In this document: in pieces, positions 1 through 64,000 of the stretch
Numbering within the stretch: the stretch's first letter is position 1
How the letters are laid out: every line of letters starts with the position of its first letter
Source: Stenotrophomonas ginsengisoli
GTDB lineage: Bacteria > Pseudomonadota > Gammaproteobacteria > Xanthomonadales > Xanthomonadaceae
DNA: 64,000 bases
NCBI RefSeq assembly: GCF_001431485.1
Contig: NZ_LDJM01000032.1
Span: 1-64,000 of the forward strand
Reading direction: 5' to 3'
Made by a program: the position numbers and the translations under genes
Notes under the pieces: generated by a model
Databases searched by the model: none
Told to the model about the DNA's origin: nothing
Seen by the model: the letters and a program-made list of their open reading frames with translations, nothing else

Positions 1-674
1 CGGCCGCGGTGGCCGAGCTGGCCGAGATCACCGGCCAGCCGTTCGTGGTGGCACCCAACCTGTTTGAAGGATTGGCCTGCCAGGACGATGCGGTTGAGTT
101 GTCCGGCCAGCTCAACGTGCTGGCGGTGGCATTGATGAAGATCGCCAACGACCTGCGCTGGATGAATTCCGGGCCGCTGGCCGGGCTGGGCGAAATTGCC
201 CTGCCGGCGCTGCAGCCGGGCAGCTCGATCATGCCGGGCAAGGTCAACCCGGTGGTGCCCGAGTCGGTGGTGATGGTCTGCGCCCAGGTGATGGGCCTGC
301 ATGTGGCCAATACCGTGGCCGGGCAGGCCGGCAATTTCCAGCTCAACGTGACCCTGCCATTGCTGGCGGCCAACCTGCTGGAGGCGGTGCAGCTGCTGGC
401 CAGTGCCTGCCGCCTGCTGGCCGACCAGGCCATCGCCGGGCTCACGGTGCGCCGCGAGGTGGTGGACGCGGCCCTTGCCCGCAACCCGATCCTGGTCACC
501 GCGCTCAACCCGATCATCGGCTATGAGAAGGCGGCGGCGATCGCCAAGCAGGCCTATGCCCAGGGCCGGCCGGTGCTGGAAGTGGCCCTGGAGCAGACCG
601 ACCTGGGCGCAGAGCGCCTGCAGCAGTTGCTTGATCCGGTGCTGCTGGCCCATCCCGGGCGGCAAGCGCCCTGA
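1..674 (+). CDS. fumC: Class II fumarate hydratase, C-terminal part (5' end outside window)
   Basis: This is the last half of a class II fumarase, which interconverts fumarate and L-malate in the TCA cycle as a cytosolic homotetramer. The superfamily signature GSSIMPGKVNP is encoded at bases 219-251 and is followed by the family-typical GNFQLNV and the late motif NPIIGYEKAA. Aspartases usually read PAKVNP where this protein reads PGKVNP, so I prefer fumarase over aspartate ammonia-lyase. The frame is open to the left edge, so the true start lies upstream; the GTG at base 9 is not a real start. The C-terminal tail has the TDL...LLDP pattern that I recall from pseudomonad FumC. A hairpin follows the stop codon within 30 bases. 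Confidence 0.85.
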   Translation, partial: AAVAELAEITGQPFVVAPNLFEGLACQDDAVELSGQLNVLAVALMKIANDLRWMNSGPLAGLGEIALPALQPGSSIMPGKVNPVVPESVVMVCAQVMGLHVANTVAGQAGNFQLNVTLPLLAANLLEAVQLLASACRLLADQAIAGLTVRREVVDAALARNPILVTALNPIIGYEKAAAIAKQAYAQGRPVLEVALEQTDLGAERLQQLLDPVLLAHPGRQAP

Positions 675-701
675 ACCAGGGCGTGGCTGGCGTTGAAAAA
701 C

Positions 702-727
702 ACAAAGGGCCCGCAAGGGCCCTTTGT
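702..727. terminator. Hairpin terminator shared by convergent genes
   Basis: The arms ACAAAGGGCCC (702-712) and GGGCCCTTTGT (717-727) form a perfect 11-bp stem around a GCAA tetraloop. It lies between the fumC stop and the stop of the convergent lipoprotein gene. A-rich sequence before it and a short T run after it suit termination from both sides. Confidence 0.75.
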
Positions 728-756
728 CATTGCTGCGGTTGCAGCGGTTGCCGGCC

Positions 757-1179
757 TCAGCGCTCGGCCACCAGGTTGTCGAAACATTCGGTGTAGTCAC
801 GCAGCTCGGGCACCGCGGCGATCAGCTCGGGCGGAAAGATCACCAGGTTGGCCGGGGCCTGGATCTTCGGCGCACGGGCCTGGGTGGTGTCGGTGGTCAG
901 GGTGTTCTGGCGCAGGATCTGCATTTTCACGAACACCTCCTGCAGCAGGGCGCGCTGGTGCTCGTCAGTGGGGATGCCGATGTCATCGATGCGCATGTTG
1001 CCATCGGCCAGGATGTGGATCTGCGGATACGGGCGGCGCATCAGCATGACCGAGTGGTCCATGGCCACCACGCGCGGCTTGTTGCGCTCCAGTCGGTGGG
1101 CGCGATAGGCCTCGCGGTCGCCACAGGCTGCCAGCAGCAGGGTGGACAGGGCGATCAGGATCAGCAGCAGCTTCTTCAT
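757..1179 (-). CDS. Small lipoprotein of unknown function
   Basis: This 140-residue protein begins with a textbook lipoprotein signal: MKK, a run of leucines and a lipobox LAAC with the acylated Cys at residue 19. That places the mature protein in the cell envelope. The rest is soluble, with no motif I recognise. The start chosen is the ATG at 1179 because the signal peptide begins there; the 53 codons of open frame upstream are non-signal, low-complexity sequence. The gene shares its 3' hairpin with fumC, and a second hairpin lies just upstream of its start, so it may be transcribed alone. No function is proposed. Confidence 0.7.
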   Translation of the reverse strand: MKKLLLILIALSTLLLAACGDREAYRAHRLERNKPRVVAMDHSVMLMRRPYPQIHILADGNMRIDDIGIPTDEHQRALLQEVFVKMQILRQNTLTTDTTQARAPKIQAPANLVIFPPELIAAVPELRDYTECFDNLVAER

Positions 1180-1193
1180 GGCGGGCAGATGGC

Positions 1194-1221
1194 AAAACGG
1201 GGCGACCATTGTAGTCGCCCC
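1194..1221 (-). terminator. Hairpin terminator of the upstream operon
   Basis: Read on the minus strand, GGGGCGAC and GTCGCCCC form an 8-bp perfect stem (1214-1221 with 1199-1206) around a 7-base loop, followed by GTTTTG. It lies between the stop of the DUF2884-like gene and the start of the next lipoprotein gene, so it probably ends the six-gene operon. A second GC-rich repeat (1232-1239 with 1246-1253) lacks a T run. Confidence 0.5.
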
Positions 1222-1264
1222 GCCTGTACGCCGGCCCGGTTGCGGCCGGGCCGACGCGGTTGGA

Positions 1265-1855
1265 TCAGGACAGGTCGACCTGCCCGTCCTTGCGGCACTG
1301 CTCGATGCTCTTGTCATTGACCGAGGCATACGGGGCAAATTCCGGCACCGCCGCGGCCAGGGCCTGGCCGGCGAGCATCAGGGCCGGCAGGCGATCACAG
1401 AGCCGGGCCGCTGCCTGCTTCAGGCCGGCGGCCTTGGCCTCTACCTCGGCCTCGATCTGCCCGGCATCCTTGCCGCTGAGCACCCCGCCCAGGGCCGAGG
1501 CGGCGGCGCCGACGCCCAGTTCGGCACCCTGCAGGCCGATCTGCATGCCTTCACTGGCAATGGCCTGGATCTGCTGGCGGTACTGCAGGGCCAGGGCCTG
1601 CTGCTGGGGGGTAAGCGGCAGCGGCTTGCCATCGATGCTCAGCACCCCGTCGGTGCCGATCGAGGCGGCCGGCAGGCCCTCGGCATTCAGGGTGAACGGC
1701 TCGTTGGCCAGCTTCTCGGCGGCCTTGCCCATTTCAGTGCGGACCTGGTCCTGGATGCGGGCGCTCAGGTCGGCCTGCTGCTCGGCGCAGCTGGCCAGCG
1801 GCAGGATCAGCGCAGCGGCCAGGGCCAGCTGCTGCAGGGAAGAGCAAATGCGCAT
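1265..1855 (-). CDS. DUF2884 (YggN)-like lipoprotein
   Basis: A 196-residue predicted lipoprotein: the signal sequence ends in LASC, with Cys23 as the acylation site. The middle carries LPLTPQQQALALQYRQQ, followed by a glycine/alanine-rich amphipathic stretch and a late pair of cysteines. This layout resembles the DUF2884/YggN family of periplasmic proteins of unknown function; the family call is from memory of the pattern and is tentative. The gene is last in the operon headed by the GntR regulator, 38 bases after the GSGD-repeat lipoprotein gene, so both lipoproteins are probably made together with the ABC transporter. Confidence 0.65.
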   Translation of the reverse strand: MRICSSLQQLALAAALILPLASCAEQQADLSARIQDQVRTEMGKAAEKLANEPFTLNAEGLPAASIGTDGVLSIDGKPLPLTPQQQALALQYRQQIQAIASEGMQIGLQGAELGVGAAASALGGVLSGKDAGQIEAEVEAKAAGLKQAAARLCDRLPALMLAGQALAAAVPEFAPYASVNDKSIEQCRKDGQVDLS

Positions 1856-1893
1856 GGAAGTTCTCCGTGGTGCGGTCAGGGTCAGAGGGGGGA

Positions 1894-2811
1894 TCAGGGA
1901 TTGCGCGGCAGCTGCACGGTGCCGGCGATGTTGCGGTGCTGCACATCGCCGCTGCCCAGGGTGGACACGCGCAGGTCGCCGCCGGCCTGGTTGACGGTGA
2001 GCGAACCGGAGGCAATGGTCTGGGCCTGGACCGAGCCGCTGACGCGTTCCAGGGTGATGTCGCCGGAACCGACACTGCCGATGCGCACATCGCCATTGAC
2101 CTGGTCGGCGCTGACATCCCCCGAGCCCAGGGCCTGGATGGCCAGTGCACCGGTCTGGCCGAGTTCGACATCGCCCGAGCCGATGGTCAGGGAGACGTCG
2201 CCGCTGACGGTGCTGGCCTTGATGTCGCCCGAGCCGACGGTGGCATCCAGGCTGGCGGCCTGGTTGATGTGCGCATCGCCCGAGCCCAGGATCAGCTTGA
2301 CCGCACCGGCCACCTTGCTGGCCTCCAGGTCACCGGAGCCGACCTTGGCATCCAGCGCGGCAACCCCGTCCAGACGCACATCACCCGAGCCCAGGGCCAG
2401 GCTGACCGGGATGCCGGTCGGGATGCTGCCGCTCAGGTCCAGCCAGGCGTAGTGGTTGCCCAGGCTGATGCCACGCTTGGCGGTGTTTTCCAGACGCACC
2501 ACCAGGGTGTCGCCCTGGCGTTGCTGGGTTACCTGCAGGCCGGCCAGCTGGTCGGCCGAGGAGGCGCAGGCGCGGCCGCGCAGCTGGCCGTCGGCGCCGT
2601 CGCGGGCATTGAGCACCAGGGTGTCCGGGCCCACTTCCAGGCTGATCGCCTTGATTCCGTCCAGTTGCAGGGTCAGCTGGCGGGTGTCGTTGTGCTGGCA
2701 CTGGGCCGGGCCGTCGCCGCTGGCAACGTTGGTGGAGGCAGCCGGCGGCGGGCTGCAGGCGCCCAGCAGCAGGGCCAGCGGGGCAAGGGCGGTGGTGCGG
2801 CGAAGGTTCAT
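1894..2811 (-). CDS. DUF4097-like GSGD-repeat lipoprotein
   Basis: A 305-residue lipoprotein (lipobox LGAC, Cys19). Its C-terminal half is a regular repeat: eight GSGD tetrads plus one degenerate ASGS, spaced 17-19 residues apart and alternating with short beta-prone segments. This is the pattern of a right-handed beta-solenoid such as the DUF4097/DUF2807 (GIN-like) adhesin-fold families; the family assignment is by pattern. The N-terminal half (about residues 35-135) is a less regular beta-rich region with two cysteines. It lies 49 bases after the ABC permease gene, so it is probably an envelope partner of that transporter or part of the same stress response. Function is unknown. Confidence 0.75.
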   Translation of the reverse strand: MNLRRTTALAPLALLLGACSPPPAASTNVASGDGPAQCQHNDTRQLTLQLDGIKAISLEVGPDTLVLNARDGADGQLRGRACASSADQLAGLQVTQQRQGDTLVVRLENTAKRGISLGNHYAWLDLSGSIPTGIPVSLALGSGDVRLDGVAALDAKVGSGDLEASKVAGAVKLILGSGDAHINQAASLDATVGSGDIKASTVSGDVSLTIGSGDVELGQTGALAIQALGSGDVSADQVNGDVRIGSVGSGDITLERVSGSVQAQTIASGSLTVNQAGGDLRVSTLGSGDVQHRNIAGTVQLPRNP

Positions 2812-2860
2812 GGCAGGCCTCGATCAGGAAAGTGATGGGTCAGGGAATATGCGCAGCGGT

Positions 2861-3859
2861 TCAGCTGTCATCGCTGCGACGGCGCAGGACGATGGCCAGG
2901 GCAATGCAGACGATGCCGAACAGCGCGCCGTACCACAGTGCCGGCAGGCTGAAGGCGTCCAGGGCCTGGCTGGGCAGGTGGGCCGCTTGGTAGTTGTCGC
3001 GGCTCAGGGCCAGGTAGGCCTGGTCGATGCCCGGGATGGTGCCCAGCAGCAGGCGGGCCACCCCGTAGCCCCACAGGTCGCTGTGGCCGATGCCCAATAC
3101 CCGTACCAGGCCGGTGGCGCTGAGCAGGATGCCGCCCAGCAGCGGCGGAACCACCGCCCACAGGAACGGCACGCGGCGGGCAAAGGCCGAGCACAGCAGC
3201 AGCCAGCCCACGCAGGGCAGGGCCCAGAAGATGTAGGTCGGCAGCCAGGCCAGGTGGGTGGCCAGCAGGGTGAACAGCGAGGCCGGCTGCCAGACCAGGG
3301 CGATCGCATCGCCGCCCAGCCAGGCCACGGCGCCCATCATCAGCAGCAGGTAGCCGACCATGGTCAGTGCACTGGCGGCGATGGCCAGCAGCGGGGCCAC
3401 CAGCAGGGCGGTGACCAGCTTGGACAGCACCGTGCTCAGGTTCGACACCGGCAGTGATTTCCAGAACAGGATGCTGCGGTCACGGCGGTCGTCATACAGC
3501 GCGCCCAGGCAGTAGAAGAACACCACCATGGCCATCACCAGCAGCGGCCAGAACGAACCCAGCAGCAGCGAGAAATTCACCATCTCGGCCAGCTGCTGCT
3601 GGTCGGACGGGTTCATCTGCTGGGTCAGGGTGGCCAGATCCAGGCCGTTGATGCTGACCTGCTCGCCGTTGATCTGGATGTTGCCGTTGGCCTTGCGGCC
3701 CAGGCCGATCGCCGCCAGCAGGGTGATGGCGGTGAGCAGCAGGGAGATCAGCCCGGTCACCAGCGGGGCGATCAGCAGGCCGTTGCGGTGCTCCCAGAAT
3801 TCACGGCGCAGCAGCCAGCCGAAGCGGCGCTGGGGAGATATGGCGGTCACGGCGTTCAT
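2861..3859 (-). CDS. ABC-2 type transporter permease
   Basis: A 332-residue integral membrane protein with about six hydrophobic segments (roughly residues 28-52, 98-122, 140-185, 205-228, 238-262 and 308-326) and a large loop after the first segment (about residues 53-95). This is the layout of ABC-2 permeases that work with a separate ATPase, often in export or antimicrobial-peptide stress. The start ATG overlaps the stop of the ATPase gene (ATGA at 3856-3859), so the two are translationally coupled and surely form one transporter. The substrate cannot be read from the sequence. Confidence 0.85.
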   Translation of the reverse strand: MNAVTAISPQRRFGWLLRREFWEHRNGLLIAPLVTGLISLLLTAITLLAAIGLGRKANGNIQINGEQVSINGLDLATLTQQMNPSDQQQLAEMVNFSLLLGSFWPLLVMAMVVFFYCLGALYDDRRDRSILFWKSLPVSNLSTVLSKLVTALLVAPLLAIAASALTMVGYLLLMMGAVAWLGGDAIALVWQPASLFTLLATHLAWLPTYIFWALPCVGWLLLCSAFARRVPFLWAVVPPLLGGILLSATGLVRVLGIGHSDLWGYGVARLLLGTIPGIDQAYLALSRDNYQAAHLPSQALDAFSLPALWYGALFGIVCIALAIVLRRRSDDS

Positions 3860-4731
3860 GCGTAGGTTCCTTTCATGCTGGCCACGAACAGGTCGGCCAG
3901 GCCGGGGTTGCGGATTTCGCCCAGGGCCGCCAGCTGCTGGCGGTCGGCGTTGTCAAACAGCAGCACGGTCTTGCCGAACGGGAAGGCGCGTTCCTCGATC
4001 GGGCCCAGGGCGCGGGCGGCGGCGAGCTGTTCGGCGCCCACCAGGACTTCGCAGTAACGCTCGCCCAGGCTTTCCATCGGGCTGTCCAGCACGATCCTGC
4101 CGTCACGGATGAACAGCACGTCGGTGAGGATGTGCTCGATCTCCTCGACCTGGTGGGTGGTGATGACGATGGTCTTGCCTTCGTCGAAGTAGTCCTCCAG
4201 CAGCTGCTGGTAGAACTGCTTGCGGTACAGGATGTCCAGGCCCAGGGTGGGCTCGTCCAGCACCAGCAGGCGTGCATCGATGGCCATCACCAGGGCCAGG
4301 TGCAGCTGCACGATCATGCCCTTGGACATCTGCTTGACCCGCATGTCCATGTTCAGCTTGGTGGCCGCCAGCATCGCCAGGCAACGGGCGCGGTCAAAGC
4401 GCGGGTGGACCCCGGCCACGAAGTCGATCGCCTCGCGTACCTTCATCCAGCGCGGCAGCACGGCCACGTCGGCGATGAAGCAGACATCGTTCATCAGCGC
4501 ATCGCGGCCGCTGCGCGGGTCATGCCCGAGCACCTGCAGCTCGCCCTCGAAGCGGGTCAGGCCGAGGATGGCCTTCAGCGCGGTGGTCTTGCCGGCGCCG
4601 TTGGGGCCGATCAGGCCGACGATGCGGCCGGGTTGCAGGGTGAAATCCACCCCGTCCAGGGCGGGCTTGCCGCGGTACTGCTTGCGCAGGCCGCGCGCCA
4701 CGATCATCGGCGTGTGCATGTCGGTGCTCAT
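3856..4731 (-). CDS. ABC transporter ATP-binding protein (YtrB-like)
   Basis: A 291-residue ATPase subunit for the adjoining permease. Walker A is GPNGAGKT at residues 42-49, Walker B with the catalytic Glu is LLVLDE at 155-160, the D-loop is GLD, and the switch His is H193 in TTHQ. The ABC signature reads MSKGM (135-139) instead of LSGGQ, a substitution I know from YtrB-type subunits, so it is a subfamily trait and not damage. About 80 residues follow the nucleotide-binding core. I chose the ATG at 4731 because it overlaps the stop of the regulator gene (TGATG); the longer open frame upstream lies inside that gene. Confidence 0.9.
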   Translation of the reverse strand: MSTDMHTPMIVARGLRKQYRGKPALDGVDFTLQPGRIVGLIGPNGAGKTTALKAILGLTRFEGELQVLGHDPRSGRDALMNDVCFIADVAVLPRWMKVREAIDFVAGVHPRFDRARCLAMLAATKLNMDMRVKQMSKGMIVQLHLALVMAIDARLLVLDEPTLGLDILYRKQFYQQLLEDYFDEGKTIVITTHQVEEIEHILTDVLFIRDGRIVLDSPMESLGERYCEVLVGAEQLAAARALGPIEERAFPFGKTVLLFDNADRQQLAALGEIRNPGLADLFVASMKGTYA

Positions 4732-5084
4732 CAGGGGACCTTGATCAGTTCGTCCAGCGACAGGCCCAGGCGCTCGATGCGCTCCAGCACGGCCGGCCAC
4801 TGTTGGGTGAGGAAGCGTTCGCGTTCGCTGTGCAGCAGGCGGTCGGCGGCATCGGCGGTCATGTACATGCCCACCCCGCGGCGCTTTTCCACCAGTTGTT
4901 CGTCCACCAGCTCCTGGTAGGCGCGCGACACGGTGATGGGATTGAGCTGGTAGTCGGCGGCCACCTGGCGTACCGAGGGCAGGGCCTGCCCGGGCTGCAG
5001 CTCGCCGTCCAGCATCAAGGTGATCACGCGTTCCTTGAGCTGGCGGTAGATCGGGGCGTCATCGCGCCATTGGATATCGGTCAT
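4731..5084 (-). CDS. GntR-family repressor, YtrA subfamily
   Basis: A 117-residue regulator: a winged helix-turn-helix of GntR type (PSVRQVAADYQLNPITVSRAY) followed by only a short alpha-helical tail, which is the YtrA subfamily layout, without the large effector domain of FadR or HutC types. Members normally repress their own operon and an adjacent ABC transporter, and that is the context here. The ATG at 5084 is chosen because it lies 2 bases after the stop of the small membrane-protein gene and directly before the conserved MTDIQW start. A perfect palindrome upstream of the operon (5331-5358) is the likely operator. Confidence 0.88.
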   Translation of the reverse strand: MTDIQWRDDAPIYRQLKERVITLMLDGELQPGQALPSVRQVAADYQLNPITVSRAYQELVDEQLVEKRRGVGMYMTADAADRLLHSERERFLTQQWPAVLERIERLGLSLDELIKVP

Positions 5085-5085
5085 G

Positions 5086-5310
5086 TCAGCTCCCGGGGCG
5101 CAGGGCCCGGGCAAAGGAAAAGTACGGCAGGTGCAGGCTGCTGCGCAGCTCGGGCAGGGCGGTGCCGGTGCTGCTGCGAGCCTGTTCCAGGTGGCTGCGT
5201 GCCAGCACCAGGCTGCCGGCGATCAGGGCCAGCCAGAAAGACACGGCCAGGCCCAGCCAGAGGGTCAGCCGGGACGGGGCCCGACGGGGGTGCTGGAGGT
5301 TGGGGGTCAT
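5086..5310 (-). CDS. Small single-pass membrane protein, first gene of the ABC operon
   Basis: A 74-residue protein with one clear transmembrane segment (about residues 16-37, LTLWLGLAVSFWLALIAGSL). A basic N-terminus suggests an inside start, and a roughly 35-residue outer tail follows. It belongs to no family I recognise. Its stop lies two bases before the ATG of the GntR regulator, and its own start is directly downstream of the operator palindrome, so it is the leading gene of the operon. Small leading membrane proteins of this kind often adjust or report on the transporter; that is inference. Confidence 0.7.
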   Translation of the reverse strand: MTPNLQHPRRAPSRLTLWLGLAVSFWLALIAGSLVLARSHLEQARSSTGTALPELRSSLHLPYFSFARALRPGS

Positions 5311-5330
5311 CGCAATGCCGCTCCGCGTAT

Positions 5331-5358
5331 CTGGTGTTGTATGTGACTATAACACCAG
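5331..5358. promoter_or_regulatory. Operator palindrome of the GntR/ABC operon
   Basis: A perfect inverted repeat, CTGGTGTT-N12-AACACCAG, 20 bases upstream of the first gene of the operon. It contains GGTG-N16-CACC (5333-5356), the form I remember, without being able to check, as the YtrA/GntR box of Xanthomonas. On the minus strand a TATAGT -10-like hexamer (5345-5350) lies inside the repeat, so repressor binding would cover the promoter. It is also 70 bases upstream of the divergent glutathione peroxidase gene. Confidence 0.8.
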
Positions 5359-5428
5359 TTTTGCACAACGACGGTGCCAAAGGTCATGGCCTATGCTGTG
5401 TCTTCATTCATCCGTTGTGGAATTGTCG

Positions 5429-6064
5429 ATGCGCCTGTCCTGCCTGCCCGCATTGAGCCTGGCCCTGCTGCTCACCTCCTGCACCGCGCCGGCGGCACCG
5501 GCCAGCCCGGCCGCTGCGGCACCGGCCAGCCCGGCCGCTGCGGTGCCGGCCGCGGCCAGCGTGCTGGACCATGACTACCGCGCGCTGGCCTCGCGGCAGA
5601 CGGTCAACCTGGCCCAGGCGCACGCCGGGCAGGTGCTGCTGGTGGTCAACACCGCCAGCAAGTGCGGCTTCACCAGCCAGTACGAAGGGCTGGAGGCACT
5701 GCACCAGCAGTTGTCCCCGCGTGGTTTTGCGGTAATCGGTTTCCCTTCCAATGATTTCCTTGGACAGGAGCCGGGCAGCGAGGAGCAGATTGCCGAGTTT
5801 TGCACCCTGACCTACGGGGTGCGCTTTCCCATGTATGAAAAGGTCGTGGTTACCGGTCCGCAGGCCACCGGCCTGTACCGCCAGCTCACCGCCGCCACCG
5901 GCGTCGCACCGGGCTGGAACTTCCACAAGTACGTGATTGGCCGCGACGGCCGCGTCCGCGCCCAGTTCGGCAGCCGGGTCACCCCGGATGCGCCGGAACT
6001 GCGTGCGGCCATCGAGCAGGCACTGGCCGAGCCGCAGCCGCAGCCGCAGCCGCAGCCGCGCTGA
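5429..6064 (+). CDS. Glutathione peroxidase-family lipoprotein
   Basis: A 211-residue thiol peroxidase of the glutathione peroxidase family with a lipoprotein signal (LLTSC, Cys18), so it acts at the envelope. It is the cysteine form: peroxidatic Cys79 in NTASKCGF, Gln113 in GQEPG, Trp163-Asn164 in WNF, and a likely resolving Cys125 (EEQIAEFC). That set is typical of bacterial enzymes reduced by thioredoxin-like partners. Between lipobox and core is an Ala/Pro linker built from a 24-bp tandem duplication (5492-5539). The C-terminus is PQPQPQPQPR from a hexanucleotide repeat. The start at 5429 is chosen because the signal peptide begins there. Confidence 0.88.
   Translation: MRLSCLPALSLALLLTSCTAPAAPASPAAAAPASPAAAVPAAASVLDHDYRALASRQTVNLAQAHAGQVLLVVNTASKCGFTSQYEGLEALHQQLSPRGFAVIGFPSNDFLGQEPGSEEQIAEFCTLTYGVRFPMYEKVVVTGPQATGLYRQLTAATGVAPGWNFHKYVIGRDGRVRAQFGSRVTPDAPELRAAIEQALAEPQPQPQPQPR
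5492..5539 (+). repeat. Two tandem 24-bp copies in the peroxidase linker
   Basis: Two identical, adjacent 24-bp units (5492-5515 and 5516-5539) encode the Ala/Pro-rich linker after the lipobox. Being in frame, they change only the tether length. Copy number could differ between strains. Confidence 0.8.
6031..6060 (+). repeat. Hexanucleotide repeat GCCGCA encoding a Pro-Gln tail
   Basis: Four copies of GCCGCA and a fifth variant, GCCGCG, at the end of the peroxidase gene encode (PQ)4PR. A slippage-prone in-frame repeat; effect unknown. Confidence 0.8.
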
Positions 6065-6158
6065 TTCACGCACGGCTCGACAAGTACGGTGCGCATGCGA
6101 CAATGTGCGCCATTACGCCGCCGTCGGGCGGTATTTCACTGATCCAGGAAAACAGCGA

Positions 6159-7118
6159 ATGAAAATCGGAATGCGCGGCGCTGCGGTGTCGCTTCTGGCT
6201 CTGGCGATGGCAGCACCGGTGCTTGCCACCGCCCAACAATCGGCTGCCGCAGCGGCTAACAAGGAGACTTCTGTTTTGACCTCGGAACGTGAAAAGATCG
6301 GCTACGCCGTTGGTATTGACGTGGCCAGCTCGTTCGAGCCGCTGGCTGACATGATCGATCTGGCCGCCCTGCGCGCCGCCATCGAAAACGCTTTTGCCGG
6401 CAACGAGCCGGTCCTGAGCCAGGAAGAAGCCCAGGCCACCGACGGCGCCCTGCGCATGGCGATGATGGCCAAGAGCGGCCAGCCGATCCCGGGCATGGCG
6501 CCGGGTACCGAAGCGCCGAAGCCGGACGCAGTCAAGGTTGCCCAGCTGCTGGGTGGCTACGCCGTTGGCCCGTCGCTGGCCCAGATCAAGGACGACATCT
6601 CCCTGGACGCGCTGTTCACCGCCGTCGGTGATGTGTTCGGCAAGCGCGACCTGCGCATCACCCGCGAGCAGGCCATGGCCGAGCTGCAGGCCTTTGCCCA
6701 GGCCAAGGCTGCGCGCGCTGGCGAGGAAAACCGCCGCGCCGGTGCCGAATTCCTGGCTGCCAACAAGAGCCAGCCGGGCGTGGTGACCACCGCCTCGGGC
6801 CTGCAGTACCAGATCCTGCGCCCGGGTGCAGGCGAGAAGCCGACCGCCAGCAGCCGCGTGCGCGTCAACTACGAAGGCAAGCTGCTGTCCGGCGAAGTGT
6901 TCGACAGCTCCTATGAGCGTGGCGAGCCGGCCGAATTCGGCCTGAACCAGGTCATCGCCGGCTGGACCGAAGGCGTCGCCCTGATGCCGGTCGGTGCCAA
7001 GTACCGCTTCTGGATCCCGTCCGAGCTGGCCTACGGTGCCAATGGCGCCCCGGGTGGCAAGATCGGCCCGGATTCGACCCTGACCTTCGACGTGGAACTG
7101 ATGGGCGTGATGCCCTGA
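6159..7118 (+). CDS. FKBP-type peptidyl-prolyl cis-trans isomerase, secreted
   Basis: A 319-residue proline isomerase with a Sec signal peptide (about residues 1-25, cut near ATA-QQ), so it folds proteins in the periplasm. Two helical FKBP-N dimerisation segments (near residues 45-90 and 125-175) precede the catalytic FKBP domain (about 225-319), which carries VNYEGKLLSGEVFDSS, GWTEG, WIPSELAYG and FDVEL. This is the Mip/FkpA layout with a duplicated N-domain. The ATG at 6159 is chosen for the signal peptide and the upstream AGGAAA. It stands alone between the peroxidase gene and slyX. Confidence 0.9.
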   Translation: MKIGMRGAAVSLLALAMAAPVLATAQQSAAAAANKETSVLTSEREKIGYAVGIDVASSFEPLADMIDLAALRAAIENAFAGNEPVLSQEEAQATDGALRMAMMAKSGQPIPGMAPGTEAPKPDAVKVAQLLGGYAVGPSLAQIKDDISLDALFTAVGDVFGKRDLRITREQAMAELQAFAQAKAARAGEENRRAGAEFLAANKSQPGVVTTASGLQYQILRPGAGEKPTASSRVRVNYEGKLLSGEVFDSSYERGEPAEFGLNQVIAGWTEGVALMPVGAKYRFWIPSELAYGANGAPGGKIGPDSTLTFDVELMGVMP

Positions 7119-7236
7119 TGATCCACACCGCCGGCACCGGGCCTTGCCCGCGCGCCGGCTGTGGTCAGCCAACGGTGCCGTGGCGCAAGCCCGGCACCGT
7201 TTCCCGTTTGGCAGACCTGATGAGTTCAATGACCGC

Positions 7237-7488
7237 ATGACTGCAATAGATCCCAACCAGCCCACTGCCCGCGAGCAGGCCCTGGAGGCCCGGCTGGTGG
7301 AGCTGGAAACCCGTCTGTCCTTCCAGGAACACACCATGGGCGAGCTCAGCGATGCGCTGGCCGAAGCCCGCATGGAAGGTGCTCGCAATGCCAACGTGCT
7401 GCGCTCGCTGATGGAAGACCTGGGCAAGATGCGCAACGCGCTCAATTCCTCCGACCCGGCGAGCGAACCGCCGCCGCCGCATTATTGA
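7237..7488 (+). CDS. slyX: SlyX family protein
   Basis: An 83-residue coiled-coil protein ending in PPPPHY, the terminal signature of SlyX proteins. The core LVELETRLSFQEHTMGELSD is the expected heptad region. The function of SlyX is not established; in enterobacteria its gene lies by the slyD isomerase gene, and here too it follows an FKBP gene. I start at the ATG at 7237; the 31 in-frame codons upstream lack a ribosome site and family similarity. The stop is 8 bases before the next gene's start. Confidence 0.85.
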   Translation: MTAIDPNQPTAREQALEARLVELETRLSFQEHTMGELSDALAEARMEGARNANVLRSLMEDLGKMRNALNSSDPASEPPPPHY

Positions 7489-7496
7489 TAGATGTC

Positions 7497-8120
7497 ATGA
7501 GCGATTCGATCCGCGAACAGTTGCTGGGCATGGGCTTCAAGCCGGCCCCCAAACCCGAACGCAAGCCCCAGGACCGCAAGCCGGGCCAGGGCAACGGACC
7601 GCGTGGCGCGGCCGGGCGCAACCCCAGGCCGGGCAGCAAGGGCCAGGGCGCACCGCGCCAGGACGCCCGCCCGGCCGGCAAGCCGCGCAGCCAGGAAGAG
7701 ATGGACCTGGCCAAGGCCTACGCCATCCGCGCCCAGACCGAAAAGCGCGAGAAGCTCGAGGCCGAGGCCGCCAAGCAGGAAGCGGCACGCCTGCGCCGTG
7801 AGGCCAAGGCCCGCTTCGACGAATTTGTCGCCGGCAAGTCGTTGAATGTGGACGCGGCCGATATCGCCCGCCACTTTGAGTACGGCGGCAAGATCAAGCG
7901 TGTCTACGTCACCGCCGAGCAGCTCAAGGCGCTCAATGCCGGTGAGCTGGGCGTGCTGCAGCAAAACGGCCGCTATCTGGTGGTTGCTGCAGCGGTGCTG
8001 GCCGAGGCCGAGGCGATCTTCCCGCAGGGCGTGGCCCTGAAGGTGGACCCGGACGCACCGGTGGCAGCGGACCCGTATTCGGATCCGCAATACCAGATTC
8101 CCGATGACCTGGTCTGGTAA
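7497..8120 (+). CDS. DUF2058 (YaiL-like) protein
   Basis: A 207-residue basic cytosolic protein matching the DUF2058/YaiL layout: an N-terminal SDSIREQLLGMGF motif, a long Lys/Arg/Pro/Gln-rich disordered linker (about residues 15-65), a charged helical segment, and a C-terminal domain ending in DDLVW. The family is annotated as nucleoprotein- or polynucleotide-associated, with no proven reaction. The ATG at 7497 is chosen over an ATT or ATG a few codons upstream because the family begins MSDS. It follows slyX closely and ends before a strong hairpin. Confidence 0.8.
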   Translation: MSDSIREQLLGMGFKPAPKPERKPQDRKPGQGNGPRGAAGRNPRPGSKGQGAPRQDARPAGKPRSQEEMDLAKAYAIRAQTEKREKLEAEAAKQEAARLRREAKARFDEFVAGKSLNVDAADIARHFEYGGKIKRVYVTAEQLKALNAGELGVLQQNGRYLVVAAAVLAEAEAIFPQGVALKVDPDAPVAADPYSDPQYQIPDDLVW

Positions 8121-8140
8121 AGGCCGTCAGCTGGATGCAG

Positions 8141-8172
8141 CAAGGCCCGGAGCGATCCGGGCCTTGTTGTTC
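8141..8172. terminator. Rho-independent terminator
   Basis: CAAGGCCCGGA (8141-8151) and TCCGGGCCTTG (8156-8166) form a perfect 11-bp stem with a GCGA loop, followed by TTGTTC. It ends the slyX/DUF2058 unit and may also serve the convergent gene. Confidence 0.8.
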
Positions 8173-8199
8173 ATGCCTTGCAGCGCTTGATGGGCGACT

Positions 8200-8760
8200 T
8201 CAGCCTCCGGTGGCCGGCGGATCGGTGTAATTGGCGCTGATCACCGCACGCAGGCTGGCATCGGCGGCCGGGTCGATGGTCATCATCAGCAGCACCGCCC
8301 GGGGCTGGCCCGGCTCATGCCAGGTGTACTGGAGGGTGCGGCGTTTGCCGTCGGCCGAGGGCTGGCTTTGGTGCAGGACCTGCACCGGTGCTGGCGCGGC
8401 CCTGCCCAGGGTGTTGAATTCGTCCTCCAGCAGGGCCGCATCGCCCTGGCGCACGAACACGGTGCACAGGCCACGGTCCTGACGGGCTACCGCATGGCTG
8501 CGCTGGAACGGATCGGCCACCAGCCAGGCCTTGCCCGGCTGGCCCTGCAGGAAGCTGCTGTCTTCCTCCAGCGGCTGGCCGATACTGCCCATCAACTGCT
8601 CCAGCATCGCCGGGTCGGCCAGGCTGCGCAGACAGGCATCGGCATACAGGCGCACCGGCAGGCGTTCGGCACTGCCGGGCGCGGCGGTGGCGGGCTCCTG
8701 GGCGCTGGCCGGCAGGGCGCCGGCCAGGGCGAGAAGGCTCAGACAGACCAACTGACGCAT
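8200..8760 (-). CDS. Secreted protein of unknown function
   Basis: A 186-residue protein with a clean Sec signal (residues 1-20, ending PASA). The mature part is globular, with two cysteines (in YADACLRSL and GLCTVF), and has no family I can name with confidence. The start is supported by AAGGAG eight bases upstream, and a TATAGC hexamer at 8793-8798 could be its -10. It is convergent with the DUF2058 gene and followed upstream by the end of the MFS gene. Confidence 0.65.
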   Translation of the reverse strand: MRQLVCLSLLALAGALPASAQEPATAAPGSAERLPVRLYADACLRSLADPAMLEQLMGSIGQPLEEDSSFLQGQPGKAWLVADPFQRSHAVARQDRGLCTVFVRQGDAALLEDEFNTLGRAAPAPVQVLHQSQPSADGKRRTLQYTWHEPGQPRAVLLMMTIDPAADASLRAVISANYTDPPATGG

Positions 8761-8863
8761 GACACCACTCCTTGTGTACGGGAATGGCTGCTATAGCACG
8801 CGGCCGGCCTGGCCATGCCGCTCGGGCCGTGAATCTGTGAGCGCGGGCACGCCAGGCGCAGGA

Positions 8864-10063
8864 TCAGGCGCTGGCGGCGCGGCGCGGGCGGACCCAGATG
8901 AAGGCGATCACGGTGCCGATGAAGGCAAACCCGGCCCCGGCCAGGAAGGCCACCTGGCCATCGCCGAAGCGCCACAGCTGGCCGGCGATCAGTGCGCCGA
9001 GCACGCCACCCAGGCCGGAGGAAAAACCGTAGAACAGGCCCTGGCCATGGCCGTTGAGGCGGCCGGGGAAATAGCCGGCCAGCAGCTGCATGGCCGAGGC
9101 AAAGAAGGCAGCAAAGCCCAGGCAGTGGGTGGCCTGGGCCAGCAGCATCACCGGCAGGTTGTCCGGCCACAGCGCGGTGGCCACCCAGCGCAGGGCGGCA
9201 CTGGCCATGGACACGATCAGCAGCCAGCTGGCATCGAAGCGGCGGAAGATGTGGGAGATGGCAAAAAACACCAGCACCTCGAAGATCACCCCCACCGTCC
9301 ACATCAGGCCGAGCATGCCGGTGGCATAGCCGTGGTTGCTCATGTAGACCGAAAAGAAGGTGTAGTAGGGGCCGAAGGACAGCTGTTCGAGGAAGGCGGC
9401 GATGAAGAAGGCCAGCACCGCCGGCCGCCGCACGATGGCCCAGAAGCCGGCGCGGTCGCCACCGCCGCTGGCCCCTTCCATGTGCCGCGCATAGCGGTTG
9501 CCCATCGCGCTGGCCATCAGCAGGCCGAACAGGGGCAGCATCATCCACGGCAGGTAGGCCGCCCCATAGTGCTGGATCAGCCAGCCAAAGCCGGACACCA
9601 CGGCGATGAAGCCGAACGAGCCCCAGACCCGGATCCGTCCGTAGCGGTGGCTGTCCGCGCCCAGGTGGGTCAGGGTGATGGACTCGAACTGCGGCATCAC
9701 CGCGTTGTAGAAGAAGCAGAACGCGGTCATCGCCACGAACGGCCAGGCCCCGGGCAGCGGCAACAGGAAGGCGCAGAAGGTGAGCAGGGTCAGCAGGCAG
9801 CCGCCCTGCAGCCAGCGGATCGGGCGCGGCGACACTGCCGCGGCACTGGTCCAGATGCTCGGTGCCACCACCCGGGTGGCGTACCACAGGCTCATCATCA
9901 CGCTGATCGCAGTGATGCCCAGGCCCTGGCTTTCCAGATACAGGCTCCAGTACGGGGTAAAGGCGCCCAGCGCGGCGTAGTAGAACAGGTAGAAACTGGA
10001 CAGGCGTGCGACCGGAACACGTTCGGCAAGATCGCCAGGGGCACGCTCAACGGCGGTGGACAT
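8864..10063 (-). CDS. MFS transporter, LacY/HcaT-like
   Basis: A 399-residue twelve-helix major facilitator. The opening FYLFYYAALGAFTPYWSLYL and the RIRVWGSFGFIA segment in the central loop are typical of the MFS_1_like group that includes LacY, nucleoside/H+ symporters and HcaT. The substrate is unknown; aromatic acids or nucleosides are known for relatives. It is the last gene in the methionine-cycle operon, 50 bases after the DUF6508-like gene, so a link to methionine or methyl-group metabolism is possible but unproved. Confidence 0.85.
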   Translation of the reverse strand: MSTAVERAPGDLAERVPVARLSSFYLFYYAALGAFTPYWSLYLESQGLGITAISVMMSLWYATRVVAPSIWTSAAAVSPRPIRWLQGGCLLTLLTFCAFLLPLPGAWPFVAMTAFCFFYNAVMPQFESITLTHLGADSHRYGRIRVWGSFGFIAVVSGFGWLIQHYGAAYLPWMMLPLFGLLMASAMGNRYARHMEGASGGGDRAGFWAIVRRPAVLAFFIAAFLEQLSFGPYYTFFSVYMSNHGYATGMLGLMWTVGVIFEVLVFFAISHIFRRFDASWLLIVSMASAALRWVATALWPDNLPVMLLAQATHCLGFAAFFASAMQLLAGYFPGRLNGHGQGLFYGFSSGLGGVLGALIAGQLWRFGDGQVAFLAGAGFAFIGTVIAFIWVRPRRAASA

Positions 10064-10113
10064 CGTTCAACTCGCAACAGGGGAGTGCAAGGGGGAGGCG
10101 AGAGTGTGCTGGA

Positions 10114-10500
10114 TCAGGCCAGCTCGGACAGGCGCAGCAGCCAGCGCGGCAGATGGCCGTGGGCCAGCATCGCGCCCCAGTGGCCGTCATTGAAACGCTC
10201 GCCGCGCACCATGAAGGTGAGCAGGCTGCGCAGGCGGGCCAGGTCGGCCTGTTCCACCGCGTTGGGGCTGAGCAGCATCTCGGCACTCTGGCCGATGTCG
10301 TACTGGTAGTCGATCCACGGGTCCTGGCCGGCGGCCATGAAGAATTCGACCAGCGGCTTGGGGTAGTACGGCACCGGCGGGCTGCCGGCGGCCGCGTCTT
10401 CGACCAGCCGTCCCGGGCCGGCTTCGACCGCGGCCTGGCCGAGGAGCAGCAGTTGGTGGATGTCGTTCTGGCTGGGCAGGTCGGGGGAAGTCATGTTCAT
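10114..10500 (-). CDS. DUF6508-like protein
   Basis: A 128-residue soluble protein. The block [13 protein letters not shown], followed by [19 protein letters not shown] and a final [11 protein letters not shown], resembles DUF6508 proteins of unknown function; the assignment is from memory of the pattern. Its ATG overlaps the metH stop (ATGA at 10497-10500), so it is translated together with the cobalamin half of methionine synthase. A second ATG two codons later is an alternative start. Confidence 0.65.
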
Positions 10501-13190
10501 TCCGGGTCGTAGTCCAGGTTGGAGGCCAGCACGCGTTCGGCCTGGGCCAGGGGAATGCCCTTGCGTGCGGCGTAATCGGCCACCTGCTCGCGGCCCAGGC
10601 GGCCGACCACGAAGTACTGGCTGTCGGGGTGGCTGAAGTAATAACCGCAGACCGCGGCGGTAGGCAGCATGGCGTAGCCCTCGGTCAGCTGCATGCCGGC
10701 ATTGGCCGGCGCATCGAGCAGGGCGAACAGGGTGGTCTTTTCGCTGTGTTCCGGGCAGGCCGGATAACCGGGGGCCGGGCGGATGCCGCGGTAGGCCTCC
10801 TCGATCAGGGCCTGGTTGTCCAGCGCCTCATCGCGGGCATAGCCCCAGTAATCGGTGCGCACACGCTGGTGCAGGCGCTCGGCCAGTGCCTCGGCCAGGC
10901 GGTCGGCCAGGGCCTTGAGCAGGATCGCGTTGTAGTCGTCGTGGTCGGCCTCGAAACGGGCCACGTGTGCGTCAATGCCGATCCCGGCGGTGACGGCGAA
11001 GGCGCCGATCCAGTCGGCCTTGCCGCTGCCGGCCGGGGCGATGAAATCGGCCAGGCAGCGGTTGGGACGCTGCACCGGCTTGTCGGCCTGCTGGCGCAGG
11101 AAGTGCAGGACGCTGCTGCTGCCGTCGGCGTGCTGCAGGCGTACGTCATCGCCCTCGGCCTGGGCCGGCCAGAAGCCGAACACGGCGCGGGCGGTCAGCC
11201 ACTTCTCATCAACGATGCGGGCCAGCATCGCCCGTGCATCGGCATACAGGCTGCGTGCCTGTTCGCCGACGATGGCGTCATCCAGGATCGCCGGGAAGCG
11301 CCCGGCCAGTTCCCAGCTCTGGAAGAACGGGGTCCAGTCGATGACCTCGAGCAGATCGGCCAGCGGCCAGTCGTTGACCACATGCAGGCCGGGCTGCCGG
11401 GGTGCCGGCGGGGTATAGCCGGCCCAGTCGGGCTTGAAGGCGCGTTCGCGCGCATGGGCCAGGCTGACCAGACGCTTGGCATCACCGCGGTTGGCATGAC
11501 GGGTGCGGATGGCCGCGTAATCGGCGGCGATGGTATCCATCAACGGGCCGCGCAGGGTGGGCGAGACCAGGCTCTGGGCCGCGCCGACCGCGCGCGAGGC
11601 GTCCTTGGTCCACACCACCGGGTGTTGGTAGGCCGGGGCGATCTTCAGCGCGGTGTGCGCGCGCGAGGTGGTGGCCCCGCCGATCATCAGCGGGATCTGC
11701 AGCCCCTGGCGCTGCAGCTCGCGGGCCACGTGGACCATTTCCTCCAGCGAGGGGGTGATCAGGCCGGACAGGCCGATCAGGTCGGCCTGGTGCTCGATGG
11801 CCGCATCGATGATCTTCTGCGCCGGCACCATCACCCCCAGGTCGATGACCTCGAAGTTGTTGCAGGCCAGGACCACGCCGACGATGTTCTTGCCGATGTC
11901 ATGCACATCGCCCTTGACCGTGGCCATGACCATGCGCCCGGCGCTGCGGTGCTGGCCACCGCCGGCGGCCTTTTCGGCCTCGATGAAGGGCAGCAGGTGG
12001 GCCACGGCCTTCTTCATCACCCGCGCCGACTTGACCACCTGGGGCAGGAACATCTTGCCGGCACCGAACAGGTCGCCGACCTGGTTCATGCCGGCCATCA
12101 GCGGGCCCTCGATCACCTCCAGCGGGCGGCTGGCCTGCAGGCGGGCGGCCTCGGTGTCTTCCTGGATGTGGGCGTCGATGCCATGCACCAGGGCGTGGGC
12201 CAGGCGCTCGGCCACCGGCAGCTGGCGCCAGCTGTCACTGACCACCACCTTCTCGCCCTTGCGCTTGCGGTAGTTGTCGGCGATGGCCAGCAGGCGCTCG
12301 GTGGCGTCGCTGCGGCGGTTCAGCACGACATCCTCCACCCGCTGGCGCAGTTCGGGGTCCAGTTCGTCGATCAGCGGCAGGGCGCCGGCATTGACGATGC
12401 CCATGTCCATGCCGGCCTTGATCGCGTGGTACAGGAACACGGCGTGGATGGCCTGGCGCACCGCCTCGTTGCCGCGGAAGGCAAAGGAGACATTGGACAC
12501 CCCGCCGGAGACATGGCAGTGCGGCAGGCTGGCGCGGATCTGCGCGGTCGCTTCGATGAAGTCCACCGCGTAGTTGTCGTGCTCGGCAATGCCGGTGCCG
12601 ATGGCAAAGATGTTGGGGTCGAAGATGATGTCTTCCGGGGCGAAGTCCAACCGTTCCCGCAGCAGGTGGTAGGCGCGGGAGCAGATGGCCACCTTGCGCG
12701 CGCAGGTGTCGGCCTGGCCGTCCTCGTCAAAGGCCATCACCACCACTGCCGCGCCGTAGCGCTGGACCAGGCGCGCCTGCTCCAGGAAGGTCGCTTCGCC
12801 TTCCTTGAGCGATATCGAATTGACCACGCCCTTGCCCTGCAGGCACTTCAGGCCGGCCTCGATCACGCTCCACCTGGACGAATCGACCATCACCGGAATG
12901 CGGGCGATGTCCGGCTCGGCCATGATCAGGTTCAGGTAGCGCACCATCGCGGCCTCCGAATCGATCAGGCCGTCATCCATGTTGACGTCCAGAATCTGCG
13001 CGCCGGCCTGGACCTGCTGGCTGGCTACCTCCACGGCGGCGCTGTAGTCGCCCTCGCTGATCAGCTTGCGGAACTTCGCACTGCCGGTGACGTTGGTGCG
13101 CTCGCCGATGTTGATGAAGTTCAGCGCCGGAGTGATCACCAGCGGTTCCAGGCCGGACAGGCGGGTGTAGCGGGGAGTGGGGGCGGTCAT
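10497..13190 (-). CDS. metH: Methionine synthase, cobalamin-dependent, pterin/B12/AdoMet part
   Basis: The 897-residue C-terminal part of B12-dependent methionine synthase, which moves the methyl group of 5-methyl-THF to homocysteine through cobalamin. Domains in order: pterin-binding barrel (about 15-290, with [17 protein letters not shown]), cobalamin cap (about 310-410), the B12 Rossmann domain with the cobalt-ligand motif DVHDIG near residue 429, and the AdoMet reactivation domain (about 570-897, with [15 protein letters not shown]). The homocysteine-binding barrel is a separate gene upstream (14053-15120). The start is the ATG at 13190; the longer open frame upstream is inside the methyltransferase gene. 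It overlaps the downstream gene by 4 bases. Confidence 0.96.
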
Positions 13191-13204
13191 GGTGGGGTCG
13201 TCGG

Positions 13205-14056
13205 TCAGGCAGGGGTGGCGGCCAGGTACAGGGCGGTAACGAAACGGCGCTGCACGCGGCCGGCAAAAACGCGGTCGATCAGGCTGCCCAGCTGGTCCAG
13301 GAAGGCCTGCCGCGCTGCCGGTGGCAGGCGCGCCAGCAGCGGGAAGGTCGCGGCCAGGCCGCACATGCCGGCGCGGTCGCTATGCCAGTCCCAGTGCAGC
13401 AGGTGCGGGCGGATCTGGCAGAAGCCGGCGGCCTGCAGGCGTTGGGTCTGCTGGGCCACATCCAGCGCCGGGTTCAGGGCCGGGCTGGCCGGCTGGCCCG
13501 GCAAGGCGGCAAACAGGGGAGCACTGGCGCGGGCGAACTCATCGGGTTGACGGCTGTCGCCGAACACGTTCCACCACACGGCCAACCGCCCGCCCGGGCG
13601 CAGCAGCTGGTGCAGGCGGGGCAGGGCCACGGCCGGGTCGACCCAGTGCAGTGCGGTGGCGGCAATGGCCGCATCGAAGCGGTGCCGGTCGCCGGCAGAT
13701 TGCAGGGCAGATTCCAGTGGCTGGGCCTGCAGCTGCAGCCGGCCGCTGTCGCAGTGCGCGGCAAAGCGCTGCTGCAGATGACCGCGCAGGGCCGGGTCCG
13801 GCTCCAGGGCAGTGAGCTGCAGGCCGGGATGGGCCAGCAAGTGGGCGGTGGCCTGGCCGGTGCCCGGGCCGACCTCCAGGCAGTGCGCCGGGCCGGTGGC
13901 CAGTGCCGGTGCCAGCCAGGCATCGACCAGTGACCACAGCGCGGTCGGGTAGTCCGGCCGGTGTGCGGCATAGGCGGCCGGATCGCGGCCAAACAGCCCG
14001 CCCGCCGGCACCTGGGCAGCGCTGGTGGGGCAAGCAGCCTGGCCGGTACCTGTCAT
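13205..14056 (-). CDS. Class I SAM-dependent methyltransferase
   Basis: A 283-residue methyltransferase: motif I is [16 protein letters not shown] (about residues 59-74), followed by an acidic ALEPD at the end of strand beta-2, ATALHWVDP as motif II/III and [11 protein letters not shown] after it. The helical C-terminal half may set substrate choice; the substrate is unknown. The gene lies between the two halves of methionine synthase, with an ATGA overlap to the homocysteine half (14053-14056) and 14 bases before the other half, so it is expressed with them. Consuming SAM and making SAH, it would fit the same methyl cycle. Confidence 0.85.
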
Positions 14057-15120
14057 GCGCTGGCCGGCAAGGGGCGCGGGGCGATGGCCTGCACTGTCGC
14101 GGCAATGGCGGCGATGTGCTCCGGGGTGGTGCCGCAGCAGCCGCCGACCAGGTTGAGCAGGCCATCGGCGGCAAAACCGTGCAGGATCGCGGCCATTTCG
14201 TCCGGCTGCTGGTCATAGCCGCCGAAGGCATTGGGCAGGCCGGCATTGGGATGGGCGCTGATCGCACAGGGCACGGTCTGGGCCAGGGCGGCGATGTAGG
14301 GACGCAACTCGGCCGCACCCAGCGCGCAGTTCAGGCCGATGGCCAGGGGGCGGGCATGCAGCAGGGAGATGGCGAAGGCTTCGGCAGTCTGCCCGGACAG
14401 GGTGCGCCCGGAGGCATCGGTGATGGTGCCGGAGATCATCACCGGCAGGCGGGCGCCACGCGCGGCGAAGGCATCGTCGATGGCAAACAGCGCGGCCTTG
14501 GCGTTGAGGGTGTCAAACACCGTTTCCACCATGATGATGTCCGCGCCGCCATCGATCAGGCCATCGGTGGCCAGGCGGTAGTCGGCGCGCAGGGCATCGA
14601 AACTGGTGTTGCGGGCACCCGGGTCGTTGACGTCCGGGCTGATCGAGGCGGTGCGGCTGGTCGGCCCCAGCACGCCGATGACAAAGCGCGGCTTGTGCGG
14701 CGTTGCCGCCGCGGCGGCATCGCAACAGGCACGTGCCAGGCGGGCACCGGCCACGTTGAGCTCGTAGACCAGGTGTTCCAGGCGGTAATCGGACTGGCTG
14801 GCCGCGGTGGCATTGAAGGTGTTGGTCTCCACCAGGTCCGCGCCGGCGGCCAGGTAGGCGTTGTGCACCCCGGCCACCAGTTCGGGGCGGGTCAGCAGGA
14901 GCAGGTCGTTGTTGCCCTTCAGGTCCACCCCGATGCCATCGGCCGGCGGCTGCCCGGCATCGAATCCGGCGGCAAAGCGCTGGCCGCGGTAATCGGCCTC
15001 GCCCAGCTGGTGGCGTTGCAGCATGGTGCCCATGGCGCCGTCGATGATCAGGATGCGCTGGGCCATGGCGGCAATCAGCGCGTTGGCACGTTCGGGGTGG
15101 AGCCAGGGCAGGGTAGGCAT
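14053..15120 (-). CDS. metH: Methionine synthase, homocysteine-binding part
   Basis: A 355-residue homocysteine S-methyltransferase barrel, the N-terminal module of MetH as a separate protein. It binds homocysteine through zinc; the expected cysteine ligands are in GLNCALG and the GGCCGTT pair near the C-terminus. The opening [13 protein letters not shown] and [11 protein letters not shown] are the family blocks. It probably works with the 897-residue part encoded 863 bases downstream. The ATG overlaps the stop of the regulator gene (TGATG at 15118-15122). The split is not a frameshift: each half has a full domain set and its own start. Confidence 0.95.
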
Positions 15121-16049
15121 CAGTTGCGGTAGGCCAGCAGGGTGATCACTTCGAAGTGGGGCGGGCGGCGTTCGCGGGTCACGGTTTCCACCGTGGCCAC
15201 TTCCAACCCGGATTTTTCACAGAACTTGCGCAGCTCCTTGGCGGTAAAGCCCAGGTTGACGTGGCCATAGGCCTCCACCGCGGTGCGGTGTTCGTGCTTG
15301 GCCAGCGAGGACAGCAGCAGGCGCCCGCCCGGGCGCAGCACGCGGGCGGCCTCGGCCACGGCCTGGGCCGGCTTGTCGGCGTACACCAGCGCATGCATCA
15401 GCACCACCAGGTCAAAGCTGGCAGCGGCAAAGGGCAGGGTGTGCATGTCGGCTTCCTGCACCTCCACATTGGGCAGGCGGCGCAGGCGCTCCGACGCGGT
15501 GGCCACCACCCGGGCGCTGGTGTCGATGCAGACATAGCGCTGCGCATGCGGGGCCACCAGCTCGGCCAGCACGCCGTCACCGGAGGCAATGTCCAGCACG
15601 TCACCGGCTTCGAGCAGGGGCAGGGCGCTGCGCGCCAGCGCTTCCCAGGTGCGGCCCGGGGAGTAGTGGCGTTCCATGTCACCGGCCACGGTGTCGGCCC
15701 AGTTCTGCTCGGCGGCGCGGCTGGCCAGCACCCCGGCCACGCGCTCGGCATCCTGGCGCAGCAACGGATCGTCACTGCCCGACTTCAAGGCATGCCACAA
15801 TGCACGCTGCGCCGCATCCAGCTGGGCCTCGTCAAAACGGTAATAGGCCGATACGCCGGAGCGGCGGTCACGCACCAGGCCGGCTTCCTTGAGCCGGGCC
15901 AGATGGGTCGACACACGTGGCTGGGCCAGGCGGGTGATGGCCGACAGTTCGGCCACGGTGAGTTCCTCGCCTTCCAGCAGGGCCAGCAGACGCACACGGG
16001 TGGCGTCTGCAAAGACCTTCAAACGGGTCGACCAATCTTCAAGATCCAT
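15120..16049 (-). CDS. ArsR-family regulator fused to a SAM methyltransferase domain
   Basis: A 309-residue protein. Residues 1-95 are an ArsR winged helix ([34 protein letters not shown]) without the cysteines of metal sensors. Residues 110-309 are a class I methyltransferase fold with motif [17 protein letters not shown] and [12 protein letters not shown]. Such fusions next to metH fit regulators of the methionine cycle that sense SAM or SAH (SahR-like); whether the domain has activity is unknown. It heads the metH operon and overlaps the next gene. A palindrome 12 bases upstream of its ATG is the likely site of autoregulation. Confidence 0.88.
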
Positions 16050-16060
16050 AAATATCCATT

Positions 16061-16078
16061 TATCGCGATATAGCGATA
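16061..16078. promoter_or_regulatory. Operator palindrome of the metH operon
   Basis: TATCGC-GATATA-GCGATA: an 18-bp palindrome with one mismatched pair, in an AT-rich patch that stands out from the GC-rich surroundings. It begins 12 bases upstream of the regulator's ATG, where an ArsR-type repressor would block transcription. The acyl-CoA dehydrogenase gene starts 128 bases away on the other strand. Confidence 0.7.
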
Positions 16079-16205
16079 TTTTGCGCTCCGGCAGCGCTCA
16101 CGGTCAAGCCTGCTGGTACGTACGGCGCCGTCCTCTTGCACTGCGGCAAGGCTTTTTTCAGGGCAATCGTTACACTCGAAACTTCTTTGTCAGGAGTGTT
16201 TCGTC

Positions 16206-17354
<1,149 letters not shown>

Positions 17355-17491
17355 TTGTGCCGATTTGCGCAGCCAGAGCTGGCGGCGCAGGTCAATGATG
17401 CTGCGCAACAGGTAAATAAAACCGCACTGGTTACACTGCCTGCCATATTGAAATTTTCCCTTTTCCGGCCGCACCCACTGTCGCTTTCTCT

Positions 17492-20400
17492 ATGAAATCC
17501 TCATCCCGCGTTGCCAAGACCCCTGCCGCTGCCGGTGCCAAGCGCACCAAGGCCGGCAAGGCTTCCGTTGCTGCCCAGGCCACTGGCCAGTCCATGCTTG
17601 ACGCGGTGATTGCCGCACTGGGCCCGGGCCTGGCCAAGGCCGACCACGCCCTGGCCGTTGCCTTTGCGCAGGCCTTCTACCAGCGCCTGGACGCTGATGA
17701 ATATGCCCGCCACAGCGATGCCGAGTGGGCCGCCATGGCCGCCTCGATGTTCGCCCTGGCGCGCGTGCGCAAGGCCGACCAGGTCAAGCTGGTGGTCAGC
17801 AATCCGGTCGATGGCGGCAGCACCCAGGTGCAGCTGCTGCACCCGGACATGCCCTACCTGGTCGATACCCTGACCCTGATCCTGGCCGGCCGCGGCATTG
17901 GTGTGCAGCTGCTGGGCCATCCGGTGCTGGAGCTGCAGCGCGACAAGGCCGGCAAGCTGCTGGCCGTGGGCCAGGGCACGCGCGAATCGACCATGCTGAT
18001 CGAGATCGACCGCCAGCCGCAGCAGGCGCTGGAGGCATTGCAGGGGGAGCTGGAGCAGGCGCTGGCGCAGTTGCGCGCCGCCCATGCCGATGCCGATGCC
18101 ATGCGCCAACGCGCGCTGCAGGCGGCCGATGGATTGAGCATGGACAGCCACGGTGAACTGATCGGCACCGAGGCCCAGGCCCTGTTGCGCTGGGCCGCCG
18201 ACAACCAGTTCGTGTTCCTGGGTTCGCGCCGTTACAGCGTGCAGGGCAAGGGCGCCAAGGCCACCCTGGTGGCCGAGGAGGGCTCGGGCCTGGGCCTGAT
18301 GCGTGGCAAATCGCGCGCGGCGGTACGTCCGGTGGCCGGTCTGGCCGCACAGGGCCTGCAGCAGGCCGGCAGCCTGGATGCCCCGGTGATCGTGACCAAG
18401 ACCAATGCCCGCTCGCAGATCCATCGCGGCGGTTACATGGACTACATCGGTGTGCTGTCCTTCGACAAGGCCGGCAACATCACCGGCGAAACCCGTTTCG
18501 TCGGCCTGTTTGCCGACAGTGCCTGGGGCGTGCGCCCGTGGGATGTGCCGCTGGTGCGCCAGCGCGTTAAGGCCGTGCTGCAGCGCTCGGGCCTGGATGC
18601 CAATGGCCACAGCGGCAAGGCCCTGCGCCACATCCTTGAAACCCTGCCGCGGGTGGAGCTGTTCCAGTCCACCGAGGACGAGCTGTACGCCACCGCGATG
18701 GGCCTGCTGGGCCTGCGCGAGCGGGTCGGCGCGCGCCTGTTCCTGCGCCATGACCGTTTCAGCCGCTTCGATTCGGTGCTGGTGTACCTGCCGCGCGAGC
18801 GCTTCAACACCGACCTGCGCCTGCGTATCGAGGCCATGCTGCGCGATGCCCTGCACGGGGAGTTTGTCGACAGCAGCGTGGTGCTGGGCGAATCGCCGCT
18901 GGTCCAGCTGCACCTGATCGTGCGCAGCGCCGATGGCGCCGCTGCCGGTGTGGATGCGGCGCGTCTGAACCAGCTGCTGGGCGACCTGCTGCGCAACTTC
19001 AACGACGAGCTGCGCGACTGCCTGGTCGAGCTGTGCGGGGAGACCCTGGGCCTGAACCTGGCCGCCGGTTTCGGCCGCGCCCTGCCGGCCGGCTACATCG
19101 AGGATTCCAGCGCCCAGAGCGCGGCCGACGATGTGTGCGAACTGGCCCAGCTGGACGAGGAGCAGACCCTGCGCCTGCGCCTGCATGCCCGCGCCAGTGA
19201 TGGCTCGCTGCGCCTGAAGCTGTACCGCAAGGGCGAGGACCTGCCACTGTCGGACGTGCTGCCGATGATGGAAAACCTGGGCCTGCGCGTGATCGCCGAA
19301 CGCCCGTACAAGGTCCAGGCCGATGGCCAGCTGTACTACATCCAGGATTTCGAGGTGCAGGCGCTGGGCGCGGCGATCGACCCGGACCAGGTCAATGCGG
19401 CCTTCGCCGAAACCTTCATCCGCACCTGGCGTGGCGAGGTGGAGAACGACGGCTTCAACCGTCTGGTGCTCAGCGCCGGCCTGGACTGGCGCCAGGTGGG
19501 CATGCTGCGTGGCTACTGCAAGTACCTGCTGCAGGCCGGCACCCCGTTCTCGCAGAGCTACATCGAGGCCACCCTGCTGCGTTACCCGCTGCTGGCCGCG
19601 CTGATCGAACAGTATTTCCAGGCCCGTTTCGACCCGGCCCTGGAAGGCAAGCGTGGCGGCCGCGCCCTGGGCCAGCTGCCGCTGTCCCTGCAGCAGCTGG
19701 CCGGCGCTGACGAACAGGCCGCTGCCGCCCTGGAAGCGGTGGCTGCGGCCAGTGACCGTACCGGCCGTGCCCAGGCCCTGCGCCAGGCCATCAATGGCCA
19801 GCTGGAGAAGGTGGCCAGCCTGGACGAGGACCGCATCCTGCGCGCCTTCATCAGCGTGATCGATGCCACCTTGCGCACCAGCTTCCACCGCCCGTATGCC
19901 GATGGCCTGCGCGCCGATGGCGGCCCGGCCGACTATGTCAGCTTCAAGCTCGATTCGGCCCAGGTGCCGGACCTGCCCAAGCCGCGTCCGTACCGCGAGA
20001 TCTTCGTCTATGGCCCGCGCGTGGAAGGTGTGCACCTGCGTTTCGGCCCGGTGGCCCGTGGCGGCCTGCGCTGGTCGGACCGTCGCGAGGACTTCCGCAC
20101 CGAGGTGCTGGGCCTGGTCAAGGCGCAGATGGTCAAGAACACGGTGATCGTGCCGGTCGGCTCCAAGGGCGGTTTTGTCGCCAAGCAGCTGCCGGATCCG
20201 GCCGTTGACCGCGACGCCTGGTTTGCCGAGGGCGTGGCCTGCTACAAGCGCTTCATCAATGGCCTGCTGGACATCACCGACAACATCGTTGACGGGGTGA
20301 TCGTGCCGCCGCCGGGCGTGGTCCGTCATGACGGCGATGACCCGTACCTGGTGGTGGCCGCCGACAAGGGCACGGCAACCTTCTCCGACACCGCCAACGA

Positions 20401-22459
20401 CATCGCCCGCGCCCATGGCTTCTGGCTGGATGACGCCTTTGCCTCCGGTGGCTCGGTGGGTTATGACCACAAGGGCATGGGCATCACCGCCCGCGGCGGC
20501 TGGGAGTCGGTCAAGCGCCACTTCCGCGCGCTGGGCATCGACTGCCAGGCCGAGGACTTCACCGCCGTGGGTATCGGCGACATGTCCGGTGACGTGTTCG
20601 GCAACGGCATGCTGCTGTCGCCGCACATCCGCCTGGTCTGCGCCTTTGACCATCGCCACATCTTCCTGGACCCGAATCCGGACGCGGCCACCAGCTTTGC
20701 CGAGCGCCAGCGCCTGTTCGCCCTGCCGCGCTCGTCCTGGGCCGATTACGATGCCAAGCTGATCAGCAAGGGCGGCGGCGTGTATGCGCGTTCGCTCAAG
20801 TCCATTGCCATCACCCAGGAAGTACGCCAGGCTCTGGGCCTGGGTGAGGAGGTCACCGCGCTGACCCCGACCGAGCTGATGAGCGCGGCCCTGACCGCGC
20901 CGGTGGACCTGCTCTGGAACGGTGGCATCGGCACTTACGTCAAGGCCTCCAGCGAGACCCATGCCGATGTTGGCGACCGTGCCAACAACGCACTGCGCGT
21001 CAATGGCGGGCAGCTGCGCTGCCGCATCGTAGGTGAGGGTGGCAACCTGGGCATGACCCAGCTGGGCCGTATCGAGGCTGCCCAGGCCGGTGTGCTGCTC
21101 AATACCGACTTCATCGACAACTCGGCCGGTGTGGATACCTCCGACCACGAAGTCAACATCAAGATCCTGCTCAATGATGTGGTGGCCGCCGGCAAGCTCA
21201 GCGTGGCCCAGCGCAACAAGCTGCTGGCCTCGATGACCGACGAGGTCGGCCAGCTGGTGCTGATGGACAACTACCGCCAGAACCAGGCCATCAGCCTGAT
21301 GGAGCGGATGAGCGTGCGTCGCCTGGGTTCCAAGCAGCACTTCATCCGTACCCTGGAGCAGGCCGGCCAGCTGGACCGCGCCATCGAGTTCCTGCCTTCC
21401 GATGCCGAGCTGTCCCAGCGCAAGGCGCGCGGGCAGGGCATGACCCGTCCGGAACTGTCGGTGCTGCTGTCCTATTCCAAGCTGGTGGCCTTCGGCCAGC
21501 TGCTGGATTCGGACATTCCCGAAGATCCGTACCTGTCCAAGGAACTGCAGCGCTACTTCCCGCAGCCGCTGCAGAAGAAGTACGCCGCCTTCATGGACGG
21601 TCACCGCCTCAAGCGCGAGATCATCGCCACCGCGGTGACCAACCAGACCATCAACCGCATGGGTGCCACCTTCCTGCTGCGCATGGTCGAGGACACCGGC
21701 CGCAGCGTGGCCGACGTGGCCAAGGCCTACACCATCAGCCGCGAGACCCTCAACGCCCGCGCGCTGTGGGCGCAGATCGACGCGCTGGACGGCAAGCTGC
21801 CTGAAAGCGTGCAGGTCGATGCACTGGAAGTGATCTGGAAGCTGCAGCGTTCCTTCGTGCGCTGGCTGCTGCAGCGCCCGGGCGCGATGCCGGCCATCAC
21901 CACGGCGGTGGAGCGTTACCAGGGCGCGTTCGAGGAAATCCGCACCGCCTCCGGCGTGCTGCCCGATTCCCAGCGTGGCGGCTACCAGGCCCGCGTGCAG
22001 GGCTGGAAGGACAAGGGACTGCCGGCCGGCCTGGCCCAGCAGCTGTCCGAGCTGGCCTACCTGGACTCGGCCTTTGACATCATCGAACTGGCCATTGCCC
22101 GCAAGGCGCGTCCGGTGGACGTGTCCAAGGTGCACTTCCGTCTCGGCGATGCCCTGGGCCTGCCGTGGATCTTCGAGCAGATCGATGCGCTGGAGGTCAA
22201 TGGCCGCTGGCATGCGATCGCCCGAGGCGTGCTGCGCGATGAACTGGCCGCCCACCAGCGCGTGCTGGCCGGCCAGGTGCTGGGCATGAAGGGCAGTGAT
22301 GCCGCGGCCAAGGTCAGTGCCTGGATGCAGCGCGATGACAGCGCGCTGCGTTTCACCCTGGCCATGCTGGCCGAACTGGCCGAGCAGAAGAGCCTGGATT
22401 ACCCGACCGTATCGGTCGCGGTGCAGCGTCTGGGCCAGCTGGCGTCCCACGCCCGCTGA
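17492..22459 (+). CDS. gdhB: NAD-dependent glutamate dehydrogenase, large type
   Basis: A 1,655-residue enzyme of the L-180 NAD-GDH family, converting glutamate to 2-oxoglutarate and ammonia with NAD, mainly catabolic. A long regulatory N-terminus (about 1-720) precedes the catalytic region: GGLRWSDRREDFRTEV, the catalytic-Lys block VPVGSKGGFV near residue 890, and the nucleotide-binding GIGDMSGDVFGNGML near 1028. A helical C-terminal region follows. The first about 30 residues are Lys/Ala-rich and may be a short disordered lead. It stands alone, with a 138-base upstream gap and a strong terminator downstream. A long open frame on the opposite strand is an artefact of GC bias. Confidence 0.95.
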   Translation: MKSSSRVAKTPAAAGAKRTKAGKASVAAQATGQSMLDAVIAALGPGLAKADHALAVAFAQAFYQRLDADEYARHSDAEWAAMAASMFALARVRKADQVKLVVSNPVDGGSTQVQLLHPDMPYLVDTLTLILAGRGIGVQLLGHPVLELQRDKAGKLLAVGQGTRESTMLIEIDRQPQQALEALQGELEQALAQLRAAHADADAMRQRALQAADGLSMDSHGELIGTEAQALLRWAADNQFVFLGSRRYSVQGKGAKATLVAEEGSGLGLMRGKSRAAVRPVAGLAAQGLQQAGSLDAPVIVTKTNARSQIHRGGYMDYIGVLSFDKAGNITGETRFVGLFADSAWGVRPWDVPLVRQRVKAVLQRSGLDANGHSGKALRHILETLPRVELFQSTEDELYATAMGLLGLRERVGARLFLRHDRFSRFDSVLVYLPRERFNTDLRLRIEAMLRDALHGEFVDSSVVLGESPLVQLHLIVRSADGAAAGVDAARLNQLLGDLLRNFNDELRDCLVELCGETLGLNLAAGFGRALPAGYIEDSSAQSAADDVCELAQLDEEQTLRLRLHARASDGSLRLKLYRKGEDLPLSDVLPMMENLGLRVIAERPYKVQADGQLYYIQDFEVQALGAAIDPDQVNAAFAETFIRTWRGEVENDGFNRLVLSAGLDWRQVGMLRGYCKYLLQAGTPFSQSYIEATLLRYPLLAALIEQYFQARFDPALEGKRGGRALGQLPLSLQQLAGADEQAAAALEAVAAASDRTGRAQALRQAINGQLEKVASLDEDRILRAFISVIDATLRTSFHRPYADGLRADGGPADYVSFKLDSAQVPDLPKPRPYREIFVYGPRVEGVHLRFGPVARGGLRWSDRREDFRTEVLGLVKAQMVKNTVIVPVGSKGGFVAKQLPDPAVDRDAWFAEGVACYKRFINGLLDITDNIVDGVIVPPPGVVRHDGDDPYLVVAADKGTATFSDTANDIARAHGFWLDDAFASGGSVGYDHKGMGITARGGWESVKRHFRALGIDCQAEDFTAVGIGDMSGDVFGNGMLLSPHIRLVCAFDHRHIFLDPNPDAATSFAERQRLFALPRSSWADYDAKLISKGGGVYARSLKSIAITQEVRQALGLGEEVTALTPTELMSAALTAPVDLLWNGGIGTYVKASSETHADVGDRANNALRVNGGQLRCRIVGEGGNLGMTQLGRIEAAQAGVLLNTDFIDNSAGVDTSDHEVNIKILLNDVVAAGKLSVAQRNKLLASMTDEVGQLVLMDNYRQNQAISLMERMSVRRLGSKQHFIRTLEQAGQLDRAIEFLPSDAELSQRKARGQGMTRPELSVLLSYSKLVAFGQLLDSDIPEDPYLSKELQRYFPQPLQKKYAAFMDGHRLKREIIATAVTNQTINRMGATFLLRMVEDTGRSVADVAKAYTISRETLNARALWAQIDALDGKLPESVQVDALEVIWKLQRSFVRWLLQRPGAMPAITTAVERYQGAFEEIRTASGVLPDSQRGGYQARVQGWKDKGLPAGLAQQLSELAYLDSAFDIIELAIARKARPVDVSKVHFRLGDALGLPWIFEQIDALEVNGRWHAIARGVLRDELAAHQRVLAGQVLGMKGSDAAAKVSAWMQRDDSALRFTLAMLAELAEQKSLDYPTVSVAVQRLGQLASHAR

Positions 22460-22481
22460 TCCGCACCGCCGCGTTTGCCCG

Positions 22482-22516
22482 CACAGCCCCGCCCGCAAGG
22501 GTGGGGCTGTGTGTTT
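22482..22516 (+). terminator. Rho-independent terminator after the glutamate dehydrogenase gene
   Basis: A 13-bp stem with one G-T pair (22482-22494 with 22499-22511) around GCAA, followed by TGTTTG. Confidence 0.75.
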
Positions 22517-22560
22517 GTGGGTGAGCAGGTATGCTCGGGCCACCTTTGCAGGAGTGATTG

Positions 22561-23328
22561 ATGGTGAGTGTGCGCATTGCCTTTCTGGCCAGCAGTGCTG
22601 CCCCGGCGCAGCAGGCCCTGGCCGAACTGACCGCCCGCTATGGCCAGCACCCGCCCGAAGCGGCCGATGTGCTGTGCCCGCTGGGCGGCGATGGCTTCAT
22701 GCTGCAGACCCTGCACCGACACGGTGACCTGGGCCTGCCGGTGTTCGGCCTGAAGCTGGGCACGGTGGGCTTTCTGATGAACCAGCACCGCCCCGAGGAT
22801 GACCTGGTGCAGCGCCTGGCCGGTGGCCAGCCGGCGCATCTGCATCCGCTGGAGATGACCGCCACCACCATCCATGGCGAGCAGGTCTTCGAGCGTGCCT
22901 ACAACGATGTGTCGATGCTGCGCCAGACCCGTCAGGCCGCGCATATCGGCATCGATCTCAATGGCCAGGAACGCCTGCCCGAACTGGTCGGTGACGGGGT
23001 GCTGGTGGCCAGCCCCGCCGGCAGCACCGCCTACAACTATTCGGCCCATGGCCCGGTGCTGCCGCTGGGCAGCCAGACCATTGCCCTGACTCCGCTGGCC
23101 GCCTACCGGCCGCGGCGCTGGCGCGGGGCCATCCTCAAGGCCAATACGGTGGTCGGCTTCCGCGTGCTGGACCCGGACAAGCGCCCGGTCAGCGTCACTG
23201 CCGATTCGCACGAGACCCGTGACGTGCTGGCGGTGAGCATCGTGCAGTCGCAGCGCCATGTCAGCCTGCTGTTCGACCCGGAGCACAACCTGGAAGAACG
23301 CATCCTCAATGAGCAGTTCCTGTCGTAA
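22561..23328 (+). CDS. nadK: NAD kinase
   Basis: A 255-residue NAD kinase that phosphorylates NAD to NADP with ATP or polyphosphate, in the cytosol. Key blocks: the GGDG motif ([10 protein letters not shown]), the GTVGFLMN segment and the substrate loop [15 protein letters not shown]. The usual NE motif reads ND (NDVSMLRQT), which I believe is normal for this branch. The ATG at 22561 has AGGAGT nine bases upstream. It follows a terminator, so it has its own promoter. Confidence 0.93.
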
Positions 23329-23396
23329 GGGCGGCCGTTGGGGTACCCTCGCGCACCGTCGCAGCGCTTGCGACAGCTCTACAGCAGGATCCACGC

Positions 23397-24356
23397 ATGA
23401 CCAGCCAACCCTACCTCTCGGACAACCAGCCGCGTCTGCTCACCGTGGCGGTGACCTCGCGTGCGCTGTTTGACCTGGAAGAGGGCAATGCGCTGTTTGA
23501 AAGCCAGGGCCTGGGCGCCTATGCCGACTACCAGCGCCAGCGCGAGGACGAACTGCTGCAACCCGGGGTGGCCTTCCCGGTGGTGCGCAAGCTGCTGGCC
23601 CTGAACGCCCAGCTGCCCGAGGGCAGCCCACGGGTGGAGGTGATCCTGCTGTCGCGCAACTCGGCCGATACCGGCCTGCGCATCTTCAACTCGATCCAGC
23701 ACTACGGGCTGGAGATCGTGCGCGCCACCTTTACCGCCGGCGGCCCGACCTGGCCCTACGTCAAGCCGTTCGGCACTGACCTGTTCCTGTCGGCGAATCC
23801 TGAGTCGGTACAGCGGGCGCTGGCCCATGGCATTGCCGCGGCCACCATCCTGCCGCAGGCCCCGGCCGAGGCCGGCACCCTGGGCCTGGCCGATACCGGC
23901 CGCAACGAGCACCAGCTGCGCATCGCCTTTGACGGCGATGCGGTGCTGTTCGGCGATGAAAGCGAGCGCATCAGCCGCGAGCAGGGGGTGGAGGCCTTTG
24001 GCCGGCATGAGCGCGAGAACGCCCGCGCCGAGCTGTCCGGGGGGCCGTTCCGCAATTTCCTCTCCGCCCTGCACGAGCTGCAGGCCCTGCTGCCGGCCGG
24101 GGAGGACTGCCCCCTGCGCACCGCCCTGGTCACCGCGCGCTCGGCCCCGGCCCATGAGCGGGTGATCCGCACCCTGCGCACCTGGGGCGTGCGCCTGGAC
24201 GAGGCGCTGTTTCTGGGCGGGCGGCACAAGGGCCCGTTCCTGGAAGCGTTCGGCGCGGACATCTTCTTTGACGATTCGCGCCACAACATCGACAGCGCCA
24301 GCCGCCATGTCACCGCCGGCCATGTGCCGCACGGGGTGGCCAACGAAGCGGGATGA
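23397..24356 (+). CDS. 5'-nucleotidase, cytosolic type I family
   Basis: A 319-residue protein of the 5'-nucleotidase family related to eukaryotic cN-I. It removes the 5' phosphate of nucleoside monophosphates. The HAD-like elements are spread out: LLTVAVTSRALFDLEE near the N-terminus, FDGDAVLFGDESE in the middle and GADIFFDDSRHNIDSA near the end. The ATG at 23397 follows GCAGGATCC. It is 68 bases after nadK in the same direction; a small hairpin (23359-23375) in the gap has no T run, so the two may be co-transcribed. A terminator follows. Confidence 0.88.
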   Translation: MTSQPYLSDNQPRLLTVAVTSRALFDLEEGNALFESQGLGAYADYQRQREDELLQPGVAFPVVRKLLALNAQLPEGSPRVEVILLSRNSADTGLRIFNSIQHYGLEIVRATFTAGGPTWPYVKPFGTDLFLSANPESVQRALAHGIAAATILPQAPAEAGTLGLADTGRNEHQLRIAFDGDAVLFGDESERISREQGVEAFGRHERENARAELSGGPFRNFLSALHELQALLPAGEDCPLRTALVTARSAPAHERVIRTLRTWGVRLDEALFLGGRHKGPFLEAFGADIFFDDSRHNIDSASRHVTAGHVPHGVANEAG

Positions 24357-24404
24357 AATCTGGCGATGCGGCATGAAGATGCCGCTTTCAAGCGTTTTCC
24401 TTCC

Positions 24405-24438
24405 AAAACCGGCGCCAAAGTGCCGGTTTTTGTTTTTT
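24405..24438 (+). terminator. Rho-independent terminator after the 5'-nucleotidase gene
   Basis: AAAACCGGC (24405-24413) pairs with GCCGGTTTT (24422-24430) around an 8-base loop, followed by TGTTTTTTG. Confidence 0.85.
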
Positions 24439-24450
24439 GTGCCGAGGGTT

Positions 24451-24499
24451 GGCCAAATCGGTAATTTCTTGCCGGAAAGCGCTATGATTCGGCCAAATC
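24451..24499. promoter_or_regulatory. Paired GGCCAAATC boxes upstream of hipBA
   Basis: GGCCAAATC occurs at 24451-24459 and again at 24491-24499, exactly 40 bases apart (about four helical turns). The first is within the palindrome TTGGCCAA. A TATGAT -10-like hexamer lies at 24483-24488 between them. Spaced same-face sites are the usual arrangement for a HipB-type repressor binding its own promoter; the assignment is inference. Confidence 0.55.
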
Positions 24500-24517
24500 A
24501 GGCAGAAAGGTGCCGAT

Positions 24518-24811
24518 ATGGCTTACCGGACCACCGACGAACTGCTGGCCGATATCGGCCAGGACCTGCGCCAGCTGCGCAAACAGGCCGGGCTGTCCCA
24601 GGCCCTGCTGGCGCAGAAGGCCGGGATTTCCGAACGCGCCCTGCGCAATCTGGAGGGCGGGCAGGGCTCGTCCCTGGCCACCTTCATCGGGGTGCTCAAG
24701 GCCCTGCGCCAGGACAGCGTGCTCGATGCACTGAGCCGGCCAGCCGAGCCCAGCCCGATGCAGCTGCTGCGTCAGCGCCAACAGTTGCGGGGTGGTCATG
24801 GCCAGGGCTGA
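24518..24811 (+). CDS. hipB: HipB-like XRE-family antitoxin/repressor
   Basis: A 97-residue Cro/CI-type helix-turn-helix protein (about residues 12-66: LRQLRKQAGLSQALLAQKAG, then ERALRNLEGG), with a short C-terminal tail. It overlaps the HipA-like gene by about 14 bases, the standard antitoxin-toxin order. It should repress its own operon and bind the kinase. The start ATG is 18 bases after the second GGCCAAATC box. Confidence 0.85.
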   Translation: MAYRTTDELLADIGQDLRQLRKQAGLSQALLAQKAGISERALRNLEGGQGSSLATFIGVLKALRQDSVLDALSRPAEPSPMQLLRQRQQLRGGHGQG

Positions 24812-26102
24812 GCATGTGGATCTGGTCGAGGTGCACTGCTGGGGCCAGCTGGTCGGCGCAGTGGCCCAGGCCCGGCACAGCGATGCCTGCGTGTTCGAAT
24901 ACGACCCGCGCTGGCGCCGCAGCGGCATCGAGCTGTCGCCCCTGCTGCTGCCCACCCGCAACCGCAGCGGGCAGTTCAGCTTTCCCGGCCTGTCGCGGGA
25001 AACCTACAAAGGCCTGCCCGGCCTGCTCGCCGATGCCTTGCCCGACCGCTTCGGCAATGCACTGATCGATGCCTGGATGGCCCAGCGCGGCATCCCCGCC
25101 AGTGCGATCAGCGTGCTCGACCGTCTGGCCTACATGGGCAGCCGTGGCATGGGGGCGCTGCAGTTCCGCCCGGTGCTGGGCAGCGAGGACACGCCCAGCG
25201 TGCCGATCCAGCTGGCCAGCCTGGTCGAGGCGGCCCGGCGTGCGGTCAGTGGCTCGGTGGATGACAGCCATGCGGCGCAGTCGTTGAACCGGATCATCGA
25301 GGTCGGCACCTCGGCCGGCGGTGCCCGGGCCAAGGCGGTGATTGGCTGGGACCGCGCGCAGCAGCAGATTGTCTCAGGCCAGTTCGACCTGCCTGACGGT
25401 TTCGAGCACTGGCTGCTCAAGTTTGACGGGGTTGGCAGCGATGCCCAGCTCGGGCCTTCGCAGCAGTACGGGCGGATCGAATACGCCTACCACCTGATGG
25501 CGCGGGCGGCCGGCATCGAGATGGCTGACTGCCAGCTGCTGGAGGAGGGCGGCCGGGCGCATTTTGTCACCCGCCGCTTCGACCGCCAGGGCAATGCGCG
25601 TGCGCACCTGCAGAGCCTGTGCGCGATGGCCCATGTCGATTACAACCTGCAGGCCAGCAATGCCTACGAAACGCTGTTCATCACCGCTGCCGAGCTGGGC
25701 CTGGGCGATGCGGCGATGACCCAGCTGCTGCGCCGCATGGTGTTCAACGTGGCCGCGGCCAACAACGATGACCACAGCAAGAACTTCGCCTTCCTGCTGC
25801 CGCCGCCGCTTGAAGGGCAGGCGCTGCCGGCCTGGCAGCTGGCCCCGGCCTATGACATCACCTATGCCTTCGACCCGGACAACCAGTGGCTGCGCCAGCA
25901 CCTGATGAGCGTGAACGGCCGTTTTGCCGGCATCACCCGTGCCGACCTTGCCCGCGTGGCTGACCGCTTCTCCATTGCCGGCCTGCGCGAGGTGATCGAC
26001 AGCGTCAACGCCGCCGTGCAGCGCTGGCCCGAATTTGCCGGATCAGCGGGGCTGGATCCTGCCGAAACCGTACGCATCGGCGGGCATCTGCAGCGCCTGT
26101 GA
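24798..26102 (+). CDS. hipA: HipA-like serine/threonine kinase toxin
   Basis: A 434-residue HipA-family kinase. In the model member HipA phosphorylates glutamyl-tRNA synthetase and causes growth arrest and persistence; the target here is unknown. Visible features: the GTSAGGARAKA glycine-rich loop, the ATP-contact Lys in LLKFDG, the catalytic region VAAANNDDHSKNFAF and the PAYDITYA metal-binding Asp. All kinase elements look intact. GTG at 24792 and ATG at 24798 are both possible starts; I choose the ATG for its GGGGTGG ribosome site. It is followed by a TGAA-type palindrome and a terminator. Confidence 0.88.
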   Translation: MARAEHVDLVEVHCWGQLVGAVAQARHSDACVFEYDPRWRRSGIELSPLLLPTRNRSGQFSFPGLSRETYKGLPGLLADALPDRFGNALIDAWMAQRGIPASAISVLDRLAYMGSRGMGALQFRPVLGSEDTPSVPIQLASLVEAARRAVSGSVDDSHAAQSLNRIIEVGTSAGGARAKAVIGWDRAQQQIVSGQFDLPDGFEHWLLKFDGVGSDAQLGPSQQYGRIEYAYHLMARAAGIEMADCQLLEEGGRAHFVTRRFDRQGNARAHLQSLCAMAHVDYNLQASNAYETLFITAAELGLGDAAMTQLLRRMVFNVAAANNDDHSKNFAFLLPPPLEGQALPAWQLAPAYDITYAFDPDNQWLRQHLMSVNGRFAGITRADLARVADRFSIAGLREVIDSVNAAVQRWPEFAGSAGLDPAETVRIGGHLQRL

Positions 26103-26146
26103 GCGTTGCCGATGCAGGGCATACGCCGGGCAAGCAGGGGCTGATC

Positions 26147-26165
26147 TGAACGAATGGTTCATTCA
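26147..26165. promoter_or_regulatory. TetR-like imperfect palindrome
   Basis: TGAACGAA-TGG-TTCATTCA: each 8-base arm has one mismatch against the other. The form is like TetR-family operators, but no TetR gene is in the window, so the binding protein is unknown. Confidence 0.4.
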
Positions 26166-26184
26166 GCCATGTTAGGCTCGAAGG

Positions 26185-26210
26185 CCGACATGCACTGACA
26201 TGTCGGTTTT
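26185..26210 (+). terminator. Terminator after hipBA
   Basis: CCGACATG (26185-26192) and CATGTCGG (26199-26206) make a perfect 8-bp stem followed by TTTT. Confidence 0.7.
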
Positions 26211-26387
26211 CCGGGCCGTCTGCCATTGCAGCGTGCCCGCTTTTCTGCCGGATGTGGTGGCAACGGCCCTTGCCGTGCCATTGGCGCCTTGATGCGCTCC
26301 TTCGATCCCACACCGGGCCACTGCGTGACCCGCCGGCAACTCGTGCGCCCACGTTACGCAGCGTGGGTGTATTCGCGCCTTGCGCAG

Positions 26388-26409
26388 GACCGCCTTTTGT
26401 CTGGCGGTC
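26388..26409 (+). promoter_or_regulatory. Leader hairpin before the monooxygenase gene
   Basis: GACCGCC (26388-26394) pairs with GGCGGTC (26403-26409) around TTTTGTCT, ending 8 bases before the AGGAG at 26417. Its position could let it affect translation or mRNA stability. Confidence 0.4.
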
Positions 26410-26432
26410 ACTACACAGGAGACACAACACGA

Positions 26433-27824
26433 ATGTCCATGCGTATTGCAGTACTCGGTGCCGGCCCCAGCGGGCTGGCCATGCTTCGCGCCTTCGATTC
26501 CCTGCGTCGTCAGGGCCACCCGGTACCCGAGGTGGTCTGTTATGAAAAACAGGCTGACCTGGGCGGGATGTGGAACTACACCTGGCGTACCGGCCTGGAT
26601 GCCTACGGCGAGCCGGTCCACGGCAGCATGTACCGCTATCTCTGGTCCAACGGGCCGAAGGAAGCACTGGAATTTGCCGACTACAGTTTCGAAGAGCACT
26701 TCGGCCGGCCGATCGGCTCCTATCCTCCGCGTGCGGTGCTGCGCGACTACATCATGGGGCGGATCGAACGCAACGGCCTGCGTGGCCAGATCCGCTTCAA
26801 CATGGCCGTGCACTGGGTCCAGCGTGACCCGCAGACCGGCCGTTTCCAGGTCACCGTGCGCGACCTGAAGGCCGACAGCATGGTCACCGAGCAGTTCGAT
26901 CACGTGGTGGTGGCCACCGGCCATTTCTCCACACCGCATGCACCGTCGTTTCCGGGCCTGGAGCAATTCCCCGGACGCGTGCTGCATGCACATGACTTTC
27001 GTGATGCCTGCGAGTTCACCGACAAGGACCTGCTGCTGGTCGGCAGCAGCTATTCGGCCGAGGACATCGGCACCCAGTGCTACAAATACGGCGCGCGCAC
27101 GGTCACCTTCAGCTACCGCAGCCGTCCGCTGGGCTACCAGTGGCCGGCTTGTTTCGAGGAAAAGCCGCTGTTGCTGCGCCTTGATGGCAATACCGCCCAT
27201 TTCATCGATGGCAGCAGCAAGCAGGTCGATGCGGTGGTGCTGTGCACCGGATACCGCCATCATTTCCCGTTCCTGCCCGACGAGTTGACCCTGCGTACCA
27301 ACAACCGCCTGTATCCGGGCCAGTTGTACAAGGGTGTGGCCTTCATCGATGACCCGGGGCTGATCTACCTGGGCATGCAGGACCAGTACTACACCTTCAA
27401 CATGTTCGATGCCCAGGCCTGGTTGGCCCGCGACCTGTTGCTGGGGCGTACGCCCTTGCCGGGGCACGCGCAGATGCAGGCCGACAGCCTGCTCTGGCAG
27501 CAGCGCGAGCAGGCCTGCAGTTCGGCCGAGCAGGACATCGATTTCCAGGCCGCCTATGTGCGCGACCTGGTCGATGCCACCGATTACCCGGATTTCGGCA
27601 TCGAGGCTGTGGCGGAGATGTTCAAGCAATGGAAGCGTGACAAGAAGCGCGACATCCTGGGTTACCGCAACCAGCAGTACCGCTCCCTGCTAACCGGCAA
27701 CCTGGCCCCGGTGCACCACACCCCGTGGATGCTGGCCCTGGATGATTCGCTGCCGGCCTTCCTCGGCAACCGGCCCGAGCACCTGCAGGTGCCCATCGAT
27801 CAGGACCAGGCCGTCACGGCCTGA
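26433..27824 (+). CDS. tmm: Flavin-containing monooxygenase, trimethylamine-monooxygenase-like
   Basis: A 463-residue FAD/NADPH monooxygenase. It opens with the FAD motif GAGPSGL, has the FMO signature region FPGRVLHAHDFRDA and the NADP motif VGSSYSAED. Long blocks (WNYTWRTGLD, SMYRYLWSNGPKE, GMQDQYYTFNMFDAQAW, HHTPWMLALDDSL) match what I recall of bacterial Tmm enzymes that oxidise trimethylamine to TMAO, much closer than general FMOs. Substrate is therefore likely a small tertiary amine, to be tested. The ATG at 26433 has AGGAG 11 bases upstream; a second ATG two codons on is possible. It is convergent with the DUF2939 gene, only 6 bases apart. Confidence 0.85.
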   Translation: MSMRIAVLGAGPSGLAMLRAFDSLRRQGHPVPEVVCYEKQADLGGMWNYTWRTGLDAYGEPVHGSMYRYLWSNGPKEALEFADYSFEEHFGRPIGSYPPRAVLRDYIMGRIERNGLRGQIRFNMAVHWVQRDPQTGRFQVTVRDLKADSMVTEQFDHVVVATGHFSTPHAPSFPGLEQFPGRVLHAHDFRDACEFTDKDLLLVGSSYSAEDIGTQCYKYGARTVTFSYRSRPLGYQWPACFEEKPLLLRLDGNTAHFIDGSSKQVDAVVLCTGYRHHFPFLPDELTLRTNNRLYPGQLYKGVAFIDDPGLIYLGMQDQYYTFNMFDAQAWLARDLLLGRTPLPGHAQMQADSLLWQQREQACSSAEQDIDFQAAYVRDLVDATDYPDFGIEAVAEMFKQWKRDKKRDILGYRNQQYRSLLTGNLAPVHHTPWMLALDDSLPAFLGNRPEHLQVPIDQDQAVTA

Positions 27825-27830
27825 GCCCCG

Positions 27831-28403
27831 TCAGCCCAGGACATCGGCTGCCGCCCAACCGGGCGGCAGCTGGATGTCGACCAAGCGCCAGCGCAAGCCC
27901 TGGCGGGCGAAGATGAAGGTGGTGCGGTGGCCGGCCGCATCGGTGCGGCTGGCGCTGAAGCGGCTCAGCGACTCATAGCGCCACTGGACCCCGGCAAAGG
28001 GTTCGGGGCTGGCGGGCGGTGCATAGGTGTCCGCACTCTGGGTATGGCCGGTGGCCTTGCGCCAGGTGCCCTGGCCATGCAGCACGGCGCTGATGCCCAG
28101 CGGGGTGACCACGCTGTCCACACTGGCCCCGACCAGGCTGCTGGCCCCGGCCAAGGCCAGGCCGCCGAACAGGTTGGACTGGACATCCGCCCCGGCCGCA
28201 CGTACCAGGCGGTCGGCCAGCTGCGCCTTCAGGTTGACCCGCAGGGCGGGGAAATCGATGTGTTTTTCCAGCTGGGCGGGCGAGCGTTGGGTAATGGCCT
28301 TATCAATCCCGCGCATGGCCAGCCACGGGCCGGCGGCCAGCAGGGCGACCAGGCCCAGCAACAGGGCAAGGATCAGGCACAGCCACAGACCGGGTTTGCG
28401 CAT
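27831..28403 (-). CDS. DUF2939 membrane-anchored protein
   Basis: A 190-residue protein with one N-terminal transmembrane segment (about residues 6-27). The block AMRGIDKAITQRSPAQLEKHIDFPALRVNLKAQL is the hallmark of DUF2939, a family of unknown role. The start at 28403 is fixed by the signal-anchor; the earlier in-frame codons overlap sbcD. It is divergent from sbcD and convergent with the monooxygenase gene. Confidence 0.78.
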   Translation of the reverse strand: MRKPGLWLCLILALLLGLVALLAAGPWLAMRGIDKAITQRSPAQLEKHIDFPALRVNLKAQLADRLVRAAGADVQSNLFGGLALAGASSLVGASVDSVVTPLGISAVLHGQGTWRKATGHTQSADTYAPPASPEPFAGVQWRYESLSRFSASRTDAAGHRTTFIFARQGLRWRLVDIQLPPGWAAADVLG

Positions 28404-28547
28404 GGCAGTCACCAACACAGGGAAAGGTTGCCAGCCTGCCGCAAGCGGGCCCTGCGTGCATGAACGTTGCCATCGCCGCTGGGCCAGTCGCAGCCGGTGC
28501 GACACAATGCGGGTTTGCTGTTGCGGTTTACACCCCGGGGATGGCCC

Positions 28548-29765
28548 ATGCGCCTGCTGCACACGTCTGATTGGCATCTTGGCCAGCATTTTTTCGGCAA
28601 GAGCCGGCAACACGAACATGCCGCCTTCCTGCACTGGCTGCTGGCCCAGGTGCAGCAGCACGCCATTGATGCGGTGATCGTGGCCGGGGATGTGTTCGAC
28701 ACCGCCAGCCCGCCCAGCCATGCGCGCGAGGCCTATCACCAGCTGGTGCTGGACATGCATGACGCCGGCGCGCAGCTGGTGGTGCTGGGCGGCAACCATG
28801 ATTCGCCGGCAGTGCTGGGCGAGTCACGCCAGCTGCTGGCGCGTCTGCACACCCGGGTGGTGCCGTCCCTGGACGGTGCTGCGGCCGAGCATGTGCTGGC
28901 CCTGCGCCGGCGCGACGGCAGCACCGGGGCATTGCTGTGCGCCATTCCCTTCATCCGCGCGCGGGAGGTGCGCCAGTCCCTGCCCGGGCAGGAGGCGGAA
29001 GCGGCGCGGCAGGACCTGGTGGCCGGTATTGCCGGCCACTACGCTGCCATCCATGCCGCGGCGGTGGCGCTTCGCGATGAAGAGGGCCTGCAGGTGCCGA
29101 TCGTGGCCACCGGTCACCTGACCTGTGTCGGGGCAAAGCGCAGCGAATCGGTGCGCGAGATCTACGTCGGCGCGCTGTCGGCATTTCCGGCCGATGCCTT
29201 CCCGCCGGCCGACTACATCGCGCTGGGCCATATCCACCGCCCGCTCAAGGTCGGCGGTGCCGAACACATCCGCTACTGCGGCTCGCCCATTGCCCTGGGC
29301 TTTGACGAGCTGGACAGCCCCAAGCAGGTGCTGCTGGTGGAGCTGGACGCTGACGGCCTGCAGGCGGTGACGCCCTTGCCGGTGCCGGTATTCCAGCCAC
29401 TGCGCCGGATCAGCACGCCGTTGGCCGGGCTGGAGCGGGCCCTGGCCGAGGTGGGCGCCGGGCTGCAACCCGGGCAGGTGGCCTGGCTGGAGCTGGAGGT
29501 GGTCGATGATGCCTTCCTGCCGGATTTGCCGGCGCGCGTGGCCGCGCTGCTGGAAGGGCTGCCTCTGGAGGTGCTGCGCCTGCGCCGGCGGCGGGCCAGC
29601 CAGCCGGCGCTGGCCCCGGCCCTGCAGTCACTCGATGAGCTGGACCCGCAGGAAGTGTTCGCCCGCCGCCTGGCCGCCGAGGACGGGCTGGATGCCGATC
29701 AACAGCAGGCCCTGCAGGGCTGCTTTGCCCAGGTGCTGGCCACTGTGCAGGAGGGCGGGGCATGA
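28548..29765 (+). CDS. sbcD: Exonuclease subunit SbcD
   Basis: A 405-residue Mre11-type nuclease subunit of SbcCD, which cuts DNA hairpins and blocked ends during replication repair. The metal-binding motifs are all present: HTSDWHLGQ, GDVFD, GGNHDSP, TGHL and GHIHRP. The ATG at 28548 is used because the protein begins MRLLHTSDWHLG; the longer frame upstream lacks similarity. Its stop overlaps the sbcC start (ATGA at 29762-29765), so both subunits are coupled. Confidence 0.95.
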   Translation: MRLLHTSDWHLGQHFFGKSRQHEHAAFLHWLLAQVQQHAIDAVIVAGDVFDTASPPSHAREAYHQLVLDMHDAGAQLVVLGGNHDSPAVLGESRQLLARLHTRVVPSLDGAAAEHVLALRRRDGSTGALLCAIPFIRAREVRQSLPGQEAEAARQDLVAGIAGHYAAIHAAAVALRDEEGLQVPIVATGHLTCVGAKRSESVREIYVGALSAFPADAFPPADYIALGHIHRPLKVGGAEHIRYCGSPIALGFDELDSPKQVLLVELDADGLQAVTPLPVPVFQPLRRISTPLAGLERALAEVGAGLQPGQVAWLELEVVDDAFLPDLPARVAALLEGLPLEVLRLRRRRASQPALAPALQSLDELDPQEVFARRLAAEDGLDADQQQALQGCFAQVLATVQEGGA

Positions 29766-32700
29766 AGATCCTGTCCCTGCGCCTGCGCAACCTCAATTCG
29801 CTCAAGGGCGATACCCACATCGATTTCCGCACGCCGGCCTTTGCCGACGGCCTGTTTGCCATCACCGGGCCGACCGGGGCGGGCAAGTCGACCCTGCTCG
29901 ATGCGATCTGCCTGGCCATCTACCACCGCACGCCGCGTTTTGATGCCGTCAACGCCAGCACCAATGCGCTGATGACCGAGCACACGGCCGAGTGCATGGC
30001 CGAGGTCGAATTCCTGGCCCGTGGCCAGTACTACCGGGCGCGCTGGAGCCAGCGCCGGGCACGCAACAAGGTGGACGGCAAGCTGCAGGCGCCGGAGGTG
30101 GAGCTGGCCCGTATCGACCCGGCCGACCCGGACGGGCGCGGGCAGATCCTGGCCGAGAAGGTGCGCGAGAAGGATCCGCTGGTCGAGCAGCTCAGCGGCC
30201 TGGATTACCAGCGCTTCACCCGTTCGGTACTGCTGGCCCAGGGCGATTTCTCGGCCTTCCTCACCGCCACCGACAAGGACCGCGCCGGGCTGCTGGAGCA
30301 GCTCACCGGTACCGCCGTGTACGGGCAGATCTCGGCCGAAGTGTTCGAACAAGCCAAGCAGCGCCGCCAGGCGCTGGCCGTACTGCAGGCCGAGGCCGCC
30401 GGCCTGCCGCCGCTCGGTGATGAGGCGCGCGCCGCGCTGCAGGCCGAACTGGCAGCGCTGCAGCCGCAGTGGGAGGCGGTGCAGGGGCAGCGGCAGGCCA
30501 TCGAGCGCTGCGTGGCCTGGCGCCAGCAGCTTCAGGCCGCCCACAGTGAACAGCAAGCAGCCGAACTGACCCTGCAGCAGGCCGCAGCGATGCTGGCGGC
30601 AACGGCCGATGACCAGGCCGCGCTGGCCGCCGCGGCGCCGGCGGCACGGGCCTGGCCGTTCTGGCAGGCGCGCGAGCAGGCCCGTGGCGATGCCGAGGCG
30701 GGCGCGCAGGCCCTGCAGCAGGCCGTGGCCGCCAATGCGTCCGCACTGGCGGCCGAACAACAGGCGGCGGGGATCGGCCTGGCCGTGGCGGCGGCGCAGC
30801 AGCGTGCTGCCGAGGCGGCGCAGGCCGCGCAGCAGGCAAGCCAGACGCAGGCCGCCGCAGCCCTGGCGGCCTGCGCCGACGCGGCTGGGCTGGGTACGCT
30901 GCTGCCGGTATGGCGGCTGGCGCTGGAGCGCTGGCAGGCCAGCGTGCAATCCGTCGACCAGGCCCGCTGGCGCCAGCAACAGGCTGGCCAGGAGCTGGCC
31001 CAGGCGCAGCTGGCCCGCGATCAGGCCGCCCAGGCGCTGGCCATGCACCAGCAGCACGATGCGCAGGCCCGGCAACACTGGCAGGCGCAATCCCGGGCCT
31101 TTGCCGACAGTCTGGATGGCCAGTCGTTGGAGGCGCTGACCCTGGCCCGGGAGGCGCTTGCCGAGCAGTACCGCCAGGCCAGCGAACTGCGGCCCCTGCT
31201 GGAACAGCAACAACAGCTGCAGACGGCCCTGGCCGAGCTGGGCCGGGGGCTGCCGGCGCGCGAGCAGGCCCAGGCGGCCGCCGCCCAGGCCGAGCAGGCG
31301 GCCCACACGGCATTGGCCCAGGCCACCACGCGGCTGGAAGACAAGCAGCAGATCCTGGCCCTGCGCCAGACCGTGGTCGGCCTCAATGCCTGGCGCGACC
31401 AGCTGCGCGATGGCCAGCCGTGTCCGCTGTGCGGGGCGCACGAGCACCCGGGCCTGGAAGGTGATGCCGATGCGCAACTGCTGCAGGCCCGTGCCGCCTG
31501 TGACCAGGCCCAGGGCGAGGTGCTGGCGGCCACTCGCGCGGTGCAGCAGGCCCAGGCCGGACATGCCGAGGCCCGGGCGCAGAACCAGGCAGTAGATCGC
31601 GAACAGCAGCAACATCAACAGACGCTGGCAGCCTTGCAGCAGCGCTTGCACGAGGCGGGCGCGGTGGACCTGCCGACACTGGAAGACACCCTGACCGGCT
31701 TGGCCGCCCGCGGCCAGCAGGTGCGCCGGCAGCTCGATGCCGCCAGTGCCGCGCAGGCTGCCCAGCAGCAGGCGGCGCAGGAACTGGAAAAGGCCGGCCT
31801 GGCCCTGGAGGCGGCCGGCCAGCGGCTGAGCCTGCAGACCCAGGCCCTCAGCCGGGCCCAGGCATTGGACCAGACCCGGCAACAGGAACTGGCCGCGCTG
31901 CAGGCCGCCTGCCAGGACCAGGAACAGGCGCTGGCCGCGCAATGGCCGGCCGGTGTGCTCAATGACGATCCGCTGGCCTGGCTGGATACGCAAGAGCAGG
32001 CCTGGCGGCACCATCGCGATTGCGTGGATGCGCTGGGTGTGGCCGAACAGCAGCTGGGCGTGGCCGGCGAGGCGGTGCAGGAGGCCGGTCGCACCCATGC
32101 GCAGTGGCAGCAGCGCAGCAGCACGCCGCTGGTCTTGCCCGATGCTGCCGCCTTGCCTTCGTTGCCTCGGTTGCAGGAGCAGTGGCAGGCCGCGCAGCAA
32201 CAGGCGGCACAGGCCGCGCAGGCGCTGATGGCCGCCGGTGCCCGGCAGCAGGCCGGGGCCGACACCTTGGCACGCAGCCAGCAGGCCCTGGATCAGGCGC
32301 TGGCCGAACACGGCTTGGCCGATACGGCCCAGCTGCTGGCCCGGCATCTGCCGGCCGCAGAACAGGCCTTGCGCCAGCAACGGGTGGATGAGGCCAGTCA
32401 GTGGCATCTGCGCGCCAGTGCCGAGGCTGCCCAGGCCGGTGCCCGGGTGGTGCAGCTGGCCGACCAGGCACTGAGCCCGTTGCCGCTGGACGGGCTGCTG
32501 GCCCAGCAGGCCGAGGTCGATGCCCACTGGCAGGCATTGGCCGAGCGGCGCGGGGTGCTCGATACCCGCCTGGCCGATGACCAGACACGGCGCCAGCTGC
32601 TGGGCCAACTGCACCAGCGGATCGCCGCGGCCGATGCCCAGGTCCGGCTGTGGGAGCGGCTCAACGAGCTGATCGGCTCCAGGGAGGGCGACAAGTTCCG

Positions 32701-33148
32701 CACCTTCGCCCAGGGGCTGACCCTGGACCGGCTGGTGCTGCTGGCCAATGGCCACCTGCAGCGACTGGATGGCGGGCGCTATGCCCTGCAGCGCAGCGAC
32801 AGTGGCCTGGGCCTGCGTGTGGCCGACAGCTGGCAGGCCGATGTGGTGCGTGATGTGCGCACCCTGTCCGGCGGCGAGAGTTTCCTGGTCTCCCTGGCCC
32901 TGGCCCTGGGCCTGTCGGACCTGGTCAGCCATACCACCCGGATCGATTCGTTCTTCCTGGACGAGGGCTTCGGCTCGCTGGACCCGGACGCGCTGGATCT
33001 GGCCCTGGATGCCCTGGACGGCCTGAACGCCGAAGGCAAGCTGATCGGGGTGATCAGCCATGTGGAGGCGGTCAAGGAGCGCATTCCGGTGCAGTTGCGT
33101 GTGCGCAAGACCCGCGGCCTGGGCCACAGCGTGGTCGTGCTGCCCTGA
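29762..33148 (+). CDS. sbcC: Exonuclease subunit SbcC
   Basis: A 1,128-residue Rad50-like ATPase partner of SbcD. Walker A is GPTGAGKST near residues 36-44; the zinc hook CPLCGAHEHPG is at about 552-562 in the middle; the signature LSGGESF and Walker B FFLDEGFGSLDPD are near the C-terminus. Between them run two long Gln/Ala-rich coiled coils. Very Gln/Ala-biased composition is normal for these arms in a GC-rich genome. An inverted repeat (33192-33222) lies just downstream. Confidence 0.95.
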   Translation: MKILSLRLRNLNSLKGDTHIDFRTPAFADGLFAITGPTGAGKSTLLDAICLAIYHRTPRFDAVNASTNALMTEHTAECMAEVEFLARGQYYRARWSQRRARNKVDGKLQAPEVELARIDPADPDGRGQILAEKVREKDPLVEQLSGLDYQRFTRSVLLAQGDFSAFLTATDKDRAGLLEQLTGTAVYGQISAEVFEQAKQRRQALAVLQAEAAGLPPLGDEARAALQAELAALQPQWEAVQGQRQAIERCVAWRQQLQAAHSEQQAAELTLQQAAAMLAATADDQAALAAAAPAARAWPFWQAREQARGDAEAGAQALQQAVAANASALAAEQQAAGIGLAVAAAQQRAAEAAQAAQQASQTQAAAALAACADAAGLGTLLPVWRLALERWQASVQSVDQARWRQQQAGQELAQAQLARDQAAQALAMHQQHDAQARQHWQAQSRAFADSLDGQSLEALTLAREALAEQYRQASELRPLLEQQQQLQTALAELGRGLPAREQAQAAAAQAEQAAHTALAQATTRLEDKQQILALRQTVVGLNAWRDQLRDGQPCPLCGAHEHPGLEGDADAQLLQARAACDQAQGEVLAATRAVQQAQAGHAEARAQNQAVDREQQQHQQTLAALQQRLHEAGAVDLPTLEDTLTGLAARGQQVRRQLDAASAAQAAQQQAAQELEKAGLALEAAGQRLSLQTQALSRAQALDQTRQQELAALQAACQDQEQALAAQWPAGVLNDDPLAWLDTQEQAWRHHRDCVDALGVAEQQLGVAGEAVQEAGRTHAQWQQRSSTPLVLPDAAALPSLPRLQEQWQAAQQQAAQAAQALMAAGARQQAGADTLARSQQALDQALAEHGLADTAQLLARHLPAAEQALRQQRVDEASQWHLRASAEAAQAGARVVQLADQALSPLPLDGLLAQQAEVDAHWQALAERRGVLDTRLADDQTRRQLLGQLHQRIAAADAQVRLWERLNELIGSREGDKFRTFAQGLTLDRLVLLANGHLQRLDGGRYALQRSDSGLGLRVADSWQADVVRDVRTLSGGESFLVSLALALGLSDLVSHTTRIDSFFLDEGFGSLDPDALDLALDALDGLNAEGKLIGVISHVEAVKERIPVQLRVRKTRGLGHSVVVLP

Positions 33149-33583
33149 GTGGGCAGGGCGGGAGCCTCGCCCGGGCACGGCGGGGTGCCTGCCGGATGGC
33201 CTGCCGGGCAATGGCCATCCGGTTCGGCCCGCAGCGCTGGGTAGCCCAGCCATGAGCGCTTGATCAACAGACCTGGAATCTGCCCGTTTCCGCTGTCCTG
33301 CCCGGCAGGCCGGGGCAGCGGGCGGATGCGGGCGGTTTGCGCGTTCTTGCCTTGAGCGGGGGCGTGTTGCCTGCCCGGCACGATGCTGTGTCGCAACAAA
33401 AGTTGTTCTAAATCATGATGATGCGAATGGCAAGTGACCATTGGCAGTTTTTTGTGAACATTTGCGTAACAAATGTGTAATCTCGCGCTCAGGGGCCATT
33501 CACTTTCCATGAGCGTGTACACGGCCCTTGTCTTGAGCAGCTGAGTCATTCCTCTTTCGTGGTTGTGATCAACAGGAGTTGTA
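33149..33583. other. 435-base intergenic region before the TonB receptor gene
   Basis: No gene is visible. The first half is GC-rich and holds a 10-bp inverted repeat (33192-33201 with 33213-33222), a possible sbcC terminator without a clear T run. The second half is AT-richer and holds AACAA-AAG-TTGTT (33395-33407), then the promoter described separately, and about 95 bases of leader with AGGAG before the receptor ATG. Confidence 0.6.
33452..33481 (+). promoter_or_regulatory. Promoter of the TonB receptor gene with a palindromic spacer
   Basis: A -35-like TTGTGA (33452-33457) and -10-like TGTAAT (33476-33481) are 18 bases apart. That spacer is occupied by the inverted repeat ACATTTG-CGTAA-CAAATGT (33458-33476), whose last base is shared with the -10. 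A regulator bound there would lie directly on the promoter. Start of transcription expected near 33488. Confidence 0.55.
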
Positions 33584-36421
33584 ATGTCGATGAAGCGAAA
33601 CAAGTTGCGTGATGCGATCGTCGTGTCGCTGGCCGTGGGCAGCATCAGCGTGGCCGGCATGGGCACCGCCCTGGCCCAGGAGGCACCGGCAGACGGCAGC
33701 AGCCAGGCGCAGACCCTGGATACGGTCAAGGTCACCGGCACCCGTCTGCAGAGCCAGACCATGACCGCGGCCAGTCCGGTGATGGAAATTGATGCCGAGC
33801 AGTTCCGCATCAGCGGTGCGACCAAGGTCGAGGACCTGGTCAACCAGTATCCGCAGCTGGACATGAGCTTTGACAACTTCGCCAACAACGGCGCCACCAC
33901 CTATGCCACCGCCTCGCTGCGCGGCCTGGGCGCCGGTCGCACCCTGACCCTGGTCAATGGCCGCCGCATGCCGGCCGGCGCGTTTGAAACCACCGACCTG
34001 TCGACCATCCCGGCGGCGATGGTCAAGCGCGTTGATGTGCTCACCGGCGGCGCCTCGGCGGTGTACGGTGCCGACGCCGTTGCCGGTGTGGTCAACTTCC
34101 AGCTCAATGACGAGTTTGAAGGTGTCAGCGTCAACTACGGCTATTCGGCCTACCAGCACAACAACGAGAACAGCTACATCCAGGGGCTGATGGACAAGGC
34201 CGGCTTTGACTATCCCACCGGCAGCTCCGGCCTGGATGGCGTGTCGCGCAATCTGGACCTGGGCGTGGGCGGCTTCTTCGGTGATGGCGGCCATGCCGTG
34301 GCCTGGGTGACCTGGCGCGAGAACGAGGCCCTGCTACAGGGCCAGCGCGACTATTCCTCCTGTGCGCTGAGCAACCCGGGTACCGCCTGTGGTGGTTCGG
34401 GTACCGCTGACCCGGGCAACTTCCTTGTCGGTGGCACCAAGTGGATGATTGCCGACGGCAACGGCGGTTATGTGCCGGGCCAGCACCTGTACAACTACGC
34501 GCCGATCAACTACTACCAGCGCCCGGATACCCGTTACACCGCCGGCTTCATGGCCAAGTACGAAGTGAATGAACACTTCGAGCCGTACATCGAGACCATG
34601 TTCGCCAACCGCCAGACCTCGATCCAGATCGCCGAGTCGGGCACCTTCGGTTCGGCCATCACCGTGCCGTGCAGCACCAGCTACATCACCAGCCTGTGTG
34701 CCGATGCCGGCATCACCACCGATGACGTGCGCATTGCCATGTACAAGCGCAACGTGGAAGGCGGCCCGCGCATCCAGGACATCGAGACCCAGACCTACCG
34801 CATCGTGGCCGGTGTGCGTGGTGCGATCACCGACAACTGGTCCTACGACGCGTCCTACACCTACGGCCGTGCCACCTGGAGCAATGTCGGCCACAACGAT
34901 TTCCTGTTCAGCCGCATCAACGACGCGGCCATGGGCTGCCCGACCGGCTCGTTCGCCGGCTGTGTCCCGTATGACATCTGGAATGACAACGTCAGCGTCG
35001 AGGCCGCCCAGGCCCTGGCAGGCACCAGCTTCCAGAAGCGCGACACCACCTACAAGGCAGTGAACGCCTTCGTCACCGGCGACCTCGGCTTCGGCCTGCC
35101 CAGCGCCAATGGCGAAAATGCCGGCCTGGTGCTCGGTTTCGAGCGTCGCGTGAACACCTATCTGCGCCAGTCCGATGCGGATTCGCTGGCCGGCAACTTC
35201 GCCGGTGCCGGCGGCGCCGACACCAACCTGAAGGCCGACATCAGTGTCAGCGAACTGTTCATGGAAGCCGCACTGCCGGTGATCGTGGGCGACGGCTTCG
35301 TCAGCCGCTGGGACATGGAAGTGGGCTACCGCTATTCGGACTACAGCACTTCCGGAGAAACCAACACCTACAAGTTCGGCACCGCCCTGGAGCTGGACGA
35401 AACCGTGCTGGTACGCGGCAGCTGGAACCGCGCCATCCGTGCGCCGAGCCTGAACAACCTGTACTCGCCGGCAAGCATGGGCCTGTGGGGCGGCAATGAT
35501 CCGTGTGCCGGTGCCACGCCGACCGCTTCGGCTGCTGCCTGTGCCCTGACCGGCGTGAGCGCCGCCCAGTACGGCAACATCCCGGCCAGCCCGGCCGACC
35601 AGTACAACGGCTTCTTCGGCGGCAATGCCGCACTGGAACCGGAAACCGCCAACACCTGGACCATCGGCCTGGCCTTCAACCCGATCGAGAACCTGTCCAT
35701 TGCCCTGGACTACTTCAACATCGAGGTCGAGGACACCATCTCCGAGATCGACCCGGACACCATCCTCAATGCCTGCATCACCGCACAGACCCTGTGTGAC
35801 CGCATCCGCCGCGATCCGGTGACCGGTGACCTGTGGTCGGGCAACAGCCAGAACGTGGACACCGCCGGCATGGTGTTCAGCCAGATCGGCAACAACGGTG
35901 GCATGCGCCGCAGTGGTATCGACCTGAATGTCATCTACGGCTGGAACGCCTTCGGTGGCCGCTTCAACACCACCTTCAACAGCACCTTCATGATGAAGGT
36001 GGAGCAGGAGCCGGTGCCGGGCGTGGTCAAGTACGACTGTGCCGGCCTGATCAATCCGTCCTGCGGGGCCAACCCGGAATGGCGTTTTGTCAGCAACCTG
36101 AGCTATACGCTGGATCGCTACAGCGTCAATGCCCGCTGGCGTTATGTCGGTTCCAGTGACTACCGCGACGCGCTCACCGGCGCTGCCCTGACCACCGACA
36201 AGCTGGTGGCCGGTCATGGCGGGCTGAAGGCTGCCAACTACTTCGATCTGTCCGGCTCGGTCACCCTGAGCGACTGGGTCAGCGTCAGCCTGGGCGTGAA
36301 CAACCTGTTCGACCGTGAGCCGCCGATGGTCGGTGGTGGTCTGGTGGACAACGGTAACGGCGTTGCCGGCTATGACCAGGCGGGCCGTTACGTGTTTGGC
36401 AGCATCAACCTGCGTTTTTGA
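33584..36421 (+). CDS. TonB-dependent outer-membrane receptor
   Basis: A 945-residue receptor: signal peptide (residues 1-31, ending ALA), a TonB-box-like segment TLDTVKVTGTR, a plug domain (about 50-165, with LRGLGAGRTLTLVNGRR and GGASAVYGADAVAGVVNF) and a large beta-barrel ending in an aromatic residue (NLRF). The plug style is that of the large sugar- or peptide-type receptors common in this family; there is no adjacent transporter to suggest a substrate. Several Cys pairs in the loops may form disulfides. The start ATG has AGGAG upstream. It is convergent with the TPR/oxygenase gene. Confidence 0.92.
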   Translation: MSMKRNKLRDAIVVSLAVGSISVAGMGTALAQEAPADGSSQAQTLDTVKVTGTRLQSQTMTAASPVMEIDAEQFRISGATKVEDLVNQYPQLDMSFDNFANNGATTYATASLRGLGAGRTLTLVNGRRMPAGAFETTDLSTIPAAMVKRVDVLTGGASAVYGADAVAGVVNFQLNDEFEGVSVNYGYSAYQHNNENSYIQGLMDKAGFDYPTGSSGLDGVSRNLDLGVGGFFGDGGHAVAWVTWRENEALLQGQRDYSSCALSNPGTACGGSGTADPGNFLVGGTKWMIADGNGGYVPGQHLYNYAPINYYQRPDTRYTAGFMAKYEVNEHFEPYIETMFANRQTSIQIAESGTFGSAITVPCSTSYITSLCADAGITTDDVRIAMYKRNVEGGPRIQDIETQTYRIVAGVRGAITDNWSYDASYTYGRATWSNVGHNDFLFSRINDAAMGCPTGSFAGCVPYDIWNDNVSVEAAQALAGTSFQKRDTTYKAVNAFVTGDLGFGLPSANGENAGLVLGFERRVNTYLRQSDADSLAGNFAGAGGADTNLKADISVSELFMEAALPVIVGDGFVSRWDMEVGYRYSDYSTSGETNTYKFGTALELDETVLVRGSWNRAIRAPSLNNLYSPASMGLWGGNDPCAGATPTASAAACALTGVSAAQYGNIPASPADQYNGFFGGNAALEPETANTWTIGLAFNPIENLSIALDYFNIEVEDTISEIDPDTILNACITAQTLCDRIRRDPVTGDLWSGNSQNVDTAGMVFSQIGNNGGMRRSGIDLNVIYGWNAFGGRFNTTFNSTFMMKVEQEPVPGVVKYDCAGLINPSCGANPEWRFVSNLSYTLDRYSVNARWRYVGSSDYRDALTGAALTTDKLVAGHGGLKAANYFDLSGSVTLSDWVSVSLGVNNLFDREPPMVGGGLVDNGNGVAGYDQAGRYVFGSINLRF

Positions 36422-36426
36422 TGTTG

Positions 36427-36445
36427 ATCAAGCAAGCTGCTTGAT
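36427..36445 (+). terminator. First hairpin after the receptor gene
   Basis: ATCAAGCA (36427-36434) and TGCTTGAT (36438-36445) around AGC, followed by TGGTTTTG. Six bases after the stop. Confidence 0.55.
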
Positions 36446-36490
36446 TGGTTTTGGCGCCTCCTCCCGTACTCTCCCGGGAGGAGATTGCAA

Positions 36491-36519
36491 GGCGGGCCCA
36501 GCCGGGCCCGCCTTCTTTT
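36491..36519. terminator. Second, stronger terminator after the receptor gene
   Basis: GGCGGGCCC (36491-36499) and GGGCCCGCC (36504-36512) with an AGCC loop, followed by TTCTTTT. Confidence 0.85.
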
Positions 36520-36551
36520 GTTGTGGCCCGGCAATGCCGGGCCGGCCTGGC

Positions 36552-38399
36552 TCACGCTGCCGTGGCGCAATCGGCCGGCTGCGCATCAAAGGCGATGCTC
36601 AGGCGCTGGCCATCGTGCTGTACCGGCACGGTGCCGTGCCACAGGTAGGAGGGGAACAGGGCCAGCCAGCCGGCCCGGGGAACGATGCAGCGCTGCGCAG
36701 GCAGGTCCAGGCCGAGGCTGTGCAATGGCTGGCCCAGCTGCAGGCAGCCGCTGTTGTCGCCAGCGTTGTCCGTATCGGCCACGCTGACGTGGAAGGCCGA
36801 ACTGAGCCAGCCCTGGCTGTGGATGTGGTTGGCGTGGTGGCCACCGGCCGCCATGGCCACCGACCATGAACCGACAATGCGCAGATCCTGGCGCCGGCGT
36901 GACAGGAATGGATGGCGCGGGTCGGCAGGCAGGGAGGCAAGCCATTGGCGCGCTGTGTGGCACAAGGCGGCCTGGGTGGCCTGCAGTACCGGCTCGTCGC
37001 GGCCGAACAGGCGCCCACTGGTCTGGCTGCCACGGCGCACGCTCTGCACCAGCGGTTGCCCGCTGCCCTGGTGCAGCTGGCCCAGTTGCAGGCGCAGGGC
37101 CGGCAGCAAGGAAGTGATGGGCGGCTGGCCCGGAGCGCTGTGCACCGGCAGGTGGGCCACCAGCCGCTCGTAATCGCACAGCCAGTGGTAGCGGGCATCG
37201 CCTTGCAGGCGCCAGACCAGGGACAGCAGGCTCCAGGCCTCCTGGTCGTGCGGGGCACAGGCCAGTGCGCGTTGGGCCAGTTGCCCGGCCTGCTCGATGC
37301 ACTGGCGGCGCAGGGCCAGCCGGGCGCGGGCGTTGAGCAGGGCAGGATGGCGGGCAAAGCCGCGCTCGGCGCGCTGGTAGGCCAGCTCGGCCTGCGCCAG
37401 CTGGTCGGTACTGGCCAGCAGGTTGCCCAGGTACCACTGGGCAAGGCTGTCGTTGCTGTCGTTGAGCAAGGGACGCAATGCCTGCAGGGCCTGGCCGTGT
37501 TCGCCCATGTTGTGCAGGAAGCTGACCAGTTCGATGCGCAGTGCCTTGTGTTGCGGTGCCTGGCGCAGGGCCGCCAGCAGCGGGCTGGCCGGGTGCTCGG
37601 CAGTGCCCAGCCGTGGTCCATGTTCCCACAGCAGGTTGGCCAGGGTGGTCAGGCCCGGCAGGTATTGCGGGTGGCTGGCGCAGACATCGCGTGCGCAGGC
37701 CAGGGCCGGCTCGGGCTGGCCCAGGTCCAGCAGCAGGCCGCTGCGCAGGTCGGCCAGGATGGGTTCGTGCGGCCAGCGCTGCAGGCACTGCTGGACCGTT
37801 GCCAGGGCCGGCTGGGCTGCGCCACGTTCGCGCTGCAGGCGGGCCAGGGTCAGGCCGAGGCCGGGCGTGGCGGCAGGTCCGGCCAGCCGCTGCTGCAGGC
37901 ACTGCTCGGCTGCGCCGAGCAGCCCATGCTGCTGGTACAGGCCGATCAGGGCGTTCACGGCCGTGGCCGGTACCGGTGCCAGATCGTGCAGCAGGAGTAG
38001 TTGCTGCAGTGCCAGGGGTTGATCGCCGGCCGCAATGGCCAGCCGGGCCAGCAGCAGGCGGCTGTCGACCGTATGGGCCGGGCAACTGGCGAGCACCCGG
38101 CAGGCGGCGGTGGGGCCCTGGTGCGCCTGCAGCCATTGGGCATATTCGATTGCCAGCAGGGGCGCCGCGGTCGGCTGGGCCAGCGCATGGGCGCGCGCAT
38201 AGGCCTGGCCGGCGGTGCGGCTGTCTCCGCTGGCACTGCAGGCGCGTGCCAACAGCTGCCAGTGTGCGGCCTGGTTGGGTACCTGCGCACACAGCTGACG
38301 GGCCAGTACGGCAGCGCTGCCGGCCTGGCCGGCGGCCAGCAGGGCCTGCACCTGGGCCACGTGCTGGCCTTGCCCGGGCGGGGCGCTGGCCAGGCTCAT
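36552..38399 (-). CDS. TPR protein with C-terminal 2OG-Fe(II) oxygenase domain
   Basis: A 615-residue protein. About residues 1-430 are tetratricopeptide-like helices (AWSLLSLVWRLQGD, LAQAELAYQRAERGF and similar). The last about 180 residues look like a putative 2-oxoglutarate/Fe(II) oxygenase: NHIHSQGWLSSAFHVSV near 520, LWHGT near 586, and the 2OG-contact Arg in RLSIAFD near 599. This is the layout of PF13759-type proteins. TPRs suggest that it hydroxylates a protein or peptide. It is convergent with the TonB receptor gene and coupled by an ATGA overlap to the small secreted-protein gene upstream. Confidence 0.75.
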   Translation of the reverse strand: MSLASAPPGQGQHVAQVQALLAAGQAGSAAVLARQLCAQVPNQAAHWQLLARACSASGDSRTAGQAYARAHALAQPTAAPLLAIEYAQWLQAHQGPTAACRVLASCPAHTVDSRLLLARLAIAAGDQPLALQQLLLLHDLAPVPATAVNALIGLYQQHGLLGAAEQCLQQRLAGPAATPGLGLTLARLQRERGAAQPALATVQQCLQRWPHEPILADLRSGLLLDLGQPEPALACARDVCASHPQYLPGLTTLANLLWEHGPRLGTAEHPASPLLAALRQAPQHKALRIELVSFLHNMGEHGQALQALRPLLNDSNDSLAQWYLGNLLASTDQLAQAELAYQRAERGFARHPALLNARARLALRRQCIEQAGQLAQRALACAPHDQEAWSLLSLVWRLQGDARYHWLCDYERLVAHLPVHSAPGQPPITSLLPALRLQLGQLHQGSGQPLVQSVRRGSQTSGRLFGRDEPVLQATQAALCHTARQWLASLPADPRHPFLSRRRQDLRIVGSWSVAMAAGGHHANHIHSQGWLSSAFHVSVADTDNAGDNSGCLQLGQPLHSLGLDLPAQRCIVPRAGWLALFPSYLWHGTVPVQHDGQRLSIAFDAQPADCATAA

Positions 38400-38857
38400 G
38401 GCAGCCGCCTGACCCGCACGGCCAGGCCCTGTTCGGTGAGCAGCTGATGGCCTGACAGGGCCGCCTTGCGCACGGTCAGCGGGCTGCCGACCGGCAAGGG
38501 GGGGAGCCGGCCTTCGGTGACCAGCCAGCGCTGGCCGTTGTCCAGCTCGATGACCTCCTGCCGGCCTTGCTGGTGTTGCCGATGCAGGCGGGCACTGAGC
38601 TGGTCAATCACCACCGGATTGGCGCCATTGCCACCACGCTGGCCAAACTGCGCGGTGGCCTGCTCCTGATAGGCCTGTGCGCTGCTCAGCAGCGGCGGGA
38701 ACTGCTGGTCATAGCAGGCCAGGCGTGCCGGCGGATCGGTCAGGGCACTGCAGCCCGGGTCATGCGCACTCGCGCTGGCACAGCAGGCCAGCAAGGCGGT
38801 GGCGGATGCCAGGCGGCCGATCAGGGCAGGGACAGACAACACGGGGCAATGCGGCAT
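38396..38857 (-). CDS. Small secreted protein with CxxL...RLACYD motif
   Basis: A 153-residue protein with an N-terminal signal sequence (about 1-32, ending SASA). The mature start HDPGCSALTDPPARLACYD resembles the C...RLACYD block seen in several secreted families, including type VI secretion VasI/TagO-like proteins; no such system is nearby, so the family is left open. The ATG at 38857 has AAGGAG upstream. Its stop overlaps the TPR/oxygenase start by 4 bases, so the two are made together. Confidence 0.68.
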   Translation of the reverse strand: MPHCPVLSVPALIGRLASATALLACCASASAHDPGCSALTDPPARLACYDQQFPPLLSSAQAYQEQATAQFGQRGGNGANPVVIDQLSARLHRQHQQGRQEVIELDNGQRWLVTEGRLPPLPVGSPLTVRKAALSGHQLLTEQGLAVRVRRLP

Positions 38858-38913
38858 TCCGGCTCCTTGGGGGCAGCGGTGGCTGCCGGATGGGGGAGGG
38901 GACAACGGGGGCA

Positions 38914-38941
38914 ATGCGTGATGCGTGATGCGTGATGCGTG
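38914..38941. repeat. Four tandem copies of the 7-mer ATGCGTG
   Basis: Perfect tandem heptamers in the 147-base gap between the helicase stop and the small secreted-protein gene, about 60 bases upstream of the latter. A 7-base unit outside coding sequence could shift promoter spacing by slippage. Confidence 0.85.
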
Positions 38942-39004
38942 ATGGTGCCATGGGCAGGGCCTGCTGCGCGCTGCAACTGCCGCTGCATGGCGTGGCCGCG
39001 GGCC

Positions 39005-40924
39005 TCAGCGGGCCAGTTGGTCCATCAGCTGGCCCATGCCGTCGCCGGGTAGCCACAGGGCATGCCGGGCCCGGCTCATGGCCTGGTACACCGCACGTGC
39101 CGGATGCAGCTGGCGCTGCGCCACGCTGCTGTCAAAACAGCACGGGGCCAGGGTCACCACGTCCGCTTCCAGGTTCTTGGCGTGTTCGACCAGGCCGAAC
39201 AACAGCTCGGCCTGGTCGGTGTCGGCATGGCGGGCAAGCAGGGCATCCAGCTCGCTGCCGCTCCAGCCCTGCTGGATCCGCTCGCGCAGGGCGTGCTGGC
39301 CGGCCTGTGCAAGACGCTCGGCCGTGGCTTGCCAGTGCTGGCTGATCCGCGCCTGGTGCTGGCGCTGCTGGTCGATGAGGGCCAGGGCGTGCTGGCGGAC
39401 CTGGCGGGCCGTGGCTGGCAGCAGGGCCAGCGTTGCCGTGCCGGTATCCAGCTGCAGCAGGCTGTCGAGCAGGGCGGAAGGGTCGCCGAACACACGCAGG
39501 CCCGCCTCGGGGGTGGCCGTCCCGGGGGCATACGGCCGGCGCGCGGTGATGTGGCCGCGTGCGGCGGCAAACTCCACTGCCAGCGGGTCGTTGCCGGCCA
39601 GGGTCAGGGTGGTGTTGACCAACTGCTCGATGCCGTTGCCGATGCGCACCGACTGGCCCATCCACAGCTGCTGGGTGCCGCTGATCGGCCGTGGCCGGCC
39701 GCGCAGGCACTGGTTGGGGTCGCCCAGCTGCACGCAGCCACCGGCATAACGCGAGAACAGGTACTGCCAGGCCGGCTGCAGGTCGTGCGCCTCGTCGATG
39801 ATCAAGGTGCCGTAGCTGTCGGGAATCTGCGCACCGGTGAGCATCAGCCACTTGGCCAGGTGCACGATGTCCACGCTGAGCAGGTGGCCCTGGCGCGCAT
39901 GGCGCACGAACATCTGCTCCCAGATGCGCTGGCAGCTGGCCAGCAGGCTGGCGGCCAGCGGTCCGGAGCCATTGGCATGGGCCTGCACATCACGCAGGGC
40001 CAGCAGTGGCGAAGGGCTGTGGCACCAGCGTTTGATGATGCGCTGGCACAGGCCCATCACCTGGGCCGGGCTGTACGGGCCGCAGCCGGCAATGCCCAGG
40101 ATCTGCGCCTGCTCGTGGGCCGGATAGGTGGACTGCACCCAGCGCGGCACATGGCCCAGCTGCAGGCGCCGCGCATTGAGCCGGGCCAGTTCATGGGCCA
40201 GTGCCCACAGGTGCATGGCGCGTACCGGGTTGCCACTGGCACGTGCGGCCTGCTCGAAACCGAACAGGTGGCCCTGGCTGGGGGCGATATAGGTGAAGGT
40301 GGTGCTCAGCACCGCGGTCATGGTGTGGATCAGGTGGGTCTTGCCGGTGCCGGCATAGGCGTGCACCTGGACATGCTCGCCGTCGATGGCACCGATCACC
40401 GAGGCCACCACCTGCTGTTCGCGGGTGCCCTGGGTATCGATGCGCCGGCGCGGCAGGCGCTGGGCCAGCAACGGATCATCGTGTTCGGGCGCATCTGCCG
40501 GGGCTGAGCCCAGGCGGATGGCAAACGGCTGCAGGCGGCCCTGGCAGGTCTGTTGGAAGCCTACGTCGTAACGCCCGTCCTCGCCGCGCCAGGCCTGGCG
40601 GTACATCAGTTCATCCGGTGCGTAGGTGATGGCCTGGCTGGCCAGCTCGCGGCGGATGGCGGCCGCGCTGTGGTCGCCCATGCCGGTGCGTGCCTGCAGC
40701 AGTGCTTGCTGCCCCTGCTGCAGGTTGCCGGCAAACAGGGCTTCGGCCTGGATCAGCAGGGCCTGCAGGGTGGCCGCTGGCATCGGCTTGCCCAGCTGGG
40801 TGATCGCCGCGTACAGCGCGGCACACGCCACCGGCAGTGCCGGCAGGCGGGCATCATCAAAGAACGCGGCGGCCTCGGCGGCACTGACCGGCAGGTAGAA
40901 GGGGGTAATCGGGCCGTCTTGCAT
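39005..40924 (-). CDS. UvrD-like superfamily 1 helicase
   Basis: A 639-residue predicted ATPase/helicase. Motif I is AYAGTGKTH, motif II LIIDEAHDLQP, motif III QLGDPNQCL, and motif VI near the C-terminus is QAMSRARHALWLPG. The N-terminal about 220 residues match no domain I know. No partner nuclease gene adjoins. The start at 40924 (MQDGPITPFYL) is preferred; a second ATG 20 codons upstream is possible, and there is no clear ribosome site for either. It is divergent from the DUF2059 gene. Confidence 0.8.
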   Translation of the reverse strand: MQDGPITPFYLPVSAAEAAAFFDDARLPALPVACAALYAAITQLGKPMPAATLQALLIQAEALFAGNLQQGQQALLQARTGMGDHSAAAIRRELASQAITYAPDELMYRQAWRGEDGRYDVGFQQTCQGRLQPFAIRLGSAPADAPEHDDPLLAQRLPRRRIDTQGTREQQVVASVIGAIDGEHVQVHAYAGTGKTHLIHTMTAVLSTTFTYIAPSQGHLFGFEQAARASGNPVRAMHLWALAHELARLNARRLQLGHVPRWVQSTYPAHEQAQILGIAGCGPYSPAQVMGLCQRIIKRWCHSPSPLLALRDVQAHANGSGPLAASLLASCQRIWEQMFVRHARQGHLLSVDIVHLAKWLMLTGAQIPDSYGTLIIDEAHDLQPAWQYLFSRYAGGCVQLGDPNQCLRGRPRPISGTQQLWMGQSVRIGNGIEQLVNTTLTLAGNDPLAVEFAAARGHITARRPYAPGTATPEAGLRVFGDPSALLDSLLQLDTGTATLALLPATARQVRQHALALIDQQRQHQARISQHWQATAERLAQAGQHALRERIQQGWSGSELDALLARHADTDQAELLFGLVEHAKNLEADVVTLAPCCFDSSVAQRQLHPARAVYQAMSRARHALWLPGDGMGQLMDQLAR

Positions 40925-41044
40925 CGGCCCATGATAGTCGTCGCGGGACGCAGCCGGACGCAGTGCACGTTTTGGATGATGCATTGCTGCCGTACAGGTG
41001 GGCAGGGGGTAGCTTGGGCTTTCCCGGATTCCAAGGAGTTGGAT

Positions 41045-41566
41045 ATGTTGAAGTGCTCGCTGGTCTGTTTGTTGCTGCTCGCTCCACTGGCGCACGCCGC
41101 CCCACCCAGTGACCAGCAGGTGCGGCAATTGTTGCAGGCCAGCCAGGTCCGGGCCGGGCTGGACAGCTACATGGCCGCATTCGAGCAAAACAGCCTGGCC
41201 GCATTGCAGCGCTCGATGCCCGAGCTGATGGTCGATGCGCAGTCACGCCAGCAGATGCAGGCGATGGTGGACGAGACCGCACAACAGGTGCGCAAACATC
41301 TGGACTGGCAGGTGCTGGAGCCGCGCTACATCCACATTTACCAGCAGGTGATGACCGCCACCGAGGTGGAGGCCATGACCCGTTTCTACCTCTCGCCGGA
41401 GGGCGCCAGTGCGATGGCCAAGATGCCGCAACTGATGGCCCTGAGCCAGGAAATGGTCTATGAGATGGTTGGTGAAATGATGCGCAAGCAGCATTCACTG
41501 CCGCCGCGCGGCCCGGCGCCGGTTCAAGCCCCTATGATTGAGGCTCCTGTTGTCGATGTCCCCTGA
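41045..41566 (+). CDS. DUF2059 secreted protein
   Basis: A 173-residue protein with a Sec signal (about 1-18, ending AHA). The helical mature part, with RYIHIYQQVMTATEVEAMTRFYLSPEG split over about residues 97-123, is the DUF2059 core; function is unknown. The ATG has AAGGAG eight bases upstream. It ends 60 bases before the convergent DUF2461 gene. Confidence 0.82.
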   Translation: MLKCSLVCLLLLAPLAHAAPPSDQQVRQLLQASQVRAGLDSYMAAFEQNSLAALQRSMPELMVDAQSRQQMQAMVDETAQQVRKHLDWQVLEPRYIHIYQQVMTATEVEAMTRFYLSPEGASAMAKMPQLMALSQEMVYEMVGEMMRKQHSLPPRGPAPVQAPMIEAPVVDVP

Positions 41567-41626
41567 GTGCATACGCGCAGCCTGAGACGGTGCCTCCGGG
41601 CGCGTTTGCGTGGCGTCGATGCGGGC

Positions 41627-42313
41627 TCAGAACTCCAGGTCCAGTGCCGCGCACAGGTAGTCCAGAAACGGTGCCAGCGCGGTGTAGTCGGCCACCAGGG
41701 TCTGGCGCAGGGTAGCGCTGCACATCTGGGCGTCGCTCAAGGGGCGCGAATAGACCCAGTTGCGTTGTTTGAGGTCCTCGATGAACTCGTGGTCGGCCGG
41801 GTAGCCGCGCGGCGGGCGCTGCAGCTTTTCCTCGCTTTCCATGACAAAGCGCGAGGTGATGGCTGGGTCATGCGCGGCCCGGCGCCAGGTGGCCGGGTTG
41901 TCGAAAATGAACTGACGCACCTTCTGCAGATTGGCCGGCTCCGGATGCCACAGGCCGCCGCCGAGGAAGCAGTTGCCCGGCTGCATGTGCAGGTAGAACA
42001 GCGGCACGATCTGCATGCGCCGGCGCTCGTGGTAGAAGCGGCAGCCCTGCCAGCCCTTGTAGGGCGACTTGTCGTGGGAAAAGCGCGCATCGCGCTGGAT
42101 CCGGTACAGCGAGCCGCCCACGGTGCGCGGGTCGGCGCGAAAATGCGGGCTGATCGCCTCGATGTCCGGGGCGATGTCGCTGATCAGCTGCAGGAATGGC
42201 TGGCGTACATGCTTCTCGTACTCGTGCTTGTGCTCGTTGAACCAGGCCTTGTTGTTGTTGGCCGCCAGGCGCTGCAGGAAGGCCAGGCTGGCCGGGCTGA
42301 AGTAGCTGCTCAC
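41627..42313 (-). CDS. DUF2461 family protein
   Basis: A 228-residue protein of the DUF2461 (TIGR02453) family. The hallmark blocks are FLQRLAANNNKAWFNEHK at the start, RDARFSHDKSPYKGWQG (about 74-90) and GGGLWHPEPANL near 118. The family's function is unknown. Its ATG overlaps the exonuclease I stop by 4 bases (42310-42313), so it is coupled to it. Confidence 0.85.
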   Translation of the reverse strand: MSSYFSPASLAFLQRLAANNNKAWFNEHKHEYEKHVRQPFLQLISDIAPDIEAISPHFRADPRTVGGSLYRIQRDARFSHDKSPYKGWQGCRFYHERRRMQIVPLFYLHMQPGNCFLGGGLWHPEPANLQKVRQFIFDNPATWRRAAHDPAITSRFVMESEEKLQRPPRGYPADHEFIEDLKQRNWVYSRPLSDAQMCSATLRQTLVADYTALAPFLDYLCAALDLEF

Positions 42314-43749
42314 AGGCTGGCCTCCAGCTGCTCGCCCCAGTTGTGCAGGGCATCAAGCAACTCCTGTTTGCCGGCATCGGCGGCATGTTGTTCGCGCAGC
42401 TGGGCAATTTCGCTGCGGTAGCTGTCCAGCGAGTACTCGCTGTTCTCACCGGTGGTCAGACGCTGGCGGCGCCAGTGATTCCAGGCCTCGCGCTGCGCCG
42501 CATCCAGGCTGTCGGGATGGTTGCGGGCCTGGTAGCGCGTGACCAAGGTCTTGAGCCGGGCATCGCGCAGGCGCAGGGAAAACTCCCCCAGCGCCTGCGG
42601 CGGGCAGCTGCGCACGGCGCTGAGCAGGGCGCGGTCGCCTTCGGCCAGGAAGCCGTCATACAGGCCGCCATCGGCATCGCCGGGCGGCAGGGCCTGCTTG
42701 GCGGCATACACACGGCGCACCTTCTCGGCAATGGCCGGCAGGTGCGGGGCCAGCTGGTCGATACGGGCCTGTACCTGGGCCGGGTCGATCTGCAGGCGGG
42801 CAAAATCGGGGCCGCGCAGGTGGGCCCACTGGATCAGGGCCGGGCACTTGTTGCTGTGCACTTCCTTCAGACCGATGCGCGACACGCCTTCGGGCAGGTC
42901 CTCGCGGCGGCAGAACACCCGCGCGGCAATCGTCTCGGGGTCCAGGTCGATCAGCGCCTGCGGGTCTTCGTCCAGGTCCAGTACGATGACCCGGGTCTGG
43001 ATCTGCGGGTGCAGGGTGATCGGCAGTACCGGCGCGGCGCACAGGCGGCTGGCCGGGTAGCGCATGGAGATGTGCAGCAGCGGCTGGGCCGCGGTGACAT
43101 TGAGCAGGCTGGCCACATGGCGCTTGTCACGCAGTTTCAGGGCGTGCTCCCACAACCGTGGCTGGTGGGTCTTGAACAGGCGGGCCAGGGCAATGGTGGC
43201 ATGCACATCGCTCAGTGCCTCGTGGGCATCGCCCACGCGCACGCCGTTTGCCTCGGCCAGATGTTCGAGCTTGAAGGAGGTGCCGCCGCCATCTTCGCGT
43301 TGCGGCCAGATGATGCCGTCCGGACGCAGGGCGTGCATCAGGCGCAGCATGTCCAGCAGGTCCCAGCGGCTGTTGCCGCCGCGCCATTCGCGCTCGTAGG
43401 GGTCAAAGAAATTGCGGAACAGGCCGTGGCGGATGAACTCGTCATCAAAGCGCAGGGTGTTGTAGCCCAGCGAGCAGGTGCGCGGCACGCTCATCAGGTC
43501 GCTGATGCGGGCAAAGGCCTCGGCCTCGCTCACGCCCTGGGCCTGGGCATGCTGCGGGGTGATGCCGGTGATCAGGGTGGCGATGGGCGAGGGCAGCAGG
43601 TCATCGGCCGGGCGCACGTAGAAGCTGTGCTCCTCCAATACGTTCAGGTCGGCATCGGTGCGCACCGCGGCAAACTGGGCAATACGCGTGCGGCGCGGGT
43701 CCTGGCCGAAGGTTTCCAGGTCGTAGAACAGGAAACTGTCCTGGTTCAT
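42310..43749 (-). CDS. sbcB: Exodeoxyribonuclease I
   Basis: A 479-residue DnaQ-fold 3'-5' exonuclease that degrades single-stranded DNA in recombination and mismatch repair. DEDD residues are visible: Asp10 and Glu12 in YDLETFG, an Asp in SLGYNTLRFDDEF, and the HEALSDVHAT block near 180 with His and Asp. The SH3-like and helical C-terminal parts are present; length is that of E. coli ExoI (475). A terminator of the upstream carbonic anhydrase gene lies 26 bases before its start, so it likely has its own promoter. Confidence 0.95.
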   Translation of the reverse strand: MNQDSFLFYDLETFGQDPRRTRIAQFAAVRTDADLNVLEEHSFYVRPADDLLPSPIATLITGITPQHAQAQGVSEAEAFARISDLMSVPRTCSLGYNTLRFDDEFIRHGLFRNFFDPYEREWRGGNSRWDLLDMLRLMHALRPDGIIWPQREDGGGTSFKLEHLAEANGVRVGDAHEALSDVHATIALARLFKTHQPRLWEHALKLRDKRHVASLLNVTAAQPLLHISMRYPASRLCAAPVLPITLHPQIQTRVIVLDLDEDPQALIDLDPETIAARVFCRREDLPEGVSRIGLKEVHSNKCPALIQWAHLRGPDFARLQIDPAQVQARIDQLAPHLPAIAEKVRRVYAAKQALPPGDADGGLYDGFLAEGDRALLSAVRSCPPQALGEFSLRLRDARLKTLVTRYQARNHPDSLDAAQREAWNHWRRQRLTTGENSEYSLDSYRSEIAQLREQHAADAGKQELLDALHNWGEQLEASL

Positions 43750-43774
43750 GCATCATCCCCTGCGGGTCATGTGT

Positions 43775-43800
43775 AAAAACGCCGGCGTGGGCGCCGGCGT
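43775..43800 (-). terminator. Rho-independent terminator of the carbonic anhydrase gene
   Basis: On the minus strand ACGCCGGCG and CGCCGGCGT form a 9-bp stem with a 4-base loop (43779-43800), followed by TTTTT (43775-43779). Confidence 0.85.
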
Positions 43801-43812
43801 ATCGGGAGCAGC

Positions 43813-44475
43813 TCAGTCGCGCGGGCCCTGGCGTGGCACGTAGGAAAGTGCGTTCTGGTAGGCCGCCTCCAGTTCCTCGCGTGAACCCACGTCGATGCCC
43901 ATGGCGCGCACGCGGCCATCCTTCAGGCTGTAGACCCAGCCGTGCACCATCAGCTTCTGGCCGCGGTCCCAGGCGTCATTGACGATGGTGGTGCGGCAGA
44001 CATTGGCCACCTGTTCGATCACATTGAGTTCGCACAGGCGCGCATGGCGCATGGCCGGGTCTTCAATGGCATTGAGCAGGTCGGCATGCTTGAGCTTCAC
44101 ATCGGCCACGTGCTGCAGCCACAGGTCGGCCAGGCCGACGCGGTTGCCGTGCAGGGCGGTGTGCACGCCCGAGCAGCCGTAATGGCCGACGATCAGGATG
44201 TGCTTGACCTTGAGCAGGTCCACCGCGAACTGGATCACGCTCAGGCAGTTCAGGTCGGTCTGCACCACCACATTGGCGACGTTGCGGTGGACAAACACCT
44301 CGCCCGGGGCCAGGCCGGTGATCTGGTTGGCCGGTACGCGTGAATCGGAGCAACCGATCCACAGGTATTCGGGCGACTGTTGCTTGGACAGGCGTTCGAA
44401 GAACGTCGGGTCCTCCTGGGCGATGCGGTCGGCCCATTCGGCGTTGTTCTTGAGCAGTTGCTGGATCTGGATCAT
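43813..44475 (-). CDS. can: Beta-class carbonic anhydrase
   Basis: A 220-residue zinc enzyme interconverting CO2 and bicarbonate in the cytosol. The zinc ligands are Cys42, His98 and Cys101, with Asp44 in the CSDSR motif: the same numbers as in E. coli Can. GLAPGEVFVHRNVAN and GHYGCSG are the family blocks. The ATG at 44475 is chosen because the family begins MxxIxxLLxNN; an ATG 8 codons upstream is less likely. Single gene with its own terminator. Confidence 0.94.
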   Translation of the reverse strand: MIQIQQLLKNNAEWADRIAQEDPTFFERLSKQQSPEYLWIGCSDSRVPANQITGLAPGEVFVHRNVANVVVQTDLNCLSVIQFAVDLLKVKHILIVGHYGCSGVHTALHGNRVGLADLWLQHVADVKLKHADLLNAIEDPAMRHARLCELNVIEQVANVCRTTIVNDAWDRGQKLMVHGWVYSLKDGRVRAMGIDVGSREELEAAYQNALSYVPRQGPRD

Positions 44476-44545
44476 CGAAGGTTCCCTGGGGATGGTCACT
44501 GGCGCAGTCGCCGCGCAGACGCGGTGGCTCCGTCGGGAAGGTGGA

Positions 44546-44860
44546 TCAGGCGCGGGCGCCCAGTTGCTGGATCATCAGGGCAACCAGGGTGTCCTCGTCG
44601 TCGGCCTGCGGCGGGCGCAGTTCAGCCAGCGAGAAGCCGCGCGCCAGCGCGTCTTCCTCGTCCAGCCCGTCATAGGCGACGAATTCGGCATCGAACAACA
44701 TCGCCCGGGCGGTGTCCTCGCTGTCGTAATTCAGGGTGTTGCCGTCGCTGTCCAGCACCTCGGCGGTGCCGGCCTCGCGTATGCGCAGGCGGGCCCAGAT
44801 CAGGGTGCGGCCGAGGCTGGCCAGCCACCATTGGTCGGGCGTGGAAAGGATGTCAGTCAT
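44546..44860 (-). CDS. Conserved-looking hypothetical protein
   Basis: A 104-residue acidic soluble protein without a motif I recognise (TDILSTPDQWWLASLGRTLI at the start, several Asp/Glu-rich turns after it). Its ATG overlaps the stop of the membrane-protein gene by 4 bases (44857-44860), which supports it as a real gene. No function proposed. Confidence 0.65.
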   Translation of the reverse strand: MTDILSTPDQWWLASLGRTLIWARLRIREAGTAEVLDSDGNTLNYDSEDTARAMLFDAEFVAYDGLDEEDALARGFSLAELRPPQADDEDTLVALMIQQLGARA

Positions 44861-45162
44861 GCAGATACCTGTGAAAACAGCCAGAACGCGGCGGCCAGTG
44901 CCGCCCCGCCCAGCAGGGTAAGCAGTGCCAGCCGGGCCGGTGCGGCCAGCCCGGACAGCGAGCGGTCGGCCAGTGCGCGGTCATCGCGGCGCAACAGCCA
45001 GCCCAGCGGCTGGCGGCCAAGGAAGGCGCCGGGCCCGAACTGCGCATGCAGCCCGGGGTGGCGGTCGCGCAGGTGGATCAGGGTCAGCGGCCAGAAGATG
45101 ACAAAGGCCGAGAAGCCGGCAATGGCCACCCCGACAAAGCACAGGGCCAGGAACAGGATCAT
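44857..45162 (-). CDS. Small membrane protein with two transmembrane segments
   Basis: A 101-residue protein with hydrophobic segments at about 2-27 and 76-97 joined by a polar, basic loop. No family recognised. It forms a pair with the next gene through an ATGA overlap. An extragenic inverted repeat lies directly upstream of its start. Confidence 0.68.
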   Translation of the reverse strand: MILFLALCFVGVAIAGFSAFVIFWPLTLIHLRDRHPGLHAQFGPGAFLGRQPLGWLLRRDDRALADRSLSGLAAPARLALLTLLGGAALAAAFWLFSQVSA

Positions 45163-45165
45163 TGG

Positions 45166-45267
45166 GCGAGGAACGAGGGAGCAGGAGTGAGCAACGAGAG
45201 AAAGGCGCTGTGGTGCGCTGGTTTGGCTTTTACTCGTTGCTGGTTGCTCATCACTCGTTCCTCACTC

Positions 45268-45269
<2 letters not shown>
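45166..45269. repeat. Extragenic imperfect inverted repeat
   Basis: The left arm (45166-45198) and right arm (45233-45269) share GAGGAACGAG and CAACGAG in inverted order, with TGAGCAA also common. The about 35-base centre is mostly unpaired. It fills the gap between the asnS stop and the membrane-protein start. Similar GAGGAACGAG text is what I remember of repetitive extragenic elements in Xanthomonas genomes. Confidence 0.6.
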
Positions 45270-46662
<1,393 letters not shown>

Positions 46663-46785
46663 GTCTTGAATCCTTTGGCTGATCGACTCGATCTGTGACC
46701 GTACAGTTTACGGCGGCCGGCCGATTGGTGCGAGGCATTGGCGCAGGCGATCTATACTGGGCGATGCTTTGAGCAGGAGAATGCA

Positions 46786-47124
46786 ATGTCCATCACCCTT
46801 ACCCCCGCCGCACATGCGCGGGTTTCCCAGTTCGTCAGCCGCCAGCCCGGCGCCCTGGGCCTGCGCTTCGGGGTCAAGCGTACCGGCTGTTCCGGTTGGG
46901 GCTATGTCACCGAGATGGTGACCCAGGCCGGCAACGATGACACCGTGTTCGAGCAGGACGGGGTGCGCGTGTATGTCGATGCGGCCAGCCTGCCGCTGGT
47001 GGACGGCACCGCGATCGATTTCGCCAAGCAGGGCCTGGGCGAGGTGTTCGTGTTCGACAACCCCAACGCCAAGGCCGAATGTGGCTGCGGTGAAAGCTTC
47101 ACCACGGACGCCGAAAAAGCCTGA
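46786..47124 (+). CDS. A-type iron-sulfur carrier (IscA/SufA/ErpA-like)
   Basis: A 112-residue Fe-S cluster carrier. The three ligand cysteines are Cys35 (GVKRTGCSGWGY), Cys99 and Cys101 (AECGCGES), the complete A-type set. NPNAKAECGCGESF is closest to IscA. No isc or suf genes adjoin. The ATG at 46786 has AGGAGA upstream; a TATACT -10-like hexamer is at 46753-46758. Confidence 0.9.
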   Translation: MSITLTPAAHARVSQFVSRQPGALGLRFGVKRTGCSGWGYVTEMVTQAGNDDTVFEQDGVRVYVDAASLPLVDGTAIDFAKQGLGEVFVFDNPNAKAECGCGESFTTDAEKA

Positions 47125-47170
47125 ATACGCCTTGTGCGGCCGTCGCCGCTGTCGGTTCAGTCAGTATGAC

Positions 47171-47199
47171 TTGCCGGCCGCCGGGCAATGGCGCATAAT
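47171..47199 (+). promoter_or_regulatory. Sigma70-type promoter of the rpsF operon
   Basis: TTGCCG (47171-47176) and CATAAT (47194-47199) with a 17-base spacer. Start of transcription is expected near 47206, giving a leader of about 110 bases before rpsF. A leader of this length could hold the S6:S18 binding site known from other bacteria, but I cannot fold it with confidence. Confidence 0.65.
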
Positions 47200-47318
47200 C
47201 GGCGGCTTCCCTGCGCCGGCATTTCTGTAGGTGTGCAGGGATCCTTGCTCCACCGTCGGCATGATCGTGCGGGGGGCTGACCGGCCCGCAAGGGTCACAT
47301 CCACAAGGTAATAAAAAC

Positions 47319-47747
47319 ATGAGTCGTCATTACGAAGTCGTGTTCCTGGTCCACCCGGACCAGAGCGAACAGGTCCCGGCCATGGTCGAGCGCTACAAGG
47401 CGCTGATCGAAGGCGGCAACGGCACCATCCACCGTCTGGAAGACTGGGGCCGCCGCCAGCTGGCTTACCCGATCCAGAACCTGGTCAAGGCCCACTATGT
47501 TCTGATGAACATCGAAGCCGACCAGGCTGTCATGAACGAGCTGGTTGAAACCTTCCGTTTCAACGACGCCATCCTGCGCAACCTGGTGATCAAGCGCGAC
47601 GAAGCCGATACCGAGCAGTCGCTGATCATGAAGAGCAAGGACGAGAAGGGTGACAAGCCGGAGCGCGGTGAGCGCCGTCGTCGTGACGACGAAGAGGCTG
47701 TCGATTCCACCAACGATGAAGCCGGCGACAACGCCGCTGCTGAGTAA
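47319..47747 (+). CDS. rpsF: 30S ribosomal protein S6
   Basis: A 142-residue small-subunit protein that binds 16S rRNA with S18. The core [20 protein letters not shown] and the [11 protein letters not shown] block are typical. The C-terminal tail (about 105-142) is very charged and acidic, a little longer than in E. coli. First gene of rpsF-rpsR-rplI; 11 bases before rpsR. Confidence 0.97.
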
Positions 47748-47758
47748 GGAGACCTCTC

Positions 47759-47989
47759 ATGTCCAAGTTCTTCCGTCGTCGCAAGTTCTGCAAGTTCACT
47801 GCTGAAGGTGTGAAGGAGATCGATTACAAGGATCTCAACACCCTGCGCCAGTACCTGACCGAGAACGGCAAGATCGTGCCGTCGCGCGTCACCGGCACCA
47901 AGTCCAAGTACCAGCGCCAGCTGGCGACCGCTGTCAAGCGCGCCCGCTTCCTGGCCCTGATCCCGTACACCGACAACCACGACATCTGA
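47759..47989 (+). CDS. rpsR: 30S ribosomal protein S18
   Basis: A 76-residue basic protein, partner of S6 in the platform of the 30S subunit. [20 protein letters not shown] and [19 protein letters not shown] are the family sequence. The next gene, rplI, is 121 bases away; a perfect 9-bp hairpin (48003-48023) in that gap has no T run and may tune expression. Confidence 0.97.
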
Positions 47990-48002
47990 TGTCGCGGTGC
48001 GG

Positions 48003-48023
48003 CGGCAGGCCTTGGGCCTGCCG
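48003..48023 (+). promoter_or_regulatory. Hairpin between rpsR and rplI
   Basis: CGGCAGGCC (48003-48011) and GGCCTGCCG (48015-48023) around TTG, with no T run. It may be an attenuator or an mRNA-processing site; that is inference. Confidence 0.45.
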
Positions 48024-48110
48024 TTGCGGTGCACGTTTCCTGTCTTATTCGGACAGCATCCACGTTGCCCGGCGCCTGTCGCCAGGGCTAACGAATAACG
48101 GAGTTACACA

Positions 48111-48560
48111 ATGAAGCTGATTCTGCTGCAGAAGGTCACCAACCTGGGTGGTCTGGGCGACCTGGTCGACGTCAAGCCGGGCTACGGCCGCAACTTCCTG
48201 GTCCCGCAGGGCAAGGCCGTGCCGGCCACCGAAGCCAACGTTGCTGCTTTTGAAGCCAAGCGCGCTGACTACGAAGCCAAGGCTGCCTCGATCCACGCCG
48301 AAGCCAACGCCCGTGCCGAAAAGCTGGAAGGCGCTTCGGTCACCATCGGTTCGCACGCTTCTGCCGAAGGCAAGCTGTACGGTTCGGTTGGCCCGCGTGA
48401 CATCGCTGAAGCCTTCACCAAGGCCGGCCTGCCGGTCGAGAAGAGCGAAGTCATCCTGGGTGAAGGCGCGTTCCGCCTGATCGGCGAATACGACGTCATC
48501 ATCAAGCTGCACGCCGACGTTGCTGCCAACGTCAAGGTTGTGGTCCAGGCTGACGCCTGA
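48111..48560 (+). CDS. rplI: 50S ribosomal protein L9
   Basis: A 149-residue large-subunit protein with two globular ends joined by a long helix. The N-domain [20 protein letters not shown] and the [10 protein letters not shown] block are typical. The start has GGAG upstream. It closes the operon before a strong terminator. Confidence 0.97.
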
Positions 48561-48586
48561 TCCATCGCCGTGCAGGCATGATCGAG

Positions 48587-48614
48587 AGGCGGGCCTTCGG
48601 GCCCGTCTTTTTTT
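48587..48614 (+). terminator. Rho-independent terminator of the rpsF-rpsR-rplI operon
   Basis: AGGCGGGCC (48587-48595) and GGCCCGTCT (48600-48608) with a TTCG loop and one G-T pair, followed by seven T. Confidence 0.92.
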
Positions 48615-48677
48615 ATGCCTGCGTCAGCTGGCTATACTGGCGCGTACGTGCCCGCTCCAACCGGGCCAGAGCCCTGC

Positions 48678-51600
48678 ATGCGCCTGACTGCCGTCAAACT
48701 TTCCGGTTTCAAATCCTTTGTCGACCCGACCACGCTGTCGTTGCCGGCCAATTTCACCGTGGTGGTCGGGCCCAATGGCTGTGGCAAGAGCAACATCATC
48801 GATGCGGTGCGCTGGGTCATGGGCGAAAGCTCGGCCGGCCGCCTGCGTGGTGATGCCCTGACCGATGTGATCTTCTCCGGTTCGACCAGCCGCAAGCCGG
48901 TGTCCCAGGCTACGGTGGAGCTGGTGTTTGACAACAGCGACCGGCAGATCACCGGTGAATTTGCCGCCTATGACGAGATCTCGGTCAAGCGCCGGGTCGA
49001 TCGTGACGGCAACAGTGATTACTTCCTCAACGGCAGCCGCTGCCGCAAGCGCGACATCACCGATCTGTTCCTGGGCACCGGGCTGGGCCCACGCAGCTAC
49101 GCGATCATCGAGCAGGGCATGATCAGCCAGGTCATTGATGCCAAGCCCGAGGCCCTGCGTGCGCACCTGGAAGAGGCCGCCGGCATCACCCTGTACAAGG
49201 AGCGGCGGCGCGAGACGCTGAGCCGGATCGGCCAGACCCGCGAGAACCTGGAGCGCCTGGCCGACCTGCGCGGGGAAATTGCCCGCCAGCTCGAACACCT
49301 GCGCGTGCAGGCCGAGCAGGCCAGCCAGTACCGCCAGTGGCAGGAGCAGCGGCAGCAGGTGCAGGGGCAGATCCTGGCCCTGCAATACCGCGATGCCGAC
49401 CAGCAGCGGCGTCAGTTCCAGGGTACGTTGAACGAGCGTCAGGTCGCGGTGGATGCTGCGCTGGCGCAGATCCAGCAACTGGATGCGGCCCAGTCGGCGC
49501 CGGTGCAGCAGTTGCAGGCCGCCCAGCAGGCACTGGAACAGGCCCAGGCCGGTCTGTATGCCTGCCAGGCCGAACAGACCCGCTTGGAGCAGGCGCTGGC
49601 CCATGCCCAGGCCCTGACCCAGCGCCAGCAGGCCGAACAGGCCCAGGCCGATGACGGCCTGCTCCAGCTGGAGGAGCAACTGCAGCGTGACCAGCACGAT
49701 GCCGGTGGGCTGCAACAGGCGTTGGATGCATTGGCGCCGCTGCTGGCCGAGGCCGCCGGCCAGCGCGAGCAGGCCCAGCAGGCGTTGGGCCTGGCGCGCA
49801 GCCAGCGCGAACAGTGGCAGCAGCAGTGGGACCAGGCCAGCCGGCGTCTGCACGAGGCCAGCAGCGCGCTGACCCGCGAAACCACCCGCAATGAATTCCT
49901 CGGACGGCAGCAGCAACAGCTGGCCCAGCGGCAGCAGGCGCAGGCCCAGGAGCTGGCTCAACTGCGTGCGCGCCATGATGCCGGCCGTCTCGGCCAGGCC
50001 GGTCAGGCCCTGGCCGATGCGGCCGCCTTGCTGGCCCGGGCCGAGCAGTGCACGCATACGGCCGCCGCCGCGCGCCAGTTGGCCGAGAAGGCCCAGCACG
50101 ATGCCGATGCCGGGTTGCAGCAGCAACGTGGCCGGCAGCAGGTGCTGGCCGGGCAACTGGCCGCCCTGCAGACCCTGCAGGCGGCGGCGCTGGGCAGTGA
50201 TGATGCGGCCGGGCAGGACTGGCTGGCAGGGCAGGGGCTGGAGCAGGCGCCACGCCTGGGCAGCCTGCTGCAGGTGCAGCCGGGCTGGGAGTCGGCGGTG
50301 GAAACCGTGCTGGGGCCGTGGCTGCAGGCGGTGGTGGTGCCCTCGGCACAGCGCGGGCTCCTGCAGGCCCAGTGGCCGGGCCCGGGCAGCCTGCATCTGG
50401 CCGATGCCGATGCCGCCGGCCAGATCGCGGTGCCCGACGGCAGCCTGGCCAGCAAGGTCGCAGGTCCGGCGCTGGCGCGCTGGCTGCTGGCCCGGGTTGG
50501 CCTGCCGGGGTCGGCCGGTGAGGCAATGGACTGGCAACTGGATGCCGATGGCATCTTGCAGGCCCCGCATGGCAGTTGTGTGGGCCTGCACGGCGGCGTC
50601 CAGGGAAGCTTGGTCCGCGAGCAGCAGCTGCGCGATCTGCAGCATGAGCTGGAGGCGGCGCAGCAGGCGCTGGCACTGGCCCAGCAGGCCGACAACGATG
50701 CCCGGCAACAGGTTTCCAGCGCACGAGGTGAGGAGCAGCAGGCTTTGGCCGGTCTGGATCAGGCGCGGCAGCAGCATGTGGCGGCCAAGGCGGCGCTGAC
50801 CGTGCTCCAGGCCCAGCATGACGATGCCCAGCGAGCCCTGGCCCGGGCCGAGGCAGGTCATGCCGATCTGCAAACGCAGCAGCAGCAGCTGGAATCCGAG
50901 CAGGCCGAGCTGGCCCAGGCCTTGGCCGCGGCCGGGCAGGCACAGCAACAGGCCCAGGCCCAGGTGGATGTATTGGCCGGGCAGCGTCCGCAGCTCGATG
51001 CGGCTGCCGAACTGGCCCAGCGTCAGCTCGGCGACAGCCGCGACCGGCAACAGGCCCTGGTCCTGCAGCGCGAGACCGGGCAGGCCCGCTGTGCGGCGCT
51101 GGCCCAGGCCCTGCAACGCGGCCGGGCGCAACAGCAGGCCCTGCGTACGCGCCTTGAGCAGTTGGGCCAGGCCCATGCCGATCAAGCCGGCCAGCTGGAC
51201 CAGCTGGCCCGGGCCGGGCGTCAGGCGCAGGCCGCGGCAGCACAGGCGGCAGCCACGCTGGCGCAAGCGCAATCACAGCATGAGCAGGCGCGGCAGGCCG
51301 CCGAACAGGCCGTGGCCCATCGCCAGCAGCGCCAGCAATGGCTGGATGAGCAGCGCGAGCAGTTGCTGCAGTTGCGCCTGCAGCTGCAGGCGGCCGAACT
51401 GGCGCTGGAGCACGCACGCGAACAGGCCGCGCAGGCCCAGTTGGTGCTGGAGGACGCCCTGACGCAGCTGCCGGCCGACGCCCAGGCCGGGCCGCTGGCA
51501 CGTCAGCTGCGTCAGCTCGATGCGCGCCTGGAGGGCCTGGGGGCCGTCAACCTGGCCGCGATCGAGGAGTTCGAGCAGGCCAGCCAGCGCCATGCCTGGC

Positions 51601-52154
51601 TGCAGGGCCAACACGATGACCTGACCGCCGCGCTGGAGACGCTGGAAACGGCGATGGCGCGCATCGACCGCGAGACCCGCGGCCGTTTCAAGGAGACCTT
51701 CGACAAGGTCAACGCCGGCCTGCAGGACCTGTATCCGCGCCTGTTCGGTGGTGGCCAGGCCTGGCTGGAATTGACCAGCAACGACCTGCTCGAGGCCGGG
51801 GTCAGCCTGATGGCGCGGCCGCCGGGCAAGAAGGTCAGCACCCTGTCGCTGCTGTCCGGTGGTGAAAAGGCGATGACCGCGGTGGCCCTGGTGTTTGCCA
51901 TCTTCCAGCTCAACCCGGCACCGTTCTGCCTGCTCGACGAGGTGGACGCGCCACTGGACGAGGCCAATGTCGGCCGCCTGGCGCAGATGCTGCAGCAGAT
52001 GAGCGGCGATGTGCAGTTTTTGAGTGTTTCGCACAACAAGGCCACGATGGAGGCCGCCGACCAGCTGTGCGGGGTTACCATGCGCGAGGCCGGGGTGAGC
52101 CGGCTGGTCAGTGTCGATCTCGGCCAGGCCACCCAATTGGCTGGCGCGGCCTGA
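48678..52154 (+). CDS. smc: Chromosome segregation protein SMC
   Basis: A 1,158-residue condensin ATPase. Walker A is GPNGCGKSN near residue 32, followed by long Gln/Ala-rich coiled coils, a hinge at about 510-650 (VQPGWESAVETVLGPWLQAV), a return coil and the C-terminal signature LSLLSGGEKAMTAVAL with Walker B FCLLDEVDAPLDEAN. Complete. The start at 48678 (MRLTAVKLSGFKSF) is fixed by the family; the earlier in-frame codons overlap the promoter region. It is followed 40 bases later by zipA. Confidence 0.95.
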   Translation: MRLTAVKLSGFKSFVDPTTLSLPANFTVVVGPNGCGKSNIIDAVRWVMGESSAGRLRGDALTDVIFSGSTSRKPVSQATVELVFDNSDRQITGEFAAYDEISVKRRVDRDGNSDYFLNGSRCRKRDITDLFLGTGLGPRSYAIIEQGMISQVIDAKPEALRAHLEEAAGITLYKERRRETLSRIGQTRENLERLADLRGEIARQLEHLRVQAEQASQYRQWQEQRQQVQGQILALQYRDADQQRRQFQGTLNERQVAVDAALAQIQQLDAAQSAPVQQLQAAQQALEQAQAGLYACQAEQTRLEQALAHAQALTQRQQAEQAQADDGLLQLEEQLQRDQHDAGGLQQALDALAPLLAEAAGQREQAQQALGLARSQREQWQQQWDQASRRLHEASSALTRETTRNEFLGRQQQQLAQRQQAQAQELAQLRARHDAGRLGQAGQALADAAALLARAEQCTHTAAAARQLAEKAQHDADAGLQQQRGRQQVLAGQLAALQTLQAAALGSDDAAGQDWLAGQGLEQAPRLGSLLQVQPGWESAVETVLGPWLQAVVVPSAQRGLLQAQWPGPGSLHLADADAAGQIAVPDGSLASKVAGPALARWLLARVGLPGSAGEAMDWQLDADGILQAPHGSCVGLHGGVQGSLVREQQLRDLQHELEAAQQALALAQQADNDARQQVSSARGEEQQALAGLDQARQQHVAAKAALTVLQAQHDDAQRALARAEAGHADLQTQQQQLESEQAELAQALAAAGQAQQQAQAQVDVLAGQRPQLDAAAELAQRQLGDSRDRQQALVLQRETGQARCAALAQALQRGRAQQQALRTRLEQLGQAHADQAGQLDQLARAGRQAQAAAAQAAATLAQAQSQHEQARQAAEQAVAHRQQRQQWLDEQREQLLQLRLQLQAAELALEHAREQAAQAQLVLEDALTQLPADAQAGPLARQLRQLDARLEGLGAVNLAAIEEFEQASQRHAWLQGQHDDLTAALETLETAMARIDRETRGRFKETFDKVNAGLQDLYPRLFGGGQAWLELTSNDLLEAGVSLMARPPGKKVSTLSLLSGGEKAMTAVALVFAIFQLNPAPFCLLDEVDAPLDEANVGRLAQMLQQMSGDVQFLSVSHNKATMEAADQLCGVTMREAGVSRLVSVDLGQATQLAGAA

Positions 52155-52194
52155 CGTGCCATCCTGATCACACTTTTGACGCGAGATGATCCCA

Positions 52195-52905
52195 ATGGAA
52201 GAGACCGGCTTGCTTCGCATCGGCATTTTGGCCGCGGGCCTGTTGCTGATTGCTGCGATCTATTTCTTCGGTCGCCCGTCCAAGCCGGCGCAGGGGCGTC
52301 GCCGCAACAGTGACCCGCGTGCCGAGCGCGTGGAGCCGCTGTCGGCGGACGTGCCGGTGCACGACGAGGCTGTCGATGCCGCCGGCGGGCAGGGCGAGCT
52401 GGCCTTTGCCGAGCCGGTGGCCGCATCGGAGCTGGGCAAGCGGGTCAGCGAGGATTTTGACAAGATCGTCTCGCTGTACGTGGCCGCGCGTGCCGGCCAG
52501 GTATTGCGTGGCGAGGATATCGTTGTCGCCGCCGAAAAGACCGGCATGATCTTCGGCCACATGCAGGTCTATCACCGCCTGCTGGAAGGCAAGCCGGAGG
52601 CTGGGCCGGTGTTCTCGATGGCTTCCATCCTCAAGCCGGGCAGTTTTGACATGGCCACCATCAGTGAGATGGAGACCCCTGCCATCGCCTTCTTCCTGAC
52701 CCTGCCGGCGCCGCTGCCGGCGCTGGATGCCTGGGAGAAGATGGAGCCAACCGTGCAGCGCATGGCCGAGCTGCTCGATGCGGTGGTGCTGGATGACAGC
52801 CGCAACGCCCTGGGCCGCCAGCGCATCGCCCATATCCGCGACGAACTGCGTGCCTATGACCGCCAGCACGAGGCGCCGCCGCTGACCAAGCCGCCGCGCT
52901 GGTAA
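52195..52905 (+). CDS. zipA: Cell division protein ZipA
   Basis: A 236-residue protein that anchors FtsZ at the septum. One N-terminal transmembrane segment (about 5-25, LLRIGILAAGLLLIAAIYFF), a charged linker, and the C-terminal FtsZ-binding domain (about 90-230, with GMIFGHMQVYHRL and FSMASILKPGSFD). ATG at 52186 and ATG at 52195 are both in frame; I choose 52195 because GAG at 52183-52185 lies 9 bases before it. The order smc-zipA-ligA is conserved in many gammaproteobacteria. Confidence 0.92.
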   Translation: MEETGLLRIGILAAGLLLIAAIYFFGRPSKPAQGRRRNSDPRAERVEPLSADVPVHDEAVDAAGGQGELAFAEPVAASELGKRVSEDFDKIVSLYVAARAGQVLRGEDIVVAAEKTGMIFGHMQVYHRLLEGKPEAGPVFSMASILKPGSFDMATISEMETPAIAFFLTLPAPLPALDAWEKMEPTVQRMAELLDAVVLDDSRNALGRQRIAHIRDELRAYDRQHEAPPLTKPPRW

Positions 52906-52923
52906 GCCGGCACGGCTTGCGCC

Positions 52924-52953
52924 CACAACGCCCGGTCTGTGCCGGGCGTTGTG
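52924..52953 (+). terminator. Hairpin after zipA
   Basis: CACAACGCCCGG (52924-52935) and CCGGGCGTTGTG (52942-52953), 12 perfect pairs around TCTGTG; no T run follows, so termination may be weak or Rho-assisted. Confidence 0.55.
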
Positions 52954-53043
52954 CGTTGTCAGGGATGGCAGGCCGCGTGGCTGCCAGCCTGGGCACAGTG
53001 CAGGGCGGGTCCACGACCGGGCACATGCCGTCATAGCGGCTAG

Positions 53044-56038
<2,995 letters not shown>

Positions 56039-56042
<4 letters not shown>

Positions 56043-57001
56043 GGCTGACCGAACAACAGCGCGGTGCGCTGCAGCTGCGCGCCCGGGTCAACGCCGCCAT
56101 CCGCGCTTTTTTTGCCCGGCGCGACGTGCTGGAAGTGGAAACCCCGATCCTGTCGGCGGCCGGCAACACCGAGCCGAACATCGACAGTTTCACCACCACC
56201 TTCAGTGGCCATGTCAGCGCCGGTGCGCGTACCCGCTGGTTGCGCACTTCGCCCGAATACCCGCTCAAGCGCCTGCTTGCTGCCGGCCTGGGCGATTGCT
56301 ACGAGCTGGGCCGGGTGTTCCGCAACGGCGAGGCCGGTGGCCGCCACAACCCCGAATTCACCATGCTGGAGTGGTACCGCACCGGCTGGGACCACCATCG
56401 CCTGATCGATGAGACCGTGGCCCTGGTGCAGCAGTTGCTGGCCCTGGTCGGCCGCAGCGCCACGCTGCAGGTGTTGACCTACCGCGAACTGTTTGTGCGC
56501 CATGCCGGGGTGGACCCGTTCGATGCCACGCTTGCGCAGCTGCAGGCGCCGTTGGCTGGGGTGCAGATCGACCCGGACGGGCTCACCCGCGATGACTGGC
56601 TGGACCTGTTGATGACCCATCGCATCCAGCCGGCGTTTTCGCCGCAGGTGCTCACCGTGGTCCACGACTGGCCGGCCAGCCAGGCCGCCCTGGCCCGGGT
56701 GCGGCCGGGTGAGCCGCCGCTGGCCGAGCGTTTCGAGCTGTACCTGGGCCAGTACGAACTGGCCAACGGCTACCACGAGCTCAACGATGCGGCCGAACAG
56801 CGGGCCCGTTTCCAGCGCGACCATGGCGTGCGCCAGAGCCGCGGCGATGTACTGCCACCGCTGGACGAGCCGCTGCTGGCCTGCCTGGATGCGCTGCCGG
56901 CCTGTGCCGGGGTGGCGGTCGGGGTGGACCGGCTGCTGATGTGCCTGCTCGATACCCATGCCATTGCCGATGTGTTGGCAATTGATTTTGCTGGCGCATA
57001 A
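56039..57001 (+). CDS. epmA: Elongation factor P-lysine ligase
   Basis: A 320-residue class II LysRS-like enzyme (GenX/PoxA/YjeA) that attaches (R)-beta-lysine to EF-P. It consists of the catalytic core only, with no anticodon domain. Motif 2 region FRNGEAGGRHNPEFTMLEWY and motif 3 GVAVGVDRLLMCLL are present; ELANGYHELNDAAEQ is close to E. coli EpmA. The GTG at 56039 gives MRLTEQQRG and overlaps the GNAT stop; the longer frame upstream is inside that gene. The EF-P and EpmB genes are not in the window. Confidence 0.92.
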
Positions 57002-57002
57002 T
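56975..57002 (+). promoter_or_regulatory. Candidate promoter of mtnA
   Basis: TTGGCA (56975-56980) and CATAAT (56997-57002) with a 16-base spacer, overlapping the last codons of epmA, 55 bases before the mtnA ATG. Confidence 0.5.
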
Positions 57003-57056
57003 TGCGCCTCCTTGCGGCCGCGTGCCTCGCCTTTTGTCCCTCACTGACCTGCATCG

Positions 57057-58124
57057 ATGACCATTCCTGCTGATTTCGACTTCTCCCGTTACGACCGCAT
57101 CCGCCCGATCCAGTGGACCGGTGATGCGCTGCAGCTGCTGGACCAGCGCAAACTGCCGTTCGTGGTCGAAAACGTGTTGTGCAGCAGCAGCGATGAGGTG
57201 GCCGAGGCGATCACCGCGCTGACCGTGCGCGGCGCACCGGCCATCGGCATTGCCGCGGCCTGGGGTGTGGTGCTGGCCGCACGCAGTGTGCAGGCCGCCG
57301 ATGGTGCGCAGGCGCTTGTCGCACTGCAGCCGGCGATTGACCGCCTCAACGCCTCGCGCCCGACCGCAGTCAACCTGGCCTGGGCGCTGGCGCGCATGTC
57401 CGCGGCGCTGGGCCGTGCCGGTGCCGACTGGCTGGACGTGGTCGAGGCCGAAGCGGCCGCCATCGCCCGTGAGGACCTGGCCGCCAACCACGCCATGGGC
57501 GCACTCGGTGCCGACCTGATTGCCGCGGGCAGCGGCGTGCTCACCCACTGCAACACCGGTTCGCTGGCCACCGCCGGCTTCGGTACCGCGCTGGGGGTGA
57601 TCCGTGCCGGCGTGGCCACCGGCCGCATCGGCAAGGTCTACGCCGGTGAGACCCGGCCGTGGCTGCAGGGCGCGCGCCTGACCGTGTGGGAGCTGTCCCA
57701 GGACGGCATCGACCCGACCCTGATCGCCGATTCGGCTGCCGCCCACCTGATGAAGACCGGTGCGGTGCAATGGGTGATCGTCGGTGCCGACCGCATCTGC
57801 GCCAATGGCGATACCGCCAACAAGATCGGCACCTACCAGCTGGCCATTGCCGCCCGCCACCATGGGGTCAAGTTCATGGTGGTGGCGCCGTCCTCGACCG
57901 TGGACATGTCCACCGCCCACGGCGATGAAATCGACATCGAGGAGCGCGACCCGGGCGAGCTGTACGGGGTGGGTGGGGTGCGTACCGTGGCCGAGGGCAT
58001 TGCGGCCTGGAACCCGGTGTTCGACGTGGTTCCGGCCGGCCTGATCGATGCCATCGTCACCGAGCGTGGCGTCATCAGCGCCCCGGATGCGGCGGCCATG
58101 GCAGCGGCCTTCGCCAGCGCCTGA
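57057..58124 (+). CDS. mtnA: Methylthioribose-1-phosphate isomerase
   Basis: A 355-residue isomerase of the methionine salvage pathway, converting 5-methylthioribose 1-phosphate to the ribulose form. Related to eIF2B. Catalytic-site blocks: [13 protein letters not shown], the Cys in [13 protein letters not shown] near residue 163, and the Asp in [19 protein letters not shown] near 244. Complete. No other salvage genes adjoin. It precedes gyrA, an order I associate with Xanthomonas. Confidence 0.94.
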
Positions 58125-58132
58125 GGCCACTG

Positions 58133-58157
58133 CGACCCGGCCCGTTGCGGCGGGTCG
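58133..58157 (+). terminator. Hairpin after mtnA
   Basis: CGACCCG (58133-58139) and CGGGTCG (58151-58157) with an 11-base loop that can pair further; no T run follows. Confidence 0.45.
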
Positions 58158-58185
58158 GGCAGGGCATGGCAGGGGGCGGTTGTGG

Positions 58186-58191
58186 TAGAAT
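58186..58191 (+). promoter_or_regulatory. Candidate -10 element of gyrA
   Basis: TAGAAT in GGTAGAATC, 93 bases before the gyrA ATG, without a good -35. The same hexamer lies before ligA (53041-53046). Confidence 0.4.
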
Positions 58192-58283
58192 CTGAAGGTT
58201 AGAGCAGGCTGTGAAACCCCTTTTCTGGCTGCATGCAGAAGATGGTGGGATCAGCTCGGTCGCCTCCTGATTACGGAACCTCA

Positions 58284-61010
<2,727 letters not shown>

Positions 61011-61034
61011 TCCTCAGCCGCAGGCTTGCAACCG

Positions 61035-61060
61035 CGCCGGCACATCGCCGGCGTTGTTGT
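61035..61060 (+). terminator. Terminator after gyrA
   Basis: CGCCGGC (61035-61041) and GCCGGCG (61047-61053) around ACATC, followed by TTGTTGT. Confidence 0.65.
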
Positions 61061-61103
61061 ATATGCTTTTACCAGCGGTTTCATCTGCCTAGCGGCATCA
61101 TCG

Positions 61104-61131
61104 GGTGGTCAATGCATCGGCATTGCCCACC
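61104..61131. promoter_or_regulatory. Palindrome upstream of the HutC-like regulator gene
   Basis: A 12-base inverted repeat with one mismatch (61104-61115 with 61120-61131; inner arms CAATGC and GCATTG around ATCG), 26 bases before the GTG start. Likely an autoregulatory operator. Confidence 0.55.
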
Positions 61132-61157
61132 TTTGTGTCACCCATAAGGATCACGAC

Positions 61158-61886
61158 GTGACTGGATCAAAGTCCGCCACCCTCAACCAGCGCATCCGCA
61201 GTGAAATCGAGGAACGCATCCTGAGCGGTGAATGGCCGCCGGGCCACCGCATTCCCTTCGAGCACGAGCTGATGCAGCAGTACGACTGCTCACGGATGAC
61301 GGTCAACAAGGTCCTGACCACGCTGGCCGAGAATGGCCTGATCGAGCGCCGCCGCCGCGCCGGCTCGTTCGTGGCCAAGCGTTCGCCCGAACAGGAGCTG
61401 GTGACGCTGGAAATTCCCGACATCGGCCTGGCCCTGGGTGGGCGCGAGCGCAGCTATGCCTACCAGTTGCTGGACAAGGCCGTGCGCGATGCCGAGCCGG
61501 GCAATTACAGCGAGAGCCTGTTGGCCGGTGGCGGCCAGGTGGTGGCCATTGACGGCCTGCATCTGGCCGATGGCCGTGCGGTCGGGGTCGAGCACCGCCT
61601 GCTCAATGCCACCTCGATCCCGCAGGCGCTGGACATCGATTTCTCCCGGATTCCCCCGGGCACGTGGCTGCTCAACGAGGTGTCCTGGACCCGTGGTGAG
61701 TACCGTATCAGTGCCGAGGCGGCCAGCCCGGCCGATGCAGCCTTGATGGGCTGCGAGCCCGGTATCCCGTGCCTGGTGATCGAGCGCCGCACCTGGCGCG
61801 GCGAGGCGCCGATTACCTGGGCCCGGCAGATATTCCTGTCCGACCAGCACGAGCTGGTGGCCCGCTTCACCGCAGGCGGCCGCTGA
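61158..61886 (+). CDS. hutC: GntR/HutC-family regulator with UTRA domain
   Basis: A 242-residue repressor: a GntR winged helix (about 10-75, PFEHELMQQYDCSRMTVNKV) and a UTRA effector domain ending in PCLVIERRTWRGEAPITWAR, which is close to HutC, the urocanate-responsive repressor of histidine use. No hut gene is in the window, so the regulon is elsewhere and the symbol is provisional. GTG at 61158 is chosen for its AAGGA site; the earlier frame includes the palindrome. It ends at a bidirectional terminator. Confidence 0.8.
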   Translation: MTGSKSATLNQRIRSEIEERILSGEWPPGHRIPFEHELMQQYDCSRMTVNKVLTTLAENGLIERRRRAGSFVAKRSPEQELVTLEIPDIGLALGGRERSYAYQLLDKAVRDAEPGNYSESLLAGGGQVVAIDGLHLADGRAVGVEHRLLNATSIPQALDIDFSRIPPGTWLLNEVSWTRGEYRISAEAASPADAALMGCEPGIPCLVIERRTWRGEAPITWARQIFLSDQHELVARFTAGGR

Positions 61887-61890
61887 AACG

Positions 61891-61919
61891 AAAAAGCCGC
61901 GCATTGCGCGGCTTTTTTT
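61891..61919. terminator. Bidirectional terminator
   Basis: GCCGCGC (61896-61902) and GCGCGGC (61906-61912) around ATT, flanked by AAAAA and TTTTTTT, between convergent genes. Confidence 0.92.
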
Positions 61920-61936
61920 GGGCCCAGGCCAAGCAC

Positions 61937-62968
61937 TCAATTGATGCTGCACTGGCGCCAGCGCACCTGTTCCTGGGTGCCCACACGCGGATTGAGCTGC
62001 ACGCGTACCGTGCGCAATGACGGGTAGCGGTGCAGCACCGGGCAGATCAGCTCCATCGCCCGCACCTCGTCCACGTCGCGGTCCACGGTGACGGTGGTCT
62101 GGGTCATCCAGATGGCCGAATGCAGGCCCGCAGTGCTGGCCAGCAGGCGCGATACCTGCTGCTGGTAACGACGCAGCAGGGCCGGATCCGGGTTCTGTAC
62201 GCGGATATCGATTCCGTCGACCAGCCACTGTGAGGCATCCTCCTCAACGGCCAGCGCGTCAGGCAGGGTGGCAGGCGTCTTGGCTGCCTGCGCTGCCGGC
62301 TGCTGCGCGCTGCTGCCCTGCGCTGCGGCCGAGGGAGCTGCAGGGCGCTGGCCGGCAGTATCAGCAGCAGTGCCGGTCATGCTGTCAAGGCCGATGCCGG
62401 TCAGCAGGCCAATGGCCAGGCAGCCCAGTGCGGCAATGCCGGTGCGGCGGATGGTGGTGCGCTGCGCGTGCTGGCTGGCGTTGCTTTCCAGCTCCCCGGG
62501 CAGATAGGGATGCAGCAATGACCACAGGGCAGGGCCGTCGATGATCTCGATCCGGTGGCGCGCGGCCAGCTCTCGACCCTCCCGCGACACCGTGCCCTGG
62601 GTCAGCAACAATCCGCCATGGGCGCCTGCCAGGCGGATCTTGGTGCCCAGCTCGACCACGGCCGCTTCGCCAATGCGATAGGACAGGCCGTGCTTGCACG
62701 ACACCAGCCAGGGCTGCGCGTTGTGTTGCATCAACCAATCGGCACTGGGCTCGCCGGCGGTGTGCTCGCTGTCATCGATGACCTGCATGCCGCGCTTTTC
62801 GATCAAGGCGCGGCGCACGATATGGGCAAAATCACGCCAGTGCATATCGGCCAATGCAGACAGGCCGTGCTCACGGGCAATCCGTTGCCGGGCAGGCAGC
62901 CACAGCCAGGCGGCAAGCAAGGCCAGGCAGGCAGTGGCCACTACGAGGGCGATAAGCCAGGCAAGCAT
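61937..62968 (-). CDS. Membrane protein with an Mrr-like restriction-endonuclease fold
   Basis: A 343-residue protein. Two transmembrane segments (about 2-24 and 176-194) flank a cytosolic domain (about 40-160) that looks like the Mrr_cat fold: MHWRDFAHIVRRALIEKRG, Asp77, the WLVSCKHG strand with Lys92, and GRELAARHRIEIIDG. The usual (Q/E)xK reads SCK, so catalysis is uncertain. The C-terminal part (about 250-343) after an Ala/Gln-rich linker is likely periplasmic. The ATG at 62968 has GGAAC upstream; 24 codons of earlier frame are unsupported. Confidence 0.75.
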   Translation of the reverse strand: MLAWLIALVVATACLALLAAWLWLPARQRIAREHGLSALADMHWRDFAHIVRRALIEKRGMQVIDDSEHTAGEPSADWLMQHNAQPWLVSCKHGLSYRIGEAAVVELGTKIRLAGAHGGLLLTQGTVSREGRELAARHRIEIIDGPALWSLLHPYLPGELESNASQHAQRTTIRRTGIAALGCLAIGLLTGIGLDSMTGTAADTAGQRPAAPSAAAQGSSAQQPAAQAAKTPATLPDALAVEEDASQWLVDGIDIRVQNPDPALLRRYQQQVSRLLASTAGLHSAIWMTQTTVTVDRDVDEVRAMELICPVLHRYPSLRTVRVQLNPRVGTQEQVRWRQCSIN

Positions 62969-63010
62969 CCAGATCTGTTCCGTGATCGATGGCGAAGAGC
63001 CCGATTTTAG

Positions 63011-63039
63011 CCTGTCCCGGGCCGGCTGGGTGACAGGCA
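63011..63039 (-). other. Inverted repeat before the Mrr-like gene
   Basis: On the minus strand GCCTGTC (63033-63039) and GACAGGC (63011-63017... read as its complement) pair around a GC-rich loop. It directly follows the T run of the hairpin RNA candidate and lies in the leader of the Mrr-like gene. Role unknown. Confidence 0.35.
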
Positions 63040-63108
63040 AAAAAAACCGCCACTCCTGCGTGCCATGAGGGGAGGGGAGCTATGGCACGAGGTACTGCGT
63101 GGCGGTTT
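63037..63108 (-). ncRNA. Candidate C-rich hairpin small RNA (or extended terminator)
   Basis: On the minus strand a compact structure ends in eight T (63046-63039). Outer arms AAACCGCCAC and GTGGCGGTTT (63108-63099 with 63053-63044) and inner arms CGTGCCAT and ATGGCACG (63089-63082 with 63066-63059) are perfect, separated by internal loops that may add CCT/AGG pairs. The 15-base top loop is AGCTCCCCTCCCCTC. A promoter-like TTGCAA-17-GACAAT (63141-63136 and 63118-63113) would start RNA at the foot of the stem. The alternative is a long terminator of the phasin gene, whose stop is 43 bases upstream. Confidence 0.55.
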
Positions 63109-63112
63109 CCGG

Positions 63113-63141
63113 ATTGTCATCCATTCATTGCTGCTTTGCAA
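63113..63141 (-). promoter_or_regulatory. Candidate promoter of the hairpin RNA
   Basis: TTGCAA (63136-63141) and, on the minus strand, GACAAT (63118-63113) with a 17-base spacer; each matches the sigma70 consensus at four of six positions. Confidence 0.45.
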
Positions 63142-63151
63142 CAAATGACCG

Positions 63152-63634
63152 TCAGGGCAGCGGCGGCTTCGGGCTGGAGACCTCGACGGTATGGCTCGGG
63201 GTAGCCACCGGGCGGGCTTCCAGCTGGCCGATACGCTGGCGCAGCGCGGCAATCTCGGCGTGCAGCGCGGTCACTTCGTCGGCCGTGGGGACCTTGAGCC
63301 GGCGCAGGATCGACTGCACTTGATCATCCATGGCGTGCTCCACCTTGTCCCAGGTGCGTGCGGTGCGTTCGCGGGCCTGGCCCAGGCCGGCGGCCAGGTT
63401 GTCCTGCAGGGTGGAGGCATTGTCGGCAGCGGATTTTCCGCGTTGCTCGTAGGCCTGGCCATCGCGCACCAGGCTGTCGAACAGGCGGCTGCCTTCGCTC
63501 TGGGCACGGTTGAATGCCCCCAGTCCGGCCAGCCAGACCTGGTGGGCCGAATCGCTCAGGCGCTGGGAGAAACGATCATTGCCGCTTGATTCGTGCTCGT
63601 GGCCCGGCGGCGGTGTGTGCGTGGAGTGGGTCAT
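63152..63634 (-). CDS. Phasin family protein (PHA granule-associated)
   Basis: A 160-residue protein with the phasin core: HQVWLAGLGAFNRAQSEGSRLFDSLVRDG (about 32-60), then an amphipathic helix and a C-terminal heptad region (EVTALHAEIAALRQRIGQLEAR). Such proteins coat polyhydroxyalkanoate granules and adjust their size. The next upstream gene is also of the PHA system. No polymerase gene is in the window. Confidence 0.85.
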   Translation of the reverse strand: MTHSTHTPPPGHEHESSGNDRFSQRLSDSAHQVWLAGLGAFNRAQSEGSRLFDSLVRDGQAYEQRGKSAADNASTLQDNLAAGLGQARERTARTWDKVEHAMDDQVQSILRRLKVPTADEVTALHAEIAALRQRIGQLEARPVATPSHTVEVSSPKPPLP

Positions 63635-63708
63635 CGCTGCGTCCTGTTGCCGAAGAAACTGCCCAAGACTCTAGCCGCTGCCATTGTTGCCTGCACGTGA
63701 TGACCGGA

Positions 63709-63978
63709 TCAGCCCAGGCGCTCGCCGAGTACGCGCTGGATTTCCTCTTCGACCATCGATTGCATCATCGAATAGGGAAACCCCAGCTGGGCGGTGACCC
63801 GCACCTGGCCCGGCAGCAGGCTGATCCGCCCATCCACACCGCTGCGTGCAAATACCAGGGCGTCACCGTCCCAGTGGTTGATGACCTGGAAACGTTCGCT
63901 CAGTTTTTCAGCAATGGCCTGTACGACGTTGCGGACGGCACCGGCATCCAGGCCGTGCGGGTGGGAAATATCGATCAT
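63709..63978 (-). CDS. Polyhydroxyalkanoic acid system family protein
   Basis: An 89-residue protein matching PF09650-type small proteins of PHA gene regions: IDISHPHGLDAGAV at the start and RISLLPGQVRVTAQLGFPYSMM in the middle. The precise role is unknown. It precedes the phasin gene by 74 bases in the same direction, so both are likely co-expressed. Only 22 bases remain to the window edge. Confidence 0.8.
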   Translation of the reverse strand: MIDISHPHGLDAGAVRNVVQAIAEKLSERFQVINHWDGDALVFARSGVDGRISLLPGQVRVTAQLGFPYSMMQSMVEEEIQRVLGERLG

Positions 63979-64000
63979 GGGAAGGTGTGGTAATGAACAG

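Follow-up and report, generated by a model that had tools for sequence, protein, structure and literature searches.

A divergent ortholog of the Xanthomonas small RNA sX5 beside a phasin gene of Stenotrophomonas ginsengisoli, with a predicted PhaR operator over its -35 box

A hairpin next to a phasin gene of Stenotrophomonas ginsengisoli is, judged by its sequence, a divergent copy and the Stenotrophomonas ortholog of the Xanthomonas small RNA sX5 (RF02224). It lies in a stretch of 64,000 nucleotides (contig NZ_LDJM01000032.1, positions 1 to 64,000), which we call the window. We consider it rather probable that this ortholog is a small RNA gene of the PHA storage regulon, which would be repressed by PhaR and induced by PHA, whose anti-Shine-Dalgarno loop would pair with mRNAs and whose hairpin would also end the phasin transcript. 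The hairpin, its covariation, the conservation of the loop, the linkage to the phasin gene, the operator and the counterpart of the operator at phaZ are read from sequences; from them we infer transcription in S. ginsengisoli, binding of PhaR, induction by PHA, phasin termination and mRNA pairing. The new element is the PhaR-type operator over the sX5 -35 box, together with its phaZ counterpart. The original prediction, which had proposed a small RNA at this place, missed both the sX5 identity and this operator. The features of the locus are as follows.

63039..63107, minus strand: sX5-type small RNA, predicted at about 69 nt, a hairpin with a C-rich loop and a U-run (sequence, fold, sub-cut-off Rfam sX5 match, model R1)
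63108-63099 and 63053-63044, minus strand: outer stem of 10 bp, arms AAACCGCCAC and GTGGCGGTTT (read in the sequence)
63089-63082 and 63066-63059, minus strand: inner stem of 8 bp, arms CGTGCCAT and ATGGCACG (read in the sequence)
63081-63067, minus strand: loop AGCTCCCCTCCCCTC, 15 bases with two CCCC runs, anti-Shine-Dalgarno-like (read in the sequence)
63046-63039, minus strand: run of eight T, three of them inside the outer stem (read in the sequence)
63113..63118, minus strand: -10 box GACAAT, in relatives also GAGAAT, AAGAAT or GAAAAT (read by eye)
63136..63141, minus strand: -35 box TTGCAA (sequence; conserved in relatives)
63129..63143, minus strand: predicted operator of PhaR, the palindrome TGTTGCAAAGCAGCA, which covers the -35 box (exact match to TGYTGCNNNGCARCA)
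63152..63634, minus strand: phasin gene (PF05597 / TIGR01837), same-strand upstream neighbour of the hairpin
63709..63978, minus strand: gene for a putative polyhydroxyalkanoic acid system protein (PF09650 / TIGR02610), upstream of the hairpin
61937..63010, minus strand: Mrr_cat-domain ORF (PF04471), conserved neighbour downstream of the hairpin, precise start uncertain

The genome of S. ginsengisoli amounts to 3.37 Mb in 99 contigs. The two stems of 10 and 8 bp, the 15-base double-CCCC loop and the eight T had all been described before, and each of them can be read in the sequence and is conserved. Folding of positions 63037-63110 yields -31.5 kcal/mol (z -4.1), a value that 0 of 200 shuffles equalled, and in the close relative L003 the fold reaches only z -1.6 (12 of 200 shuffles equally low). 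A terminator scan of the hairpin, which demands a loop of 8 or less where this one has 15, reported none; on its sequence the sX5-type hairpin is likely to be the terminator of the phasin gene as well. A 141-base query found BLAST matches in 28 of 91 genomes of the genus, that of the window included, and a phasin gene is present in all 28 loci.

The assignment to sX5 rests on several lines. At the gathering level Rfam gives nothing in the window, and a permissive scan of 401 bases gives sX5 (E 0.033) with each loop base aligned to its counterpart, so that the Rfam search supplied a family name for the predicted RNA at a score, 20.3 bits, that lies below the gathering cut-off of 50 bits. A search of 395 family genomes with RF02224 matched 225, of which 152 were above the cut-off, some of these belonging to the genus of the window; under the stricter filters of that search the genome of the window itself gave no match. 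In the best 30 of the 225 loci, which come from two genera, a phasin gene lies upstream and an Mrr-like ORF downstream, as in the window. The hairpin of the window also has the loop UCCCCUCCCCUCA and the common stem design of sX5, and a single covariance model, R1, finds both, whereas the copy in the window differs in a shorter and different stem (AAACCGCCAC). The Rfam model itself has 49 positions, begins within the hairpin and, of the long outer stem, appears to omit the 5′ arm. At the X. euvesicatoria locus (L047) the fold reaches z -4.2 with that arm as against z +0.5 for the 49 nt alone, and the omission is perhaps why divergent copies, that of the window included, fall below the RF02224 cut-off. 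The Mrr_cat-domain ORF, restriction-like, follows sX5 in most loci. One record, JAHREJ010000031.1 (L151), is titled Bacillus subtilis SK7B5 and holds a Xanthomonadaceae locus, and must be mislabelled or contaminated.

According to PMC4652430, sX5 is a non-coding RNA of Xanthomonas that was found in all X. campestris genomes studied there and was transcribed in X. euvesicatoria and X. campestris. The same source gives it as hrpG-dependent in X. euvesicatoria and not in X. campestris pv. raphani, for which there were only three reads. So low a number of reads would be in keeping with repression of the promoter in ordinary medium.

Is the hairpin maintained as an RNA? We obtained it from 151 of 152 loci and built an alignment (A1) of the 61 hairpins that differ by more than three bases, including the one in the window. 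The named structure of 17 pairs is paired in 90.5% of the cells of A1, and sliding the partner by 1-3 columns reduces pairing to 26-42%. Both sides of a pair have changed in 44 cells, compared with a shuffled mean of 14.8 (0 of 500 shuffles as high), and eight pairs carry such changes, compared with 4.1 (2 of 500); further pair types were no commoner than in shuffles (343 of 500 as high). RNAalifold recovered from A1 a core of the same two helices with 13 pairs, seven of them with compensatory change. The 5′ arms of the window (L002) and of L003 stand one column off in A1, which counts against the structure. Loop constancy inside A1 holds by construction, since the alignment was anchored on CCCTCCCC, and a count that started from phasin genes is independent of this anchor: besides the window, which has the motif, 46 genomes with phasin were examined, and 37 of them carry it no more than 300 nt from the phasin stop; of the nine without it there, one (G137) has a variant loop. 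The comparison across Xanthomonadaceae to which the original prediction had looked showed a covarying stem as well as a kept loop.

Model R1, built from the 61 rows of A1, one of which is the hairpin of the window, matches 39 of 60 family genomes and 36 of 53 genera; in the genome of the window the match spans 63039-63115 with 47.2 bits (E 6.7e-8, whole genome). Its query contains no phasin sequence, and in 38 of the 39 best matches the hairpin follows an above-cut-off phasin match on the same strand, at a distance of 75-323 bp. The exception is a weak match of 31.9 bits, in a genome without any phasin match. Conversely, nine of the 60 genomes have an above-cut-off phasin and no R1 match. At two of 40 further sX5 loci (L173 and L191) a gene for a PHA-system protein, and no phasin match, lies upstream of the hairpin. 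Comparative sequence evidence therefore gives good support to the hairpin being an RNA under selection, with a covarying stem.

The promoter places the predicted start of this RNA near 63107, at a length of about 69 nt. The TTGCAA and GACAAT boxes, 17 nt apart, are present as had been claimed; they agree with the consensus at only 4 of 6 positions each, and a sigma-70 scan that demands 9 of 12 reported no promoter here. It is their conservation in relatives that raises them above chance. The palindrome TGTTGCAAAGCAGCA over the -35 box fits, on the opposite strand, TG[N]TGC[N]3GCAA, which is the motif given in PMC3206438 for the footprint of PhbF, the PhaR homolog of Herbaspirillum, and it differs at one position in 17 from the PhaR palindrome of Ralstonia eutropha (PMC12849132). 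At the best 30 RF02224 loci, which were picked without regard to the operator, TGYTGCNNNGCARCA is exact in 30. To widen genus coverage 40 further sX5 loci were taken from the RF02224 matches; both phasin and loop could be located in 37. Of these, 23 have TGYTGC-N3-GCA at 65-73 nt ahead of the loop and 14 lack it. Outside that count, L173 and L191 each have TGTTGC-N3-GCA before the hairpin, and L184 combines a degenerate loop with a one-mismatch operator site. Another 54 loci had been fetched with most of the operator in the search pattern and are no evidence of operator conservation, and the 28 BLAST-matched loci of the genus are partly biased in the same direction. One clade retains the operator block at a distance of 65-74 nt ahead of the loop, together with a -10 box read by eye. 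Covarying stem, kept C-rich loop, fixed-distance promoter block and sX5 orthology together give good support to the proposal of a conserved small RNA gene with its own promoter.

What does the palindrome bind? The genome of the window has a phaR gene (TIGR01848, 170 bits) beside an acetoacetyl-CoA reductase gene, together with a class III phaC and phaZ. The PhaR domain PF07879 occurs in 58 of 60 family genomes, so that the presence of PhaR alone cannot separate genomes with sX5 from those without it. A genome-wide search for the full palindrome TGYTGCNNNGCARCA gave 15 sites. Two of them, at the sX5 promoter and before a methyltransferase gene, are clear of ORFs of 90 aa or more; among the 13 that overlap such ORFs is the phaZ site, which starts 36 nt ahead of what is probably the true start of phaZ, so that three sites look non-coding. 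Among the best 30 phaZ loci (47 of the 60 genomes searched had a phaZ match), 28 have the palindrome upstream of phaZ with at most one mismatch, 15 of them exactly, compared with 0.2 expected from the rate elsewhere in the same loci. In X. oryzae, phaZ was the most affected PHA gene tested in a phaR mutant, being 13.9- and 65.8-fold up (PMC6304360). This derepression and the recurrence of the site at phaZ make the palindrome very probably the PhaR operator of Xanthomonadaceae. In Sinorhizobium meliloti the promoters of mmgR and phaZ are bound by PhaR through such palindromes, and binding is lost when these are changed (PMC12542648); a point against simple repression is that PhaR is able to activate as well (PMC12849132). 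The sX5-type RNA, with a PhaR-type palindrome in its promoter that points to the PhaR regulon, is thus probably PhaR-controlled, like the unrelated rhizobial small RNA MmgR.

Phasins are classic PhaR targets in other bacteria. Here, none of the 38 loci with a phasin match has such an operator within 420 nt upstream of the match. This is one of the points in favour of a different explanation, namely that the small RNA is real and the palindrome serves another regulator or is mere -35 context, outside the PHA regulon. The same 15-mer occurs before the methyltransferase gene, which has no evident PHA link, and sX5 is reported to depend on hrpG in X. euvesicatoria (PMC4652430). Against it stand the palindrome at phaZ in 28 of 30 genomes, the repression of Xanthomonas phaZ by PhaR (PMC6304360), and the fit of the site to the Herbaspirillum motif (PMC3206438) and, with one mismatch, to the R. 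eutropha one (PMC12849132). We judge this explanation to be distinctly unlikely, and PhaR to be the better candidate.

Looser searches around the PHA genes gave a mixed picture. The pattern TGNTGCNNNGCAA was uninformative, with 146 sites in the genome, and was replaced by the full palindrome. Mismatch-tolerant sites were not above chance near phaR (13, where 8.45 were expected and 18 of 200 shuffles reached that number) or around the sX5 locus (7 against 5.78). The shorter core exceeded chance around phaC (26 against 13.9) and phaZ (16 against 8.9); despite this excess no clear promoter site could be read in the surroundings of phaC. As separate observations, inspection by eye showed short inverted repeats (GAGC...GCTC, for example) immediately ahead of the start codon of several phaR genes (L296-L324). 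The second exact TGTTGCAAAGCAGCA of the genome (L100; contig C12, 32985-32999), the one before the methyltransferase gene, is intergenic and has a TGACATATAGCTATA repeat nearby.

The distribution of the operator is much narrower than that of the hairpin. It is found in 10 of the 37 hairpin loci of the phasin-first set, or 11 of 38 with the window, and a single branch (support 99/98) of a PhaZ tree of 30 genomes separates these 11 from all the others, which include genomes without the hairpin or without an examined phasin locus. In the other 27 of the 37 loci the loop follows the phasin stop at 32-187 nt, with a median of 69. Outside the operator clade, in the genera sampled, the hairpin thus looks by its sequence context like a phasin terminator or a 3′-UTR RNA. 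The original prediction had offered this as its alternative, which is right in part, for those genera.

Taken for the window as well, that alternative would make the hairpin only the intrinsic terminator of phasin or a stable 3′-UTR piece of its mRNA, with an incidental promoter match. The 27 loci that lack the operator speak for it, as do the U-run at the end of the hairpin and the silence of the sigma-70 scan. Yet a terminator needs no fixed loop, and CCCTCCCC is kept in 37 of 46 phasin genomes; the operator block is held at 65-74 nt from the loop in one clade, with its -10 box read by eye; and the Xanthomonas ortholog sX5 is a reported non-coding RNA (PMC4652430). A role as terminator only is, in our estimation, unlikely. 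For the small RNA, the simplest story would start from a terminator hairpin whose loop was already of use and to which a promoter under PhaR control was added a single time; an alternative would be that this promoter was lost elsewhere.

A model of how the small RNA might work can be drawn from these elements. PhaR bound to the palindrome over the -35 box would block the sX5 promoter. PHA granules are reported to draw PhaR away in other bacteria. Once granules form, therefore, PhaR would leave the operator and the sX5 RNA would be made, as would PhaZ. The CU-rich, anti-Shine-Dalgarno-like loop (CUCCCCUCCCCU) may then pair with G-rich ribosome-binding sites and lower translation of the target mRNAs, and the same hairpin would end the phasin transcript. 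That sX5 is made on PHA accumulation and represses mRNAs with G-rich ribosome-binding sites is proposed by analogy with MmgR and sX13.

Searches for targets were limited in extent. Against stretches at phaR, phaZ and phasin, in 30 loci each, the loop had pairing energies no better than background (mean z +1.0, +0.1 and -0.2). In this comparison the phasin stretch was positioned by the domain match, so that the ribosome-binding site may lie outside it, and for two phaR loci near a contig end (L301 and L318) the stretch was misplaced. Genome-wide, GGGGAGGG-N{2,12}-ATG occurs at 26 sites against 7 for a reversed-pattern control. One of the 26 is the antisense of the hairpin itself and few give plausible starts, and in a limited search by eye no PHA gene was recognised among them. 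The lack of a conserved mRNA target in these searches would agree with a C-rich loop that binds a protein or another G-rich RNA, as a sponge or kissing loop, instead of the ribosome-binding sites of mRNAs. This seems to us improbable: sX13 has CCCC loops and acts as a repressor of mRNAs that carry G-rich motifs close to the start (PMC3771888), MmgR carries an anti-Shine-Dalgarno loop motif, though PMC7143759 gives no direct target known at the time, and the limited extent of our own searches weakens what their outcome says. Pairing with mRNAs remains the reading that we prefer.

Both comparison systems need some care. sX13 is a small RNA of Xanthomonadaceae with three stem-loops and C-rich (CCCC) loops, encoded downstream of polA (PMC3771888). 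The original prediction was right to take from it the idea of a C-rich loop, and as far as we compared them this loop is all that the two RNAs share; as a family, sX13 was rejected, given one hairpin beside phasin in the window and three stem-loops at polA (PMC3771888). MmgR of S. meliloti is closer in kind: PMC8401924 describes a 77-nt small RNA with an anti-Shine-Dalgarno loop motif that is repressed by PhaR (AniA) and lowers phasin protein output, an effect that is worded differently in PMC7143759, where no direct target is known. Its size, its loop motif and its phasin tie resemble those of the window RNA, and the PhaR (AniA) site and repression are those of MmgR (PMC8401924, PMC7143759, PMC12542648). 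Unlike the window RNA, MmgR has three stem-loops, depends on Hfq, is also under NtrC and is alphaproteobacterial. Membership in the MmgR (alpha-r8) family, as defined in PMC7143759, was considered and set aside, because the window has one long interrupted hairpin instead of three stem-loops; SuhB, a family that MmgR partly resembles, gave no match up to E 10 in an Rfam scan of the locus. We liken the two in their working, as a hypothesis, and not as members of one family. In the same manner, the promoters of PhaR-controlled phasin and phaZ genes share with sX5 a palindrome with a TGC-N3-GCA core near the promoter boxes (PMC3206438, PMC12849132, PMC12542648), and the difference from the phasin promoters is that the operator predicted here would serve a small RNA gene located between phasin and the adjoining gene, instead of phasin itself.

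Our search of the literature on sX5, on phasin with small RNAs and on PhaR with Xanthomonas found no link between sX5 and PHA; the original description (10.1093/nar/gkr904) lay outside this search. The words sX5 and Xanthomonas are also absent from the main text of a review of post-transcriptional PHA control (PMC8401924). The literature searched otherwise lists sX5 among the small RNAs of Xanthomonas and ascribes to it neither a role nor a link to PHA. Its connection with phasin and with PhaR supplies a signal, stored carbon, as well as a repressor and a testable circuit. We would further suggest, tentatively and as a possibility somewhat short of even, that PhaR took over a small RNA with an anti-Shine-Dalgarno loop twice independently, MmgR in alphaproteobacteria and sX5 in Xanthomonadaceae, the latter arising from a phasin terminator whose promoter was gained once in the ancestor of Xanthomonas and Stenotrophomonas. 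If true, the circuit would be a second, unrelated case of a small RNA controlled by PhaR, would illustrate how a terminator hairpin can come to have a regulated promoter of its own, and would tie a small RNA reported as hrpG-dependent in one plant pathogen to carbon storage.
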